A stretch of 64,000 nucleotides of DNA from Fastidiosipila sp. (GTDB lineage Bacteria > Bacillota > Clostridia > Saccharofermentanales > DTU023): the NCBI GenBank assembly GCA_012511175.1, contig JAAZGO010000033.1, forward strand, positions 1 through 64,000. Reading direction: 5' to 3'. The notes below the pieces were generated by a model that did not search any database, was not told the origin of the DNA, and saw only the letters and a list, made by a program, of their open reading frames with translations. The stretch's first letter is position 1, and every line of letters starts with the position of its first letter. This document shows positions 1 through 64,000 of this stretch, piece by piece. The position numbers were made by a program, and so were the translations under genes.

Positions 1-86
1 ATATTTCAGTTAAAAACTGAAAGTCAGAAACTGTTTCCGGTTAAGAATATTGCCGTGCCAGGCACCGAAGACAACATGAAGTGATT

Positions 87-120
87 AAAAAAAGACCCGC
101 CCCATTCGGAGCGGATCTTC
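87..120 (-). terminator. Rho-independent terminator after tRNA-Cys
   Basis: Read on the minus strand, a stem of about seven pairs (GATCCGC with GCGGGTC, one G-U pair) is followed by a run of seven T. It lies just past the 3' end of tRNA-Cys and probably ends that transcript. Bases 1-86 hold no gene that I can support. Confidence 0.75.
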
Positions 121-124
121 ATTG

Positions 125-199
<75 letters not shown>

Positions 200-205
200 C
201 GATGA

Positions 206-232
206 AAAAGACCGGCGTTTGACCGCCGGTCT
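206..232 (-). terminator. Terminator between tRNA-Gly and tRNA-Cys
   Basis: On the minus strand the arms GACCGGCG and CGCCGGTC form a perfect eight-pair stem with a six-base loop, followed by five T. It lies directly after the encoded CCA of tRNA-Gly and separates that transcript from tRNA-Cys. Confidence 0.8.
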
Positions 233-236
233 GGTC

Positions 237-311
237 TGGAGCGGGATACGAGATTCGAACTCGCGACTTTCACCTTGGCAAGGTGACACTCTACCACTGA
301 GTTAATCCCGC
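237..311 (-). tRNA. tRNA-Gly (GCC)
   Basis: The cloverleaf is clear on the minus strand, with acceptor GCGGGAT, D-loop CAGTGGTAG, anticodon GCC in the loop TTGCCAA (plus GGC at 277-279), T-arm GAGTTCGAATCTC and an encoded CCA. A strong promoter lies about 40 bases upstream. Confidence 0.97.
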
Positions 312-357
312 AAGACAGCGGTACGTGCCGGTTCTGGCTAACCTGCAGCGCTTTGCC

Positions 358-387
358 ATCTTAGCAAAGGCCATCGCCGATTGTCAA
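358..387 (-). promoter_or_regulatory. Promoter of tRNA-Gly
   Basis: On the minus strand a perfect TTGACA box (plus 382-387) is separated by 18 bases from TAAGAT (plus 358-363). TGC precedes the -10 box, giving an extended -10. Transcription would start near 351 and run into tRNA-Gly. Confidence 0.75.
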
Positions 388-400
388 CCAAAACCCGGCG

Positions 401-476
401 TGGTGGGACCTGCCGGGCTTGAACCGACGACCTCCTGCGTGTGAAGCAGGCGCTCTCCCTGCTGAGCTAAGGTCCC
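401..476 (-). tRNA. tRNA-Val (CAC)
   Basis: The minus strand has acceptor GGGACCT pairing AGGTCCC, anticodon stem CCTGC/GCAGG with loop TTCACAC (anticodon CAC), T-arm CGGTTCAAGCCCG and an encoded CCA. It is the third gene of a Met-Glu-Val run with only a few bases between genes, so these are probably co-transcribed and processed. Confidence 0.95.
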
Positions 477-479
477 CCC

Positions 480-554
480 TGGTGACCCGAACGGGAATTG
501 AACCCGTGTCTTCGCCTTGAAAGGGCGATGTCTTGACCTCTTGACCATCGGGCC
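480..554 (-). tRNA. tRNA-Glu (TTC)
   Basis: Acceptor GGCCCGA pairs TCGGGTC. The anticodon stem TCGCC/GGCGA encloses loop CTTTCAA, giving anticodon TTC. The T-arm reads GGGTTCAATTCCC and CCA is encoded. It lies three bases from tRNA-Val and four from tRNA-Met. Confidence 0.95.
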
Positions 555-558
555 TTGC

Positions 559-635
559 TGGTGGCGGCAACAGGATTTGAACCTGTGACACTTCGGGTAT
601 GAACCGAATGCTCTGGCCAACTGAGCTATACCGCC
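559..635 (-). tRNA. tRNA-Met (CAT), elongator type
   Basis: Acceptor GGCGGTA pairs TGCCGCC (one G-U pair). The anticodon stem TTCGG/CCGAA encloses loop TTCATAC, giving CAT, and CCA is encoded. The first acceptor pair is a normal G-C and the anticodon stem lacks the run of G-C pairs of initiator tRNA, so this is probably the elongator. A tRNA-Ile with a modified CAT anticodon cannot be fully excluded. Confidence 0.93.
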
Positions 636-661
636 GTATCCGTTTCAGCGCAACACACTGA

Positions 662-691
662 ATGATATCAGTGTCATTTCGCTTTTGTCAA
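662..691 (-). promoter_or_regulatory. Promoter of the tRNA Met-Glu-Val run
   Basis: On the minus strand TTGACA (plus 686-691) and TATCAT (plus 662-667) are separated by 18 bases. The start would fall near 655, about 20 bases before mature tRNA-Met. The same box pair recurs at 21609. Confidence 0.7.
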
Positions 692-703
692 ATAAAAAAT
701 CCC

Positions 704-1747
704 TCACCCAAGCGGATCCTGGAACCCATTATACAGGCTGCAGATCAGATCCAGCAGGGGCGTCACATAAAGCGCGCTTCCCCGGCCGGCGGATGGTGTC
801 CGGTCATCGACCAGGGGCGTCAGGCCAAGCTCCCGAAGCGCCAGTTCACCGCCCGGGTCTGCCGGCGGCAAGGTCGCGAAAAAGAGCGGCCGCGTTTCGG
901 GGATCAGTCTGACCAGGGTCAGGGCCGCTGTCAGCGGGACCGTGCCCCCGAGGAGAACCGGCATTCCGTATAGGGCTGCTCCCGCAAAAAAGCCTGTTAT
1001 GGCCGCGATTTCCAGGCTGCCCAGCTTTTTCAGGACATCAAACGTGTTGTGCGGGTTGGGAGCTCTGCGGCTGATGGCTTCGGCCAGGATCTGGCTTCTC
1101 CTGTAAAACACAGGATCCGGCAGGTTTTCCCCTCTTTCCATGAGGGCCTCGGGCGGCCGGTCAAAAAGAACCGACAGCATGGCCGTGGCAGTTACTTCCG
1201 AGCCTTCTGACAGGCCATCGGCCGAAAGAAGTGTAAAGTCCTGGTCGAAGGCCTGTGAGACCAGCTCCATGCCCACCCTGATGGCCGTCATCATGGTCTC
1301 CTCGGTCATGGCGTCATCCGCCATGATGTTGTTTGCACCTCCATCCGAGACCGGCACATGGACGGTGCCCTTGACCCGATCTGGCTTGCCCGTGCCCAAA
1401 TTGACCGTGACCAGCTGAGTATGGGTCAGCTCAGCCAGCCCGTTGACCGCTTGCTTACCCCCGGCCAGCAGCCGGACTTCTTCCGAAAGCGGCAGATCCT
1501 GATGAGCTGCGAGACCGCCTTCTTCCATGATCCGGCTTTCAGACGCGAAAAGAAAAAGCGCCCGTTGCCTGACATCGAAGGGAATCGAGGCGATCCAGCC
1601 TGCCAGGCGCGCGTGATTGGCTGCCAGAAGGCTGGGTGTCCCCTGCCTCCGGGCCCATTCCCGGGAAACTTCCTGGATCCTTTCTTCATCAAGTCCAGGC
1701 CGATTGGCCAATTCCAGAAGAAAGTCTGCCCTTGAATAAGCTTTCAC
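704..1747 (-). CDS. CobT-like phosphoribosyltransferase-fold protein, divergent
   Basis: The protein has 347 residues, close to the usual length of nicotinate-nucleotide:dimethylbenzimidazole phosphoribosyltransferase (CobT), which builds the lower ligand of cobalamin. A segment near residue 240 (LGSLEIAAITGFFAGAA) and the following MPVLLGG are typical of CobT. Other motifs are changed. The GDMGIGNTT-type loop is replaced by a stretch with LSEGSEVTATAM. The C-terminal GEGTGA segment, which carries the catalytic glutamate (Glu317 in Salmonella CobT), reads PSAGRGSA. The N-terminal ADHG segment reads ASESR. The start is GTG at 1747 after GAGGTAGAGGG. It follows uppP by six bases. CobT fold is likely, but the enzymatic role is uncertain. 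If active, it could serve the B12-dependent aminomutase encoded at 25.4-28.0 kb. Confidence 0.7.
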   Translation of the reverse strand: MKAYSRADFLLELANRPGLDEERIQEVSREWARRQGTPSLLAANHARLAGWIASIPFDVRQRALFLFASESRIMEEGGLAAHQDLPLSEEVRLLAGGKQAVNGLAELTHTQLVTVNLGTGKPDRVKGTVHVPVSDGGANNIMADDAMTEETMMTAIRVGMELVSQAFDQDFTLLSADGLSEGSEVTATAMLSVLFDRPPEALMERGENLPDPVFYRRSQILAEAISRRAPNPHNTFDVLKKLGSLEIAAITGFFAGAALYGMPVLLGGTVPLTAALTLVRLIPETRPLFFATLPPADPGGELALRELGLTPLVDDRTPSAGRGSALYVTPLLDLICSLYNGFQDPLG

Positions 1748-1753
1748 AGCCCT

Positions 1754-2662
1754 CTACCTCAACAATCCTGTCAAGGTGGCGGCGATCAGGATACCGCCAA
1801 GGAGAATCCGGTAGAAGGCAAAGATTCGGAAATCGTGGCGTCGGACGAAGTCCAGGAGGAAACGGATGGTGAGAACAGAAACCAGATAGGCCACCCCCAT
1901 GCCGGCAAATATGGAAAGCCACTGGACCAGGTTGAAGTCAAGGCCGATCCTCATGACCTTCAAAAGACTGGCCCCGGCCATGACCGGGACAGCCAGGAAA
2001 AAGGTAAAAGTGGCAGCCACAGGCCTTGACATGCCGATCAGCAGGCCTCCCAGGATGGTGGCGCCGGAGCGGGATGTGCCGGGCAGGATGGCCGCAATCA
2101 GCTGAAAGAGACCGATCAAGAGAGCCGCCTTCCAGTCAATCTGTTCTGTCGACTGGATGGAGGGCTGGCGGCGCTTCCAACGGATATAGAGCTCGATCAC
2201 CAGGAAGGCCAGACCCACGACAATCAGCATGACAGCCACCGTCCAGGAATTGTAGAAGATGGCTTCAATCTTTTCGTCAAAAAGCACACCAATGATGGCC
2301 GCGGGCACGCAGGCAATCAGAATCATGATCCAGAGCCGAAGGATCTTGTGATCGATCCACAGGGAAAGTGAATTTTTTCCCGAAACCTGCCCACTCCCGG
2401 TCAAATCCCCATCAAGCCTCCTTTGCCGGAAGGGCCAAAGTTGCTGCCAAAAAGTCACCACAACGGCCAAGACCGCCCCCAGTTGGATGACGACCAGGAA
2501 AAAAGAAAAAAACCGCTGATTGCTGATGGCATCTCCGCCCGCCCTGAAAGGGACCAGGCGCTCCAAAATCAGGAGATGACCCGTACTGCTGATAGGCAGC
2601 CACTCGGTTATGCCCTCCACAATTCCATATAAAACACTTTTTAAAACATCCAGCCAAGCCAT
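1754..2662 (-). CDS. uppP: Undecaprenyl-diphosphatase UppP (BacA)
   Basis: This 302-residue polytopic membrane protein dephosphorylates undecaprenyl diphosphate, recycling the lipid carrier for peptidoglycan synthesis. The family signature EGITEWLPISSTGH lies at residues 16-29 and a second motif with PGTSRSGATILGG lies near residue 200. The glutamates of the first motif and the serine and arginine of the second are the expected active-site residues. About eight hydrophobic segments are visible. It starts one base after the stop of the upstream large surface-protein gene, so the two are probably co-transcribed. UppP homologues are also linked to bacitracin tolerance. Confidence 0.95.
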   Translation of the reverse strand: MAWLDVLKSVLYGIVEGITEWLPISSTGHLLILERLVPFRAGGDAISNQRFFSFFLVVIQLGAVLAVVVTFWQQLWPFRQRRLDGDLTGSGQVSGKNSLSLWIDHKILRLWIMILIACVPAAIIGVLFDEKIEAIFYNSWTVAVMLIVVGLAFLVIELYIRWKRRQPSIQSTEQIDWKAALLIGLFQLIAAILPGTSRSGATILGGLLIGMSRPVAATFTFFLAVPVMAGASLLKVMRIGLDFNLVQWLSIFAGMGVAYLVSVLTIRFLLDFVRRHDFRIFAFYRILLGGILIAATLTGLLR

Positions 2663-2663
2663 G

Positions 2664-5600
2664 CTAGCCAGCCCCCCCCTTAGTCTCTTGAATCACGAGC
2701 ACGCCACCCGGCAGGAGGGTAAATTCATCATGCTTGCGCCCCCAGCTGCCTTGGCTGATGGTCTTGCCGCGGTGATCACATAATTTGAAAGTTGACCCCT
2801 GCCGGTCCATTCCCTGAATTGAAACGACGTGAGCGGAGCGGTCCAGGTTCAAGGCAAAAACGAGGGTCGTATCCCGTGAGCCAAAGGCATAAAACAAGAC
2901 GCGACGGTCATCTTGATCCCCGGCTTCAATATCGGGATCCTCCGCCGGGTCTCCCGCAGCCCCGCTGCTTCGGATCAGAGCGGGTTCCTCCAGCTTCTGC
3001 AGACCGGACAGGCCCCGAAACGCCTGCAGGGCCTGCCAGCTCACATTTTTCCTGGATAAAAAAGCACCCTCGGTATAGTCAAGATTCATGAGAACCAGGG
3101 CCGTATGATCCCCCAGATCTGCAAGGACCGCCCCTGCCGCGTCAACCAGCCGGACCGGCTGGTCCTGGAAGTCAAATAAAACTGACCGGGCCAGCTCGGG
3201 AACCGGGACCCCGCCGGACATTCCCCGTCTTGGCATACTGTTAATCCAATCATTGAGAGCAGCCTCGACCGCCTCTTCCGACTCAAGCGGCCGGCTGAGC
3301 CGCAGGTCTCCGGCATGGAAGTCAGCGCTGGTATGGCTGCGCCCGTCATCGTATTGCATGCTGTCAATGAAGAAGACTTGATTCCTGATCCCCTGGAAAT
3401 CCGGGGCGGACTTGATCTGATCCATGATCCAGTGGACGTAGTTGGCACGGGAGGCATCATTGGGAAGAATCCCCGCCTCATCGGCAAGCTCGACATAGAT
3501 CAGGTTGAAGGTGTCGGTCCAGCGACCGATGGCACCATCACGGGAGCGGATCTTGCCATAGGCGGACAGGGGCGGGCCCGCCAGGTATTCAACCAGATGG
3601 GCCAGCTCCGCGGAGGTGGCATGAAGATCGACTACCAGCCAGGGCGAAGCCCCCTGAGCTTCCACGAATTGCAAGGCTGCCCCCAGATTATGGAAGCAGC
3701 AGTCATCCCCCCCTGCACTCCCCGTTCCCTCGGGCAAACACCAGCTTTCCTCCTCATAGCCATGCCGGCCAATGGGAACCGCGTCGAGCCGGATTACATC
3801 GGCAAGGCCTGTCGCTTCCCTGGTCATGAATCCTGACAGGGCCCCCGGCGTGTCGTCATTTCTGCCGAACCAGACATTGTCCAGGTAAAGGGTGCCGGAT
3901 CCCGCAAAACCGAAATTGATCCAGACCTCGTCGTCCAGTCTCAAACCCCGCGGGAAGAGAAGGGTGAAGCGGCGGTGCTGCCAGGCTTCCCCCTGAATTC
4001 TGACCGATTCCCCCACCGCGGGGAGCGAGCCGGAAAACCATACCTCGATGGGTCCATCGATCCGGCCCGTGACCCGGGCGTCAAATTCAAGCCGGTAAAA
4101 AGGCAGGCTATCATCGATCACAAGCCGGGTAAGATCAAGCTTCTGCGTCAGTCTGGCGTTCAGATAAGGCCGGTCGGGATTGCTGACCGGCGCCATGATG
4201 GAAGTCCCCCGGCGGACAGAGAATAAAATTTCCCGGGGAGGCATTCCTGCCTGGCCTTCCTGACCGGCAGGCAGATCCAGCTCCGGTTTTTCGTAAGTCA
4301 GGGCACAGGCTCCTCCGGAATCATAGCCTTCCCTCCCCTCACGGGCATCCGCTTCAGTCAAGAAGGAAGCGCCCCCCGATATGGCCCATTCACCGGCAGG
4401 CAGAACTTCATCCCGCAGAACATAGTCCACCTTATGTGTATCAAGTTCCGGCGATTCGGAGAGGCGGACCGTCATCAAGTCGCCGGAAATGACGCTGCCG
4501 CTTTCCAGGGCGGGCTCAAAACGAATCTGGGCAGTCAGTTCTGCCTGGATGATGGTTCCGTCGGTTTTAGCCAGAAAGATGTCACCGGCCGGAAAAAGCT
4601 CAAAACGCTCAATCCTGCTTTCGTCAAAGGGGTTCTCAAGCTTCCAGGTCTTTCCGCCATCCTTGGAATGAAGCATACGGCCATCAGTAGCCAGAACGAC
4701 AAATCGTCCGGATGACATAACCATAATTTCTGTCAAATCCATCCGGCTGTCCATGCTGTCCCCCGCATCGAGAAATTCAACCGCGCCCTTGTCAGCTTTG
4801 ACAGCCATCTGGCCACCCCGGCCGGCAAAGAAGGTGACACCTCCGCCTGCCTTGCCGGCCAGCCATCCTTCGCGGGCTTTCAGCGACTCCTCAAGCTGCC
4901 ATTGCACCCCATTGGAGGAAGAAGCGACATTACCGCTGTCACCCAGAGCATAGACAATCCCGTCACCTGCCTTGATCAAGGCTGTTATCCGGTCGTCCAT
5001 CGGAAAGGACAGCTTCTCCAAACCGGAAGGATGGCCGAAAAAGAGCTCGCCCGGGCCGCCGGATGCCAGATAGAAACCATTCGCTTCGTCGGGCAGGTCA
5101 ATATACTCAATCGCGCGCACAGGAAAACCGGCTCTGCCTTGTGTGATCAGGCTCCAATTGGCGCCGTCCGAGGAAGCGTACAATTTTCCATCTGAGTCAC
5201 CCGCCAGTAGTCCCCCGGGTCCGGCCGCCAGGGCAGTCAAATTGACGTCGAAGCGAAAGGCCATTTGTTCAGGCAATCCGTCACGCGGCAGCTTGACCAG
5301 CGTCCCCGCGGCTCCGCAGGCGTATACGGTTCCATCTGATTCGGCAAAATCACTCCAGCGCGGGTTCACCATTTCCGGCGGCAGGGAAACCTGTCGTTTC
5401 CCCGACACAATTCCCGCTTCATAGGCGGTAATCCGGCCGGTGTTAATCAGTGTCATCTCCGACAGCGACTCGCGGAAAAGGGAAAAGGAAGCGCCGGTGT
5501 AGTAGTCCTTGGCCAGGGGGACCCGGGATCGGGCCTCGGTCATCTTAATACGGAAGGCGGCCGGCTCTCCGTCATTGGCAAAATAATGGGCATGGCGGGT

Positions 5601-5807
5601 CAGAGGTGAGAATGATCCTCCTGAAACAAGGTTGGTCGACGGCATGCCGGTCAAATTGATGCCGGTTCCGGCCAGAACAAGCTGATTCACCGCTTTTTCA
5701 CTGACCCGGACAAGCGAAGCCGGCCGGTTGCCCAAAATCCCCACCGCCTGCCAGACGAGGGCAAGTACCACAAGAGCAATCAGCAGCAAGATCACCGAGG
5801 CAGTCAT
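2664..5807 (-). CDS. Large membrane-anchored protein: Asp-box propeller, jelly-roll and barrel-like C-terminal region
   Basis: I cannot assign a named family to the whole 1047-residue protein. Residues 2-25 are a single hydrophobic segment (signal anchor), so the rest is probably extracellular. Roughly residues 130-410 contain repeats of beta-propeller type: an Asp-box SKDGGKTWK near residue 380 and weaker copies such as SSDGANW and SSNGVQW. Around residue 640 YLDNVWFGRND resembles the end of a carbohydrate-binding jelly roll. Residues 660-1040 alternate strands and helices, with WLVVDLHA and a terminal beta-rich part, like a TIM barrel followed by a beta-sandwich as in some glycoside hydrolases. 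The start chosen is ATG 5807 because GGAGG lies six bases upstream. GTG at 5855 is an alternative. Surface glycan binding or hydrolysis is an inference. Confidence 0.65.
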   Translation of the reverse strand: MTASVILLLIALVVLALVWQAVGILGNRPASLVRVSEKAVNQLVLAGTGINLTGMPSTNLVSGGSFSPLTRHAHYFANDGEPAAFRIKMTEARSRVPLAKDYYTGASFSLFRESLSEMTLINTGRITAYEAGIVSGKRQVSLPPEMVNPRWSDFAESDGTVYACGAAGTLVKLPRDGLPEQMAFRFDVNLTALAAGPGGLLAGDSDGKLYASSDGANWSLITQGRAGFPVRAIEYIDLPDEANGFYLASGGPGELFFGHPSGLEKLSFPMDDRITALIKAGDGIVYALGDSGNVASSSNGVQWQLEESLKAREGWLAGKAGGGVTFFAGRGGQMAVKADKGAVEFLDAGDSMDSRMDLTEIMVMSSGRFVVLATDGRMLHSKDGGKTWKLENPFDESRIERFELFPAGDIFLAKTDGTIIQAELTAQIRFEPALESGSVISGDLMTVRLSESPELDTHKVDYVLRDEVLPAGEWAISGGASFLTEADAREGREGYDSGGACALTYEKPELDLPAGQEGQAGMPPREILFSVRRGTSIMAPVSNPDRPYLNARLTQKLDLTRLVIDDSLPFYRLEFDARVTGRIDGPIEVWFSGSLPAVGESVRIQGEAWQHRRFTLLFPRGLRLDDEVWINFGFAGSGTLYLDNVWFGRNDDTPGALSGFMTREATGLADVIRLDAVPIGRHGYEEESWCLPEGTGSAGGDDCCFHNLGAALQFVEAQGASPWLVVDLHATSAELAHLVEYLAGPPLSAYGKIRSRDGAIGRWTDTFNLIYVELADEAGILPNDASRANYVHWIMDQIKSAPDFQGIRNQVFFIDSMQYDDGRSHTSADFHAGDLRLSRPLESEEAVEAALNDWINSMPRRGMSGGVPVPELARSVLFDFQDQPVRLVDAAGAVLADLGDHTALVLMNLDYTEGAFLSRKNVSWQALQAFRGLSGLQKLEEPALIRSSGAAGDPAEDPDIEAGDQDDRRVLFYAFGSRDTTLVFALNLDRSAHVVSIQGMDRQGSTFKLCDHRGKTISQGSWGRKHDEFTLLPGGVLVIQETKGGAG

Positions 5808-5856
5808 GAAGGTCCTCCGCCTCAAACTTGCCGGTATCAGGGAGAGCCGGGCCACC

Positions 5857-6855
5857 TCAGACCGCCCCGCCTTGCTTTCCGCCGGTTCTGCGCAAAACCA
5901 GCACACCGGCGAATCCGATTAAAATGAAAGCGTAAAGTGTGCAGACGATGATTTCCTCTGCCTGCCTCCCCGCTCCTGTTAAACGGAACAGCCAACCGGA
6001 TCCAATGAAGTTGAAGACCATATGCATGGCAATGGGAACGATAATGCTGCGCGTCAAATAACAGGCCAGTGACAAGGCGAAACCGGCAATCAGGACATAG
6101 GAACCCTGGATCAGGTCCAGATGAAAGAGGGCGAAAAGGACTGTCGTTCCGGCCACTGACACGGCAGCCGGAAAACTTTTGCCAAGCGCTCCCTGGACGA
6201 TGCCGCGAAAGAGGAGCTCCTCACCAATGGGGACCAGCAGCACGGTCGCAGCGAAGTCAAGGGCTGACACCGATGAGGCGGCATCAAACAGGACCATCTT
6301 GTCCAGGTAGTTCTGAAAGAGCCGGCCGATGGCCGACGCCTGATCGAAGGAGCCAAGAATTGCCATCCAGAGCTGGGTCAGGCCCAGAGCTCCCAGGATG
6401 ATCGCAACAGAACTCAGCGACTGTACCCAGGTTACTGTTTTAAAGAGAGAAGGCAGATCCTGCTTTTTTCTTCGCCGGTAAAGATAGAAACTATAAATGG
6501 GGATAAGGATGATCATGCCAAAAAGTGAGGCGTAGATCATGGTTTTGCTTTCGACCAGAATCTTCAGCAGGATCGAACTGTCCTTGGGGTTCGCACGGAG
6601 CTCGGCCCCAAGAGCCGGGTTGGACAAGAGGTAGGAAAAGGCACGCGCGAGAGAGATGCCGTTCAAGACGGCATGGTGCAAGAGCATGAAAACCAAAGGG
6701 ATGAGAAAGGTCCCGGCGGAAATCCGCCTTTTCCCGCGGGAAGGCGGCCCGCCAACCGCAGGCTCCTGAGTGCGATGGATGTATTCTTCCGTGTTTTGCA
6801 CCATGGCTGGCAGGCTCCATTCAAATCCGCTGTCAAAGCAAGGCGGATCAGTCAC
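5857..6855 (-). CDS. CPBP-family intramembrane metalloprotease
   Basis: The protein has 332 residues and about eight hydrophobic segments. The CPBP (Abi, CAAX protease and bacteriocin-processing) signature EELLFRGIVQG lies near residue 213, followed by FALFHLD and later a conserved HMVFNFIG. These supply the glutamate and histidine residues that form the metal site within the membrane. Bacterial members cleave membrane substrates or give bacteriocin self-immunity, and the substrate here is unknown. The start is GTG at 6855, which overlaps the upstream DUF1292 stop as GTGA. An internal ATG at 6804 with GGAG ten bases upstream is possible and would remove 17 residues. Confidence 0.85.
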   Translation of the reverse strand: MTDPPCFDSGFEWSLPAMVQNTEEYIHRTQEPAVGGPPSRGKRRISAGTFLIPLVFMLLHHAVLNGISLARAFSYLLSNPALGAELRANPKDSSILLKILVESKTMIYASLFGMIILIPIYSFYLYRRRKKQDLPSLFKTVTWVQSLSSVAIILGALGLTQLWMAILGSFDQASAIGRLFQNYLDKMVLFDAASSVSALDFAATVLLVPIGEELLFRGIVQGALGKSFPAAVSVAGTTVLFALFHLDLIQGSYVLIAGFALSLACYLTRSIIVPIAMHMVFNFIGSGWLFRLTGAGRQAEEIIVCTLYAFILIGFAGVLVLRRTGGKQGGAV

Positions 6856-7202
6856 GGGCGGGAGAGCGAGCCGGCATACCGTTCAAAAAAAATCTCAAAG
6901 GCGCGGTCGAGCTCTTTCCTGCTTGTGACAGATGAAAAAACATGTTCACCGCTCTCATCTTTCCACGAACGCATGATGACCAGCTCAGGATTGGCCCTGG
7001 ATCCGTCGTCAGGCTCGTAGTTGTACATGACGGTGTAGGCCTGGCCCCTCACGGAAAATGTGTCCAGAATCGACACGTAGTACTCACGGCCGTTCCGTTC
7101 ATCCACGAGAATAGCAAGAAGGCCGTCCCCCGCACTTCCCCGGTCATTTCTCCCAAGGGAGCGTTCGCGCGGCGGCTTACGCTTCCGGGATGTCCCCGTC
7201 AT
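6852..7202 (-). CDS. DUF1292 protein, second copy
   Basis: This 116-residue protein has a basic N-terminus (TSRKRKPPRERS) followed by one DUF1292 domain: LLAILVDERNGREYYVSILDTF, then a strand with YTVMYN, an acidic turn and a C-terminal helix. The function of the family is unknown. It is common in Firmicutes beside ruvX and ireB. The start is ATG 7202, inside the end of the upstream DUF1292 gene (26-base overlap), so translation is probably coupled. Its sequence has diverged strongly from its neighbour and is much less acidic. Confidence 0.8.
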   Translation of the reverse strand: MTGTSRKRKPPRERSLGRNDRGSAGDGLLAILVDERNGREYYVSILDTFSVRGQAYTVMYNYEPDDGSRANPELVIMRSWKDESGEHVFSSVTSRKELDRAFEIFFERYAGSLSRP

Positions 7203-7539
7203 GGTCGCATTCTTCCAGCAAGGCCTGGTAGGCCTGGTAAACAGCCTCATCCTCGTCCTCGTCGAGGCCTACCAATACTTCCTCTCCATCGTCTCCGGCG
7301 ACAAATTTCATAAAGAAAAGGCTCATCTCATCTTCGTCACCTTCGGACGGGTCGACCAGCACACAGTATTCCTCCCCATCGTGGGAAAAGGTATCCGCCA
7401 TGATGAAAGAATAATCTTCCCCGGTCTCCGTATCGGTTAAAACAACGTAGGCGTCTTCGTCGAAAAGTTCATCGACCTCTTCTTCACCGGAGTAGTCATG
7501 CTCATCTTCCGCCATGTAGAGTACCTGAAAATTTTTCAT
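7177..7539 (-). CDS. DUF1292 protein (YrzB-like)
   Basis: This highly acidic 120-residue protein contains the DUF1292 core from VVLTDTETGEDYSFIMADTF to the helix QAYQALLEE. The family corresponds to YrzB of Bacillus subtilis, found after ruvX in many Firmicutes. No biochemical role is established. It begins 79 bases after ruvX, with AGGATTCAATCA before the ATG, and overlaps the next DUF1292 gene. Confidence 0.88.
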   Translation of the reverse strand: MKNFQVLYMAEDEHDYSGEEEVDELFDEDAYVVLTDTETGEDYSFIMADTFSHDGEEYCVLVDPSEGDEDEMSLFFMKFVAGDDGEEVLVGLDEDEDEAVYQAYQALLEECDHDGDIPEA

Positions 7540-7618
7540 TGATTGAATCCTCCAAGGGACAATTTAGTTCTCTCACGCGGTCCGACAGCCGGCCGACCCC
7601 GCGATCGAAGGCATTATA

Positions 7619-8074
7619 TCACGATCCGGCCGGGCCCGCAGTCAGACCGCCCTTCTCGCGGTCGAGCCAGTCCTGCAGAAGAATCTCCGCTGCAATGCGG
7701 TCGACCAGGCTTTTATCCCGCTTTTTCTTCTTCCTGACTGTTTCGGATATGATGCGGGAAGCCAGTACCGAGGTGTATCGCTCATCATAGAGTTCAACCC
7801 TGCATCCGGCAACCTGTCGCAGGGCGTCGGCAAAAGCCGCAGCCAGCGCACCTGTCTCGGAATCCCTGCCATCAGTCCGGGCGGGAAAGCCAATCACCAC
7901 AGTATCCGCATTGTATTCTGCGCACAAGGCGGCTATTTCGCTGACAGGCCCCTCACCGTCCCCGCGGACCCGTTCCAGCGTTACCAGGCGCCGGGCAAAA
8001 AGACGCATGGGGTCGCTTACGGCAACACCCACCCGGCGCGTACCGAAGTCAACACCCAAAACACGCCGCGGCAT
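7619..8074 (-). CDS. ruvX: RuvX/YqgF-type Holliday junction resolvase
   Basis: This 151-residue RNase H-fold nuclease has GVDFGTRRVGVAVSD at its N-terminus, VVIGFPAR in the middle and YDERYTS before the final helices with DRIAAEILLQDWLD. The N-terminal aspartate, the YDERYTS glutamate and the late aspartate are the catalytic metal ligands. Members take part in pre-16S rRNA 5' processing and Holliday junction resolution. The start is ATG 8074, four bases after the ireB stop. No clear ribosome binding site is visible there, so translational coupling is likely. Confidence 0.95.
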   Translation of the reverse strand: MPRRVLGVDFGTRRVGVAVSDPMRLFARRLVTLERVRGDGEGPVSEIAALCAEYNADTVVIGFPARTDGRDSETGALAAAFADALRQVAGCRVELYDERYTSVLASRIISETVRKKKKRDKSLVDRIAAEILLQDWLDREKGGLTAGPAGS

Positions 8075-8078
8075 CGTC

Positions 8079-8330
8079 TCAGAGCCGTTCGACGTAATCC
8101 CTGATGACGACTTCCAGCAGTTCATCACGTTCCAGGCGGCGAATTACCCCGCGGGCGCCAAGGTGACTGGTAATGTAAGTGGGATCTCCGGAAAGAAAAT
8201 AGCCGACCAGCTGATTGATCGGGTCATAACCTTTTTCCTCGAGCGCCTTCATTACCTCAGCCATAATCTGGTGGGCGGCCAGACGTTTCTCACTGCCGAT
8301 TTCAAAGCGGTTCGTATCCTGTTCTTCCAT
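8079..8330 (-). CDS. ireB: IreB family regulatory phosphoprotein (UPF0297)
   Basis: The 83-residue protein matches IreB/YrzL throughout, including [31 protein letters not shown] (split here as [13 protein letters not shown] and LSGDPTYI) and a C-terminal helix ending in DYVERL. In Enterococcus, IreB is phosphorylated by the PASTA kinase IreK and restrains cephalosporin resistance. ATG 8330 is chosen because GGGAGG lies five bases upstream. A GTG six bases earlier lies inside the ribosome binding site. ireB, ruvX and DUF1292 form a conserved Firmicutes block. Confidence 0.96.
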
Positions 8331-8376
8331 AGGCACCTCCCCTGTAAGTTTACCATGTCAGCTGACTAAAAACCGG

Positions 8377-9690
8377 CTAGAGGATCGATGCCAGGGCCGC
8401 CTCCCCCTCCACGCCCAGAAGGCGCATGGCACGGACCTGTCCCCGCACGGGAGGGGTTGTTTGCGGACCTGCTGCTTCTCCGATTACCTGAATGTATTCG
8501 GGACTGTAGCCCAGCGCCCTGCCCTTCCTGTCCATCCTTTCAACCAGAACCTCCCGGCTTTGACCCAGGCGGTCCCGAATGGCGCTGACGGCCAGCTCCC
8601 GGGCGGTGTCACGCAGGATCCGGGACCGCTGTGCCGCCGTCTCTTTTGAGACCCGGCCGGCCATGGCCGAGGCCGACGTGCCCGGCCGCGGGGAAAAACG
8701 GAAGACATGGATCCTCAAAAAACCGATTTCATGGCAAAAAGCGAGCGTTTGCTCAAAATCCTGATCATTCTCGCCCGGAAAGCCAACGATCAGGTCCGTT
8801 GTGATCCCTGCCCCGGGAAACTGTGTCCGCAGCAGACTGACGGCCTCCCGGTACTGATCTGTGGTGTCACGCCGTTTCATAGCCCGGAGAATCCGGTCCG
8901 AGCCGCTTTGTAGTGAAAGGTGAAAGGAGGGGCAGAGATGATCCAGGGCGGACAGGCGCTCAATGAATCGCGGCGTGATGGTTCCTGATTCCAGCGAACC
9001 GAGCCTGATACGTCTGATTCCCTCCACCTTGTCGAGCAAGGCAAGAAGGCCCGCCAGGTCCAAGGATCCGTCCCTTTCCCCCATGTCAGGACCGAAAGCA
9101 TTGATGTTGGTCCCAGTCAGGACAATTTCCGCAAAACCCCGCCGGGCAAGATCCTCTGCCTCTTCGAGAATCTTGTCCACGGCCCGGTTCCTGGCCGGCC
9201 CTCTCGCCAGACAGATGGCGCAGTAAGCGCATCGGTTGTCGCACCCGTCCTGAATTTTTAAATAGGCCCGCGTTTCCCCGGGCACCGCCGTGGCACCCAG
9301 CTCCTCATAAGACGCCCCGGTCAGCGCGGGCTGGACGAGATTAATAGGACGGCCGCTTTTGTTTTCGGCCGCTTCAAGAATCAGATCCGGCAGCCGGTCC
9401 CTTAAACGGGTGCCGATCACAAGGTCCGCCAGGGAGGTCAGATCACTGCGCTGGGCACCGCAACCGCAGGCGACAATCAGGGCCCGGGGATTCTCTCTCC
9501 GATAACGCCGCAGAAGCTGGCGGGATTTTCTTTCTGCCTCCCCTGTCACCGCGCAGGTGTTAAGGACGTAAAGATCTGCCTTGCAGCCGGAAGCAGCCGG
9601 TGTCAGGCCCATGCTGCGAAGCTTCTCCGCCAGGGCATCCATTTCATATTGATTTGTTTTGCAGCCAAGTGCGGCAACTGCGAATATCAT
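8377..9690 (-). CDS. mtaB: tRNA ms2t6A methylthiotransferase MtaB-like
   Basis: The 437-residue radical SAM enzyme adds a methylthio group to t6A at position 37 of tRNAs that read ANN codons. The N-terminal UPF0004 domain carries the three cluster cysteines (ALGCKTNQYE, LNTCAVTGEA and ACGCGAQ). The radical SAM site is CDNRCAYC, and a C-terminal TRAM domain begins near residue 370. The MtaB signature LGCKTNQ separates it from MiaB. The start is ATG 9690. Longer in-frame extensions would run through the secG terminator. It lies 91 bases after secG and 46 before ireB. Confidence 0.93.
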   Translation of the reverse strand: MIFAVAALGCKTNQYEMDALAEKLRSMGLTPAASGCKADLYVLNTCAVTGEAERKSRQLLRRYRRENPRALIVACGCGAQRSDLTSLADLVIGTRLRDRLPDLILEAAENKSGRPINLVQPALTGASYEELGATAVPGETRAYLKIQDGCDNRCAYCAICLARGPARNRAVDKILEEAEDLARRGFAEIVLTGTNINAFGPDMGERDGSLDLAGLLALLDKVEGIRRIRLGSLESGTITPRFIERLSALDHLCPSFHLSLQSGSDRILRAMKRRDTTDQYREAVSLLRTQFPGAGITTDLIVGFPGENDQDFEQTLAFCHEIGFLRIHVFRFSPRPGTSASAMAGRVSKETAAQRSRILRDTARELAVSAIRDRLGQSREVLVERMDRKGRALGYSPEYIQVIGEAAGPQTTPPVRGQVRAMRLLGVEGEAALASIL

Positions 9691-9728
9691 GCGATTCGAT
9701 CCTTGGTCAGTCCGGTCAAAGATTCGGA

Positions 9729-9752
9729 TAAAAAAAGAGCCTGAAGGCTCTC
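9729..9752 (-). terminator. Terminator after secG
   Basis: On the minus strand AGAGCC and GGCTCT form a stem with a TTCA loop, followed by seven T. It lies between secG and mtaB, so mtaB may need its own promoter or read-through. Confidence 0.75.
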
Positions 9753-9781
9753 CTTGTATTCTCCCCGCCTTGGGTCGGCGA

Positions 9782-10039
9782 TCAGGCACCGCGCCCGGTC
9801 AGCAGGTAGAGAACCAGTGTAAAAACAGCAAAGGCAATGGCAAAGCCGGTGGTCAGTTTTTTCAGGATACCTTCCTTGGTCCGGCCCTTTGTCTTGCCGT
9901 AAAAGGTGTCCGAGCTTCCGGAATCACCGGAAAGTACACCAAGTCCCCTCGATTTGCTCTCCTGCATCATGACCGTCACGATCAGGCCGATGCAGGTCAG
10001 AATGTCGAGAACGATGAATGTGATCTGCGCAGCTTTCAT
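9782..10039 (-). CDS. secG: Preprotein translocase subunit SecG
   Basis: This 85-residue protein has two hydrophobic segments (residues about 5-24 and 61-80) separated by a glycine- and serine-rich loop containing QESKSRGLGVLSG and DTFYGKTKGRTKEGIL, as in SecG. It is the accessory subunit of the SecYEG channel. The start is ATG 10039 after GGAGGAACAGCA. It stands alone, far from secY and secE, as is usual, and a clear terminator follows. Confidence 0.95.
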   Translation of the reverse strand: MKAAQITFIVLDILTCIGLIVTVMMQESKSRGLGVLSGDSGSSDTFYGKTKGRTKEGILKKLTTGFAIAFAVFTLVLYLLTGRGA

Positions 10040-10115
10040 TGCTGTTCCTCCCTTTGGCGTCACACGCCGGACAATCATAGCACATGAAAGCGATCAGCCG
10101 CAAGTCATCAGGACT

Positions 10116-11486
10116 TCAGGGCTTCAGGGAGGCCATGGCGGTGACCGGCCGTCTTTCAAGTTTTCGCATGTAGAGTGGCAGGGCAATGAGCAGGACCAGG
10201 CCGGCCAGGTTGCTTGTAATGGAAAATGACCACCAGATACCGCTCACGCCCAAGGCTGTGCCAGAAAGATAAGTGCCGAGCGGGATACGTGAAACCATGA
10301 GTCCGGTTACGAGGATGGACGGCAAAAGTGACTGGCCGAGGGCTGCAAAGGCAGAACTGGTCAACAGCTGGATACCCATCAGAAGCTGGGAGGCAGACAG
10401 AATATGCAGATAGTCTGCGCCGTGGCCAAGTGCCAGGGGATCTTTGAAGAAGATGGCTACGATGGGGGCGCCGAAAAACAGCAGGATCAAAGAGGTGACC
10501 GTACAGATGGCAAATACCAGCCAAAAACCGGACCAGTATCCGCGACGCACACGGGTGTGTTTCCCGGCACCGAAGTTTTGTGCCATGAAGGCGTTGACCG
10601 CCGCGGCAAAGCCGTCAGCCGTCATCCAGGAAATGCTCTCAACCTGTGTGCCCAGCCGCTGGGCTGCGACGGCCAGGTCGCCAAAGCGGACTACCATGCG
10701 TGAGATCAGAATGGTGACAACCGCGTGCACGCCGGATTGCATGGCAACAGGAGCTCCCAGCTTGGTGATTGGCTTCAGCCGGCGGATTTCCAGCGGATCG
10801 CTGAACAGGCGCAGGCGGGCAAAATATTCATTGCGCCTGACAGCCGTCAGCATCAGGCCGAAAGCCACAGTCTCCGACAGGAGGGTTGCCAGTGCGGCGC
10901 CGGCCACATCCATCCGGAAGTGAAGGATGAAAAGCGGGTCAAGAATCATGTTGAGGGTCAGGCCTGTGACAAAAATGACAAAGGGGGTGAAACTGTTGCC
11001 GGAAGCGGTAAGGATGGCGCTGTAAAGTCTGCCGCCGACATGGGCGATCATGCCAAGGCCTACAATCCACAGGTAAGTTTCCGTTCGAACGATGGTCTCA
11101 AGATCATTGAAATGAAAAATCGATGTCAGAGGACCTTGAAAGGACACAAAAGCAAGGGTCAGCAAGGCCGCCATTAAATAACCTGCCCGGAGTGCAGCGC
11201 GGGCCCAGCTTCTGGCTTCCTGCAAATCGCCGGCTCCCAGCGACTGGCCCACCAGGACCTGGCCTCCGATCCGGGGCAGAGCGAACAGGCTCTCCACCAG
11301 CCAAAAAAGAATGCCGGCTGATCCGACAGCCGCCACCGCACGCTCGCCCAGGGAGGAGACCCAGAACATATCGGTCAAGTTGTAAGCCAAACCGACAAAA
11401 GAAGTGGCCATGATAGGCATGGCCAGCTTGACTACCGTCGGCAGAATACGGCCCTTGAGCAGGTCGAGCTGTTTTTTGTTTTGCAT
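10116..11486 (-). CDS. MATE family multidrug/toxin exporter
   Basis: The 456-residue membrane protein has twelve hydrophobic segments in two repeats of six. The N-terminal region (LPTVVKLAMPIMATSFVGLAYN, shown in part by KLAMPIMATSF, and DMFWVSSLGERAVAAVG) is typical of the NorM/DinF superfamily. Such proteins export cationic drugs in exchange for Na+ or H+. The substrate cannot be told from sequence. The start is ATG 11486. GTG 11495 is in frame but has no better ribosome binding site. It is transcribed away from rnf, and the two promoters lie back to back between 11518 and 11594. Confidence 0.92.
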   Translation of the reverse strand: MQNKKQLDLLKGRILPTVVKLAMPIMATSFVGLAYNLTDMFWVSSLGERAVAAVGSAGILFWLVESLFALPRIGGQVLVGQSLGAGDLQEARSWARAALRAGYLMAALLTLAFVSFQGPLTSIFHFNDLETIVRTETYLWIVGLGMIAHVGGRLYSAILTASGNSFTPFVIFVTGLTLNMILDPLFILHFRMDVAGAALATLLSETVAFGLMLTAVRRNEYFARLRLFSDPLEIRRLKPITKLGAPVAMQSGVHAVVTILISRMVVRFGDLAVAAQRLGTQVESISWMTADGFAAAVNAFMAQNFGAGKHTRVRRGYWSGFWLVFAICTVTSLILLFFGAPIVAIFFKDPLALGHGADYLHILSASQLLMGIQLLTSSAFAALGQSLLPSILVTGLMVSRIPLGTYLSGTALGVSGIWWSFSITSNLAGLVLLIALPLYMRKLERRPVTAMASLKP

Positions 11487-11517
11487 GGATCTCACTTCGC
11501 GCGATTTATTTCAATAG

Positions 11518-11526
11518 ATTCTAGCA
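11518..11526 (-). promoter_or_regulatory. Extended -10 promoter of the MATE gene
   Basis: On the minus strand TGCTAGAAT gives an extended -10 box 32 bases before the start codon. No convincing -35 box is visible. Transcription would begin near 11511. Confidence 0.45.
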
Positions 11527-11565
11527 CAGAAGCAAGCTTTTCACGCCCGGCTGCCTAAATCGATA

Positions 11566-11594
11566 TTGAAATACCGGTATACTTGTCCTACACT
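11566..11594 (+). promoter_or_regulatory. Candidate promoter of the rnf operon
   Basis: TTGAAA (11566-11571) and TACACT (11589-11594) are 17 bases apart. A start near 11601 would leave a leader of about 90 bases before rnfC. I see no terminator or riboswitch in that leader. Confidence 0.55.
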
Positions 11595-11690
11595 GTTAAA
11601 GGATTTTTTAAGACTGCCAGGTGCGCGTGACAGGACGCCGGGATTACCGGACGATGGCCCGCACGGCAAAGAGGAGTAGGGCAGAGAAAA

Positions 11691-13052
11691 ATGAGAATGA
11701 ACTTACTTGGATTGTCCCGGTCCATTCACCCGAAAGACAACAAGAACACGGCCGGAATGGCGATTACCCCGCTTTCCGGTTTTTCAAAAGTCACCATCCC
11801 GCTCAACATGCAGATCGGCCCCGGATGTGAAGCCATCGTCGCCAAGGGCGATCATGTCGACGTCGGCCAGCCGCTCGGCAGACCGACCGGGCCCTGGAGT
11901 GTTCCGGTCCACGCCAGTGTTTCGGGTCAAGTCGCCTCCATCAGTGACGAGATCTGGAGCGACGGAAGCCTGGCCAAATACGTCACCATCATTCCCGACG
12001 GCCTGGACACGGTCAGCCCGGAAGTCAAACCTCCGGTTATTACCGACAAGGCGAGTTTTCTCGAGGCGGTGCGAAACTCGGGCCTGGTCGGCCTTGGCGG
12101 TGCGGCCTTTCCCGCCCATATCAAGCTTAACCCCCCTGCAGACAAGCCGGTCGATACCCTGATTGTCAACGCGGCGGAGTGCGAACCATACATCACAGCT
12201 GATTGCGCCGTCTGCTGCAACGATCCTGATGAGGTGGTGGCGGGGACCCTGGCAACGGCCAAGTGGTGCGGGTTTGACCAGGTTATTTTCGGCATTGAGG
12301 ACAACAAACCGGACGGAGCCCGCGCCCTGCAGGAGGCCATAGACAGACAGCGGAATCATCCGGACTGGCCCAGGAACGGCATGACCCTCAAAGTGCTGAA
12401 GACCGCTTACCCCACGGGAGCTGAAAAAGTTCTGATCCACCTGCTCAACGGCAGGGTTGTTCCGGAAGGAGGCTTGCCCTGCGACGTAGGGGTCGTCGTG
12501 CACAACGTCTCCACCCTCCATTTCCTGGCACGCTATCTGAAAACGGGCATGCCCCTGATCAAGAAGGTGGTCACAGTTGACGGCAGCGCCGTCGCGGAAC
12601 CCGGCAATTTCGAAGTGCCCATCGGTGCCACGATTGAAGAGGTTATCGAGAAAGCGGGCGGGACCAAGTCAAACCCCGGAAAAATCATCATGGGCGGGCC
12701 CATGATGGGTGTCACCGTCGATGAACTCACCCGCCCCATCGTCAAACACAACAATGCCATCCTTATCTTTAATGAAGAAGAAGCGGCCCTGCCTGAGGAG
12801 TCGGCCTGCATCCTTTGCGGGCGCTGCATCCGGGCCTGCCCTATGAAGCTGATGCCCATGGCCCTTGACAAAGCTGCCCGTGCACTCAGTGTCAAGGAGC
12901 TGAACGACCGCCATGTCCTGACTTGTATTGAGTGCGGAAGCTGCTCTTATGTCTGCCCCGCCAAACGCTACCTGGTCCAGAATATCCGCAACGGGAAGGC
13001 GCTGGTGCAGGCTGCCGCAGCGGCCTCAGCGGGAAAAGGAGGGAAATCGTAA
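11691..13052 (+). CDS. rnfC: Rnf complex subunit RnfC
   Basis: RnfC is the peripheral 453-residue subunit that exchanges electrons with NAD. The glycine-rich GLGGAAFPAHIKL near residue 130 is the nucleotide-binding loop seen in RnfC and NuoF. An SLBB-like region follows. Two 4Fe-4S motifs lie near the C-terminus, CILCGRCIRACP (about 366) and CIECGSCSYVCP (about 405). The start is ATG 11691. A second ATG six bases later is possible. It is first in the order C-D-G-E-A-B, the usual clostridial arrangement, and its stop overlaps rnfD as TAATG. Confidence 0.97.
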   Translation: MRMNLLGLSRSIHPKDNKNTAGMAITPLSGFSKVTIPLNMQIGPGCEAIVAKGDHVDVGQPLGRPTGPWSVPVHASVSGQVASISDEIWSDGSLAKYVTIIPDGLDTVSPEVKPPVITDKASFLEAVRNSGLVGLGGAAFPAHIKLNPPADKPVDTLIVNAAECEPYITADCAVCCNDPDEVVAGTLATAKWCGFDQVIFGIEDNKPDGARALQEAIDRQRNHPDWPRNGMTLKVLKTAYPTGAEKVLIHLLNGRVVPEGGLPCDVGVVVHNVSTLHFLARYLKTGMPLIKKVVTVDGSAVAEPGNFEVPIGATIEEVIEKAGGTKSNPGKIIMGGPMMGVTVDELTRPIVKHNNAILIFNEEEAALPEESACILCGRCIRACPMKLMPMALDKAARALSVKELNDRHVLTCIECGSCSYVCPAKRYLVQNIRNGKALVQAAAAASAGKGGKS

Positions 13053-13990
13053 TGCTTCACGTCTCAGCTTCGCCGCATATCCGCGACCGCGTCACCACGC
13101 GTTCCATCATGCTGCATGTCATCATCGCGCTGATTCCTGTGATCATCGCATCTTTCTTCATATTCGGACTCAAAGGACCCATGCTCTTTGTCTTCAGTGC
13201 CGCCGTATCGGCCGGCTTTGAAGCACTTTCCCGTGTCGTCATGAAACGGGAGCAAACCGTCGGTGACCTGTCGGCCATCGTCACCGGCCTGCTCCTGGCT
13301 GCCAGCCTGCCAGCCGGCACACCGCTCTGGGTTCTGATCACGGGCGACTTTGTTGCCATCGTGGTCATTAAGCAGATGTTCGGCGGCCTGGGTGACAACT
13401 TCGCCAACCCGGCTGTCACTGCCCGCATCGTTTTGTCCGTCTCCTTTGCCGGCCAGGTGGCCAGCTATTCTGTTGCTGACAAACTGGCGGGCATTGACCT
13501 GATATCGCAGGCAACTCCGCTCATGGTGGCCAAGGAAGGCTCCCAGGCAATACCCTCCTTGCTGGATCTTTTCCTCGGCAATCACGCGGGCTGCATTGGA
13601 GAGACATCCATCGCCGCCTTGCTGGCCGGAGGAATTTTTCTCCTGGTCACAGGCGTCATCGACATCTGGGCACCCCTCACCTTTATCGGCACCACCGTCC
13701 TCTTCTCCTGGGCTACCGGTGCCGATCCGCTCCTCCATCTCATGTCGGGCGCTTTGATCCTGGCCGCCTTCTTCATGGTGACCGACTATGTCACGACACC
13801 CACAACCATCCCGGGCAAGATCATTTTCGGCGTAGGCGCCGGCCTGATCACCGGTTTATTAAGGATTTACAGCGCCATGCCGGAAGGGGTCTCATTTGCC
13901 ATTTTATTCATGAATATCCTGACGCCCCACATTGAACGCTGGACAGCACCAAGGGCCCTCGGAGGTATTAAACATGCCAAAGCCAAATAA
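13052..13990 (+). CDS. rnfD: Rnf complex subunit RnfD
   Basis: The 312-residue membrane subunit has eight to ten hydrophobic segments. GETSIAALLAGG near residue 183 contains the threonine expected to carry covalent FMN in RnfD and NqrB. FFMVTDYVTTP follows near residue 245. The start at 13052 overlaps the rnfC stop, with AAAGGAGGG upstream. Longer in-frame starts inside rnfC have no support. RnfD takes part in coupling electron flow to ion transport across the membrane. Confidence 0.96.
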   Translation: MLHVSASPHIRDRVTTRSIMLHVIIALIPVIIASFFIFGLKGPMLFVFSAAVSAGFEALSRVVMKREQTVGDLSAIVTGLLLAASLPAGTPLWVLITGDFVAIVVIKQMFGGLGDNFANPAVTARIVLSVSFAGQVASYSVADKLAGIDLISQATPLMVAKEGSQAIPSLLDLFLGNHAGCIGETSIAALLAGGIFLLVTGVIDIWAPLTFIGTTVLFSWATGADPLLHLMSGALILAAFFMVTDYVTTPTTIPGKIIFGVGAGLITGLLRIYSAMPEGVSFAILFMNILTPHIERWTAPRALGGIKHAKAK

Positions 13991-14612
13991 GAATAAAGAA
14001 AAAGCAAAAGCCAAAATCCCTGTTATCGAGCGCGGACCCATGCCCGCCCTGATCCTGGTCGTTATCTGTACGGTCTGTGTCGCCCTTCTGGCCTTGACCG
14101 CCACCATGACAGCCGATGCCATTGCCAAACAGGAACAGATGGCGCACGGTTCAGGCAAACAGGCGCTCTTCCCCGACGCTGCCGAATTCCCGGAGGAAAG
14201 TGCGGATGAGGCCATTGCCGGGATCCCCGGCGCCATTGCCATTGACCTGACCGCTGAGGACTTCGAAAATGTGACCGGCGTGGGGCGGGCAGTCGACGCA
14301 GACGGCGAGGTAGTCGGCGTCCTGATCAGCGCGGCTTCCAAGGGCTACCATGGCCCGGTTCCTGTCACGGTCGGCTTCAGCCTCTCGGGAGAAATTACAG
14401 GCCTTTTGGTGGACGCCTCGGAAGAGACAGCCGGCCTGGGCCAGGAAGTAGGCGACGCCTCCTTCACGGATCAATTCATCGGACGCACTACCGATGACAA
14501 ATTCTCGGTCGACTTTGTCAGCGCCGCCACCATTTCCTCGGTTTCCGTTGTCAAGTCAGTCAAGCTGGCGTCAGCTGTATTTGACGCTTTTATGGGGAAG
14601 GGAGGCGACTAG
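13974..14612 (+). CDS. rnfG: Rnf complex subunit RnfG
   Basis: The 212-residue protein has a lysine-rich cytoplasmic start, one membrane anchor (residues about 22-44) and an extracytoplasmic FMN-binding domain. The flavinylation site reads DFVSAATISS near residue 185, so the motif is S-A-A-T where many homologues have S-G-A-T. The threonine expected to hold FMN is present. ApbE, which would attach the flavin, is not in this window. The start is ATG 13974 with GGAGG eight bases upstream, overlapping the end of rnfD by 17 bases. Confidence 0.94.
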   Translation: MPKPNKNKEKAKAKIPVIERGPMPALILVVICTVCVALLALTATMTADAIAKQEQMAHGSGKQALFPDAAEFPEESADEAIAGIPGAIAIDLTAEDFENVTGVGRAVDADGEVVGVLISAASKGYHGPVPVTVGFSLSGEITGLLVDASEETAGLGQEVGDASFTDQFIGRTTDDKFSVDFVSAATISSVSVVKSVKLASAVFDAFMGKGGD

Positions 14613-14613
14613 G

Positions 14614-15444
14614 ATGGCCACGAAAAGATCAGCCGGTTATGAACTGACCAAAGGGATTATCAAGGAAAATCCCCTGCTTATCCTGATGCTGGGGACCTGC
14701 CCGGCGCTTGCCGTCACAACTTCGGCTTATAACGGCCTGGGCATGGGGATTGCCTCGACCGCCGTTCTGCTCCTGTCCAACGTGGTCATTTCCCTCCTGA
14801 GAAAAGTGATCCCCGAAAAGATCCGGATTCCCGCCTACATCACGATCATTGCCAGCCTGGTAACCATCCTTCACCTCTTGATGCAGGCCTATCTTTACGA
14901 CCTGAATAAAGAGCTGGGAATCTTCATCCCCCTGATTACCGTCAACTGCATCATCCTGGGCAGGGCCGAGGCTTTTGCCAACAGCCACAATGTATTTACC
15001 TCAGCCCTGGACGGCCTGGGCATGGGCATCGGTTTTACCCTGGCTCTCTTTGCCATCGGTTCGCTTCGGGAAATCCTGGGCGCCGGCACTTTCTTCGGAG
15101 TCCAGATGCCCTGGATCCAGGAGGACGGCCTGCAGCCCATGATGATCTTCGCGCTGCCGGCAGGCGGTTTCGCCCTTTACGGCATCATGGTGGCCATCAC
15201 GGAGAAACTGAACAAGCACTATTACGCCCAGCGGCCCCAGCGGACGCTGACCCGGGACCGATACCCCGGCAGCATCAGTGAGCGCACCGATGCCGTCTAC
15301 GACGAAACAGAGGTCCTGGATGGGCCCCGTCGCTCAAGGACACCCGCCCTGGATGCCGTACCGCCCGCAGTCAAGGAGCCGGGGGCCTTTGCCAAAAAAG
15401 ATGAAAAACCCGCGACGAAAACTGAAAGTGAGGAGAACAAATGA
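14614..15444 (+). CDS. rnfE: Rnf complex subunit RnfE with a C-terminal hydrophilic tail
   Basis: Residues 1-205 are a typical RnfE/NqrD membrane domain with six hydrophobic segments, including the conserved NCIILGRAEAFA. After residue 205 a tail of about 70 residues follows, rich in charged residues, proline and alanine and without hydrophobic segments, as in AFAKKDEKPATKTESEENK. RnfE is usually near 200 residues, so this tail is extra. The start is ATG 14614 with GGAGG upstream, one base after the rnfG stop. The end overlaps rnfA as ATGA. Confidence 0.95.
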   Translation: MATKRSAGYELTKGIIKENPLLILMLGTCPALAVTTSAYNGLGMGIASTAVLLLSNVVISLLRKVIPEKIRIPAYITIIASLVTILHLLMQAYLYDLNKELGIFIPLITVNCIILGRAEAFANSHNVFTSALDGLGMGIGFTLALFAIGSLREILGAGTFFGVQMPWIQEDGLQPMMIFALPAGGFALYGIMVAITEKLNKHYYAQRPQRTLTRDRYPGSISERTDAVYDETEVLDGPRRSRTPALDAVPPAVKEPGAFAKKDEKPATKTESEENK

Positions 15445-16031
15445 AAGAATTTTTACTGATCCTATTCAGTGTTATCCTGATCGATAACCTGGTTCTCTCA
15501 CGCTTCCTGGGCGTCTGCTCTTTCCTGGGGCTGACAAAGAATGTCAAGAACGCCATGGGAATGAGCATCGCCGTGATTTTCGTCATGCTGATCGCCACGG
15601 CCGTCACCTACCCCATTTACTGGAAAATCCTCGATCCGGTCGGCCTGGGTTACCTCCAGACTGTGGTCTTTATCCTGGTAATCGCCTCGGCCGTTCAAGT
15701 TCTCGAGGCTTTCATCCGAAAGGCGTTTCCGCCTCTGTACAAGGCCATGGGCATCTACCTGCCCCTTATTACAACCAACTGTGCCATCCTGGGGGTCATG
15801 CTGATCAATATCCAGGAGACCTACAGTTTTCTTGCTGCCATGATGTCATCACTGGGCGCTGGTGTCGGCTACATGCTGGCCATGTTCCTTTTCGCAGGGG
15901 TCAGGGAAAAAATGGAAAAAGCTGACATCCCCGCTTTTATGGAGGGTCTCCCCTCCACCCTGATGGCGGCCGCTATCGTCTCTGTCTCCTTCATGGGATT
16001 CAAGGGCGTCATTGAAAATCTGTTCGGGTAA
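15441..16031 (+). CDS. rnfA: Rnf complex subunit RnfA
   Basis: The 196-residue subunit has six hydrophobic segments and the family hallmarks NLVLSRFLGVC near the N-terminus and ITTNCAILGV near residue 112. RnfA and RnfE form the inverted-repeat core that holds a 2Fe-2S cluster through cysteines in these two motifs. Both cysteines are present. The start overlaps the rnfE stop by four bases, with GAGGAGAAC as ribosome binding site. Confidence 0.97.
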   Translation: MKEFLLILFSVILIDNLVLSRFLGVCSFLGLTKNVKNAMGMSIAVIFVMLIATAVTYPIYWKILDPVGLGYLQTVVFILVIASAVQVLEAFIRKAFPPLYKAMGIYLPLITTNCAILGVMLINIQETYSFLAAMMSSLGAGVGYMLAMFLFAGVREKMEKADIPAFMEGLPSTLMAAAIVSVSFMGFKGVIENLFG

Positions 16032-16055
16032 GCCGGCACGATCGGAGGAATTTTG

Positions 16056-16898
16056 ATGATCTTATCACTTGTGACCAACCCCATCTTGTTGCCGGCCTTG
16101 ATCGGCGCGGGTGTTTCACTGCTGGCGGGCATCGTCATCCTGCTCGTCTTCCACTTCTTTCGGGTAGAGACCAATCCCCTTCAAAAGATGGTAGAGGATG
16201 TCCTGCCGGGCATCAACTGCGGAGGCTGCGGCTACAGCGGCTGTGCCGCCTATGCGGCGGCGCTGTCCGACGGCTCCGAACCCTTGACCACCCTTTGCAC
16301 GGCGGGAGGCCAGGACACCGCCACGGCCGTTGCAGAGGTCATGGGCGTCGAGGCGGGAATGGTCATCCCCCTGGTCGCCAATGTCTTTTGCCAGGGTACG
16401 ACCCGGAATACGCATAAGCGGTACGAATATACCGGCCCCATGCACTGCGCCGAAGCGGCCGGGCTTTTCTCGGGCCCCAACTCCTGTACCTTCGGCTGCC
16501 TCGGATTCGGGGACTGTGTCGCGGTTTGCGAATTCAACGCGCTCTATCTGGAAAATGGCATCGCTCATGTCAACCATGAAAACTGTACGGCCTGCGGCAA
16601 GTGCGTCGATGCCTGCCCCAAGCACATCATCCACATGATTCCCAAGCATGAGCTGGCAACCAATGTCACCTGCTCCAATCATTGGCCCCCCAAAGTCGTG
16701 CGAAAGGCTTGCACGGCCGGCTGTATTGCCTGCGGGCGCTGTGTGCGTGTCTGCCCGGTTGACGCCATTGTCATCGAGGACAACCTGGCGGTCATTGACC
16801 AGCTGAAATGCATCCATTGCGGCAAATGCATTGAAGTCTGCCCGACCAATGCGATCCGGGAGGGCCTGCTGGGCGGACCGGAGGAAACAAGCGCCTAA
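16056..16898 (+). CDS. rnfB: Rnf complex subunit RnfB (ferredoxin-accepting)
   Basis: The 280-residue protein has one N-terminal membrane segment, then the cluster-binding motif [16 protein letters not shown] (about residue 50). Further cysteine motifs are [35 protein letters not shown] and [12 protein letters not shown], giving several 4Fe-4S clusters. RnfB is the entry point for electrons from reduced ferredoxin. ATG 16056 is preferred because GGAGG lies seven bases upstream. TTG 16053 is in frame. It ends the operon before a strong terminator. Confidence 0.97.
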
Positions 16899-16920
16899 GT
16901 TTTCCATGAGGCTGAACCCG

Positions 16921-16950
16921 CCGGGAGCTGCAGCTCCCGGTGAGTTTTTT
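16921..16950 (+). terminator. Terminator after rnfB
   Basis: The 20-base palindrome CCGGGAGCTGCAGCTCCCGG is followed by TGAG and six T. It lies 22 bases after the rnfB stop and separates the rnf operon from the DUF1576 gene. Confidence 0.85.
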
Positions 16951-16986
16951 GAAAGACCCTTTGTTTTGCAGGCGGGAGATCAGTTC

Positions 16987-18264
16987 ATGAAGTCGGACCG
17001 AAAAATCATCCTTTCCCTTTTCCTGATCTTTTCCCTCCTGCTCCTTGGAACATCCTTCTTCGCGGGACCGGTCACGCAGCTCCTGCCCGGCCTTTGGAAA
17101 ATCCTCACCAGCCCCCAGGTGCTGACAAGCGATGCCTGCGCCCTGGGCGGGTTGAATGGCGCGCTTTTAAACGCCGGACTGCTGGGTCTTATGGCCTGGG
17201 CCCTGTTCGCATTAACGGGCAGCCGGCTCAACGGCGCCTCGGTAGGCGCCTACTTCCTGACGGTTGGTTTCGCCTTTTTCGGCAAGAACTGCCTGAATGT
17301 CCTGCCCATCATCTTTGGCAGCTGGATTTATTCAATAATCAAGAAAGAATCTTTCGGCCAATACGTCAACCTGTCCCTTTTCGCCTGCTCGCTGTCGCCG
17401 GTTGTGAGTGAGGCGCTCTTCCCACGTTATCACCATTATCCGCTTGCTGCCGGCATCCTGATCGCCCTCCTGCTTGGCAGCCTGATCGGCATCCTCTTCC
17501 CGCCCCTTGCCGCTCATACGGCCGGCATGCACAAGGGATACAACCTCTTCAATGCGGGTTTGTCGGCCGGTTTTCTGGCCTTTGCCCTTTTTGCCGTCTA
17601 CAAGACTTTTTTCCTCCGGCCTCTGGGCCTCGAAGGGGATTATTCCCTCAATTGCATCCTTTCTCAAGGGTTTCCTCTCTTTTTTCCGCTCTTCTTGTCT
17701 CTTTCTTTTTTTGGAGCACTGCTGGCAGGTTTTTTTCTGAACGGCCGTTCGGTTTCAGGTTACGGGAAACTGATCAGAAAAACAGGACTGGCCTGCGACT
17801 TCCTGGCAGAAGACGGAGCGGCACGGGTTCTCATCAATTTCGGTTTATTGGGGCTTTTGAGCCTGGGGCTGGCCCTGCTGGTTAAAGTGCCCTTGACTGG
17901 CCCCACCGCCGGCGCCCTGCTTTGCATCGTCTGCTGGGCGGCTAATGGTTCTCATCCAGCCAATGTCCTCCCGATCATGGCAGGTTATGCCTTGGCGTCA
18001 ATTTTCTCGGCATGGTCCTTGTCCGATCAGGCCATCTTCGTGGGACTCTGCTTTGCAACGGGACTCTCGCCTTTGAGCGGCAGGTGGGGTTTGCATTGGG
18101 GGGTGATCGCCGGAGCGCTTCACGCCTGCCTGGTGTCCTACACAGCAGTCATCCATGGCGGCTTTAATCTCTACAACGGTGGATTCACGGCTGGTCTGTT
18201 GGCCCTGCTCCTGGTCCCCCTCCTTGAATCCTTTCAAAAGAGCAAACTGAAAGCGCAACCTTAA
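16987..18264 (+). CDS. DUF1576 membrane protein
   Basis: The 425-residue protein has about twelve hydrophobic segments. It contains two related motifs, HKGYNLFNAGLSAGFLA near residue 180 and HGGFNLYNGGFTAGLLA near residue 395, which suggests an internal duplication typical of DUF1576. The function of the family is unknown. Transport is plausible from topology but unproven. The start is ATG 16987 with CGGGAG eight bases upstream. It follows the rnf terminator on the same strand, so expression with rnf would need read-through. Confidence 0.85.
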   Translation: MKSDRKIILSLFLIFSLLLLGTSFFAGPVTQLLPGLWKILTSPQVLTSDACALGGLNGALLNAGLLGLMAWALFALTGSRLNGASVGAYFLTVGFAFFGKNCLNVLPIIFGSWIYSIIKKESFGQYVNLSLFACSLSPVVSEALFPRYHHYPLAAGILIALLLGSLIGILFPPLAAHTAGMHKGYNLFNAGLSAGFLAFALFAVYKTFFLRPLGLEGDYSLNCILSQGFPLFFPLFLSLSFFGALLAGFFLNGRSVSGYGKLIRKTGLACDFLAEDGAARVLINFGLLGLLSLGLALLVKVPLTGPTAGALLCIVCWAANGSHPANVLPIMAGYALASIFSAWSLSDQAIFVGLCFATGLSPLSGRWGLHWGVIAGALHACLVSYTAVIHGGFNLYNGGFTAGLLALLLVPLLESFQKSKLKAQP

Positions 18265-18278
18265 GTAAACCAGGCCAA

Positions 18279-18297
18279 TAAAAAGAGGCCGGCCCTC
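18279..18297 (-). terminator. Possible terminator after rpmB
   Basis: On the minus strand GAGG and CCTC enclose GCCGG and are followed by TTTTTATT. The stem is short, so it may be only part of the signal. It lies 64 bases after the rpmB stop. Confidence 0.4.
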
Positions 18298-18332
18298 CGC
18301 ACTTGCCAGTGCCTGGGCAGCCTCCCCCTGTT

Positions 18333-18359
18333 GCGGCAAGCAGCCGCCGGGCTTTCTTT
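18333..18359 (+). terminator. Possible terminator after the DUF1576 gene
   Basis: GCGGC and GCCGC form a five-pair stem with loop AAGCA, followed by CGGGCTTTCTTT. It lies in the convergent gap between the DUF1576 gene and rpmB. Confidence 0.4.
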
Positions 18360-18360
18360 G

Positions 18361-18558
18361 TCAGGCCCGCTCGACGGCTCCGCTGCGCAGACAGCGGGTG
18401 CAGACATACATGGTTTTCGGCACCCCGTCAACCATCACATGAACTTTTTTAACGTTGGCGCGCTGGCGGTGCAATCCCCGGCGCGAAATCTGCGAACGCG
18501 TAATCTTGATTTTCCTGCCAAAAAACATGTGTTTGTCACAAATCTCACATCTGGCCAT
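18361..18558 (-). CDS. rpmB: 50S ribosomal protein L28
   Basis: The 65-residue protein matches L28, with MARCEICDKHMFFG at the N-terminus, RANVKKV in the middle and the motif YVCTRCLRSG near the end. Four cysteines (CEIC and CTRC) make this the zinc-binding (C+) form of L28 that works under zinc-replete conditions. AAGGAG lies seven bases before the ATG. It is a single gene with its own promoter, and its nearest neighbour is a metal-efflux unit. Confidence 0.96.
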   Translation of the reverse strand: MARCEICDKHMFFGRKIKITRSQISRRGLHRQRANVKKVHVMVDGVPKTMYVCTRCLRSGAVERA

Positions 18559-18621
18559 TGTCTATCTCCTTGATTGGCGGGCGGAACCCGAATAATTCTG
18601 ATACCCGAAGGCGCAACTGGT

Positions 18622-18650
18622 ATCTTAACATCATTTCAGCACTTGTGCAA
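18622..18650 (-). promoter_or_regulatory. Promoter of rpmB
   Basis: On the minus strand TTGCAC (plus 18645-18650) and TAAGAT (plus 18622-18627) are 17 bases apart. TGT just before the -10 box gives an extended form. The leader would be about 57 bases. Confidence 0.6.
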
Positions 18651-18719
18651 ATGCTTTTCCCGTCCCGAACAGGGGGAAAGGCAACCGGAAAAACTGCCGC
18701 GTCACGCAGTCACCTGTGC

Positions 18720-18747
18720 TTGCTATTTTTTCAATTTGCGCTAAAAT
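18720..18747 (+). promoter_or_regulatory. Promoter of the metal-efflux operon
   Basis: TTGCTA (18720-18725) and TAAAAT (18742-18747) are 16 bases apart. The expected start, near 18754, lies inside the adjacent inverted repeat, which is where a repressor would block initiation. Confidence 0.55.
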
Positions 18748-18771
18748 ATATATGAATGATTGCTCATATAT
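18748..18771 (+). promoter_or_regulatory. Putative operator of the ArsR/CadC-type repressor
   Basis: Perfect eight-base arms ATATATGA and TCATATAT are separated by eight bases. The AT-rich palindrome stands out from the GC-rich surroundings. It resembles the TATATGAA..TTCATATA-like operators of SmtB/CzrA/CadC repressors and overlaps the likely transcription start. Confidence 0.7.
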
Positions 18772-18799
18772 CGAATTGTATGGTCGGGAGGGTGCTCAG

Positions 18800-19186
18800 A
18801 TGGACGGCAAAGCGGATCAAGACAATTTTTGCTGCGACTTCCCCATGATCCATGAGGAATCCGTCAGGCATGTTCTGGACCTGATGCCTGAAACAGAAAA
18901 CTTGTCGGAACTGGCTGAACTCTTCAAGGTTTTCGGTGATTTTACCCGGATCCGGATCCTGCAGGCACTCCGTCATTCGGAGCTGTGCGTCTGTGATTTG
19001 GCGGCCATCCTCTCCATGTCACAGTCGGCGGTCTCCCATCAGCTGCGGATCCTGAAGAGCGCGCGCCTGGTAAAAAACCGCCGGCAAGGGAGGGTGGTTT
19101 ACTATTCGCTCCTCGACCAGCATGTCAAGAAAATTCTGGATGTCGGCCATGAGCATCTGGAGGAAGATAAAGAAGGAAGCCATTAA
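18800..19186 (+). CDS. ArsR-family metal-responsive repressor (CadC-like)
   Basis: The 128-residue winged-helix protein has FKVFGDFTRIRILQAL, then ELCVCDLAAILSMSQSAVSHQLRIL, of which ELCVCDL is the metal-sensing alpha3 motif of CadC/ArsR sensors. A near-N-terminal pair CC at residues 11-12 could add ligands as in CadC. A C-terminal helix with DVGHEHLEED may hold a second metal site. It probably represses its own operon through the palindrome at 18748 and is released by Cd, Pb or Zn. ATG 18800 follows GGGAGGG. The stop overlaps the ATPase start as TAATG. Confidence 0.92.
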   Translation: MDGKADQDNFCCDFPMIHEESVRHVLDLMPETENLSELAELFKVFGDFTRIRILQALRHSELCVCDLAAILSMSQSAVSHQLRILKSARLVKNRRQGRVVYYSLLDQHVKKILDVGHEHLEEDKEGSH

Positions 19187-21183
19187 TGAAAGATCAAGAA
19201 TCAACCTGTTCGACACCTGCATGCAGCTTGGGAGGCGGCCCTTCCTGCGGCCATTGCCAAGCCGATGAGGCATTCAGCCTGGAGCATTTCCTGGAAGGAT
19301 ACCCCCTGCTCAGGCGGCTGGCTGCGCCCGGCTTTCGCATTGCCGCAGGAATCGGTTTTTTCCTGGCCGGCCTTCTTCTGCGGGCCCGGCCGGCACCTTC
19401 TTTCCTGCTCTTTCTCTCGGGCTACCTGATTGTTGGCACTGGCGTCTTCATCAAGGCTCTGGCAGGAATTTGGAAGGGTCGTGTCTTTTCCGAACATTTT
19501 CTAATGACAGCCGCCACCATCGGTGCCTTTTTTATCGGCGAATATGCTGAAGGCTTCGCCGTCATGCTGCTTTACCTGACTGGCGAAGAACTTGAACGCA
19601 GAGCTGTAGACCGGACCCGGCGCTCCATTGACGCCCTCAACCGGATCCGGCCGGTGACTGCCCACCTGGTCAGGGATGACGGTATCCATGACCGGAACCC
19701 TTCCGATATCAGGCCGGGTGACCGGATTCTCGTTTACCCAGGCGAACGGATACCGCTCGACGGAAGGCTGGAAGAAAAGGGCGGATCCGTCGATTATTCT
19801 GCACTCACAGGGGAATCCAGGCCCCTTGTACTGGAGGCGGGGAATGAGGTGCTGGCAGGTGCCGTTAATGGAGCCTCGCTCTTGACTTTGACCGTTTTGC
19901 GCGACGAAAATGACTCTGCCGTCATGCGCATCATGCAGCTGGCCGAAGAGGCCGGCCATAAGAAGACACGCGTTGAGCTGTTCACGGAGCGGTTTGCCCG
20001 TATTTATACCCCTGTCGTGGTTTTTCTTGCCATGGGCATCGCCTTTTTCCCTCCCCTGGCCTTAGGCCTTGACATTAAGGTCTGGCTTTACCGCGCCTTG
20101 AGTTTTCTGGTTATTTCCTGCCCCTGCTCCCTGGTCATCTCCGTCCCGCTCGCCTACATTGCCGGGATCGGCAACGCCTCGCGCCGGGGGATTTATATCC
20201 GCGGCAGCCAGTACCTGGAAGCCCTGACCTCCCTGGATACAGTCGTCTTCGACAAAACGGGAACCTTGACCGACGGCAGTTTTCAGGTTACAGACCTGGT
20301 GACGGCCCCCGGCGTGTCAGAACAGGAATTGATGGCTCTGGCAGCAGCGCTTGAGCAGCACTCGACGCATCCCGTGGCCGATGCGATTAGAAGGTTTTGT
20401 CAGGAACAAAAAGATGAAAGCAGCCTGGTTTTTCCTCCGGAGCCGCTCCATGACCTTGAAGAGTTTGCCGGGCACGGGATCGCCGCCCGCCTGGGTGATC
20501 AACTGGTTCTTGCAGGCAACAGCCGCTTAATGAAAAGGTATGGAGTGGAGACAGGCCTTGAAGCCGGCCGGAGCCGTGCCGCTTCCGCTGTTCATATCGC
20601 CAGGGGAGGACGCTGGCTAGGGACTCTTTTTGCCTCCGACACCCTGAGGCAGGGTACGGTTCAGGCGGTCAAGCGGCTGAGGGAGCAGGGAACGACATCG
20701 ATTGCTGTCCTTTCCGGAGACCGTGAAGACGCGGCTGCCGAGGCCGGCAGGGCCATCGGCGCCGATCTGGTTTTGTCCGGGCTCCTGCCTGAAGACAAAA
20801 TCAAGGAACTCGAAAACCTGCAGTTGCTGACCAGGGGGCACACCGCTTTCGTCGGTGACGGCATCAATGATGCACCGGTTCTCCGCCGGGCGGACGTGGG
20901 AATTGCCATAGGAGGACTGGGCTCTGACGCAGCTGTGGAAGCCGCCGACCTCGTCATCATGACCGATGAGCCGGGACGGATTCCCGACGCCGTCTCCATC
21001 GCCCGCAAAACCAAAGGGAGGGTTTACGAGAACGTCGCCGCCATCCTTCTGGTTAAAGCAGTACTCCTGGCTTTGGGAGCTTTGGGCATCACGCCCTTGT
21101 GGGGAGCTGTCTTCGCCGACACCGGGATCATGCTTCTGACGGTGGTCAACTCGCTGCGCGCCTACTACAGCCGGGCCTCCTAA
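19186..21183 (+). CDS. P1B-type heavy-metal efflux ATPase (Zn/Cd/Pb type)
   Basis: The 665-residue ATPase exports divalent soft metals. It has the transmembrane motif SCPCSLV (CPC), the phosphorylation site DKTGTLT, the actuator motif TGES, an HP motif (STHPVADA) and GDGINDAPVL in the hinge. It lacks an N-terminal HMA domain. Instead residues 8-24 carry four cysteines (8, 13, 21, 24) and one histidine. The CPC motif and the CadC-like partner favour Zn2+/Cd2+/Pb2+ over copper. Translation is coupled to the repressor. The stop overlaps the convergent hisE stop by four bases. Confidence 0.94.
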   Translation: MKDQESTCSTPACSLGGGPSCGHCQADEAFSLEHFLEGYPLLRRLAAPGFRIAAGIGFFLAGLLLRARPAPSFLLFLSGYLIVGTGVFIKALAGIWKGRVFSEHFLMTAATIGAFFIGEYAEGFAVMLLYLTGEELERRAVDRTRRSIDALNRIRPVTAHLVRDDGIHDRNPSDIRPGDRILVYPGERIPLDGRLEEKGGSVDYSALTGESRPLVLEAGNEVLAGAVNGASLLTLTVLRDENDSAVMRIMQLAEEAGHKKTRVELFTERFARIYTPVVVFLAMGIAFFPPLALGLDIKVWLYRALSFLVISCPCSLVISVPLAYIAGIGNASRRGIYIRGSQYLEALTSLDTVVFDKTGTLTDGSFQVTDLVTAPGVSEQELMALAAALEQHSTHPVADAIRRFCQEQKDESSLVFPPEPLHDLEEFAGHGIAARLGDQLVLAGNSRLMKRYGVETGLEAGRSRAASAVHIARGGRWLGTLFASDTLRQGTVQAVKRLREQGTTSIAVLSGDREDAAAEAGRAIGADLVLSGLLPEDKIKELENLQLLTRGHTAFVGDGINDAPVLRRADVGIAIGGLGSDAAVEAADLVIMTDEPGRIPDAVSIARKTKGRVYENVAAILLVKAVLLALGALGITPLWGAVFADTGIMLLTVVNSLRAYYSRAS

Positions 21184-21497
21184 CCGCTCTTCTGCTCGGA
21201 ATAATTCCGCCGTTCCCGAAGCTCTGCGATCAGGTCCTCAAGGGGAATTCCCGACGCGGCAAGGAGAACAATCAGGTGGTAGACCAGATCAGCGCTTTCG
21301 TAAACAATGTCGCTTTTCCGGCCATTTTTAGCCGCAATTGCGACCTCGATGGCCTGGACGCCCAACTTGTTTAAAATTTTGTCCAGCCCCTTATCGAGCA
21401 GGTAGTTGGTGTAGGATCCCGACACAGGATTCTCGGCCCGCTCGATTACGACCTTGTAGAGCTCCTCCAGAATTGCCTCATGCCTCTCAGCCGCCAT
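21180..21497 (-). CDS. hisE: Phosphoribosyl-ATP diphosphatase HisE
   Basis: The 105-residue protein is an all-alpha NTP pyrophosphohydrolase with LDKILNKLGVQAIEVAIAAKN, shown in part by KLGVQAIEVAIAAKN, and the segment ESADLVYHLIVLL. The acidic residues of these helices bind Mg2+. HisE hydrolyses phosphoribosyl-ATP to phosphoribosyl-AMP in histidine synthesis. The start is ATG 21497 after AAAAAGGAGGGG. No other his gene is in the window, so either the rest is elsewhere or it now acts on another nucleotide. Confidence 0.9.
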   Translation of the reverse strand: MAAERHEAILEELYKVVIERAENPVSGSYTNYLLDKGLDKILNKLGVQAIEVAIAAKNGRKSDIVYESADLVYHLIVLLAASGIPLEDLIAELRERRNYSEQKSG

Positions 21498-21608
21498 GCC
21501 TCTCCCCTCCTTTTTGTTATGTAAGGATAACACAAACACCGGGAATCCTGTCAGCAGGTTATTATGCATGAATACAAAGAAATACTGCATGTTATTGCAT
21601 AAATTTGC

Positions 21609-21637
21609 TTGACAAGGCCTGATACGGGTGATATCAT
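21609..21637 (+). promoter_or_regulatory. Orphan sigma-A-type promoter
   Basis: A perfect TTGACA (21609-21614) and TATCAT (21632-21637) are separated by 17 bases. It points right, away from hisE and toward the 3' end of the oppositely oriented alr gene. No plausible coding region follows on this strand before 21754. Confidence 0.65.
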
Positions 21638-21643
21638 TCTTCT

Positions 21644-21722
21644 TACCAACAATAATTATAAATATCGTTTCTGCTTCTTGCATAGGACAACGACCGGCCC
21701 CCCTCCCGGTCGTTCGTCTGTT
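21644..21722 (+). ncRNA. Candidate small RNA
   Basis: A transcript from the promoter at 21609 would start near 21644 and reach a nine-pair hairpin, AACGACCGG with CCGGTCGTT (21689-21714), followed by the T-rich CGTCTGTTGTTT. That makes a product of about 75-80 bases. The hairpin could instead help end the alr transcript on the minus strand, although no T run follows it in that direction. Existence of the RNA is inferred. Confidence 0.35.
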
Positions 21723-21753
21723 GTTTGATCAAGTCTTTTCCCGGAGAATGAAG

Positions 21754-22917
21754 TCAGTCGACACGAATTCGCGGAACGCGCTCATTGATGCCGCAGAAAA
21801 GTTCATAATCGATGGTGCCGTAAAGATCGGCGATGTCACTTGCGTCCTTGCGAATCCAGCCGTCATCGCCAAACCAGGTCACCTCATCACCTGCCCTGAC
21901 CTGATCAAGCCCGGTGACATCGACCATGCAGCGGTCCATGCAAACCCTCCCCCGGATGGGGACCTCACGGCCCCGATGGTAGAAGGATCCCCGGTTGGAA
22001 AGCAGACGGGGCAGGCCGTCACCGTAGCCCATGTTGACAACGGCCAGGACCGAGTCAACCGGAGCGATCCATGTTCCCCCGTAACTGACGGGCGTGCCGG
22101 CATCAACCCGCCTGATCTGTTCGATCACACTTTTAACGGTCATGACGGGTCGGAGCCCCTGCCATGCATCTTTGGACGGCCCTGCCCTGCCGCCATAGAG
22201 GACAATGCCGGGGCGGACCAGGTCGAAATGAAAGTCAGGACCGAGCGCGATGGCCGAGCTGGCTGCCAGATGCCTGGTCACCCGGGGAAAACCGCGTTTT
22301 TCAGCCAGATCCACGGTTCTTGCAAAGCGGATCCGCTGAAGATCAGCGTAGTCCCGGTCGCAATCGGCCGTCGCCAGGTGGGAATAAACGCCGGTCACCC
22401 TGAGTGAAGGCTGTTTCGCGGCCGCCAGCATGACTTCAACCGTGTTGTCCCTCTGTCCCTCATCTGTCGGCAGGCCGAGGCGGGTCATGCCCGTGTCCAG
22501 TTTGATATTGACCATCAGCGGCAGCCCCCCCGTTTTTTCGGACTGGCGGGCAAAGGCAGCCACTTCCTCCTCTGTCACAATGGTCTGGGTTAAACGGTAA
22601 CGTTTCAGATAGGGAATGTGTTCACTTTTGGTTGCGCCAAAGATTAAGATGGACGACCGGCTTCCCGACTGGCGCAGGGCGATGGCTTCATCCAGGGTGG
22701 CTACGAAAAGATGGCAGATACCTGCATCTTCCAAAAGAGGTACGACAATATCGGCACAGTGACCGTAAGCATTACCCTTGACAACCGGAGCAAGATCCAC
22801 TCTGGAGCCTGAGAGATGCCGGCGGACGACCTCCAGGTTATTGACAAGCGCCTTGCCGGATATCTCCGCCCAGGTTTTTTTCGTATACCAGGGGTCTTTG
22901 TCCTGCGTACACTTCAT
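21754..22917 (-). CDS. alr: Alanine racemase
   Basis: The 387-residue fold-type III PLP enzyme interconverts D- and L-alanine. The PLP lysine is K48 in APVVKGNAYGH (usual motif VVKANAYGH, here with glycine). The second catalytic residue is the tyrosine of NMGYGDGLPRLL. It lies 18 bases after ornithine racemase and is the last gene of the catabolic array. Because the thiolase step of ornithine oxidation releases D-alanine, this copy is likely catabolic, making L-alanine for deamination. A role in cell wall D-alanine supply is also possible. Confidence 0.93.
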   Translation of the reverse strand: MKCTQDKDPWYTKKTWAEISGKALVNNLEVVRRHLSGSRVDLAPVVKGNAYGHCADIVVPLLEDAGICHLFVATLDEAIALRQSGSRSSILIFGATKSEHIPYLKRYRLTQTIVTEEEVAAFARQSEKTGGLPLMVNIKLDTGMTRLGLPTDEGQRDNTVEVMLAAAKQPSLRVTGVYSHLATADCDRDYADLQRIRFARTVDLAEKRGFPRVTRHLAASSAIALGPDFHFDLVRPGIVLYGGRAGPSKDAWQGLRPVMTVKSVIEQIRRVDAGTPVSYGGTWIAPVDSVLAVVNMGYGDGLPRLLSNRGSFYHRGREVPIRGRVCMDRCMVDVTGLDQVRAGDEVTWFGDDGWIRKDASDIADLYGTIDYELFCGINERVPRIRVD

Positions 22918-22935
22918 GGCATTTCACAGCTTCCG

Positions 22936-23997
22936 TCAGATCAGTCTCTTGGTGACATAAGGTGAGGTCATGGCGCGAAGCAGTGCCGCGTAGTCGGGAG
23001 AAAACTCCAGCACATCACCGACCTTGAAGTCACGCAGAGCCAGGGAAAGGTCCAGAATCATGTGATCACTTGACGAACCGAGCAGGCCAATATTGGCTTC
23101 TTTGGAGGCGAGGGTGTCACATCGTGTATCCTGTTCGCCGATGGCCAGAATGGCGCGCCGCAGGTTGCCCCGGTCTTCAAAGACGGGGATCTCGTTGAAG
23201 GCGTTTGGCCCGATTTTGCCGGTCGGCACGGAGGGTTTCCGCCTGAGCTCGACGATTTCTGCGCGTAGGGTAAAAACATCTTCGAACATATCGCCGATCG
23301 GGCGCCTGTAGGAGGTCTCTACACCCGTCAGGAATCCTTCCCCGATGCGAAGATGTGTGATGCCTTCAGGCATCCGGTCTTCCTTCAGCAAATAAAGCGA
23401 GCCGGAATTTCCTCCTGACACGATAGGGAGAGGGATGGCAAATCGCTCGCGGATGGCCTCCGCCATGGCAACCAGCTCTTCCAATTGCCCCTCTTCAGGG
23501 ATAACGCCGCCATAACAGTTGAAGTTGGCGCCGATTCCCGCCAGCCAGACACCGCGCAGGTTAAGGACGCGGGATGCGACTTCAAGCACTTCCTCCGGCA
23601 TGAAGCCTTCCCGAAGATCGCCCAGTTCAACCATGAGGATGACGCCGTGCTGGCAGTCAAGTGCCAGAGCTGCGTCCGACAGCGACTCGATGACGCTGAG
23701 GTCCGAGTTAAGGCTCAAATCGGCATAGCGCACGGTGTCCATGGCCTGGGAGATCATGGGAATCCTGACCAGCATGCGGGAAAGCCCCAGATCCTGGATG
23801 CCCGCCAGATTCTCGATGCGGGAGTCCCCAAAGTACTCAGCCCCGGCCTCCGCCATGGCCTCGACGACGGGCCGCCAGGCACAAAGACACTTGGTAATGA
23901 AGTGAATCTGAATATCCCGGGCTGCGGCCATCCTGAGCAGGGTGCCTATGTTGTGTTTCAATTTGGAACGATCGATCAGCAGTTCAGGTAATGCCAT
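22936..23997 (-). CDS. orr: Ornithine racemase
   Basis: The 353-residue PLP enzyme of the alanine racemase-like family converts L-ornithine to D-ornithine, the substrate of OraSE. The PLP lysine is K36 (FITKCL). The segment GIGANFNCYGGVIPE near residue 175 is typical of the Orr/YhfX group and differs from true alanine racemases. The length fits the Clostridium sticklandii enzyme. The start is ATG 23997 with GGAGG seven bases upstream, 15 bases after the reactivase gene. Confidence 0.93.
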   Translation of the reverse strand: MALPELLIDRSKLKHNIGTLLRMAAARDIQIHFITKCLCAWRPVVEAMAEAGAEYFGDSRIENLAGIQDLGLSRMLVRIPMISQAMDTVRYADLSLNSDLSVIESLSDAALALDCQHGVILMVELGDLREGFMPEEVLEVASRVLNLRGVWLAGIGANFNCYGGVIPEEGQLEELVAMAEAIRERFAIPLPIVSGGNSGSLYLLKEDRMPEGITHLRIGEGFLTGVETSYRRPIGDMFEDVFTLRAEIVELRRKPSVPTGKIGPNAFNEIPVFEDRGNLRRAILAIGEQDTRCDTLASKEANIGLLGSSSDHMILDLSLALRDFKVGDVLEFSPDYAALLRAMTSPYVTKRLI

Positions 23998-24012
23998 CTT
24001 AACCTCCTGTCA

Positions 24013-25365
24013 TCATTTCGTGAGTGAATCCATTAAGAGCTGGACAGCAGCGTCAGGGTAGGTTCGGGCAATGACGCCGCAAGACGCCATCAGATAGTCT
24101 TTGTCTATCATAACACGCACCTGGGTGGGCGGGTAAAGCCGTTCGCTGCCCGCCACTTTCAGCAATTCCTTGACCATGGGGACTACACCGGAAAGCCGGG
24201 TAAGCGCGCCGCCTGTAGCGATCAGTGTCTGAACAGCCGTCAGGTCACGCCCGCGAACGACTGTCCGCCTGCCCCGGGCGGTAAAAAGCTCGATCATGCG
24301 GCCGGCGTGCCGGTCGAGTGCCTCACGGCAGCAGGTCCGGACCAGGGGAAAGATCAGGGCTTCTTCTTCCGGCCCTTGCGGTATTTCAGGGACAGCCCGC
24401 AAGCGCTCCCTGTAGCTGTCGGGCAGGGATTCGCGTTCATCCGGCGTCATGGCCTGGATGACATGATCCCGGTTGACGAAAACACCCAGATCACCTTCAA
24501 CCGTCCGTTTGGCAAACGGTTCCGGGTTGACCCGAAAGTCAAGCAGGGCCTCATTCCCCTCCGTCACTGAATGAACGTCAGTGGTGGCACCACCTACATC
24601 GAGCGCGACCAGATCACCCAGCACAGGGTAGATCTTCTCAGCCATGGCCATGACGGCGCCCGGCGTCGGCATGATGGGGCCGGTCACCGCCTGGTGAATC
24701 CGGGACATTCCGGGAGCCTCGATAATATGCTCCTCAAATATCTCCTGAATGACATAACGGGCCGGCTCGATGTTGAGATTGTCAAGTGAGGGATAGACAT
24801 TCTCCGTCACATAAAGCTTGAGCCCGCGGCTTTTTGCCATGGAGCGGATCTCTTCATCATTGTCGCTGTTGCCCGCATATAAAAAAGGAGTCGCCGGCAT
24901 GGCCTCCGAAAGTTTCTCGAAATTAAAAAGGGCAGTCTCGCGTTCCCCGCCATCCGTTCCGCCCGCCACCATGATGATGCGGGGCTCGGCGGCCCGGACC
25001 CGTTCAATGTCGTAAAGGCGGAGCTTGCCGGATGAAACCATGCGGAGAACGGCGCCCGAACCAAGCGCCGCCTCCCGGGCGGCACGAACCGTCATTTCGG
25101 GCACCAGGCCGTGTACGGTCATGGAAAGTCCGCCTGCGGCGGAACTGGTCGCAAAGACCTCACGGGCCTCAAGGTTTTCCTGGTTCAGGAGACGGGCAAG
25201 ACGCAACCTGGCTTCTTCGAGTCCCCGGGTTACGTCGCCCTGGGGAATGGAGGTCGCCGCCGCTGCCTGTCCCAGGAAACGGGGGCGACCTTCCTTGATG
25301 CCTGTAAAAGCGTTGACAATGGTCGTTGTACTGCCAATCTCAGCGACAAGCAGATCAACTTTCAT
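24013..25365 (-). CDS. GlmL/MutL-type reactivating factor for the B12 aminomutase
   Basis: The 450-residue ASKHA-type ATPase starts with DLLVAEIGSTTTIVNAF (phosphate loop 1) and has DVGGATTDVHSV near residue 260 and an ATGGALTRL motif near residue 390. This is the GlmL/MutL group that accompanies glutamate mutase and D-ornithine or lysine aminomutase and probably swaps damaged cobalamin for fresh cofactor using ATP. The start lies three bases after the oraE stop. It sits in the same position as in known ornithine clusters, between oraE and orr. Confidence 0.92.
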   Translation of the reverse strand: MKVDLLVAEIGSTTTIVNAFTGIKEGRPRFLGQAAAATSIPQGDVTRGLEEARLRLARLLNQENLEAREVFATSSAAGGLSMTVHGLVPEMTVRAAREAALGSGAVLRMVSSGKLRLYDIERVRAAEPRIIMVAGGTDGGERETALFNFEKLSEAMPATPFLYAGNSDNDEEIRSMAKSRGLKLYVTENVYPSLDNLNIEPARYVIQEIFEEHIIEAPGMSRIHQAVTGPIMPTPGAVMAMAEKIYPVLGDLVALDVGGATTDVHSVTEGNEALLDFRVNPEPFAKRTVEGDLGVFVNRDHVIQAMTPDERESLPDSYRERLRAVPEIPQGPEEEALIFPLVRTCCREALDRHAGRMIELFTARGRRTVVRGRDLTAVQTLIATGGALTRLSGVVPMVKELLKVAGSERLYPPTQVRVMIDKDYLMASCGVIARTYPDAAVQLLMDSLTK

Positions 25366-25368
25366 TGG

Positions 25369-27624
25369 TCATGCTTCCTCCCGCAGTTCGCGGCGCCGCT
25401 TGACCAGGAAACTTGCGACATCAATGCCGTGAGCTCCGCGGCCAAATCCCGCGTCCATGCCGGATTCAACGGCTGTTTCGTTGACAACCTGTGTGCCTCC
25501 CGCAACCAGGATCAGCTGGTCGCGGACTCCTTTTTCAATGCAAGTGTCGGCCAGTTTTCTCATGTTCTCATAGTGAACATTATTGTGAGAAATAATGGTC
25601 GAGATCAGGATGGCATCGGCTTTCGTTTCAATGGCCGCATCAACCAGCTTGTCGACCGGACAGGAGGTACCCATGTAATGGTACTTGATCCCGAACCCTT
25701 CGATGCCTCCGTGCTTGATGTCCAGAATTTCCTTCATGCCGACAGAATGCTCGTCCTCGCCCACGGTGGCCGCGACCACTGTCATGGGTCTCTCATGGAC
25801 CTCTTCCCTTATCTCTGCCTCGGAAAGGGTTTCAACTTCCTCCGGCAGGACCAGCTGGGCCAGGTCAATATCAAAGCCGACCTTGCCCTTCATCTCAATG
25901 TAGGTGCCCTCGGCCGGGTGCATGACCTGGCTGTGGATGACCTCACATTCCGAGAGCGCCAGCTTTTCGCCGATGGCGATGGCGGCAGCCTCCGCGTGTC
26001 TCTTGTCACAGGGAAGCAGCATGGTCAGCACCAGGGTTCCGTCCGCCATGAATTCGACCTCCGGCCGGATCAGATTGGTGTTGTCGTAATACTTCTGCTT
26101 TTCCGCAATTCGCACATTGACGTTGTCATAGTCGTCCAGCTCATCGATGAATTGAATCTTGGACGGATCTTCAAAGGTGTCGCCGCCAATGGCTTGGCTG
26201 GCCGATTTGAATTGGGGCGGGATGTGGTTGTTGCCGAAGTGGACGGACACGGGGGCAAAGTAGTCATCGGCCCGCCGGTAGAGGGTATCGTTACCGATGC
26301 CCCCATCCAGCTCACGCGCGATACCGTCACCCTTCCGGTCGGGGTATTCCGCGCTGTCGACAAAGAAGCCGCCTTCAACCGCGCTGTAGTAGCCTCCCGT
26401 CTCCAGGATCTCCTCCATGAAGAGGATGGCCCGCTCCTTCAGCTCCCTCACCCGTTCGCCCAGGGGGCCGTCGCGGTTGATGTCCACCATCTGCCGGATG
26501 CCGTCCAGGCCATTCAAGCTCTGGCGGGCCGTATTGACCGCGTTGATATTGAAGTAGTGCCAGGGAACATTCCGGCCCTCGTCGGGCGTGATGGTCGACT
26601 GGACATCGGCAGAAGTCAGCCGGGAGATGACCATATTGAGCGTATGGGTCACGGTCGCCTCGCGCGTTTCCGACTCCATGTATTTGGTGTTTTGCTGGGC
26701 GCGGATCTTGTAGTCGGGAAAGAAATCGCGCAGGGCAACGGCGTAGGGCAGATCCAGGCGCATGCAGGGGGCAGGCGGCGCCGTCGGCGGCACGCTGGAC
26801 AGGGCGATGTTCTCGGGCTTGATTCCGCAGCGGACCGAAAAGGCCGTGTTGATGGCATGCTGGACCATGAGTTCCGGCATCACCTTCCAGGCTTCCATGG
26901 CGGTCGCGTTGGCGTTGTGGGCACCGTCGATCTGCAGCTGGCCGCCGTAGGCGATGATGGCCTTGCTCTCGCAGGCGTCGACAAAGCTCCTGATCATGTT
27001 GATGTTGCGGTAAAGCACATTGTACTGCGGGTCCTGATGGACCCCGGATACGCCCTCCTCGACGAACATGACGGCGATGTCGGGCCCCGCCACCCCTGAC
27101 ACATAGGAGTGGTAGTTGATGGGCCTGCCCACCTCATCCTCAATCAGATCGAGGGCCCGCCTGGTCGCCCGGCACTGTTTGCGGGTGATGGGAATGCCGC
27201 CGATTCCCTGAGTGGTCCCCTCGATCAGCGAATCGATGTGTGACTGGCCGGTGGTCCGGATGACCATGATATGATCGGCACCGTGCCAGGCAGCCATCCG
27301 CATGCGGCGGACATCATCCTCAAAGCGGCCGGACGCAATTTCTGTGGTAATGACGCAGTCAGGCTGGGGATCGATGTAGCCGAAACCCCGGCTTCCCGGC
27401 AGGGGCACTGACCGTTCAACCGGCTTGGACACTTCATAGTAGGTGAAATCGCCGACCACTCTCGGTTCATCGCGCTCTTCGCGCCAATGCCAGGGCCGCC
27501 TGGGTGAGTGATAATCCTCCAGACCCTCCAGGATTTTCCGGATATCCAGCCTTTCCTCCGGCTGGAGCGGAATTTTGGTTTCACGCGCCGGAACAAGGCC
27601 GCTTTTTTTCTCCTTGTCCTTCAT
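25369..27624 (-). CDS. oraE: D-ornithine 4,5-aminomutase, large subunit OraE
   Basis: The 751-residue protein carries the PLP/TIM-barrel domain and a C-terminal cobalamin-binding Rossmann domain. It moves the terminal amino group of D-ornithine to give 2,4-diaminopentanoate. The B12 motif DEHSVG is at residues 624-629, so H626 is the expected axial ligand. K637 in DIKHGG lies eleven residues later, the same spacing as H618 and K629 (PLP lysine) in C. sticklandii OraE. The start is ATG 27624, which overlaps the oraS stop as ATGA, with GGAGGTGG upstream. A longer frame running back into oraS has no support. Confidence 0.97.
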   Translation of the reverse strand: MKDKEKKSGLVPARETKIPLQPEERLDIRKILEGLEDYHSPRRPWHWREERDEPRVVGDFTYYEVSKPVERSVPLPGSRGFGYIDPQPDCVITTEIASGRFEDDVRRMRMAAWHGADHIMVIRTTGQSHIDSLIEGTTQGIGGIPITRKQCRATRRALDLIEDEVGRPINYHSYVSGVAGPDIAVMFVEEGVSGVHQDPQYNVLYRNINMIRSFVDACESKAIIAYGGQLQIDGAHNANATAMEAWKVMPELMVQHAINTAFSVRCGIKPENIALSSVPPTAPPAPCMRLDLPYAVALRDFFPDYKIRAQQNTKYMESETREATVTHTLNMVISRLTSADVQSTITPDEGRNVPWHYFNINAVNTARQSLNGLDGIRQMVDINRDGPLGERVRELKERAILFMEEILETGGYYSAVEGGFFVDSAEYPDRKGDGIARELDGGIGNDTLYRRADDYFAPVSVHFGNNHIPPQFKSASQAIGGDTFEDPSKIQFIDELDDYDNVNVRIAEKQKYYDNTNLIRPEVEFMADGTLVLTMLLPCDKRHAEAAAIAIGEKLALSECEVIHSQVMHPAEGTYIEMKGKVGFDIDLAQLVLPEEVETLSEAEIREEVHERPMTVVAATVGEDEHSVGMKEILDIKHGGIEGFGIKYHYMGTSCPVDKLVDAAIETKADAILISTIISHNNVHYENMRKLADTCIEKGVRDQLILVAGGTQVVNETAVESGMDAGFGRGAHGIDVASFLVKRRRELREEA

Positions 27625-27983
27625 GACACCACCTCCCCGAAAAGAGCTTCCGCTTCTTTCCAGTGTCTGCCCTCCGCCAGTGCCAGGCCGGTATCCCGGA
27701 TTTCCAAGCCGAGTTTTTCCGACAATTTCCAAACCACATGGCCGGCGCCGTGCGGCAGCAAGCGGTGCTCGATGACACCGCTGACGATGGCTTGAGCCTC
27801 CAGGCTTGAAAAGCCCATACGGAGAAGGACACTGCGTTCAATGGCCGGCGTTGTGTAGATTCTTCCCGCCTCGATCAGCGGATCGACTATTTTGCCGGCC
27901 AGTTCCCAAAAATAGTCATAAAGCGCTTGATCGGACAGGTCCGCCAAATGCTTTCGCCTTTCTTCAAATCCTTGATCGGTCAC
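27621..27983 (-). CDS. oraS: D-ornithine 4,5-aminomutase, small subunit OraS
   Basis: The 120-residue subunit has the conserved segments RRKHLADLSD near the N-terminus and ERSVLLRMGFSSLEAQAIV, followed by GAGHVVWKL. C. sticklandii OraS has about the same length. GTG 27983 is chosen because GGGAGGG lies six bases upstream. ATG 27989 abuts that site, and ATG 27998 has only a weak site. Together with OraE it forms the alpha2beta2 aminomutase. Confidence 0.94.
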   Translation of the reverse strand: MTDQGFEERRKHLADLSDQALYDYFWELAGKIVDPLIEAGRIYTTPAIERSVLLRMGFSSLEAQAIVSGVIEHRLLPHGAGHVVWKLSEKLGLEIRDTGLALAEGRHWKEAEALFGEVVS

Positions 27984-28010
27984 TCTCATCCCTCCCATCA
28001 CTCTTTTTGC

Positions 28011-29408
28011 CTAAAGCTCACGAAGCAGAGCCCGGGTTTCTTCCGTGCCGAGCCTGATCTCCGCAGCCATGTAGGCCAATTCTTCCTCTGACCAGCTGTC
28101 ACGGCCTTCGGCCATCCGGCGGAGGGCCGACCGCCTGAGACGCCCCATGTCATAGTCACGGACGCGGATCATGGAGGGGTGGGCCGGAAGCACGATGGAT
28201 TTTCCGGCAACTTCCTCTTCCGGGTCACCAAAGTAGATATCGATTCCATTTTGCCTTGCGAAGGTCAATTGGGGCATGGGATGCTTGCCCGCCCCTGTGT
28301 ACTCTGTCTCCTGAACAACAATGGTCTGTGACTCAGGCAGCTCACGCGAAAGCGCAAAAGCCGCCGCCAGTGAAGTGTTCCCGGCGGGACCCCGTTCGAT
28401 CCCCTCAAGCGAGGCCAGCATCTCCGTCGTATAGAAAACCTCTCCCTGTTTGACCAGCAGGTAGCGGTCGATGTAACGGAGAGCCCGGGCGGCATTGCGC
28501 GGAACATCCGAGCGGTCGGGCAGGCTGGCAAAGGGGATGCCAAAGCCTGTATGCCCTGTTGTAAAGGATTTGCGGTTGAAATCGCGGACAGACGCCATGG
28601 ACAGGCCGGAGAGGTCGACGCTGGCTGCGTAAACCCCGGTATCCTTCAAACCCGCCTTGATCAGGCCCCGGGCCGTTCCGGTCAGGTTGCCGCCTCCCGC
28701 ATGCGTCGCAATCACAATGTCGGGGATCAGGTCATAGTCCTCCCGGCACTGCCGGGCAATCTCAAGTCCCAGGGTCTCAATTCCCGCGATCGCCGAAGGG
28801 GAATAGAGCGAGGCATTGTAAAAACCTGTTTCTTCAAGCAGGCTGAGCGCGTAGTAGAAAAGCTCCGGCCCCACAGTCATCTGAATGACCTCGGCTCCCA
28901 AAGCTTCGCATTTGCGCTGTTTTTCCAGGATCTCCGGCTGCCCCTTGATGTCGCTGTCGTAGCATTCCTGGATGACAATGCATTTCAGGCCCAGACGGGC
29001 GGCCATGCTGGCAACCGCAGCGCCATAGTTGCCGGATGTCGCGGCAATGACGCCCTCATAGCCCTTGCGTTTGGCGTCCCAGACCGAGAGCGCTGCCCTC
29101 CGCGCCTTGAAGGAGCCTGAGGGGTTGGCAGCTTCATCCTTGACCAGGATCCGGGCGCCATAGCCTGGCTTGGCCAGTTTCCTTGCCAGGGCCGTGATGT
29201 TTTTCATGTCCATGAGCGGCGTATTGCCGACACCCATGTCTTTTTGAATCTCAGCCACTTCCTCGAGGGTGATTCCCACATCCCTCATCATGGCTTCATA
29301 GTCAAAGGCGATCCCCTCGCCTTCGTAGACACTGTAATCAATTCCCAGGGCCTTGCCCATAATTTCATTTTGTCTGGCCATGACGGCTTCATAAGTCATC
29401 TCTTTCAT
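28011..29408 (-). CDS. ortB: 2-amino-4-oxopentanoate thiolase, beta subunit OrtB
   Basis: The 465-residue fold-type II PLP protein has the PLP lysine in NPSGSFKARRA (about residue 101), the phosphate loop THAGGGNLTGT and ATSGNYGAAV. These resemble threonine synthase and match OrtB. With OrtA it cleaves 2-amino-4-oxopentanoate with CoA to acetyl-CoA and D-alanine. Its start overlaps the upstream stop as ATGA, so its translation is coupled to the gene that carries the OrtA domain. That fits the need for equal amounts of both subunits. Confidence 0.95.
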   Translation of the reverse strand: MKEMTYEAVMARQNEIMGKALGIDYSVYEGEGIAFDYEAMMRDVGITLEEVAEIQKDMGVGNTPLMDMKNITALARKLAKPGYGARILVKDEAANPSGSFKARRAALSVWDAKRKGYEGVIAATSGNYGAAVASMAARLGLKCIVIQECYDSDIKGQPEILEKQRKCEALGAEVIQMTVGPELFYYALSLLEETGFYNASLYSPSAIAGIETLGLEIARQCREDYDLIPDIVIATHAGGGNLTGTARGLIKAGLKDTGVYAASVDLSGLSMASVRDFNRKSFTTGHTGFGIPFASLPDRSDVPRNAARALRYIDRYLLVKQGEVFYTTEMLASLEGIERGPAGNTSLAAAFALSRELPESQTIVVQETEYTGAGKHPMPQLTFARQNGIDIYFGDPEEEVAGKSIVLPAHPSMIRVRDYDMGRLRRSALRRMAEGRDSWSEEELAYMAAEIRLGTEETRALLREL

Positions 29409-30772
29409 TCGGCGTCACCTCCAAACAAGATGTTCCGGACTTGCCGGTGCACCACCAGCAATTCGGGCACATAATCGCCGTAATCATGCGAAGGTGCAAG
29501 ATCACGGCTGGTCAGGGTGCCTTCCACCGTGCGGCCGCTCATGGTTTTCACGTGGACACGCTCTCCTGCTCTGGCCTCGTCTTCCTGGATCCAGCCTTTG
29601 GTGAAGGCGATCAAGGGCGTTTTGGCCGTGTCTTCGGGTACCTGGGGAGCCCGCTGACCGACAGGAAGGACGACCTCCTGGATCACCGCATAGTCGCCCT
29701 GTTTGAAATGGGTCTTGCGGTCACGGTCCACCTGTTCCGCGTAGCTGCCCAGGATGGCCCGGGGGACCGGCAGGTCGAGCATGGAACGGAGACCGGGTTT
29801 GGCAGACAGCACATGGGGGATCATGTTGACCACCATGGCGATGGTTCCGATTCCGCCAGGCGTCTCGGGAACAATGGACAGGTTCATATCGTAGCCATCC
29901 GCGTGGATGGTGATGTAGTCGCCGGTGCTGACGCCTTCGTCCTCGGGACAGATCTGCTGGGGGTGATCCAGATGGATAAAAACCTTGCCGTCCGCCGTCC
30001 GCCCGTAGCTTTGCTGGCGGATTCCCGCCAGATGGCCCTTTTTGGCCTCCCCATAAGCCGATTTTCGGTCAACATTGGTGATAATGGGCTCCCGTGTCTG
30101 TTCGATGTCGACAAGCTCCACCCCCATGCCGGCGGCGATCATCTCCATGGATTCAGGAAACCCTACGTGACCGGCCAGGCTGTCTTCCGCGATGCGGCGC
30201 TCGAACTCCTCCACCGAGATGCCGACTCCCTGCTCCTCCATGACCGCCTTGCCGAAGGGGGCCAGATCATTGATCCGGGCCGCTTCGATCGATTCAACGT
30301 GTTCGCAGGTTCCGCTGGTGGCCAGAATCAGGTAGTCAAGAACAAAACCGGGATTGATCCCTGTTCCGAGCACGGCAACCTTGCGCTGCCTGGCCAGGGC
30401 ATCGATCTTGTCGGACATTTCCTTATTCTGAGCCCAGGGCCAGGCCATCTCTTCAGCCGTTGAGATAATGTGGACGCCCTGCTCCAGGCAGAACATGATC
30501 TTGTCATACTGGGCGGCGACAAAGGAGTCTGTCGCCAGGATGACGATATCGCAAAGATCTTTGCGGACAATCTCCGTGATGTCTTCCGTGATGATGACAG
30601 GCGGGCGGTTCCCCCGCTCAATACCCAGATACGAATATACTTCCTGGCCGATGAGCTTGTCCCACCGGTCGCATACACCGGAGATGACAAGCCCCTTCTT
30701 TGAGGCGATCATCTTTCCGATGCCGCTGCCCATGGCGCCGAAGCCCCATAAGGCGACTCTGATATCCCGCAT
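29405..30772 (-). CDS. ord-ortA: Fused 2,4-diaminopentanoate dehydrogenase (Ord) and thiolase alpha subunit (OrtA)
   Basis: The frame encodes 455 residues with no stop between two parts. Residues 1 to about 345 are Ord: a Rossmann start (VALWGFGAMGSGIGKMI), STAEEMAWPW, LGTGINPGFVLD and an end with LDLPVPRAILG. Ord oxidatively deaminates 2,4-diaminopentanoate to 2-amino-4-oxopentanoate with NAD(P). Residues 352-455 match OrtA, including QRAPQVPEDT, GRTVEGTL and HDYGDYVPELL. The two are separate genes (ord, ortA) in C. sticklandii. A short linker (AEQVDRDRKTHF) joins them. The start is ATG 30772 with GGAGGAGGG upstream. The fusion puts consecutive pathway steps on one chain. Confidence 0.9.
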   Translation of the reverse strand: MRDIRVALWGFGAMGSGIGKMIASKKGLVISGVCDRWDKLIGQEVYSYLGIERGNRPPVIITEDITEIVRKDLCDIVILATDSFVAAQYDKIMFCLEQGVHIISTAEEMAWPWAQNKEMSDKIDALARQRKVAVLGTGINPGFVLDYLILATSGTCEHVESIEAARINDLAPFGKAVMEEQGVGISVEEFERRIAEDSLAGHVGFPESMEMIAAGMGVELVDIEQTREPIITNVDRKSAYGEAKKGHLAGIRQQSYGRTADGKVFIHLDHPQQICPEDEGVSTGDYITIHADGYDMNLSIVPETPGGIGTIAMVVNMIPHVLSAKPGLRSMLDLPVPRAILGSYAEQVDRDRKTHFKQGDYAVIQEVVLPVGQRAPQVPEDTAKTPLIAFTKGWIQEDEARAGERVHVKTMSGRTVEGTLTSRDLAPSHDYGDYVPELLVVHRQVRNILFGGDAE

Positions 30773-30822
30773 ACGCTACCCTCCTCCCTCCTGGCATCTG
30801 ATGCCTGCTGACGCTGAGTCCT

Positions 30823-31746
30823 CTATTGCAAACTGATATGTGTTCCTGTTTTACCTGCGATGCCGTCGCGGGCCCGTTCCAGTGAGGTGATCAGGGCGGT
30901 CCGGCCCTTGCCGGATTTGGCAAAAGCCATACTGGCCTCAACTTTTGGCAGCATGGATCCGGGCGCGAAGTGGCCCTCTTTCATGTAGCCTTCCATTTCT
31001 TCAACCGTGACCCGGTCCAGCCACTTTTCATCGGACTTTTCGTAATTCAAAGCTACCTTTTCGACGGCTGTCAGGATGATCAGGTAGTCGGCATCGACAA
31101 TCTCCGCCAGTATTTCCGAGGCGAAGTCCTTATCGATTACAGCCGCCACACCTTCCAGATGATTCCCTTCACGAACCACGGGAATCCCCCCGCCGCCCAC
31201 CGTGATGACTACCTGGCCTTCACGGATCAGGGCATTGACCGTCCGGTCCTCGATGACCGCGACCGGTTTGGGCGAGGCGACGACCCGGCGATAGCCGCGG
31301 CCGGCGTCTTCTTTCATGACAAAGCCGGTTTCCACCGCGATTTTTTCGGCTTCCTCCCTGCTGTAGAAAGACCCGATTGGTTTGGTCGGATTTTGAAAAG
31401 CAGGGTCATTTTTGTCCACTACCACCTGGGTCACCACGGTTGCGACCGGCAGATCCAGTCCGCGCGAAAGCAGCTCCTCGCGGAGCGCGTTTTGCAGATG
31501 ATAGCCAATGTAACCCTGGCTCATGGCGCCACATTCCGGGAAAGGCATGGGCGGCACTACACCGCTGTCAAAGGCCAGGTTAATCATGCCAACCTGAGGC
31601 CCGTTGCCGTGGGCCAGCACCAGTTCATGTCCCTCTTCGATCAAGTCCGCGATGGGGACGGCGGTCTGCCTGACTAATGCTCGCTGTTCCTGTGCTGTAT
31701 TGCCAAGGGCGTTACCGCCCAGGGCGACGACGATACGTTTTTTCAC
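30823..31746 (-). CDS. arcC: Carbamate kinase
   Basis: The 307-residue kinase of the amino acid kinase fold makes ATP from carbamoyl phosphate and ADP, the energy-yielding step of the arginine deiminase pathway. Motifs are VALGGNALGN at the N-terminus, LAHGNGPQVG, VGGGGIPVVREG and AGSMLPKVEAS. The start is GTG 31746 with GGAGG seven bases upstream. It follows the carbamoyltransferase by 45 bases and precedes ord-ortA by 50 bases, physically joining the deiminase and ornithine branches. Confidence 0.97.
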   Translation of the reverse strand: MKKRIVVALGGNALGNTAQEQRALVRQTAVPIADLIEEGHELVLAHGNGPQVGMINLAFDSGVVPPMPFPECGAMSQGYIGYHLQNALREELLSRGLDLPVATVVTQVVVDKNDPAFQNPTKPIGSFYSREEAEKIAVETGFVMKEDAGRGYRRVVASPKPVAVIEDRTVNALIREGQVVITVGGGGIPVVREGNHLEGVAAVIDKDFASEILAEIVDADYLIILTAVEKVALNYEKSDEKWLDRVTVEEMEGYMKEGHFAPGSMLPKVEASMAFAKSGKGRTALITSLERARDGIAGKTGTHISLQ

Positions 31747-31791
31747 AAAATTGCCTCCGTAGTTACTTATTCGGCATTTGCCGTGTATTTA

Positions 31792-32787
31792 TCAGCGACC
31801 GATCGTGGCGACCATGATCGCCTTAATCGAGTGCAATCTATTCTCTGCCTGGTCAAATACCCGCGAGTGCTTGCTGCGGAAAACCTCATCCGAACATTCC
31901 ATGGCGGTCAGGCCGTATTCTTCATGAATTTGCCGGCCGATACTGGTGTGAAGGTCGTGGAAAGCCGGCAGGCAGTGAAGGAAGATGACATCCGGGTTGC
32001 CCGTCATCTCAACCATTTCCATGTTGACCTGGTAGTCCCGAAGCTGGCGGATCCGCTCCTCGAACATGGCTTCTTCGCCCATGGATACCCAGACATCGGT
32101 ATAGAGCACGTCAGCTCCCCTGACAATCTCAAGCTTGTCCGAACAGGTGATGCTTCCGCCTGTCTCCCGCGCCACCTCTTTCATCTCTTCCACCAGCTTT
32201 TCTTCCGGCCACAGCTCGCGCGGCGCAAAGGCAGCAAAATCCAGGCCCAGCTTGGCGCTGCCGATCATGAGCGAGTTTCCCATGTTGTTTCGGGCGTCAC
32301 CGGCGTAAACCAGTTTAACCCGGTTAAGCGGTTTGGGTACGAACTCACGGATGGTCATCATATCAGCCAGGATCTGGGTCGGGTGGTAAAGGTCTGTCAG
32401 GCCGTTCCAGACCGGCACACCGGCGTGGGCGGCCAGCTCTTCAACTGTTTCCTGAGCAAAACCCCGGAATTCAATGCCGTCGTAGAAACGCCCCAGCACC
32501 TTGGCCGTATCCTCCACCGATTCTTTTTTGTTCATCTGCGAATCGGCCGCCCCCAGAAAGGTTACCCCCGCCCCTTCATCCATGGCGGCCACCTCAAAAG
32601 CGCAGCGGGTCCGTGTTGAGGTCTTTTCAAAGAGGAGAACGATATTTTTTCCTTTCAGCAGATCACCTGGAAGTCCGAGTCTTTTTTTTGTTTTGAGCTC
32701 GGATGCCAGGTCGAGAAGCCATCGGATTTCATCAGATGAAAAGTCCTTGAGAGTGAGAAAATGTCTGCCTTTTAAACTAATGGCCAT
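31792..32787 (-). CDS. arcB: Ornithine carbamoyltransferase (catabolic)
   Basis: The 331-residue enzyme has the carbamoyl phosphate motif EKTSTRTRCAFE near residue 55 and the ornithine-binding HCLPAFHD near residue 273. In this context it runs in the catabolic direction, splitting citrulline into ornithine and carbamoyl phosphate. AAGGAG lies seven bases before ATG 32787. It is followed by arcC. The symbol argF would apply if it works anabolically, but no arginine synthesis gene is nearby. Confidence 0.95.
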   Translation of the reverse strand: MAISLKGRHFLTLKDFSSDEIRWLLDLASELKTKKRLGLPGDLLKGKNIVLLFEKTSTRTRCAFEVAAMDEGAGVTFLGAADSQMNKKESVEDTAKVLGRFYDGIEFRGFAQETVEELAAHAGVPVWNGLTDLYHPTQILADMMTIREFVPKPLNRVKLVYAGDARNNMGNSLMIGSAKLGLDFAAFAPRELWPEEKLVEEMKEVARETGGSITCSDKLEIVRGADVLYTDVWVSMGEEAMFEERIRQLRDYQVNMEMVEMTGNPDVIFLHCLPAFHDLHTSIGRQIHEEYGLTAMECSDEVFRSKHSRVFDQAENRLHSIKAIMVATIGR

Positions 32788-32873
32788 GAGTCATCTCCTT
32801 TTCTTAGTAAATGCCGCCATAAGACTAGCCCATAACGATCGATAACACAATTTGGGCGCCCGTCAATGCTGGT

Positions 32874-33590
32874 TCAAGCCTTGGCAACGCCCAGGTAAGC
32901 GTCCTGGATCTGCGGATCGGCGGCGATCTTGGCCGCTTCATCCTCTTGCACGATGACGCCTTGTTCGAGAACGTAGGCGTAGTCTGCCACCTCCAGGGCT
33001 TTATAAGCGTTTTGTTCGACCAGGAGGATGGTCTTGCCCAAATCGTGAATGTCGTCAATGATCTTAAAAATGGTCTCAACCAGGAGAGGGGCCAGGCCAA
33101 GCGAGGGCTCATCCAGCATGACCAGGTGCGGATCACTCATGAGACCGCGTCCCATGGCCAGCATCTGTTGTTCACCCCCGGACAGGGTTCCGGCCAGCTG
33201 GCCGATCCGCTCCTCCAGACGCGGAAAAAGCTGAAAGACCGTTTCCATATCCTCTTTGATCTTTTGCTTGTCCCGCCTCTGATAGGCGCCCATCATCAGG
33301 TTTTCACGAACCGTGAGATTGGCGAAAACCAGCCGCCCCTCCGGCACTTGAGACAGGCCCAATTTGACAATTTTGTCGGGCTGCCTCGGCAGATCCTCCC
33401 CCTGGTATTTGATGCTGCCGTCCGCGTAGGGGACGACACCGCTCAAGGCATTGAGCAGGGTCGACTTTCCCGCTCCGTTGGATCCTATGATGGTGACAAT
33501 TTCGCCTTCGTTGACCTTGATGTTGACACCCCGCAGGGCATGGATACCGCCGTAGAAAACCTGGAGATCCTTGACTTCAAGCAGTGGCAT
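32874..33590 (-). CDS. livF: LIV-type ABC transporter ATPase LivF
   Basis: The 238-residue nucleotide-binding protein has Walker A GSNGAGKST, signature LSGGEQQML, Walker B LVMLDEPSLGL and the H-loop region ILLVEQNAYKAL, typical of LivF. It energises branched-chain or related amino acid import. ATG 33590 lies inside the end of livG (14-base overlap). It is last in the order J-H-M-G-F, and arcB follows after 86 bases with no clear terminator. Confidence 0.95.
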   Translation of the reverse strand: MPLLEVKDLQVFYGGIHALRGVNIKVNEGEIVTIIGSNGAGKSTLLNALSGVVPYADGSIKYQGEDLPRQPDKIVKLGLSQVPEGRLVFANLTVRENLMMGAYQRRDKQKIKEDMETVFQLFPRLEERIGQLAGTLSGGEQQMLAMGRGLMSDPHLVMLDEPSLGLAPLLVETIFKIIDDIHDLGKTILLVEQNAYKALEVADYAYVLEQGVIVQEDEAAKIAADPQIQDAYLGVAKA

Positions 33591-34365
33591 CTTCCCGTCC
33601 CTCCTTCTTTCCCAGATAGGCCTCAATGACTTCGGGGTTTTTCTGGATTTCCTCCGCCGACCCTTCGGCGATTTCCTTGCCAAAGTTGATGACCATGATC
33701 CGCTCGCAGATATTCATGACCAGATCCATGTGGTGCTCAATCAGGAGCACGGTCAGATCGAAATCATCGCGGATGCCGCGGATGGTTTCGACCAGGCTCA
33801 TGGTCTCGTCAGGATTCATGCCGGCAGCTGGCTCATCAAGGAGCAGCAGCCTGGGATGCAGGGCTACCGCCCGGGCAATTTCAAGACGCCGCTGATCGCC
33901 GTAGGGAAGATTCATGGCGATCTCATCTTTGCGGTTGTAAAGGCCCATTCGCTCCAGGAGCAGCCTGGCCTCCTCCCTGATCTGCTTCTCCCCCCGCCTG
34001 AAACGGGGGGTGTGAATCAGGCTGTCATGGATCTTGTAATCGGTGTTCAGATGGCAGGCGGTCAGTACATTTTCATAGACGGTCATCTCCTTGAAAAGGC
34101 GGATATTCTGAAAAGTGCGTGTGATTCCTGCTCTGGCAATCTGGAAGGAACCCTTGCCGACCAGACTTTCGCCATAAAAAATGATTTCTCCGGCTGTCGG
34201 GGTAATGATGGCTGTGACCAGATTGAAGACGGTCGTTTTCCCCGCGCCGTTGGGCCCGATCAGGCCGTAAATTTCCTTCTCTTCGATACCAAAGGAGAGA
34301 TCATCCACCGCGGTCAGGCCGCCAAATTTCTTGGTAAGATTCCTGATTTCCAGTACCTTGCTCAT
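33577..34365 (-). CDS. livG: LIV-type ABC transporter ATPase LivG
   Basis: The 262-residue nucleotide-binding protein has Walker A GPNGAGKTT, the LivG-specific stretch GITRTFQNIRLF, and Walker B LLLLDEPAAGMN followed by the H-loop VLLIEHHMDLVM. The usual signature LSGGQQ reads LPYGDQRRLEIARA here, which is common in LivG proteins. The start overlaps the livM stop by four bases. It pairs with LivF beneath LivHM. Confidence 0.95.
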   Translation of the reverse strand: MSKVLEIRNLTKKFGGLTAVDDLSFGIEEKEIYGLIGPNGAGKTTVFNLVTAIITPTAGEIIFYGESLVGKGSFQIARAGITRTFQNIRLFKEMTVYENVLTACHLNTDYKIHDSLIHTPRFRRGEKQIREEARLLLERMGLYNRKDEIAMNLPYGDQRRLEIARAVALHPRLLLLDEPAAGMNPDETMSLVETIRGIRDDFDLTVLLIEHHMDLVMNICERIMVINFGKEIAEGSAEEIQKNPEVIEAYLGKKEGREDATA

Positions 34366-35255
34366 GCTTGACCTCCTTCCCCGGCATCTTTTCGCCTGAA
34401 CTTGCCCTTGATGAAGCGGATGACAGGTGCGACAAAGAAAAACTCAATCAATTCCCTGCCTCCGGCGATGCCTTTGGGGCGCAGAATAATCAGGATAACA
34501 ACGGCCGCACCGTAAATCACCATCCGCCAGTTGAAAATGAAGCGGAGAAATTCCGGCAGCAGGGTCAGCAGAATTGCGCCGATCACCGATCCTGTGATGG
34601 AACCCAGGCCTCCGATGATGGTCATGATGGTCAGTTCCGTGGACTTGAGAAGCTGGAAATTGATGGGCTTGATGAAGGTCATGTAGTGGGCGTAAAGCGA
34701 GCCGCCAATGCCGGCATAAACCGCGCTGATGAAAAGCGAGAGCAGCTTGGTTCGAAAGACGTCGACTCCGATGGTGGAGGAGGCCAGCTCCTCCTCGCGG
34801 ACGGCCTTGAAATTCCGGCCATATCTGGAGTTGATCAGGCGGGTCATGAAAAAGATGGCGATGATGCAGATGATCCAGACAGTCAGGAAAGTCGAATTTT
34901 TCTCAATAGCCGAAAAACCGCGGGCACCTCCGAGCGGTTCAATGTTGTCAAAGATCAAACGGACCGACTCGCCAAAACCCAGGGTGGCAATCAGAAAATA
35001 ATCCCCCTTCAGCTTCAGGGTCAGCCGGCCAAGCAAGAGGCTGACCAGCCCCGCCGCCAAACCGGCGATTGGCAGGGCGACAAGAAAGGGGATCTTATAA
35101 GTGACCGTCAGAATGGCGGATGTATAGGCACCGACACACATAAACCCGGCATGCCCGAAAGAAAACAGGCCGGTGAATCCGGTCAGCAGGCCAAGGCCGA
35201 GTACCACCATCAGGTTGATGCCGGCCAGGGTCAATACTTGCAAAATGTAATCCAT
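34362..35255 (-). CDS. livM: LIV-type ABC transporter permease LivM
   Basis: The 297-residue permease has eight to nine hydrophobic segments and the family motif GLLTGFTGLFSFGHAGFM near residue 22. A coupling-helix region lies around YGRNFKAVREEELASSTIGVD, seen in part as FKAVREEELASS. ATG 35255 is chosen because AAGGAGG lies six bases upstream. Longer in-frame starts have none. It overlaps livG as ATGA. Confidence 0.95.
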   Translation of the reverse strand: MDYILQVLTLAGINLMVVLGLGLLTGFTGLFSFGHAGFMCVGAYTSAILTVTYKIPFLVALPIAGLAAGLVSLLLGRLTLKLKGDYFLIATLGFGESVRLIFDNIEPLGGARGFSAIEKNSTFLTVWIICIIAIFFMTRLINSRYGRNFKAVREEELASSTIGVDVFRTKLLSLFISAVYAGIGGSLYAHYMTFIKPINFQLLKSTELTIMTIIGGLGSITGSVIGAILLTLLPEFLRFIFNWRMVIYGAAVVILIILRPKGIAGGRELIEFFFVAPVIRFIKGKFRRKDAGEGGQA

Positions 35256-35265
35256 GGCCGCCTCC

Positions 35266-36141
35266 TTACGCCTTGTCTTCAGTGTGCTTGCCCATAATCC
35301 CGGTGGGTTTGACGACCAGAACACCGATCAGGATGACAAAAGCGATCAGGTCGCGAAGCTGAGACCTGACGGCTGCTACGAAGGTTTCAATAACCCCCAG
35401 CAGGATGGACCCAACGATGGCGCCTGGAAGGCTGCCCAGCCCCCCGAAAACAGCGGCGATAAAGGCCTTGTTGGTAATGATTCCCGCCTGGGCATAGACC
35501 GTGTACTTAATGCCGAAGAAAACTCCTGCAATGCCGGCCAAAGCACCGCCCAGGGCAAAGACCGTCATGATGATGCGGTCAACATTCACGCCCATGAGCT
35601 GGCTGGCGCGGGCGTTGTAGGTGGCGGCCCGCACCGCCATTCCTGCGCGTGTTTTGTTAAGGAATAGCACCAGTCCAATCAGAGCGAGAGATGAAATCGC
35701 CAGCATAAGAACGTCCATCTTGCTGATGCTCAGGCTGCCCAGCTGGAAGGTGGTTTTTTCGAAAATCATGGGATAGGTCTTGAACTGCGGCCCGATGGTG
35801 GCGATCACCAGGTTTTCCAGCAGGATCGACATGCCCATGGCCGAGATGATGAAGTAGAGAGTTGGCGCTGTGCGTTTTCTCAAGGGCCGGTAGGCTAGCC
35901 GCTCAATGACGCTGGCGATCAAAGTCGCCGCCAGGGTCGCGATGATAATGGCGCCGGCGAAAGAGACATTGAGCAAGGTATTCGCGTAGTAACCGATATA
36001 GGAGGACAACATGATGACGCCCCCATGCGCGAAGTTGCTGAAGTTCATGATGCTGTATACAAGCGAATAGCCGACCGCCATCAAAGCGTAGATGCTTCCG
36101 ATCGACAGGCCGTTGATCAGCTGTTGCAGAAATTGACTCAT
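35266..36141 (-). CDS. livH: LIV-type ABC transporter permease LivH
   Basis: The 291-residue permease has eight hydrophobic segments, with the N-terminal motif GLSIGSIYALMAVGYSLVY and NFAHGGVIML, and later AAVFGGLGSLPGAIVGS. It heterodimerises with LivM. A hairpin lies between it and the binding-protein gene, which may set a higher level of LivJ than of the membrane parts. The start is ATG 36141, after CAGGGGGACGTG. Confidence 0.95.
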   Translation of the reverse strand: MSQFLQQLINGLSIGSIYALMAVGYSLVYSIMNFSNFAHGGVIMLSSYIGYYANTLLNVSFAGAIIIATLAATLIASVIERLAYRPLRKRTAPTLYFIISAMGMSILLENLVIATIGPQFKTYPMIFEKTTFQLGSLSISKMDVLMLAISSLALIGLVLFLNKTRAGMAVRAATYNARASQLMGVNVDRIIMTVFALGGALAGIAGVFFGIKYTVYAQAGIITNKAFIAAVFGGLGSLPGAIVGSILLGVIETFVAAVRSQLRDLIAFVILIGVLVVKPTGIMGKHTEDKA

Positions 36142-36161
36142 ATCACGTCCCCCTGATTAAA

Positions 36162-36183
36162 GGGAGGGGCTGGAGCCCCTCCC
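36162..36183 (-). terminator. Hairpin between livJ and livH (attenuator or stabiliser)
   Basis: Arms GGGAGGGGCT and AGCCCCTCCC form a ten-pair palindrome. On the minus strand TTTAATC follows, too short a T run for a full terminator. Such a hairpin downstream of a binding-protein gene often limits read-through or protects the upstream mRNA. Confidence 0.55.
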
Positions 36184-36258
36184 CTCAGTCTGAATTGTCT
36201 TAACACACCAGTTCGGGCGCTAAGGGCACAGCGCGTGTGTCCGGGTCGAATTCTTCCG

Positions 36259-37449
36259 CTAGCCCAAATCGGCTGCGAATTTTTTGACGAATTTGTACTG
36301 GTCGCCCTCGATGGTGATGATGGCCGCCTCCTTGCCGATGGGGTTGTGATCATCGGGAGAAATATGGATGGTGCCCGTGATCCCTTCCACCTTGATACCT
36401 TCCAGTGCCTTGGCAATGGCTTCGGAGCTGATCTTCCCCTTGTTCTCTTCTGCGACTTTTTCAATGGCAGCTTTGGCTGTCACAAAGGCATCGTGCCCCA
36501 TGTAGGCGTTGAGCTGCATGGGCTTGCCCGGGTAGGCCGCGGCAAACTGCGCCTTAAAGCCCTGGACATCCGGATCGTCGAAGTCAACATGGTTGACGAT
36601 GAAGCTTCCTTGCAGGTAAGGGCCGCCCATCTCCATGAGCTGGTCGGAGGTCCAGCCGTCACCGCCCATGAAAATCGCCTTGATTCCAATCTCATCCGCC
36701 TGCTTGGCCGTCAGTGACACTTCCTTGTAGAAATAGGGCAGGAAAATCACATCAGGAGCTTTTTCCTTGATCTTGGTCAGCTGGGCGCGGAAGTCGACGT
36801 CGCCCGTCTTGAAGGCTTCCTCCGCCACGACCTGGCCGCCCAGACTCTCGAAGGTCTTTTTGAAGTACTCGGCCAGGCCCTGGGAATACTCGTCGGAGAT
36901 ATCAGAGAGAATGGCAGCAGTTTTGAAACCCGCCTCCTGGTAAGCGAAACTTGCGGCTACAGCGCCCTGATAGGGATCGATGAAGCAAACACGGAAGTTA
37001 TAGGGCTTGACTTTTCCGGCGTCAAAAGTCACTTTCTCGTTGGTTGCCACGGTCGCGATGTCGGCCACCTTGCCTTTTTCCAGCACCGAAGCGATAGGGA
37101 TGGCCAGCCCGGACGAATTGGGTCCCAGGATCACCTGAACCTTGTCGCTGGTGACCAGGCGGTTGACCGCGTTCACCGCCTCCTCCGGAGTGCCCTTGGT
37201 GTCATAGGGAATGAATTCAAGTTGCTTGCCGGCGATGCCGCCAGCAGCGTTGACCTCATCCACCAGCATCTTGATGGTGTCACTTTCACAGATTCCGAAA
37301 ACGGACTGGTCACCGGTCAAGGATCCGATCCAGCCAATTTTGATCTTGGACCCTGCAACATTTCCCTCTTCCCCGCCGTCCTTGGCACAAGCGGCCACAA
37401 GGCTGAGGCAGAGAATGGTTGCCAACAACAACAATAATACTTTTTTCAT
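36259..37449 (-). CDS. livJ: Substrate-binding lipoprotein of the LIV-type transporter (LivJ-like)
   Basis: The 396-residue protein has a lipoprotein signal (KKVLLLLLATILCLSLVAAC, lipobox cysteine at residue 21) and a type I periplasmic-binding fold with IGWIGSLTGD and a C-terminal part ending in KKFAADLG. It captures the ligand outside the cell. The family takes leucine, isoleucine, valine and also other amino acids. Inside an arginine and ornithine array the ligand may be arginine, ornithine or citrulline, which is an inference. GGGAGG precedes ATG 37449, and two promoters lie upstream. Confidence 0.93.
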   Translation of the reverse strand: MKKVLLLLLATILCLSLVAACAKDGGEEGNVAGSKIKIGWIGSLTGDQSVFGICESDTIKMLVDEVNAAGGIAGKQLEFIPYDTKGTPEEAVNAVNRLVTSDKVQVILGPNSSGLAIPIASVLEKGKVADIATVATNEKVTFDAGKVKPYNFRVCFIDPYQGAVAASFAYQEAGFKTAAILSDISDEYSQGLAEYFKKTFESLGGQVVAEEAFKTGDVDFRAQLTKIKEKAPDVIFLPYFYKEVSLTAKQADEIGIKAIFMGGDGWTSDQLMEMGGPYLQGSFIVNHVDFDDPDVQGFKAQFAAAYPGKPMQLNAYMGHDAFVTAKAAIEKVAEENKGKISSEAIAKALEGIKVEGITGTIHISPDDHNPIGKEAAIITIEGDQYKFVKKFAADLG

Positions 37450-37469
37450 TTTTTCCTCCCTGGAATTTC

Positions 37470-37499
37470 GTTATAGCAACTTTTCCGATCCCAGCCCAA
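37470..37499 (-). promoter_or_regulatory. Promoter of livJ, proximal
   Basis: On the minus strand TTGGGC (plus 37494-37499) and TATAAC (plus 37470-37475) are 18 bases apart, with TGC before the -10 box. The leader would be short, about 15 bases, and would still contain GGGAGG. Confidence 0.5.
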
Positions 37500-37551
37500 C
37501 TTGTCGAAAAGAATAAAAATCCTCTCAATTCGGCGGGCTGCCTCTGTGATG

Positions 37552-37580
37552 ATTGTAGCAAAATTCGGAGACGGTTTGTA
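37552..37580 (-). promoter_or_regulatory. Promoter of livJ, distal
   Basis: On the minus strand TACAAA (plus 37575-37580) and TACAAT (plus 37552-37557) are 17 bases apart, and TGC before the -10 box gives an extended -10. The leader would be about 95 bases. Confidence 0.5.
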
Positions 37581-37679
37581 GTATTCAGGCCGATAATTTA
37601 TTGGCATTACAAGAGGACCCTGATCGCAAAAGAAAGCGGAACATGCAGGTTTGGCAGAAAAGAACTGCAGGCTGCCGGC

Positions 37680-38900
37680 TCAGTCGATGTCGTCCCGCCA
37701 GAGGGGCTGGGTCATGCAGCGCGGCCCGCCGCGGCCGCGGGATAATTCAGAGGCCTGGATTTCATGAACCTTGACCCCCGCTTCACGCAAGAGGCGGTTG
37801 GTGATCCGGTTCCGGTCATAGGCGATCACCTCACCGGGGGCGATGGCAAGCACATTGACCCCATCATTCCACTGCTCACGCTGGGCGTCAATCAGGCTGC
37901 TGCCGCCGCAGCGGATCAGCTCCACTTCACTCAAGCCCAGGCAGGTTTTCAAGATCGATTTCAAATTGCCGCCGAGATTCTCGGTTATCAGTTGACCTTG
38001 TGCATTGACCGTAATGCCGTAGACTTCGACGGCTCCCTCAATCTCAGGATGAATGGTGAAAATATCCCGGTCCGCCATGGCGAAGACGGTGTCAAGATGC
38101 ATGAAGGCCCGGCGCTCGGGAATGCTGACAATCAGCAAACGGCGGAAACTGTCGCCTGCCGTGAGGACACGTTGCGCCAGAGTTTTGATGGCGGCTATCT
38201 CCGTACGCTGTGAGGCGCCGACAGCTAGGACTTCCCTCGACAGGATCATGATATCGCCGCCCTCCAGTGTCGCGTTTTCATCGCGGTTGAAATATAGGGG
38301 GACATCCTTGAAGAGGGGATGATACTTGACAACGAAGTAGGGCAGCAGGGACTCCCGCCGTCTGTTTTCCACCCACATGCAGTTGTTTGAAACGCCGTGG
38401 CCGATCACCGACATGGGATCCCGTGTAAAATACAGATTTGGCATGGGCTCAAAGATCAGTGTCCGCCGCCTGACAATGGGGGCGAGCGTCCCGTTCCCAT
38501 TGTGATAATCCTCGCTCCTCAAGCCTGCTGCCATGATGCAAGACAGTTCTCTTAAATCTTCCATATGGAAAAGATAATCGAAGAGGCGGGGCATCGACGG
38601 CAAAAAGACGTGAGCTTCCTTCAGGAATTCTTGAATAACGTCGCGGCGGTGCTCAGGATCTGCCAGTACGTCCGCAACAATATCGTGGGAATAGTGCACT
38701 TCCGTGCCGGCCTGCCTCAAAATCTCGACGAACCGGTCGTGCTCTTTCCCGGCTGATACATGGTCCGGTATATCCTCAAAGAGAAACCTGCTCATGGTTG
38801 GCGGCGTCAGATTATCCAGTTCCGGCCCGGGCCGGTGTACGATTACACGCCGCAACTTTCCGATTTCAGAGTAAACATTGACTCCGTTTTGATCAGCCAT
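37680..38900 (-). CDS. arcA: Arginine deiminase
   Basis: The 406-residue enzyme hydrolyses arginine to citrulline and ammonia. Motifs are IGKLRRVIVHRPGPEL at the N-terminus, YFTRDPMSVIG, EGGDIMILS, HLDTVFAMAD and the C-terminal catalytic cysteine in GRGGPRCMTQPL. The length matches the family. ATG 38900 is preferred because GGAGG lies five bases upstream. The adjacent ATG 38903 is too close. It is first in the array and separated from arcB and arcC by the five liv genes, an unusual order. It has its own promoter. Confidence 0.97.
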   Translation of the reverse strand: MADQNGVNVYSEIGKLRRVIVHRPGPELDNLTPPTMSRFLFEDIPDHVSAGKEHDRFVEILRQAGTEVHYSHDIVADVLADPEHRRDVIQEFLKEAHVFLPSMPRLFDYLFHMEDLRELSCIMAAGLRSEDYHNGNGTLAPIVRRRTLIFEPMPNLYFTRDPMSVIGHGVSNNCMWVENRRRESLLPYFVVKYHPLFKDVPLYFNRDENATLEGGDIMILSREVLAVGASQRTEIAAIKTLAQRVLTAGDSFRRLLIVSIPERRAFMHLDTVFAMADRDIFTIHPEIEGAVEVYGITVNAQGQLITENLGGNLKSILKTCLGLSEVELIRCGGSSLIDAQREQWNDGVNVLAIAPGEVIAYDRNRITNRLLREAGVKVHEIQASELSRGRGGPRCMTQPLWRDDID

Positions 38901-38998
38901 CATATCCTCCGGTCGGTTTGCCGTGACAGGAGGGGGATCATGGGCAATGCGACTTTTGTCAATTTCCCCCCTCAGACAAAAAATCGCCACACGTTGTG

Positions 38999-39028
38999 AT
39001 TATACACTTGCCGTCACGGTATGCTCAA
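38999..39028 (-). promoter_or_regulatory. Promoter of arcA
   Basis: On the minus strand TTGAGC (plus 39023-39028) and a perfect TATAAT (plus 38999-39004) are 18 bases apart. The leader would be about 95 bases. The surrounding stretch is AT-rich for this genome. Confidence 0.65.
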
Positions 39029-39139
39029 GGAAAATCGAAAAAAAACGTGAAAAATAATGGAGATTAACGGACTTGCCGGCAACTGTCACCAATCTGTAAC
39101 TGAACAACAATATGGCCGCCGCTCTTCAAGCCGGACAGA

Positions 39140-39832
39140 TCAGATTCTTTGACGGCGGCGCTCTTCCGCCTGGTCCTGGCGTTTTTTGATCTCCTGCTCG
39201 ACGATCATGTCCTTGACTTTCATCAGGCGGGTCAGGTTGCCGCGTTCGTTCTCGTCCATTTTCATGGTAATGGTGCGGATGGTTTCCTCCAGGGAAGGAA
39301 TCATGACGTATTCCAGCGAGTTGACCCGGCGCCGGGTCCGCTCGATTTCCGCCGCCATGAGGTGAACTTTGTGTTCCAGACCGGCAAGCTTCATCATAAG
39401 AGGCAGGGACTGGCGGTAGGAATCAATCGCCACGTCCAGCTCCCCTGTCACAGAGGCCAGGCCATAGGGAAGCTCGATTGGGCGTTTTTCCCCTTCCGGA
39501 TCATGAGGATAGCGGATAAGCGGGGTCCGCACGCTCATGGTATTTTCCCGGCCGACAGTCACGCAAAGTGGGGCGGTATCTGCCATCAGAGCCCCATCGA
39601 CGACCTGCGGACCGTTAACCGCCCGGGCCAGCATCATCTCCCGGTGCGCTCTTTCAATGATTGTTTCTGTTTTGCGTCTCAGGGCATCGACTTCCAGCAC
39701 CAGGACCAGAAACTGCCGCATCAGTTCGTCACGCTTGTCTTTCAGCAGTTTGTGCCCGCGGCGTGCGATGCGGAGCTGCGCTTTCAGGCGAAGCAGCTCC
39801 ATGCGGTTGGGATTGACTCGCATCAGGGCCAT
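39140..39832 (-). CDS. ntpD: V-type ATPase subunit D (central stalk)
   Basis: The 230-residue protein begins with the family pattern NPNRMELLRLKAQLRIARRGHKLLKDK (seen in part as RMELLRLKAQL) and forms two long helices that make the central rotor shaft, with a beta hairpin between. The last residues are strongly charged (EEIKKRQDQAEERRRQRI in part). The start overlaps the ntpB stop by one base as TGATG. It is the last gene of the operon. Confidence 0.95.
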   Translation of the reverse strand: MALMRVNPNRMELLRLKAQLRIARRGHKLLKDKRDELMRQFLVLVLEVDALRRKTETIIERAHREMMLARAVNGPQVVDGALMADTAPLCVTVGRENTMSVRTPLIRYPHDPEGEKRPIELPYGLASVTGELDVAIDSYRQSLPLMMKLAGLEHKVHLMAAEIERTRRRVNSLEYVMIPSLEETIRTITMKMDENERGNLTRLMKVKDMIVEQEIKKRQDQAEERRRQRI

Positions 39833-41220
39833 CAGCTGCCAACCTCCTGCCCGTTCCTGTAATATTGGTCAATGTATTCCTGGTGAACCCGCTTCAGTTC
39901 TTCGGCCGGCAGCATGCGCAGGAGCTTCCAACCGATCTCCAGCGTTTCCTCAATGGTGCGGTTGGCTTCAAAACCCTGCGAGACGTACTCCTCTTCGAAA
40001 GCGACAGAAAAGCCGGCGTAAACCAAATCCAGTTCACTCAAAGCCTCCTCCCCCAGGATGATCTGGAGGTCACGGGCGTCTTTCCCGCGCGAATAGGCGG
40101 CGAAAAGCTGGTTCATGGTGTCAGCGTGATCGGCCCGGGTCTTGCCCGCACCGATCCCCTTGTCCTTGAGCCTGGAAAGAGAGGGCAGCACGTCAATGGG
40201 CGGCTGGATGCCCCGGCGGTGCAGGTCCCGCGACAGGATAACCTGGCCCTCGGTGATGTAGCCGGTCAGGTCGGGGATGGGATGGGTCTTGTCGTCGTCA
40301 GGCATGGTCAAAATGGGCACAAAGGTGATGGATCCTTTACGGTCCTTGATGCGGCCGGCCCGTTCATAGATGCTGGCCAGGTCGGTGTAAAGGTAGCCCG
40401 GGTAACCCCGGCGGCCCGGTACTTCCTTCCTTGCGGCCGACACTTCCCGCAACGCCTCGGCATAATAGGTGATATCGGTCATGAGAACCAGCACATGCAT
40501 GTCAAGGTCGTAGGCCAGGTATTCTGCGGCTGTCAGCGCCATGCGGGGGGTAGCGATCCGCTCGATGGCCGGATCGTCCGCCAGATTGATGAACATGACA
40601 GCCCGGTCGATGGCCCCGGTGCGGCGGAAGTCATTGATAAAGAAGTCTGCCTCTTCGAAAGTGATGCCCATGGCGGCAAAAACAACGGCGAAATCCTCCT
40701 GGCTGTTGAGCACACCCGCCTGTCTGGCGATCTGGGCGGCCAGCTGGGCGTGAGGCAGGCCCGCACCCGAAAAGATTGGCAGTTTCTGCCCCCTGACCAG
40801 GGTATTCAGGCCGTCAATAGCCGAAACACCGGTCTGAATGAATTCATTGGGATAATCACGGGCAGCGGGATTGATGGGCGTTCCGTTAATATCCCGCATG
40901 GACTCAGGAATCAGGTCCGGCCCGCCGTCCTTGGGCTGGCCCATGCCGTCGAAGATGCGGCCGAGCAGGTCAGGTGACACCCCCAGCTCAAGGCCGCGTC
41001 CCAAAAACCGGACCGTGCTCCTTTCGATGTTGAGCCCGATGGAACTTTCAAAAAGCTGGACCAGGGCGTCCGTGCCCTCGATTTCCAGCACCCGGCAGTG
41101 ACGGAGCCTGCCGTCTTCCAGTTCGATCTCCCCCAGCTCGTCATACTTGACGTTCTCAACGCCCCTGACCATCATCAGGGGACCCGTTACTTCTTCGATG
41201 GTCCGGTATTCTCTCGCCAT
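39832..41220 (-). CDS. ntpB: V-type ATPase subunit B (regulatory)
   Basis: The 462-residue protein is the non-catalytic ATPase-head subunit. It keeps the ATPase fold but replaces Walker A with [17 protein letters not shown] near residue 145, as expected for B. Other conserved parts are [14 protein letters not shown] and the [22 protein letters not shown] region (in part [11 protein letters not shown]). GAAGGGAAGAGG precedes ATG 41220, 15 bases after the ntpA stop. Confidence 0.96.
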
Positions 41221-41235
41221 AAGCCTCTTCCCTTC

Positions 41236-43008
41236 TCAGCCTGTCAGCCCGCCCATCTCGGCCAGAAGCTGTTCTTTTCTCAGATCGAACCAGCGGCCGG
41301 CTTCCTGCTCCGGAATGTATTTGAAGCGCGCGATCTCAGCCCGGATGGGCAGTTTCATGATGGCCTCGAAGTCAGCTGAGCGGGCCAGCGCCTTTTGCGC
41401 TTCATAGTAAAAGAGCATGACCAGCGACAACATCTTATGCTGCTTGTCAATGGAGGTATAGGTATCGATCTCGTCATAGGAATTCTGATGCAGAAAGTCC
41501 TCCCTCAAAGACCGTGCCGATTCCAGCTTGAGCCGGTCCGCATTGGAAAGCGCATCCTGGCCGATCAGGCGGACGATCTCCTCCAGTTCCGACTCTTCCT
41601 GTAACAGAGTCATGGCGTCAAGTCTGGTACGGCTGAAGTCAGGCGCAATCTTTTCGTTCATCCAGCTGTCAATCTTGGGCTGGTAAAGGGAGTAACTGGT
41701 CAGCCAGTTGATGGCCGGGAAGTGCCGTCTGTAAGCCAGATCGGAGTCAAGGCTCCAGAAGACCTGAACAATCCGAAGAGTCGACTGGGCAACCGGATCG
41801 GAGAGGTCGCCGCCCGGCGGCGAGACGGCCCCGATGGCCGTCAGGATGCCGACCCGTTCCTCACCCTCACCGCAAAGGCAATGGACCATGCCCGCCCGCT
41901 CATAAAAGCTGGCCAGCCGGGAACCCAGATAGGCCGGGTAACCCTCTTCGCCCGGCATCTCCTCCAGCCGTCCCGACATCTCGCGCAGAGCTTCCGCCCA
42001 GCGTGACGTCGAGTCGGCCATGAGCGAAACGGAATAGCCCATGTCGCGAAAATACTCCGCGATGGTAATCCCCGTGTAAATCGATGCTTCGCGCGCGGCC
42101 ACCGGCATGTCAGAGGTGTTGGCAATCAGGATGGTCCGTTTCATCAGGGGATAGCCCGTTTTGGGATCTTTAAGCTCAGGAAATTCCATGAGGACGTCTG
42201 TCATCTCGTTGCCTCGCTCGCCGCAGCCGATGTAGACGACCACATCGGCCTGGGCCCACTTGGCCAGCTGGTGCTGAATGACGGTCTTGCCGCTGCCGAA
42301 GGGGCCCGGCACCGCGGCCGTACCTCCCTGGGCAACGGGGAAGAAGGTGTCAATGGAGCGCTGCCCTGTGATGAGGGGCTCGCCCGGCGCGATCTTCTCC
42401 CGGTAGGGCCGGCCAATGCGGACCGGCCAGCGCTGGATCAGAGTTATATCAACAAGCTGGCCCCGGTCATCCTCCAGGACGGCCACCACATCAGTCACCT
42501 TAAAACGGCCGGCCCTGATTTCCCTGATAAGGCCCGACCGGCCGGGCGGCACCATGATGCGGTGCTCCATCAGCTCGGTCTCCGGCACGGTCCCGATGAT
42601 ATCGCCGCCAGTCACCCGGTCACCCTCTTTTTTAACCGGTTGGAAGTCCCAGACCCTTTCCCGGTTCAGGGCCGGCGCGAAAGCGCCGCGGGTGATCCGG
42701 TCACCCTCCCTGTCAACCAGGATGTCGAGCGGGCGTTGAATTCCGTCAAAGAATTCGCCGATCAGGCCGGGCCCAAGCTCAACCGACAGGGGTGTCCCCC
42801 GGGATAAAACCTTTTCCCCGGGGCCCAGCCCCGCCGTTTCCTCGTAAACCTGGATGGATGCCTCATCACCATGCATCTCGATGATTTCGCCGATCAGCCG
42901 TTTTTCCGATACCTCAACGACATCAAACATGTCGGCGTCCCGCATGCCTTTGGCCACGACAAGAGGGCCGGACACCTTGACGATTTCACCCTGACTTCTT
43001 CGATCCAT
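41236..43008 (-). CDS. ntpA: V-type ATPase subunit A (catalytic)
   Basis: The 590-residue catalytic subunit has Walker [14 protein letters not shown] near residue 235, the long non-homologous insert typical of A subunits before it, [11 protein letters not shown] with the catalytic glutamate, and [20 protein letters not shown] (in part [13 protein letters not shown]). The start is ATG 43008 with AGGGAGAG nine bases upstream. The previous twelve codons in frame have no site and would overlap ntpG. It works with B, D and F. Confidence 0.96.
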
Positions 43009-43021
43009 GGAATCTCTCCCT

Positions 43022-43390
43022 TTATCTGCTCTCGCCCGACGCAACTGTTTCGTCTTCTGAAATTGGCCGGTGCTGACCGATCATGTCGATTCCGGTTGCT
43101 TTCCGGACTGCCGTCCTCAGTTCCTGCCTGCCCAGCCCAACCTGCCGTCGGGCAGATGGAATAATCGTAATGACGGGCAAATAGCGAAGTCGCCAGTCAT
43201 CAAGATGACTCCCCATTCTCCCAGCCAGTTCCTCTGTCACAAAGATCACGGCATAGGACTCATCTGCCCAGCGCTTGAGAGTTTCAATTGCCCTATCGGC
43301 ATCGCTTGTCTCACAGACCGTCAGTCCGAGCGCGCGAAAAGCCTCAATGCTGTCGTGCTCGCCCATGATCCCTGTCTTGTAATCCACCAT
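43022..43390 (-). CDS. ntpG: V-type ATPase subunit F (central stalk)
   Basis: The 122-residue protein has the pattern [10 protein letters not shown], then [14 protein letters not shown] and [10 protein letters not shown], a Rossmann-like domain that binds to subunit D. It corresponds to NtpG of Enterococcus hirae and to subunit F in archaeal naming. GGAGACAGG lies just before ATG 43390. The C-terminal 20 residues are polar and variable. Confidence 0.92.
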
Positions 43391-43398
43391 CCTGTCTC

Positions 43399-44439
43399 CT
43401 AGAAATCGCGGCGGAGCGAACCGATGGCTCCACGGCTGGGCCCGCCCGTTACGGCCTGCATAACAATCCGGATGTTCTTAAATTCACATTCCCGGGCCAT
43501 GATGTAGGCCATGACCCGGGGCGGCCCGGAGAGCATCCGGAATCCTCCTTCCAGATAGCTGTATAAAAGCTTGTCGCGCGCCAGGGAAAAACGAGAGGCG
43601 CCGCCTCTTTCCCTGTAGGTGACAAAGTGACTGGACAACGGTTGGCAGGGTGTATCACAAAGATCATCGATGACCGCCTGGTCGTCGGCGTCAAAATAGG
43701 AAAACCAGGCTTCCAGGGGAACCGTTCCACCGGGCAGCAGGCTGTCTTTGTAGACAGACAGACCCACCCTCCTCATCCTGACCCGCAGCAGGGTTTCAAG
43801 GTTGGCCAGGTCCCTGACCCGGTCGAAATAGCCCGCCATCCAGGGATCTTCAAAGGCCAAGGTGATTTGCCGGATCAGGGCATGAATGTCGCGGTCGATT
43901 GAACGGTCGATGGCAGCGGGATCATAGCCTGCCAGATAGGCTTCCCTGGCCCTGGCAAGGATCGCCCCGGCCCACGGAGGCAGGGCGGTTTCCTTTTCGG
44001 CCCGGATAACTCCCCGCCACAGGACATCGGCCGGGATCAAGGACGGCTGGAGGAGCCGGGCCTTGAAGGCCTCCTCGCCGGGGGCTTGACCGGCAAAAGC
44101 GGCTTTGAGCGAAATCTTCAAGTTGGTCGCGTCACGGGGCAGAAGCAGCACCTGGCAATAGCCATCGTCCGGCGTCACCTCCATCAGAAAGGCGTAAAGC
44201 CTTAAGTTTTCTTCCAGGACCATCCCCTCGATGGTCTCTTTTTGCGGGTAACGGTGCTCAAGAAGGAGACGGCGGACCTCTTCTTCTGAATCCGCCGCAA
44301 AAAGCCGGTCCAGACCTGAACGGCCAAAAAGGTCCTGTTCGAGGCACCATACCCTGCCTGAGGCGTGCGGCCAGGAACCCGCCTTGTCCTTGCGCACAGG
44401 GGGCAGTGGAATTGCGGCTTCCTTCAATCGCCTAGCCAT
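43399..44439 (-). CDS. ntpC: V-type ATPase subunit C (d-type, rotor cap)
   Basis: The 346-residue alpha-helical protein links the central stalk to the c ring. Conserved features are AFEDPWMAGYFDRVRDLANLETLLRVR (in part YFDRVRDLANLETLLR) and the end FKNIRIVMQAVTGG, typical of V-ATPase subunit C/d. ATG 44439 is chosen because GGGGGAG lies nine bases upstream, which makes an eight-base overlap with ntpE. ATG 44448 is an alternative. Confidence 0.9.
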   Translation of the reverse strand: MARRLKEAAIPLPPVRKDKAGSWPHASGRVWCLEQDLFGRSGLDRLFAADSEEEVRRLLLEHRYPQKETIEGMVLEENLRLYAFLMEVTPDDGYCQVLLLPRDATNLKISLKAAFAGQAPGEEAFKARLLQPSLIPADVLWRGVIRAEKETALPPWAGAILARAREAYLAGYDPAAIDRSIDRDIHALIRQITLAFEDPWMAGYFDRVRDLANLETLLRVRMRRVGLSVYKDSLLPGGTVPLEAWFSYFDADDQAVIDDLCDTPCQPLSSHFVTYRERGGASRFSLARDKLLYSYLEGGFRMLSGPPRVMAYIMARECEFKNIRIVMQAVTGGPSRGAIGSLRRDF

Positions 44440-45028
44440 CCGCTCCATCTCCCCCGTCCATGCCGGGGAATTCCAGGGCTGCCCGCGCCAGTTCAGGCCT
44501 GAAGTCACGCACCACCGTGTCATAGGTCAGGTTATCCCGGATCCGGCCCTGGGTGACCACGACCCCTCCTGAGAAAGCGCCGTCTTCTTCGTCAAGGGTG
44601 AAACGGCCCTCCGGCAAAGCCTTCAGGAGTGCTTGCCCGATTTCTGCGCGGTCAGCAGCCGACAAGGTAATGACCCCTTCTTTGAGTCCTCCTGCCCTGA
44701 TCAGGCCGGCATAAAGCCCGACCCGTTCTGGGGCGGGTTTTTCACGGAGCAGCTCCAGGGCCCGCTGGATGACCCGGTCGGCCAGCTCCTGCTTGCGCTC
44801 CAGCTCCTGCCTGCGCCTCAGGGCATCTGCCAGGCTCTGACCTCTTTTTATCAGCAGTTCCGCCTCCTGATCCGCCTGTTCTTCCGCCTCGGCAAGGATC
44901 TTCTCACAGCTTCTTTGGGCGTTTGCATGCTCCCTGTCGACGAAAACCTCCGTCTCGGCAGCGATAGCCTCCGCTTCAGCTTCTGCCTGGTCCAGGATAT
45001 GACTTTTGATCCGATCGATTCCTTCCAC
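44432..45028 (-). CDS. ntpE: V-type ATPase subunit E (peripheral stalk)
   Basis: The 198-residue protein has a long charged N-terminal helix rich in Glu, Ala and Gln that can form a coiled coil with subunit H, and a globular C-terminal part with FSGGVVVTQGRI and DFRPELARAAL. GTG 45028 is the start, with GAGGGAG eight bases upstream. It is a stator subunit that anchors the head to subunit I. Confidence 0.92.
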   Translation of the reverse strand: MEGIDRIKSHILDQAEAEAEAIAAETEVFVDREHANAQRSCEKILAEAEEQADQEAELLIKRGQSLADALRRRQELERKQELADRVIQRALELLREKPAPERVGLYAGLIRAGGLKEGVITLSAADRAEIGQALLKALPEGRFTLDEEDGAFSGGVVVTQGRIRDNLTYDTVVRDFRPELARAALEFPGMDGGDGADG

Positions 45029-45065
45029 TTAAAGGCTCCCTCTTTCCGGTTCCTCCCCAACAGCC

Positions 45066-45542
45066 CTAGACGGCAATGCTCATGACTCCAAGGATGGTCG
45101 CAAGAAGGGAGAGAATGGCGTAGGTTTCAACCATGACCGCCAGCACGATGGCGTTGCCCGTGGTTTCGCCATGCTTGGTGACCAGGGCCATTCCGCCTTC
45201 AGCCACATTGCCCTGGTGAAAGGCGGACAGGAGGCCGATCAAGGCAACAGGCAGTGAAGCCAGAAGGAAAAGCAGGCCTTGCTGAGGTGTCAGCGAAGTG
45301 CTGCCGCCCAGCATGCCGGAATGGTTCATGATCATAAACCAACCCAGCAGGCCGTAGATGCCTTGGGTACCGGGTAAAGCCTGCAAAATCAGCAGTTTCC
45401 CGAACATGGACGGATCTTCGGACATGATGCCGGACGCGACCTGGCCGAGCCTTCCGACAACTTTTGCGGATCCATAGCCGGGCAGTATGACCGCCAGGGC
45501 GGCTGCCAGGTAGACCAGGAGCGGACCAATGATGGATGTCAT
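45066..45542 (-). CDS. ntpK: V-type ATPase subunit K (c ring)
   Basis: The 158-residue proteolipid has four hydrophobic segments from two fused hairpins. The second hairpin carries the ion-binding glutamate in VMVETYAIL. LPGTQGIYG near residue 60 and AFHQGNVA near residue 105 supply the threonine and two glutamines that, together with a leucine and the glutamate, coordinate Na+ in Enterococcus hirae NtpK. The first hairpin has no acidic ligand, so each protomer carries one ion. This predicts a sodium-translocating rotor. GGAGG lies eight bases before ATG 45542. Confidence 0.95.
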   Translation of the reverse strand: MTSIIGPLLVYLAAALAVILPGYGSAKVVGRLGQVASGIMSEDPSMFGKLLILQALPGTQGIYGLLGWFMIMNHSGMLGGSTSLTPQQGLLFLLASLPVALIGLLSAFHQGNVAEGGMALVTKHGETTGNAIVLAVMVETYAILSLLATILGVMSIAV

Positions 45543-45605
45543 AATTTTCCTCCGAATGTCAACCGTTACCGGTTGTTATGCCTGTGTGCCGTAAGGCAGG
45601 CTGTT

Positions 45606-47597
45606 TCAAGAGGCGCGCTTGGCCTCTATGTTCACTTTACAGGTTTCCGGCTTTGCCGGCTCGATCCTGACATAAGTCGTCGAACGCCGCAGGGGATTCC
45701 AGAAAGAACCGCCGCCGACAAAAAATTTGCCGAACATCTCAACGTACTGCAGACGGCAGGAATGGACAAAAGCGGAAAGGGCGGAAAGAGCCAGATTCAG
45801 CGTATGGCCGAAGACACCAACCAGTGCAAACAGGATGTAACCGAAAAGGGAAGGTCCCGCCAGCATACCCAGCATGTTGATGACCGTTGCGATGACACTG
45901 GTAGCCAGAACCAGGGCCAGGATCCGGGCATAGGAGAGAATGTCACTCAGATAGGAGGTGATGCCGTAAAGGGCGCCCAGTCCTTTGATCAGCCGCTTGA
46001 AGGGATTTTTGATGCCGTGTCCGGCAAAGAGCAGGCCGAAAGCGGCGCCCGCCAGAGCCATCCATTGACCCACGCTCTTCAGGGTTTCGACCGTCCCGGG
46101 CTGTCCTGACAGGCTGCCCGCCCCCAGCATCAATCCCAGGCCGGGGATGATCAGGTACCAGGTCACGGAATCGGCCAGACCCCCGATCAGGTTGCCCTTG
46201 ATTTTTTCGTTGCGGATGTGAATCCCCAAGCCGAAAAAGAGGTGGATGACCCCGAAAATCATGCTGAAAATCAGGAGCTGAACCGGGGAATCCATGGGGT
46301 TGAACCAGAGCATGGGAAACGACGCTTTACCACCGCTCAGGGCAGTGACCATGTCGCCGAAAAACCCGCCAAAGACAAAACCCCAGAGCACAGAAGAGAT
46401 ACCGGAGATGAAGAGCATCATGCTCATCTGCCGCATGCCGCCTTCAACCTTCTTCTTAAAGAGCATGTAGGCGGTACCGGCCATCAACATGGCCCCATAA
46501 CCCACATCACTCAGCATCATGCCGAAGAGAATCATGTAAAAGGGCGCCATGACCGGCATGGGATCCGTTTCATGGCTGCTTGGCGCTCCATACATCTCGA
46601 GAACCACCTCGAAAGCCCGCACCAGGGGATTGTTTTTCAGCTTGACGGGGGTTTCCTCGCCTTCTTCCGGCGGCCTGCTGGTCCAGGCCAGGTCAAATTG
46701 CCCGGCCAGATCGCTGCCGATTTTTTCCGCCTGGTCCGAAGGAACCCAGACATGAAGAAAGAAGGTATAAGAGGTAGCCTGGGTTTTTTCCCCGGCTCCG
46801 GCCCGGTCGTAGCGGACCAGCAGATAGTCATGCAGGGTCATCAGGCGGCCGCATCGCCCGGCGATCGCCTCCAGCTCCCCATCCAGGCTTTCACAGGCAG
46901 CTTCCGCTTCTTCGATCTGGCGCTCAAGCGCATCAAGGGTCGCCCGGGCCGTCCCAGTAAAGGGCAGCGAGGGGATATCGTGGAAAGCGCAGGAAGCAAG
47001 CCGGGCCCGCACACGCGGGAGCTGTTCATTCATGGTAACGATGGCGGTCTTGGCCGGGAAAACACCTGCCTCTTCCAGGGAGTAGACCGCCGTCAGCGGG
47101 AAATCCCGCAGCACATCGGATCGAAAGGCGTCAAAGGAAGCAGCATCCACGAAGCTTCCGTAAATGATCGCTGTCCTGGAGGTTGCCTTTTCAGTCAGGT
47201 CGAGAGGGACGCTGCGCCAGGGCATGAGCTGGTCGATCTGTTTTTCGAGCAGGCTGATCCGGTGACGCATGGATTCTTCCTCAGCAGTAAGTGACTCATA
47301 ATCCGACACAAGCTGACGGAGTTCCGACTCCTCCTCTTCGGTGAAGGCGAACTCATCCTCGGTGACTGTCAATTTGTTTAGCGACAGCTTTTTCGCAGCT
47401 GGAAACCGCGCCTGCAAACCCGCAATGGTGCGGGAAAGCCGGGCCCGCATATCGAGATTGTCAGCATAGGCCCCTCCTTGCGAGGGCCGGACGTCATGCT
47501 TCCCGCTCTCGTCGATCTCCGCCACCCCCGAGCGCATCAGTGCGTCGATGATTTGGTCACGATCCGCCCGCACTCCCAAGATCGTCATTTTACTCAT
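45606..47597 (-). CDS. ntpI: V-type ATPase subunit I (a-type)
   Basis: The 663-residue protein has a soluble coiled-coil half (residues 1 to about 330) and a membrane half with seven to eight segments that includes GMMLSDVGYGAMLM, IFGVIHLFFGLGIHI and the conserved LSYARILALVLATSVIA, whose arginine faces the c-ring glutamate. It provides the ion half-channels. ATG 47597 is two bases after the ntpF stop, with no strong ribosome binding site, so coupling is likely. An internal ATG nine bases later is possible. Confidence 0.93.
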   Translation of the reverse strand: MSKMTILGVRADRDQIIDALMRSGVAEIDESGKHDVRPSQGGAYADNLDMRARLSRTIAGLQARFPAAKKLSLNKLTVTEDEFAFTEEEESELRQLVSDYESLTAEEESMRHRISLLEKQIDQLMPWRSVPLDLTEKATSRTAIIYGSFVDAASFDAFRSDVLRDFPLTAVYSLEEAGVFPAKTAIVTMNEQLPRVRARLASCAFHDIPSLPFTGTARATLDALERQIEEAEAACESLDGELEAIAGRCGRLMTLHDYLLVRYDRAGAGEKTQATSYTFFLHVWVPSDQAEKIGSDLAGQFDLAWTSRPPEEGEETPVKLKNNPLVRAFEVVLEMYGAPSSHETDPMPVMAPFYMILFGMMLSDVGYGAMLMAGTAYMLFKKKVEGGMRQMSMMLFISGISSVLWGFVFGGFFGDMVTALSGGKASFPMLWFNPMDSPVQLLIFSMIFGVIHLFFGLGIHIRNEKIKGNLIGGLADSVTWYLIIPGLGLMLGAGSLSGQPGTVETLKSVGQWMALAGAAFGLLFAGHGIKNPFKRLIKGLGALYGITSYLSDILSYARILALVLATSVIATVINMLGMLAGPSLFGYILFALVGVFGHTLNLALSALSAFVHSCRLQYVEMFGKFFVGGGSFWNPLRRSTTYVRIEPAKPETCKVNIEAKRAS

Positions 47598-47598
47598 T

Positions 47599-47916
47599 TT
47601 AACGATGCTCAAGGAGGTCAATAATCCTTTCTGCAAGGGCAGCTGCTGCCTGGTCCAGAAGACTTTGGGGAAACTCAGGAGATCCTGAAATTTGAGCAGC
47701 GGACTTACCCTCAACCAGGTCCCGGTAGCGGGCTTGCGCTTCTTCCATCTTTTCCTGCCGGCGGCTTGCCGCCAGCTGGTAGGCCCCAGCAACCCGGTCA
47801 CTTGCCTGCTGGCGGGCGGCCTGGCGTTTCAATTGCGCTTCCTCACGTGCCTTTTCGACCAGCAAAACAGCCCTGGCTTCGGTTTCCTTGATTTCCTCCA
47901 AAAAGTCGCGATCCGC
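47599..47916 (-). CDS. ntpF: V-type ATPase subunit H/G (peripheral stalk)
   Basis: The 105-residue protein is almost wholly helical and rich in Ala, Arg, Glu and Gln (EIKETEARAVLLVEKAREEAQ in part), which fits the coiled-coil partner of subunit E (NtpF in E. hirae). The chosen start is GTG 47916 with GAGGAGGAG seven bases upstream. Longer in-frame forms would add a proline- and arginine-rich stretch with no ribosome binding site. It is first in the operon order F-I-K-E-C-G-A-B-D. Confidence 0.85.
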   Translation of the reverse strand, partial: ADRDFLEEIKETEARAVLLVEKAREEAQLKRQAARQQASDRVAGAYQLAASRRQEKMEEAQARYRDLVEGKSAAQISGSPEFPQSLLDQAAAALAERIIDLLEHR

Positions 47917-48072
47917 CACGATTCTCCTCCTCAAGGGGGGCCCTGTTCTTCTCTTCCGCTGCCCGGCCGGGAGCGACACAAAAAGGGGCGCCGGCCGGCC
48001 CGTAAACAAGACAAGGGTAGCATATAAAGCTTCAAAACAAAAGAAATAAAGAGGCCTGCGGCCCGGTCAGGA

Positions 48073-49326
48073 TCAGGAAAGAAAGCGGTCAAACCGGTTA
48101 TCCCTTGACCAGACATAGCGGCTGTAATCCGTGAGCAGGGCAACGAATCCCTCTTCCTGCGGGTAGGCGCGCCAGATGATCTCCCCGTCCGGCAGGTTGA
48201 CAAAATGCCCCGGATCGCAGTAGAGGGAAGGGGTCGTTTCGATCTCAAAAGAAAACGGCGGGCCGCCCCGGTCATCAAAAAAGGAAAGGCCCTTTGAGGA
48301 CAGGACCAGATTCCCGAAACGCTCATGTTCCTGCGGATCGTCTGCCTGACCGATATTTTCAAGAAAGGTCAGCCGGCAACGGCTTTCAAAGCAGTCATTT
48401 TCACCCAGTTTTTCTTCCATCCGCTTTCGCTGCCAGACAGCGAACTCGAGGGGATGATCAAAAGGAGCCGGAGATCCCGGCGAAGCGCTGAAAAAACCGG
48501 CTGCATCAACACGCAGGCTCAGCTCACAGACTGAACAGAAAAGCTTTCTTTTTTCGCTCCGCATGACCAGGGGCCGATCGCATGACGGGCACCAGTGACA
48601 AGCGTAGGACAGCTTTTCGGCCCGCCGGCGGGAACAAAACCTGGCAGGGCGCTTGCGCTCCAATTGCCAGCTGTAGTCGTCCACGTTGAGGACACTGACC
48701 AGCCTGCCCTGGATCTCATCCACCGGAAGCGATACTGCTTCCTCAGCCGTCAACAACAACCGGGTCTTGACCTCCATTTTCCCGGGACGCGGCCATTTGG
48801 CCCATCGCGGCCAGCCCAGGTAGCCGCCCCGGCAAATTACAGCGGCAACCGGCGCCTTCAGATGCTTGATCAGCTTGGCCGTCGCCAGTCCGAAAGGGGT
48901 CATGTTGCCCGCGACCGACCGCTGAGTTTCGGGGTAGAGGGCCACGGAACAATGATTGGCGATTGAGAGGATGATCTCCTTGGTTGTTGAGAAGTTGACA
49001 CGGAAAGGCTTGATCTCAATAATGCCTAGTTTCCTGAACAGCGGGCCGAGAACCTTCCAGTTGGCGATCTCCTGGCCGGCAACAAAACGGATGCGCTGGT
49101 CAGGAAGGGCCGCGGCGCAGACGGCTGGATCAAAATAGGCAACGTGATTGCCTACAATAAAATAGGGGCCGCCGGAAGCGGCAAGCCGGGGGTCCCGATC
49201 GTAGCGAACCCTGTAAAGCAGCTTGAACAGGAAACGGACCAGGAGCAGGAAAAAACCATAGGTCATAGGCCGGGGCGATTGAATCATCCGGCGGCTATTT
49301 CTTTCCTTTTCCTCATCTCTTGCCAA
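48073..49326 (-). CDS. PlsC-like acyltransferase with a zinc-ribbon C-terminal part
   Basis: The 417-residue protein has an N-terminal membrane segment and a 1-acyl-glycerol-3-phosphate acyltransferase domain: NHVAYFDPA holds the H-x4-D catalytic pair (about residue 58), with KPFRVNF and YPETQRS further on. About residues 230-290 hold cysteines in the order CHWCPSC and FCSVC, a zinc-ribbon pattern not usual in PlsC. The last 120 residues form a beta-rich region of unknown family. TTG 49326 is the tentative start (GGGGG upstream) and ATG 49287 is an alternative. A lipid acyltransferase role is likely, but the substrate is unknown. Confidence 0.75.
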   Translation of the reverse strand: MARDEEKERNSRRMIQSPRPMTYGFFLLLVRFLFKLLYRVRYDRDPRLAASGGPYFIVGNHVAYFDPAVCAAALPDQRIRFVAGQEIANWKVLGPLFRKLGIIEIKPFRVNFSTTKEIILSIANHCSVALYPETQRSVAGNMTPFGLATAKLIKHLKAPVAAVICRGGYLGWPRWAKWPRPGKMEVKTRLLLTAEEAVSLPVDEIQGRLVSVLNVDDYSWQLERKRPARFCSRRRAEKLSYACHWCPSCDRPLVMRSEKRKLFCSVCELSLRVDAAGFFSASPGSPAPFDHPLEFAVWQRKRMEEKLGENDCFESRCRLTFLENIGQADDPQEHERFGNLVLSSKGLSFFDDRGGPPFSFEIETTPSLYCDPGHFVNLPDGEIIWRAYPQEEGFVALLTDYSRYVWSRDNRFDRFLS

Positions 49327-49440
49327 TATGGCGCCCCCTTTTCATTTATGCCACATTATTTTAACATCTTCGCGCTAGAGTTGGGGCAGGATCCGGCCTT
49401 GAGCCGGAAAGGTCTGTAGGAGAGGGTTCGGGGACTGCCC

Positions 49441-50316
49441 ATGGCAAAATACTGTTTCTACTGCGGCCGCCAACTGGAAGACAATGAAAAATGTGACTGC
49501 CGCACGCGGCCGCGTGTGTCAGACAAGAACCCGGATACTTCTTCCCCAAACAGGGAACAGGCACCTCCTTCTGCTGCGAGAGAAGGAACCGGGGAAGACC
49601 GGTCGCAAACCTTCCGTTCCGGCAGCTGGCAGCACCGGCAGGAGACGGAACCGCTGAAAAGGAAATCCAGGAGCCGGACCGGCGGCCCATCGGCCACTTA
49701 TGGCTCCAACCCTGCCGACCGGATCCGCCGCCTGCAATCCTTTCTCAGTTTTTTTGCGGCCCCGGCCGATACCATGGCCCGCGAACTGACACCCTATTGG
49801 ACCCGTTCCCACTCCATCTGGCTGACCGCAACCATCGCCCTGTCGGGTTTCCATTACATGATTCTCAACCGCAGCCTGACGGCGCTTTTAAGTGGTGAAG
49901 GTCCAAAGCTGAGCCTGGGGGAGGCCCTGCTTTCCTGGATCTCAGGATCGGTATTCATGGCCCTGATTCTCATTCTTTTTACCCTGACCCTTTGGCTCCT
50001 CGCCCGCTTCCTTTACAGGCAGGGCGGTCTGCCCTTCCTTCACACGCTTGCGGCTGGAAGAGTCTCATGGAAATACCTGACCTTGTTTTTGCTCCTGGCC
50101 CTGCCCTCCCTTTTTACCAGGGCATCCGTCTACGGCCTGGTCCTGGTTCTGATGGGACTCGTTTTCGCTGTCATGGTTCATGCCAGACAAGTCGCTTCCC
50201 TGACCCGGCTCGACGAAAACAGAAGCTGGCAGCTGTCCTACCTGGCCATCATCATCTTCGCCGGCATCCTCTCCTCTGTGACCAGCATGGTCCAGATGCT
50301 CAAACTGGTGCGTTAG
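49441..50316 (+). CDS. Zinc-ribbon multi-pass membrane protein, Yip1-like
   Basis: The 291-residue protein starts with a short zinc ribbon, YCFYCGRQL then CDC, followed by a disordered polar linker of about 80 residues and five or six hydrophobic segments. The membrane part resembles the YIP1/DUF1282 type in length and layout only. I do not recognise a closer family. GGAGAGGG lies about 14 bases upstream of ATG 49441. It precedes an ABC exporter pair on the same strand by 68 bases. Confidence 0.7.
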   Translation: MAKYCFYCGRQLEDNEKCDCRTRPRVSDKNPDTSSPNREQAPPSAAREGTGEDRSQTFRSGSWQHRQETEPLKRKSRSRTGGPSATYGSNPADRIRRLQSFLSFFAAPADTMARELTPYWTRSHSIWLTATIALSGFHYMILNRSLTALLSGEGPKLSLGEALLSWISGSVFMALILILFTLTLWLLARFLYRQGGLPFLHTLAAGRVSWKYLTLFLLLALPSLFTRASVYGLVLVLMGLVFAVMVHARQVASLTRLDENRSWQLSYLAIIIFAGILSSVTSMVQMLKLVR

Positions 50317-50340
50317 GCCGTCAACCCTTCCTTGCAAAAC

Positions 50341-50349
50341 TGCTATAAT
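50341..50349 (+). promoter_or_regulatory. Extended -10 promoter of the ABC exporter operon
   Basis: TGCTATAAT combines TGC with a perfect TATAAT box. No good -35 box is visible at the right distance. Transcription would start near 50356, leaving a 29-base leader with GGAGGGG. Confidence 0.55.
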
Positions 50350-50384
50350 TGGGAGCGCTGATTGTGGAGGGGACTTGATTCGCC

Positions 50385-52319
50385 GTGCTGAAAAAACTAA
50401 AAAGACAATACCGATGGCTGCTTGAAAAATACCGGCGCGAATACCTGATCGCCTTCGCTTGCGTCTCCATCAATTACCTGGTTTCCGTACTGCCCCCCTG
50501 GTTCGCGGGCCGGGCCGCCGACCAGATCTTTAGTTCCAGCCTGACCCTGGGAGGGCTCCTGGCCCAAGTCGCCCTCATGCTGACGGTGACTTTGCTTGCC
50601 TACATTTCCGGCTATTTCTGGTCCTACTACCTGATCAAGGCCTACGACGTGACAGAATTGATGGCGCGCCAAAGGACTTTTTCAAAACTGCTCAACCAGA
50701 ACGCCCCTTTTTTTCTAGCCCAGTCAACAGGGAGCCTGATGGGAAAATCGACCAACGACGTCTCTTCCATCGCCGAGATGGCAGGATTCGGCATGATGAT
50801 GCTTTTCGATTCAACCCTTTACCAGCTGGTGATTCTTGCTATCATGGCCATCAACGGCTCCTGGCAGCTGACCCTGCTGACCTTCCTGCCCTATCCGCTT
50901 CTCATCTTCTTCTCCAGCAAGGTGGGCAACCGGATTTATTCGGAATATGACCTGGCCCAGCAGGCTTTTGACGACATCAACGACCATGTCCTTGAAAACA
51001 TTCAGGGAATCCGGGTCATCCGGGCTTTTGTCATGGAAGATCAGGAGAAGGCGCTTTTCGCGGAGCGGACGGGTCATCTCTTCAGGCAGAACATGAGAGT
51101 GGCCAGGCTGGACGCCCTCTTCATGCCGGCATCACGGCTGATCCAGGGCAGTTCCTTTATGATTGCGCTCCTGGTGGGAGCCAGGCTGATCGGCACGGGA
51201 ACCATCACCATTGGCCAGCTCATGTCCCATGTCTTCTACCTGGGCATGCTGGCCTGGCCCATGATCGCCATGGGGGAGTTCATCAATATCTCCCAGCAGG
51301 CAACGGCCTCCATGGACCGGGTTCAGGAGATCTGGGACTGGCGGGAGGAAATAGCGGACCCCCCCGATGCCATCCCTTGTGAATCGATCGGCGACATCAC
51401 CTTCGACCGCTTTTCTTTTTGCTGGCCCGGCCAGACCAAACCCATCCTGAAAGACCTGTCCTTCACCATCCGCCGGGGTATGACCGTGGGCGTTGTCGGC
51501 CGGGTCGGATCGGGAAAAACAGCTCTTTTGAAGCAAATCCTGCGTTTCTACCCCCAGGAAGCTGACCTGCCTTCCGTGAACATCGACCCCTCGCTTCCCC
51601 CGCCAGCTGAACGCTTGCGGATTAACGGCCTGCCCATCCGCCTCTTTGACAGGCGGAGCCTGAGACGGCACATCGGCTATGTGCCGCAGGAGAGCAACCT
51701 TTTCTCTCTTTCGGTCCGCGAAAATATCCTGATGGGCGCCCGCTCAGCTACGGACGGCTGGCCGCCCGGCCAAGAGGACCGCGACCGGGAAATCGCTTTT
51801 TGGAAAAAACCCTATCGCGGTATCGTCAGGGAAATTGAGGAGCGGGAAGCGGCAACGCCGAAACCGTCCTCTGTATCGGATCAAGCCTTTGAAGAGGTCC
51901 TGCGAATCGCCGACTTCGCCAAAGACCTGGAGGCCCTGCCCGAGGGCCTTGACACCCTGACAGGTGAGCAGGGGATTGCCCTCTCAGGCGGGCAAAAACA
52001 ACGTCTTTCCATCGCCCGGGCTCTCCTGGGCGATCCTGAAGTCCTGATCCTGGATGACTGTCTCTCGGCTGTGGACGCAATCACGGAGAAAAATGTGCTC
52101 CAGGCCCTGACCAGAGAGCGGGCGGACAAAACGACCCTGGTGGCATCCCACCGCCTGTCTGCCGTCCGGGACGCTGACCTGATCCTGGTTCTGGAAGACG
52201 GCGCCATCGCCGCCCGGGGCCGGCATGAGTCGCTGATGGCAGAGGGCGGCTGGTATGCTGAACAATTCGAATTGCAGCAGCTGGAGGAGCGAAAATCAAC
52301 AAGAGAGGAGGCCATGTGA
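50385..52319 (+). CDS. ABC exporter half-transporter, degenerate-site subunit
   Basis: The 644-residue protein has six membrane segments followed by a nucleotide-binding domain with Walker A GRVGSGKT, signature LSGGQKQR and Walker B VLILDDCLSAVD. The catalytic glutamate after Walker B is aspartate here (DD). In heterodimeric exporters such as BmrCD and TM287/288 that marks the chain that forms a non-hydrolysing site. Inserts are visible between Walker A and the Q-loop and before the signature. The start is GTG 50385, with GGAGGGG upstream at a rather long spacing. It overlaps its partner gene by one base. Confidence 0.93.
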   Translation: MLKKLKRQYRWLLEKYRREYLIAFACVSINYLVSVLPPWFAGRAADQIFSSSLTLGGLLAQVALMLTVTLLAYISGYFWSYYLIKAYDVTELMARQRTFSKLLNQNAPFFLAQSTGSLMGKSTNDVSSIAEMAGFGMMMLFDSTLYQLVILAIMAINGSWQLTLLTFLPYPLLIFFSSKVGNRIYSEYDLAQQAFDDINDHVLENIQGIRVIRAFVMEDQEKALFAERTGHLFRQNMRVARLDALFMPASRLIQGSSFMIALLVGARLIGTGTITIGQLMSHVFYLGMLAWPMIAMGEFINISQQATASMDRVQEIWDWREEIADPPDAIPCESIGDITFDRFSFCWPGQTKPILKDLSFTIRRGMTVGVVGRVGSGKTALLKQILRFYPQEADLPSVNIDPSLPPPAERLRINGLPIRLFDRRSLRRHIGYVPQESNLFSLSVRENILMGARSATDGWPPGQEDRDREIAFWKKPYRGIVREIEEREAATPKPSSVSDQAFEEVLRIADFAKDLEALPEGLDTLTGEQGIALSGGQKQRLSIARALLGDPEVLILDDCLSAVDAITEKNVLQALTRERADKTTLVASHRLSAVRDADLILVLEDGAIAARGRHESLMAEGGWYAEQFELQQLEERKSTREEAM

Positions 52320-54103
52320 TGGACGCAGATAATACCGGCAAATCCCGATCCAGTCTCTGGCGCCTGACCCGCTATGCCCGATATGCTGTCCCCAGCCTGG
52401 CAGCCGGTTTTATCATGACTGTACTGACGGTCGGCCTGGATCTGGTTGGACCCTATCTGATTTCGCGTGTGCTGGACAACGAAATTGTCATCGGCCAAGG
52501 CATGCGGGATCCACAGGTTTTTATTTATATGATCCTGTTCTATGGCCTGACCCTCCTGTTTTCGCTGGTCACCCGCTACGGAGGGAGTGTCTTTAACCAC
52601 AAAGCAGCCAACCACATTTCCGCCATCATGCAGCAGGAAATTTTCAGCCATGTCCAGCAGCTGCCGGTCGCCTATTTTGACACCCTGGCAGCCGGCACCG
52701 TTGTTTCGCGCATCACCAACGACACCAAGGCCGTCCGCGTTTTCTTCACGACGGTCCTGTCCCGTCTGCTTATGGCCGGGGTCTTCGCCCTGGGCATTCT
52801 GGTCAGCCTGCTCAGCCTGGATTGGCGGCTCTTCCTGGTCGCCTCGGTATCTTTTCCCATCCTCTTTTTCCTCTTCAGGGATTTTCAAAAAAAGTCGCTG
52901 AGCTACAGCAGAAAATACCGCAAGGGCATCAGCCGGCTCAATGCCAACCTGAACGAGTGCATCAACGGGATTGAAGTCATTCAGGCCTTCAACCGGGAGC
53001 GCGACATGTACGATGGCTACGGACGGATCAATGACCAGGTCTTCAAAAACGGCCTGGGCATGACCCGGCTGCACTCTTACAGCGGCTGGAATGCCACGGA
53101 TGCGCTCAATTACCTGATGTTCGCCCTGGCCCTCCTCTACTTTGGACTGGGCAATATCACGGGCTCCAACCCGGTGCCCATCGGTTCACTTTACCTGTTC
53201 ATCGACTACATGCTGCGGTTTTTCGCACAGATGAACCAGGCCATGCAGCATCTGGGCAACCTGGAGCGGGCAAGGGGCGCTGCCGACCATATCTTTGAGC
53301 TCCTCAACCGCCCGGCACTCGCTGATGGCGGTCAAATCCTCGACCACTTGGAAGGCGACGTGGCTTTTGAAGAAGTCACTTTCGCCTATAAGCCGGATGA
53401 AACGGTTCTTCAAGATGTCAGTTTCTTTATCCCCCGCGGCGTGACAGCCGCCTTCGTTGGCCAGACCGGCGCAGGCAAGTCCACCCTGATGAACCTGCTC
53501 TTTTCCTTCTATGAGCCGGAAAAGGGCTGCATCAGGGTCGACGGCTTCGACCTGAAATCCCTGAACAAACGATCGGTGCGGAAGCATATGGCCATCGTCA
53601 CCCAGGAACCTTTCCTCTTTACAGGCACCATTGAATCCAACATTACCTTGAACCGTCCCGGCCTTGGAGCGGGGGATGCCTCTGCGGCACTCATCGAAGT
53701 CGGGGGCGGCGCCTTTCTCGCCCGCTTGGCCGACGGCATTAAAACGGAGGTCAGGGAGCGCGGCAGTGAGTTCTCCGCTGGGGAACGTCAGCTGATTTCT
53801 TTCGCCCGTGCTCTGGCCCAGAATCCCACAGTCCTGATCCTGGACGAAGCGACTTCCCACATCGACTCCGAAACGGAGGACATCATCCAAAAAGGCATCG
53901 AACGTCTTTCGCGGGGCCGCACCACGCTCATCATCGCCCATAGGCTTTCGACCATCCGCCATGCCAGCCGGATCTACGTCTTAAGCCAGGGGCAGATTGT
54001 CGAGTCGGGCAGCCACCAGGAGCTGATGGCAATGGGAGGGATCTTTGCCGATATGGCAGCCATGCAGACCCGGCAGAGCCGGACCGGGGGAGAGTGGCCA
54101 TGA
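52319..54103 (+). CDS. ABC exporter half-transporter, catalytic-site subunit
   Basis: The 594-residue protein has six membrane segments and a nucleotide-binding domain with Walker A GQTGAGKST, Walker B VLILDEATSHID with the catalytic glutamate present, and an altered signature FSAGERQL. The altered signature faces the degenerate Walker site of the partner, as in other heterodimers. The pair is probably a drug or lipid exporter, and the substrate is not predictable. ATG 52319 is preferred (GGAGG nine bases upstream). GTG 52316 is also in frame. Confidence 0.93.
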   Translation: MDADNTGKSRSSLWRLTRYARYAVPSLAAGFIMTVLTVGLDLVGPYLISRVLDNEIVIGQGMRDPQVFIYMILFYGLTLLFSLVTRYGGSVFNHKAANHISAIMQQEIFSHVQQLPVAYFDTLAAGTVVSRITNDTKAVRVFFTTVLSRLLMAGVFALGILVSLLSLDWRLFLVASVSFPILFFLFRDFQKKSLSYSRKYRKGISRLNANLNECINGIEVIQAFNRERDMYDGYGRINDQVFKNGLGMTRLHSYSGWNATDALNYLMFALALLYFGLGNITGSNPVPIGSLYLFIDYMLRFFAQMNQAMQHLGNLERARGAADHIFELLNRPALADGGQILDHLEGDVAFEEVTFAYKPDETVLQDVSFFIPRGVTAAFVGQTGAGKSTLMNLLFSFYEPEKGCIRVDGFDLKSLNKRSVRKHMAIVTQEPFLFTGTIESNITLNRPGLGAGDASAALIEVGGGAFLARLADGIKTEVRERGSEFSAGERQLISFARALAQNPTVLILDEATSHIDSETEDIIQKGIERLSRGRTTLIIAHRLSTIRHASRIYVLSQGQIVESGSHQELMAMGGIFADMAAMQTRQSRTGGEWP

Positions 54104-54600
54104 CTTGCGGCAAAGACTCTGACAAAAAGAAGAAAACTGACAAGTCCGTGCGCCGCAGCCCCTGGATGACGGCCCTGCTTCTCGGCCTCTTTTTCTTTTT
54201 GGCCCTTGAACTCTTCGGTTCCTCCTGTCTTTTTGCCCGGGTCTTTGGCATCCCCTGCGCAGGCTGCGGGAGCAGCCGGGCCTTTTCCCTGCTTGTTCAA
54301 GGCCGCTTCCGGGAAGCCTTTCATATGCATCCGCTCATCCTGGTCAGCTTGGCCCTCCTGCTTGTCATCCTGACTTTCATGATCATGAAGCTTCTCGCGA
54401 TCCGGAAAGGACAATCCTTCCATCTGCCCCTCCCGCCCCGGACGGTCCGAGCCATCTTCTTTTCCCTGATCGGTCTTTACCTCCTGGTCTACCTGATAAG
54501 AATGATCCTGTACTTCCCGCACACGGAGCCCATGTGCTACAACCCTGACTCTGTCTGGGGACATCTGATCGCCCTGTTATGGAGCCTGACGAGGCGCTGA
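54100..54600 (+). CDS. DUF2752 membrane protein
   Basis: The 166-residue protein has a charged N-terminus and three hydrophobic segments. The motif GIPCAGCGSSRAF after the first segment is the hallmark of DUF2752 (usual form CPxCGxTRA). The function is unknown. ATG 54100 overlaps the exporter stop as ATGA, with GGGGGAG seven bases upstream, so it is translated together with the exporter. Confidence 0.87.
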   Translation: MTCGKDSDKKKKTDKSVRRSPWMTALLLGLFFFLALELFGSSCLFARVFGIPCAGCGSSRAFSLLVQGRFREAFHMHPLILVSLALLLVILTFMIMKLLAIRKGQSFHLPLPPRTVRAIFFSLIGLYLLVYLIRMILYFPHTEPMCYNPDSVWGHLIALLWSLTRR

Positions 54601-54624
54601 CAGCGGTTTTCCCTTTCCCCCTGA

Positions 54625-54654
54625 TTGATCGGGCCCCGCCATCTGGAGTATGCT
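54625..54654 (+). promoter_or_regulatory. Candidate promoter of the glutamate-synthase-like gene
   Basis: TTGATC (54625-54630) and TATGCT (54649-54654) are 18 bases apart, each matching consensus at four of six positions. The leader would be about 30 bases. Confidence 0.4.
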
Positions 54655-54689
54655 GATTAAGTTAGCCGGGTTAAGAAGGAGGATTCACC

Positions 54690-56213
54690 ATGACCTATTC
54701 ACCCCATCTATCATCTGCTTTCAACGACACCACCCTGAGAAGCAAACATGTTTCCCCGCTGTCGGGCATGTGCTCCTTTTGTACCCAGGAATGCCCCGGA
54801 ACCTGTGAAATTGCCCTGGCAGCCGTTCTGGGCAAACAGACCGTTTACCCGACCAACACCGGCAATAATCAGGTCGCCTCGGAAAAGGACTATCCCATCG
54901 ATTTTTCGCATTTCAACATCAATGGCCGGGTATTCGGGGCCCTGGGAGCCGGTGAAAGCTATGAGGAGGCCAACATCTACCGGGTCAACCTGAAAAGGAC
55001 TTATGGGAAATTCAAACCGGTTGAGCTGACCATGCCTCTCATTCTGCCTGCCCTGATCAAGCTCAACTGGCAGGACTATTTCGGAGGGGCTGCCATGGCG
55101 GGTGTCTCCTGTGTCATCGGGGAGGAGGCCAGGGACAAGGATCCCCATCTCAAAATCGAGAAGGGCCGGGTAACCCATTTCCCCGCCCTGGAGGCCATGC
55201 TGGATGCCTTCCGCCGCTATGACCGGGGCTATGGCCAGATTGTCCTCCAGTGCAATGTGGAAGATGATCTGTTGGGGGTTCCCGAATACGCGGTTGAAAA
55301 GTTCCGGGCCGACGCCATCGAGTTTAAGTTTGGCCAGAGCGCCAAGGGCACCCAGCCTGCCCGTAAATTGAAGGACCGGGAGGAGGCGCTGGAGAAACAA
55401 AGGGCCGGCATGCTGGTCTTTCCGGATCCCATGGATCCCGGCATCATCCAAAAAGATGAGGAAGGCAGCTGCCCCTCCTTTTTTTCCTACGCACGGCTGC
55501 CCCTCTGGGACGAGGACTATTTGATTCCCCGGATCCGGGAACTCAGGGAGATGGGAGTCACCAATATCTATCTGAAAATGGCAGGCTATGACCGGCGGGA
55601 TCTTGAAAGGGTTTTGAGGCTGGGAAGCGAAGCCGGGGTCGACATGATCACTTTCGACGGCGCCGGCGGCGGCACAGGGTACAGCCCCAACAAAATGATG
55701 AATGAATGGGGCCTGCCCGCTATCCTGATGCAGGAAGCCCTGTCCGGTATCGTCAAAAAAATGAAAGAGGAAAACCTCCCCCTCCCCGCCATCACCATGA
55801 CCGGCGGGTTCAGCTCTGAAGATCAGGTATTTAAGTCCCTGGCCCTGGGCGACGGTGCTGTCACTGCAGTGGGACTGTGCCGAGCAGCCATGGCGGCGGC
55901 CATGACGGGGAAAACAATCGGGGAAGAGATCCGGGCCGGCCGGGTTCCAAAACTTTTCCGTTCCTTCGGCCAGACAGTGGACGAGATCTATGCTGACCTG
56001 GCAGATTTGCGCTCCATTTACGGTCGCCAGGCCAACCATTTCTCCCTGGGCGCTGTCGGCGTCTTCTCTTATCTCAACAAAATTGCTTTCGGCTTGAAAC
56101 ATCTGGCAGCCCTCAACCGCAAATTTGACATCGCCAGGCTGGATCGAAGCGATCTGATCCCCCTGACGCTGGAAGCCAGGGAACTGCTCCGAGGGCAGTG
56201 GTTCAGCGCATGA
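54690..56213 (+). CDS. Glutamate-synthase-like FMN flavoprotein with N-terminal cysteine motif
   Basis: The 507-residue protein matches the FMN-binding central domain of glutamate synthase: EFKFGQSAKGTQPARKL near residue 212, DMITFDGAGGGTGYSP near residue 320 and a later ITMTGGFSSEDQVFKSLALG in part. It lacks the glutaminase domain. Near the N-terminus CSFCTQECPGTCE holds four cysteines that could bind an iron-sulfur cluster. Such stand-alone proteins are common in anaerobes, and their reaction is not established. AAGGAGG lies eight bases before ATG 54690. It is monocistronic. Confidence 0.8.
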   Translation: MTYSPHLSSAFNDTTLRSKHVSPLSGMCSFCTQECPGTCEIALAAVLGKQTVYPTNTGNNQVASEKDYPIDFSHFNINGRVFGALGAGESYEEANIYRVNLKRTYGKFKPVELTMPLILPALIKLNWQDYFGGAAMAGVSCVIGEEARDKDPHLKIEKGRVTHFPALEAMLDAFRRYDRGYGQIVLQCNVEDDLLGVPEYAVEKFRADAIEFKFGQSAKGTQPARKLKDREEALEKQRAGMLVFPDPMDPGIIQKDEEGSCPSFFSYARLPLWDEDYLIPRIRELREMGVTNIYLKMAGYDRRDLERVLRLGSEAGVDMITFDGAGGGTGYSPNKMMNEWGLPAILMQEALSGIVKKMKEENLPLPAITMTGGFSSEDQVFKSLALGDGAVTAVGLCRAAMAAAMTGKTIGEEIRAGRVPKLFRSFGQTVDEIYADLADLRSIYGRQANHFSLGAVGVFSYLNKIAFGLKHLAALNRKFDIARLDRSDLIPLTLEARELLRGQWFSA

Positions 56214-56236
56214 CGCGGCCTTCCCTTGGCCTGCTG

Positions 56237-56245
56237 TGCTAAAAT
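56237..56245 (+). promoter_or_regulatory. Extended -10 promoter of the PBP gene
   Basis: TGCTAAAAT gives an extended -10 box 28 bases before the start codon. No -35 box stands out. Confidence 0.45.
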
Positions 56246-56272
56246 AGTGGCACTTCGAGAGGTTTTTAGCAG

Positions 56273-58738
56273 ATGAAGGACAGGGATCAAAAACAAGGAC
56301 AAAGGCGGGACGGACCCCGTGATGAACGCCTCATGGCCGAGGCGACGCGGCGCGCGCCCGGCATCGCTGCCAGGAACGGCAGGCAGCCGCGTCCGCCGGT
56401 TCGTCAAGCAGGGACGGCGTCCTCTTCGATGCACACCCTGCCTTTGGAAATTCGTCAAAGCCGAAAATACAAAAAGAGCAAGCGTGTCCTCAGAAAACGT
56501 GTGTCCGGCCGCCCCACAAGAAGCATGACGGCCGCATCGGTACCCTCAGCCGTTTGGTCAGGCGTCAAAAAAGCCCTCCTTCTTGTCACGGTGATTTTTC
56601 TGGCCATCATGGCCTTCGTCGGAGGCAGCGGGCTGGGCATGCTCTCAGGCTACATTTCAACTGCGCGCCCCCTGGAGATCAAGGACATCAAGGAGACCTA
56701 TGAGGCGACCTTCATCTACGACAAGAACGGCCAGCAGGCGGCTGTGCTGACCGGTTCGCAGAATATCCTGCGTGAATACGTCCCCATCTCCGTCATCAAG
56801 CGAACCTACATCGATGATGCCTTCATCGCCATCGAGGACGAACGTTTTGAAACCCACAAGGGGATTGACCCCAAACGCATCGCCAACTCGGTTGGCAATG
56901 TGTTTTTAAGTTTCGGGACCGACACCCACGGGGCCTCCACCATCACGCAGCAGGTGGTCAAAATGATGTCGGGAGCGGATGACCGCTCCGCTCAAAGAAA
57001 AATTCAGGAATGGGAGCGGGCCATTGATCTGGAAAAGAAGCTGTCCAAGGACCGGATCATGGAACTCTTCGTCAACATGGTGCCCATGGGCGGCCAGTAC
57101 GTGGGAGTCCAGTCGGCGGCCAAAGCCTATTTCGGCAAGGATATCTCCCAGCTTGATCTTGCGGAATGCGCTTTTTTGGCAGGCATTCCCAACCTCCCCT
57201 CCATATACAATCCTGCGACTGAGTATGGCAAGCGAAATGCCCTGCGGCGGATGCGGATCACCCTGGGCAAGATGCTGGAAATCGGGAAGATTACTGAGGA
57301 GGAATACCAGAAGGCACTCGACCGCGAGCTTGTTTTCAAGAAAACGGAACAGCAGACAGGCTCCGGCACCGTCAACTCCTATTTTATCGATGCGGTGATC
57401 AATGAAGTGATCGAGCAATTGATGTCTCAGCGCGGCTATTCACGTCAGCTGGCCAACCTTGCCGTTTTCCAGCACGGCCTGACCATCGAGACCACCCTGG
57501 ACCCGGAGATTCAGCGGATGGCTGAGGTCAGTTTCCAGAAAAAAGAGCTGTTTTCAACCAATTACGATGCCCTCCCTGAAAGCCCCCAGATCCCCCAGGC
57601 AGCCATCACGGTCATCTCCAACCAGCCTGAATCTTTCGGCCAGATTGTCGCCATGGTCGGGGGCTTTGGTGAAAAAAAGAAAAACCTGATTTTCAACCGG
57701 GCCACTCAGGCCTACCGCCAACCGGGATCATCCATCAAGCCGGTTCTTGTTTACGCGCCCGCCCTGGACACGGGCCTGGTGACTGCGGCGACCGTCCTGG
57801 TCGACGAAGAGAAGCACCTGGATCCCAGAAATCCCGGCCGCTCATGGCCACGCAACTCAGGCGGCGGCTACAACGGACCGGTCACTATCCGCCGGGCACT
57901 TCGCCAATCACTCAACACCATCGCTGTTGAAGTCTATACCGAGATCATGAATCCCTCCATCGGACTCTCCTACATGAAGCACATGGGGGTTGACCGGACG
58001 GATGAACCCCAGCCCGCAGGTGCCTTGGGGGCCTTCGCCTGGGGCATGAACAGCGTGGAGATGGCCGGCATGTTCACGGCACTTGCCAATCACGGGATTT
58101 TTACCGAACCCTATCTCTTCACCCGGGTACTGGATGCCGACGGCAATGTCCTCCTTGAGCACAAGCCGCGTATCGAGCAGGTCTTCTCGGTGGAGACAGC
58201 CGACCTGATGACCAACCTCCTGGTCGACACGGCCCGCAATGCCGGCTGGATCAGACCCTTCGTGGGAATTGGAAGCCAGCCGGTGGCCGGCAAAACAGGA
58301 ACATCGGACGAGCGCATTGACCGCTGGTTCTGCGGCTATACGCCTTACTACACGGCCGCCGTCTGGTATGGATTCGACAATGCCAATGGCCGGCGTACGG
58401 AAATCAACAGCAGTGACGTGGCCAGTCCCATCAAAATCTGGCGCGACGTCATGTTCCAGATTCACGAGAATCTTGAAGTGAAACAGTTCTCCATGTCAGA
58501 TAAGCTGGTGTCAAGACAAGTCTGTGCGGAGTCGGGCATGCTTCCAACCGAATACTGCCCGGAAGTCATCACCGAGTATTTTGATTCGACCAAAAGACAT
58601 ACTTTCCCCGAGCTGCCCTGCACCCTCCACAGTGAACCCATCGAGGAAGAACCGGAACCGACAGAACCGGAACCGACGGAGCCGATCATTATTGAGCAGC
58701 CGGATAACAGTCCCCCCGATGGGGACGGTCACCCCTAG
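56273..58738 (+). CDS. Class A penicillin-binding protein (transglycosylase/transpeptidase)
   Basis: The 821-residue protein has a long, basic cytoplasmic N-terminus (about 100 residues), one membrane segment near residues 103-126, a GT51 domain (AFIAIEDERFETHKGID, then GASTITQQVVKM) and a transpeptidase domain with SSIK in QPGSSIKPVL, SLN in RQSLNTIAVE and KTG in VAGKTGTSDE. The last 30 residues are a proline- and glutamate-rich tail with repeated EPT units. It polymerises and cross-links peptidoglycan outside the membrane. GAGAGG lies ten bases before ATG 56273. Confidence 0.95.
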   Translation: MKDRDQKQGQRRDGPRDERLMAEATRRAPGIAARNGRQPRPPVRQAGTASSSMHTLPLEIRQSRKYKKSKRVLRKRVSGRPTRSMTAASVPSAVWSGVKKALLLVTVIFLAIMAFVGGSGLGMLSGYISTARPLEIKDIKETYEATFIYDKNGQQAAVLTGSQNILREYVPISVIKRTYIDDAFIAIEDERFETHKGIDPKRIANSVGNVFLSFGTDTHGASTITQQVVKMMSGADDRSAQRKIQEWERAIDLEKKLSKDRIMELFVNMVPMGGQYVGVQSAAKAYFGKDISQLDLAECAFLAGIPNLPSIYNPATEYGKRNALRRMRITLGKMLEIGKITEEEYQKALDRELVFKKTEQQTGSGTVNSYFIDAVINEVIEQLMSQRGYSRQLANLAVFQHGLTIETTLDPEIQRMAEVSFQKKELFSTNYDALPESPQIPQAAITVISNQPESFGQIVAMVGGFGEKKKNLIFNRATQAYRQPGSSIKPVLVYAPALDTGLVTAATVLVDEEKHLDPRNPGRSWPRNSGGGYNGPVTIRRALRQSLNTIAVEVYTEIMNPSIGLSYMKHMGVDRTDEPQPAGALGAFAWGMNSVEMAGMFTALANHGIFTEPYLFTRVLDADGNVLLEHKPRIEQVFSVETADLMTNLLVDTARNAGWIRPFVGIGSQPVAGKTGTSDERIDRWFCGYTPYYTAAVWYGFDNANGRRTEINSSDVASPIKIWRDVMFQIHENLEVKQFSMSDKLVSRQVCAESGMLPTEYCPEVITEYFDSTKRHTFPELPCTLHSEPIEEEPEPTEPEPTEPIIIEQPDNSPPDGDGHP

Positions 58739-58775
58739 TCTTCTTACCTTGAAGTTCGGATTCGCTGCTGCCTGC

Positions 58776-58797
58776 GCCGGGAATCCGGCCTGTCTTT
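58776..58797 (+). terminator. Possible terminator after the PBP gene
   Basis: GCCGG and CCGGC form a five-pair stem with loop GAAT, followed by CTGTCTTT. It lies 37 bases after the stop. Confidence 0.4.
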
Positions 58798-58823
58798 CCG
58801 GCTTCTCCTGACCCCTCGCGGTA

Positions 58824-58832
58824 TGAGATAAT
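58824..58832 (+). promoter_or_regulatory. Candidate extended -10 promoter of the PNP operon
   Basis: TGAGATAAT gives an extended -10 box about 46 bases before the start codon. No -35 box is clear. Confidence 0.35.
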
Positions 58833-58878
58833 GGACGGCGAAACGAGCAGAACACCCGTCGATCAAAAAGGAGGTTAC

Positions 58879-59715
58879 ATGTCCATGCCACTGAGCCTTG
58901 AAGAATATCAAAAAGCCGCAGATTGGCTTAAAGAACAGACCGATGTCCGGCCGCAGTTCGCTGTCATCCTTGGATCCTCGCTTGGTGCCATTGCGGACCG
59001 AATGGAGGGAAGGAAGAGTTTTCCTTACAGCGACATTCCGGGATTCCTGCTTTCAACCAACCCCTCCCATGCCGGGGAGCTGGTATTCGGATACCTGGGC
59101 AGCCGCCCCACAGTCATTATGTCCGGCCGTTTTCATTATTACGAGGGCTATTCCTACCAGGAGCTGGCTTTACCCGTCCGCGTCCTCTCTCTTTTGGGCG
59201 TTAAGACCCTGATCACCACCAATGCGGCGGGAGGCGTCAACCTCAACTTTCAGGTCGGCGACATCATGGTGATTTCCGACCATATCAATCTGGTCGGTGC
59301 CAGCCCCATGACCGGCCCCAACATCGAAGCCTTCGGGCCCCGTTTTTTTGATGTCACCTGGCTTTATACGCCGGCGCTCCGCAGACTGGCCCACCAGACA
59401 GCCGCATCACTTGACCCCGCCCTGACCCTGGTCGAGGGAGTCTACCACTTCTGTACGGGACCCCATTTTGAGACACCGGCCGAGATACGTGCCATCCGCA
59501 CCCTGGGAGGTGATGCCGTCGGCATGTCGACTGTGACTGAAACCTTGACGGCTGCCCATTGTGGCATGGAAGTCCTCGGCTTCTCGCTGATTACCAACAT
59601 GGCTGCCGGCGTCCTCGACCAACCTCTTTCGGATGAAGAGGTCGGTCTGGTGGCGCGGGCCTCGGCTGACCGGATGGGGGAACTCATCGAGGCCATTATC
59701 GCAAGGAAAGGATAG
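58879..59715 (+). CDS. Purine-nucleoside phosphorylase
   Basis: The 278-residue enzyme splits inosine or guanosine with phosphate into base and ribose 1-phosphate. Motifs of the trimeric class are VILGSSLGAIAD, GRFHYYEGY with the phosphate-site histidine, TTNAAGGV, GPHFETPAEI, GMSTVTE and ITNMAAG with the asparagine that selects 6-oxopurines. ATG 58879 is chosen because AAAGGAGG lies four bases upstream. It is followed after four bases by an SAH/MTA deaminase gene, giving a purine salvage pair. Confidence 0.93.
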   Translation: MSMPLSLEEYQKAADWLKEQTDVRPQFAVILGSSLGAIADRMEGRKSFPYSDIPGFLLSTNPSHAGELVFGYLGSRPTVIMSGRFHYYEGYSYQELALPVRVLSLLGVKTLITTNAAGGVNLNFQVGDIMVISDHINLVGASPMTGPNIEAFGPRFFDVTWLYTPALRRLAHQTAASLDPALTLVEGVYHFCTGPHFETPAEIRAIRTLGGDAVGMSTVTETLTAAHCGMEVLGFSLITNMAAGVLDQPLSDEEVGLVARASADRMGELIEAIIARKG

Positions 59716-59719
59716 AGGC

Positions 59720-61024
59720 ATGCTATTTCACGACATCGCTTTGATCGACAGGGAGGGCAAGACCCGGGAACACATGAATGTCCGCGTGGCCGGCGCCTGG
59801 ATCGATGCCATTGAGCCCTGTACCGATACGCTGGCTGAGGCACAGGCCCGGGAAAAAGAAGTCTATGACGGCCGCGGCAAACTCATAATCCCCGGCTTTT
59901 TCAATAACCATTCCCATGTCCCCATGACGCTGACCCGGGGCTACGGAGAGGACCTGAGCCTTTATGACTGGCTTTACAAGCGTATCTTCCCCTTCGAGGC
60001 TTTGCTGACTGAAGAGGATATGTACTGGGGAGCCCTCTTGGGGATCGCTGAAATGCTGAGAGGCGGCACCGTTTCCTTCACGGACATGTACATGCGGATC
60101 CAGGGAATTTTCCGGGCTGTGACCGAGTCAGGCATCAAGGCCAGCCTGTCCAACGGCCTGACGGGCGACGCCTCGACCGTACTGGAGCAAACCGCCTGGT
60201 ACCGTGAGACGGAAACCATGATCAGGGATGCCCAAACTTCCAAGGGGCTGGTCATTGCCAATGCCTCACTCCACGCTCAGTACACGAGTGCGCCGGAGCT
60301 GATCCGCCAGCTGTCAGATTACGCCCGGGACCGCAAGCTGCGAATGCATGTCCATTTATCCGAAACCTTGGAAGAGCATGAGGAATGCAAGGAGAAATAC
60401 GGCAAGACCCCTGCCTGCTACCTGGCTGACCTGGGCCTTTTTGATGTGCCGACCACGGCGGCTCACGCCGTTTATATTGAAGGCAGCGATTATGACATCT
60501 TGAAGAACAAGGGTGTGACCCTCAGTCATCAGCCCTCCTCCAACCTGAAAATCGGGAGCGGCTTTGCCGATGTCAAAAACTGGCGCGATCATGGCATCCG
60601 GGTCACCATCGGTACGGACGGCGCCGGCAGCAACAACAACCTGGATATGATTGAGGAGGTGACGCTGGCTTCTTTCCTGGCCAAGGGCCTGCACCGGGAT
60701 CCCCTCCTCTTTTCGACAGGAGAGCTTCTAACCTTTGCGACCCGTAATGGGGCACTGGCCCAGGGACGCGAAGACACGGGCCTGCTGGAGGAAGACTACC
60801 GGGCGGACCTGGCAGTGGTGGACATGACGGGCTTGAAGTTCCAACCGGTTTACGACTACGGCACCAGCCTTTTTACCAATGCCAACGCTTCCGATGTGGC
60901 CCTGACCATGGTCGATGGCCGGGTTCTGTACAGGGACGGAGAGTTTACCACCATTGACATTGAGAAGGTTATCCGACAGGTTTACCGGATCCGCGACGAA
61001 AAACTGGCGGCCCTGGGCGGCTGA
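59720..61024 (+). CDS. mtaD: S-adenosylhomocysteine/5'-methylthioadenosine deaminase-like amidohydrolase
   Basis: The 434-residue amidohydrolase has the zinc motif [18 protein letters not shown] near residue 63, MHVHLSET near residue 210 and the metal aspartate in [14 protein letters not shown] near residue 300, which is typical of MtaD-type deaminases. It would convert SAH or MTA to the inosyl form, and PNP next door could then release hypoxanthine. AAGGATAGAGG precedes ATG 59720. A related hydrolase acting on other aminopurines is possible. Confidence 0.85.
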
Positions 61025-61055
61025 TTCTCTTGATCGAAGGTTTTCTCCAAAAGTT

Positions 61056-61081
61056 GATAGGGATCCGAGCGGATCCCTATC
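61056..61081 (+). repeat. Perfect 12-base inverted repeat abutting a ribosome binding site
   Basis: Arms GATAGGGATCCG and CGGATCCCTATC are separated by only two bases, and GAGGAG of the next gene starts two bases later. No T run follows, so it is not a simple terminator. It could be an operator for a dimeric protein or an RNA stem that affects translation. Confidence 0.7.
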
Positions 61082-61091
61082 GAGGAGACGT

Positions 61092-62987
61092 ATGAAGAGG
61101 TGTTGTCGTAGCATTTCGCTACGAACTAAATATAGCGCCCGTTTGTTGAGCAGAAACAGCATGAATTTGAACAATTGTCACAATTGCGTGATCGTAAGCA
61201 TACGAAATCCATTTTTTCGAAAATTAGCCTTCCTCCTGGCCTTGGTCCTGACCGCGGCAGCCCTCCTGCCTCTTTCCGCCTGCGTATCTCCCAAGGACTC
61301 ACCTGACCTGACGATGCCTTACCTCTCACGGACGGATGAGCGGCCCCTTCAGATTCCCACGGACTATCCCCTGACGGAAAAGGAAGCGGCCAGAGCCGCG
61401 ACCGCCTTCGATCTGCCCCTGGAGAGCTACGACCTGCTCCGGCCCGGCGGGGCGGTCGATCTTTCCCTGCTCGAGGAGGTGGTCATCTTCCGGGTGGTCG
61501 ACGGCGACACCTTGATCGTCATGCGCGATGACCGTCCGGTCAGGCTACGGCTCATCGGGCTTGACGCGCCGGAATCTTATTCGCATCACGATGAAAAAAT
61601 GAGGACGCACCAAGGCGAATCGGTCTCGCGGCTGGTCACCGCCTGGCTGGATGGCCGGCCGGCTTACCTTCAATTCGACATGGAGGCGACCGACCCCTAT
61701 GACCGGCTCCTGGCTTATGTCTGGCTGGACGCCCACACCATGGTCAATGAGGTCCTGGTTCGTGAGGGATTGGTGTGGCAACACCGCTATCCGCCCAACA
61801 CAAGATTCAACGACTATTTCGAGGAACTCGAAAAGATGGCGAAACAAGAGAGGCGCGGTATCTGGGGCGACGGCGGAAAACCTATTTTTGGTTATGATGA
61901 AAACAATCAAAGAACAGGGAGCGGCAATGACGTGAAAGAGAAAACAATTTATCTGGCGGGCGGTTGCTTTTGGGGGGTCGAGCGCTATTACCAGCTCCTG
62001 CCGGCAGGCATTTTGAAAACAGAGGCAGGTTACGCCAATGGAACGGGCGCCCACCCTTCCTATGAGGAAGTCTGCCGCGGCAACACCGGCTTCGCTGAAA
62101 CAGTCCGTGTGGTTTACGATCCCGGTGAGATTTCACTTGAGGCCATCCTGGCCCATTTTTTTCGCATCATTGATCCGACGACCCGGGACCACCAGGGTAA
62201 CGATTACGGCGACCAGTACAGGCCGGGTATTTACTATGTGGATGAAAACGACTTCCCGGTCATCTGCGATTACCTGGACGCCAGGCGCAAAGATTATGCC
62301 AGGCCCCTGGTTGTCGAAGTGCTTGAACTTGTCAATTTTTACCCCGCCGAAGATTGGCACCAGGACTATCTTCTCGCCAACCCGGCAGGTTACTGCCATG
62401 TAGACCTCAGCCAGGCTGAACTACCACTGCAACCCTATGAACTCCCCCAGGACGGCGCCGAACCGGTCTACTCCGGTAACACCCTTGACCCCGGCCTTTT
62501 TGAATCGCATTTGACCGGCAAAGCAGTGTCCGCCTCTTTTGTGCGCCCTTCCAGGGATGAACTGCGGGAACAGCTGAATGACCTCCAGTACAAGGTGACA
62601 CAGGAAAACGACACGGAGCGTCCCTTCGCCAATGCCTTTGACCAGATTTTTGAGCCGGGCCTTTATGTCGATGTGGTAAGCGGCGAGCCGCTTTTCAGCT
62701 CCCGGGATAAATACGACGCCGGCTGCGGCTGGCCGGCCTTTAGCCGGCCGGTGGCAAGAGGCGCGCTGGTCTACAGGGATGACACCAGCCTCTGGCGCAA
62801 AAGAGTGGAAGTTCGAAGCGGGGGCGCCGACTCACACCTGGGCCACGTTTTCGAGGACGGCCCCCCCTCTTCCGGCGGCCTCCGCTACTGCATCAACAGT
62901 GCAGCCCTGCGTTTTATTCCCCTGGAAGACATGGAAAAAGAGGGCTACGGCGACTGGATCGATGAAGTAATCGATGCCGCTCCCTGA
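61092..62987 (+). CDS. Lipoprotein with fused thermonuclease, MsrA and MsrB domains
   Basis: The 631-residue protein has a long basic n-region, a hydrophobic segment and a lipobox ending LPLSAC (cysteine 64). Residues about 130-255 form a staphylococcal-nuclease domain ([21 protein letters not shown] and YDRLLAYVW supply the expected Asp, Arg, Asp, Glu and Arg). Residues 275-430 are methionine sulfoxide reductase A with the catalytic cysteine in AGGCFWGVE. Residues 500-625 are MsrB with [21 protein letters not shown] and the catalytic cysteine in [19 protein letters not shown] lies four bases before ATG 61092. ATG 61161 would shorten the leader. It probably repairs oxidised surface proteins, with nuclease activity on the same chain. 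Confidence 0.9.
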
Positions 62988-63011
62988 GACAGCCTTCCGG
63001 CCGCCTTATGT

Positions 63012-63017
63012 TAAAAT
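63012..63017 (+). promoter_or_regulatory. -10 box of the SRP RNA gene
   Basis: TAAAAT stands in an AT-rich patch just upstream of the RNA and would start transcription near 63021-63025. No clear -35 box was found. Confidence 0.45.
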
Positions 63018-63020
63018 TAA

Positions 63021-63215
63021 GGGTGCCTGCCGGTGCCTGGCCATAATCGCCGGTCAGGCCCGGATGAGAGGCCGTATCCGAGCCGCAACTGAATGCGGGG
63101 CCCGTGCGATGCAGGCCTGTGAACCCCGTCAGATCCGGAAGGAAGCAGCGGTAAGCGGACCCCTGTATGTGCCGCGGGGAAACCTGGTTCGGTTGCGGCT
63201 CGGGTACGGCATTTT
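63021..63215 (+). ncRNA. ffs: Signal recognition particle RNA
   Basis: The domain IV core GTCAGATCCGGAAGGAAGCAG (in part GATCCGGAAGGAAGCAG) at 63128-63148 is diagnostic. A long helix pairs GCCGTATCCGAGCCGCAAC (63071-63089) with GTTGCGGCTCGGGTACGGC (63192-63210). About 50 bases before the helix fold as a separate arm (CCTGGCC with GGTCAGG), consistent with the Alu-like domain of the long Firmicutes form. The ends are approximate. The position before dnaX matches other Firmicutes. Confidence 0.9.
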
Positions 63216-63235
63216 GGAAGGCATGAGGTGTCATC

Positions 63236-64000
63236 ATGACGGAAATGGATAATCTTGCTCTCTACCGGCTGTGGCGGCCGCAGACTTTTTCTGACATGGT
63301 CGGCCAGGAGCAAGTGGTTTTTCCCCTCCGTCAAAGTATCATTGATCAAAAATTCTCCCATGCCCTGCTTTTTTCCGGCACCCGAGGAACCGGCAAGACC
63401 TCATTGGCAAAGATTTTCGCCAAAGCCATCAATTGCCTGAATCCTGACCGGGGGGATCCCTGCAACCAGTGTGAAATATGTCTGGCAGCCAATGACGGCT
63501 CCCTCATGGATATCAATGAGATCGACGCCGCCTCACACAACAGTGTGGACCATATCCGCCGGCTGACGGACGAGATTGTCTTCACGCCGGTCCGGGCCGC
63601 CTATAAGGTTTACATCATCGATGAAGTCCACATGCTGTCCCAGGGCGCCTTCAACGCCCTGCTCAAGACTCTGGAGGAGCCTCCTGCCCACGCAGTCTTT
63701 ATCATGGCGACGACGGAACCGCACCGGATTCCGGCCACTATCATGTCGCGATGTCAGCATTTTCAATTCCGCCGCATCCCCAAGGATCAAATGATCGAGC
63801 GACTGGCCGAAATCGCCAAAAGCATACCGCTTGCCATCGAAGATGACGCTTTGGAGATCATGGCCCAGATCGCGGGCGGGGCGCTCAGGGATGCCATCAG
63901 CCTCCTGGACCAGACACGGCAGCTGAAAGCGGAAAAGATCGGGCGGGATGATGTGCTCCTTCTTGCCGGCCGTGTGCCGGATGAGTTTCTTTCTGAAACA
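63236..64000 (+). CDS. dnaX: DNA polymerase III subunit gamma/tau (partial, runs off the window)
   Basis: The first 255 residues are present. They contain LYRLWRPQTFSDMVGQEQV near the start, Walker A SGTRGTGKTSLAK, a four-cysteine zinc module (CLNPDRGDPCNQCEIC in part), Walker B IIDEVHMLS and the sensor LLKTLEEPPAH. This is the clamp-loader ATPase. The start is ATG 63236 with GAGGTG upstream, about 20 bases after the SRP RNA. No stop is reached before the window ends. Confidence 0.96.
   Translation, partial: MTEMDNLALYRLWRPQTFSDMVGQEQVVFPLRQSIIDQKFSHALLFSGTRGTGKTSLAKIFAKAINCLNPDRGDPCNQCEICLAANDGSLMDINEIDAASHNSVDHIRRLTDEIVFTPVRAAYKVYIIDEVHMLSQGAFNALLKTLEEPPAHAVFIMATTEPHRIPATIMSRCQHFQFRRIPKDQMIERLAEIAKSIPLAIEDDALEIMAQIAGGALRDAISLLDQTRQLKAEKIGRDDVLLLAGRVPDEFLSET

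Follow-up and report, generated by a model that had tools for sequence, protein, structure and literature searches.

In ornithine fermentation, the 2,4-diaminopentanoate dehydrogenase Ord makes 2-amino-4-oxopentanoate from 2,4-diaminopentanoate by NAD(P)-dependent oxidation, and the thiolase OrtA-OrtB then cleaves 2-amino-4-oxopentanoate. OrtB, not OrtA, is the catalytic PLP subunit of this thiolase, and OrtA is defined as the partner subunit of OrtB. In the type represented by C. sticklandii, now placed in the genus Acetoanaerobium, the genes ord, ortA and ortB are separate. The preliminary description of the present locus had said the same of the C. sticklandii pathway, and Acetoanaerobium noterae is consistent with it: the order is ord-ortA-ortB-oraS-oraE, and ord ends with a TAA stop about 30 bases before ortA. 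A single-piece tblastn match had made A. noterae a candidate carrier of an ord-ortA fusion, which was rejected on account of the stop between the two genes. An A. noterae record of 2.63 Mb, NZ_CP154629.1, which PLSDB labels 'plasmid pTPELB2', holds genes of core fermentation and probably represents a chromosome under a wrong label.

The window, that is the whole 64,000-nucleotide stretch of Fastidiosipila sp. DNA analysed here, encodes the same enzymes in the same order, except that the stop, gap and start between ord and ortA are gone and one protein results. The fused ord-ortA gene occupies positions 29405-30772 on the minus strand (30772 to 29405), with 455 codons plus stop in an uninterrupted frame. 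The preliminary description had reported this 455-residue frame without naming its strand. The gene is present in a single copy, and a search of the whole source genome found no second Ord or OrtA. Residues 4-342 (29747-30763, minus strand) match the NCBIfam model ornith_Ord (NF040740) over model positions 1-335 of 335 with 470.3 bits (cut-off 400), and residues 357-449 (29426-29704, minus strand) match ornith_OrtA (NF040739) over positions 2-93 of 93 with 91.6 bits (cut-off 70). Pfam detects DapB_N, DAP_DH_C (residues 143-348) and OrtA (PF22010, residues 357-449, 94 bits) in the fused protein, so both collections bear out the initial reading of a complete Ord followed by a complete OrtA. Known Ord, which has been placed with the native amine dehydrogenase group G2 (PMC11164908), and the fused protein thus share a complete domain scoring over the cut-off; the fused protein differs in the added C-terminal OrtA domain and, from its separate relatives, at residues 111 and 294.

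The 3' end of the fused gene reads GCCGAATGA. Its final codons are GCC GAA TGA, and the sequence ATGA forms the four-base overlap with the start of ortB that had been noted at the outset; ortB opens with ATG AAA and is preceded by GGAGGTG. This overlap is nothing special, because in most genomes without the fusion, too, the frames of ortA and ortB either touch or overlap.

The surrounding genes lie on the same strand. Upstream of the fused gene are, in order, arginine deiminase (37680-38990; NF002381, 446 bits, cut-off 414; ADI in Pfam), an ABC transporter with a substrate-binding protein (the transporter assigned by reading the sequence alone), ornithine carbamoyltransferase (31792-32787; TIGR00658, 402 bits) and the carbamate kinase arcC (30823-31746; TIGR00746, 399 bits). 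It is followed by ortB, the PLP-dependent subunit of 2-amino-4-oxopentanoate thiolase (28011-29408; NF040741, 780 bits; PALP in Pfam), oraS, the alpha subunit of D-ornithine 4,5-aminomutase (27621-28001; PF16552, 155 bits), the D-ornithine 4,5-aminomutase gene oraE (25369-27567; NF040743, 1297 bits), whose start lies inside a longer listed frame, with the model starting at residue 56 of that frame, a gene for a GlmL/MutL-like ornithine-cluster protein, Or-4 (24013-25365; NF040744, 575.6 bits, just below the cut-off of 600; MutL), a probable ornithine racemase gene, Orr (22936-23997; NF040742, 428.8 bits, below the cut-off of 480), and alanine racemase. As judged from these matches, the cluster is a standard arginine/ornithine set, combining arginine deiminase with the oxidative ornithine fermentation pathway. 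Elsewhere in the window, on the plus strand at 60915-62987, a thermonuclease-like domain, MsrA and MsrB are joined in one 690-codon frame, another multi-domain fusion. A gene pair elsewhere in the source genome (G000:C28:68255-70076) matches the OraE model weakly and probably encodes lysine 5,6-aminomutase subunits.

The preliminary description had proposed a search for the same domain pair in other genomes. The full-length fused frame was found in 26 of the 38 genomes of the source family, the source genome included, distributed over six genera. These frames have 454-488 codons and no internal stops, and the other 25 proteins are 52-83% identical to that of the window; OrtB is encoded directly downstream in the fused loci. 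Public sequences exist for several carriers, for example Clostridiales bacterium DTU023 and Mageeibacillus sp. UBA5438. A 27th family genome (G410) also carries the fusion, in a gene that is interrupted by a contig boundary and whose frame still crosses the joint, and in one further family genome (G395) a contig end falls inside OrtA. Wherever the ord-ortA region was intact in a family genome, it was seen to be fused. Outside the family, no fusion was found in the same order. OrtA scored over the cut-off in 38 of 391 genomes of the class sample and was detected in 68 of 399 genomes of the phylum sample, and in both samples only that of the source genome was fused, within a long frame; in three further small classes OrtA was separate throughout. 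Four long OrtA frames, in G790 (287 aa), G731 (225), G813 (186) and G675 (181), were rejected as fusions since Ord lies upstream in a different frame; they reflect an open frame extending upstream from an ortA that is separate. As far as seen in this survey of the source phylum, the fusion is confined to a single family of uncultured Clostridia. This rearrangement, specific to that lineage, is a modest variation on a known pathway. A full-text search of a literature set not including the founding study (Fonknechten et al. 2009, J Bacteriol) found no mention of an Ord-OrtA fusion, which is weak evidence of absence.

The survey also encountered OrtA and OrtB in settings without Ord beside them. 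One genus of the family (g229) is without Ord, and a separate OrtA occurs in G426, a genome of this genus. On contig C34 of that genome (165-3235, minus strand), separate ortA and ortB are immediately preceded by a class-III aminotransferase gene, beyond which lie genes for a GntR-like regulator and a sodium/alanine-symporter-like protein; neither Ord nor OraE was found in the genome. OrtAB may have a role in a different route here; alternatively, the contig, of 6 kb, may have been acquired by transfer or be a contaminant. Two other genomes (G134 and G639) have OrtA and OrtB without OraE over the cut-off and without Ord beside OrtA, and the weaker matches to the OraE model in G134 are lysine-aminomutase-like only. 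In these genomes the thiolase may be used outside ornithine degradation.

In an Ord tree of 89 sequences (26 fused and 63 separate), built by a quick method with midpoint rooting and no bootstrap, the fused proteins form one clade (SH-aLRT 98), requiring a single change. In unfused relatives outside the family, ord usually stands directly before ortA: the two may overlap slightly or lie up to about 200 bases apart, and they often share a reading frame, so that fusion is easily reached once the stop between them is lost. The joint (residues 343-356; 29705-29746, minus strand) was compared by aligning the 26 fused proteins with the ends of the separate proteins. Where the proteins are separate, Ord terminates a little beyond '...LPVPRAIMGDMRELIEE' and OrtA begins 'M..KKGDWVQIH', while the window's fused protein reads '...LPVPRAILGSYAEQVDRDRKTHFKQGDYAVIQ' across the joint. 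At the joint, the Ord C-terminus and the OrtA N-terminus are thus both preserved in native form and connected by a short linker whose length and sequence vary, as expected from the loss of a stop and a start between adjacent genes. Our main reading, to which we assign a probability of about 0.8, is that the fusion is genuine, that it had a single origin in the ancestor of those family members that have the pathway, by loss of the stop/start region between ord and ortA, and that it yields one chain with both halves working and able to bind OrtB. In such a scenario, ord and ortA would have been adjacent in an ancestral ornithine-fermentation operon, and a single loss would have led to read-through in one frame. 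The Ord half of the resulting polypeptide would convert 2,4-diaminopentanoate to 2-amino-4-oxopentanoate, and its OrtA half would bind OrtB.

Several observations bear on the one-chain product. The in-frame GTG, TTG and ATG codons that could serve as internal starts for OrtA are scattered in the fused genes, none being conserved in position and hardly any having a ribosome-binding motif, and at the joint of the window's gene there is no in-frame start with a Shine-Dalgarno-like core. Production of separate OrtA from a conserved internal start was therefore rejected; separate OrtA might still arise through an unusual internal start or by proteolysis. Within the family, dN/dS (Nei-Gojobori, close pairs) is about 0.02-0.07 for Ord and 0.02-0.18 for OrtA, rough values given that several dS estimates are high or saturated. 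By this measure both halves are under purifying selection. Speaking against the main reading, OrtA is the faster-evolving half in the fused clade, its score against the family model is low, and several positions that are near-constant in separate OrtA (residues 388 and 425, for example) differ in this clade. The fusion itself is demonstrated as a complete and conserved frame of single origin in its pathway context, while translation into one chain, activity of the two halves and binding of OrtB are inferred. The AlphaFold model of the fused protein, made with 93 sequences, is a confident fold (mean pLDDT 90.9, pTM 0.79). The nearest solved structure to its Ord half is the amine dehydrogenase TtherAmDH (7xdu; 53% identity, E 1.9e-48, TM (target) 0.95), and identity to another amine dehydrogenase of solved structure, 6g1m, is 46% over the fold. 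The OrtA half, predicted to be small and rich in beta structure with a helix at its C-terminus, is modelled confidently alone (pLDDT 93) as well as within the fusion.

The likeliest effects of the fusion would be that Ord and OrtA are made at a fixed 1:1 ratio and that Ord is physically tethered to the thiolase, reaching OrtB through OrtA; a tie of Ord to OrtB, as the preliminary description had proposed, is reasonable because OrtA is by definition the partner of OrtB. Such a tether would possibly raise the local concentration of the shared intermediate. A rival explanation, to which we give somewhat less than even odds, is that the change was near-neutral: a stop was lost in a tight operon and the loss was tolerated since each half folds on its own, co-translation being the only gain. 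The single origin, the adjacency and common direction of ord and ortA elsewhere, the variable linker and the confident prediction of OrtA both alone and in the fusion are all consistent with it. The lack of any unfused family genome with an intact ord-ortA region speaks against it. However, this retention is weak evidence for an advantage because reversal of a fusion is hard, and a near-neutral change is about as plausible as a selected tether, since single origin and retention cannot separate the two. The near-neutral explanation concerns the selective value of the fusion and not its structure.

A more specific proposal is that the fusion is a channelling device, passing 2-amino-4-oxopentanoate from the Ord site to the PLP site of OrtB without equilibration with the cytosol. 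We regard this as unlikely. Two consecutive enzymes are indeed joined by a short linker, the fusion is kept across six genera, and two changes in Ord are fixed or nearly so in the fused clade: residue 294 is Pro in 34 of 34 separate proteins and Tyr in 26 of 26 fused ones, and at residue 111, which adjoins the conserved AEEMA motif, 31 of 34 separate proteins have Tyr and 24 of 26 fused ones Trp (alignment A1). However, these changes are confounded by shared descent, OrtA has no known active site of its own, and most lineages run the same pathway without a fusion. Handing over the intermediate would need an Ord-OrtA-OrtB complex, because the catalytic subunit is OrtB rather than OrtA. The direct hand-over suggested in the preliminary description is possible but unsupported. 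It seems equally improbable that the fused protein nucleates a stable channelling Ord-OrtA-OrtB complex for which residues 111 and 294 of Ord have become co-adapted in this family only. The two residues would serve as leads for an interface, subject to the same confounding by common descent.

Far less probable still is that the C-terminal 100 residues are not OrtA, a doubt raised in the preliminary description, but a small beta-barrel domain unrelated to it. A weak additional match to the SH3-like Myosin_N was seen, and the score of 91.6 bits is below that of most separate OrtA proteins in our samples (over 105 bits). However, both OrtA models are matched over their full length and over the cut-off, and all 8 positions that are invariant across 51 OrtA sequences are kept (residues 374, 379, 382, 387, 393, 410, 414 and 432; alignment A2). 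In addition, ortB follows directly, its start overlapping the end of the fused gene, and the genome has no other OrtA. A non-OrtA identity was rejected on the model matches and the invariant residues. Compared with separate OrtA (NF040739, PF22010), the OrtA half is thus alike in full-length match and invariant residues, and differs in being more diverged and not a protein of its own. The other doubt raised initially, a sequencing or assembly error hiding a stop and a start near the joint, might be entertained for a draft genome of 42 contigs and was dismissed as having a negligible chance, because the joint is equally open in the 25 other full-length assemblies at 52-83% protein identity.

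The interest of the fusion extends to genomes in which the genes are separate. Gene fusion is a classic sign of two proteins working together. On this basis, Ord and the OrtAB thiolase would be expected to associate also in organisms that make them as separate proteins. This prediction bears on Clostridioides difficile, which uses the ornithine pathway (PMC8803604), and on other amino-acid fermenters. The fused protein would also be a convenient single-chain construct for determining the structure of OrtA. Neither sequence nor fold comparison turned up a solved structure of any OrtA relative, and a PDB fold search run with the OrtA model yielded no hit at E <= 0.001. For the family itself, the finding means that two consecutive steps of ornithine breakdown have been merged in one gene, which has been kept across the family.
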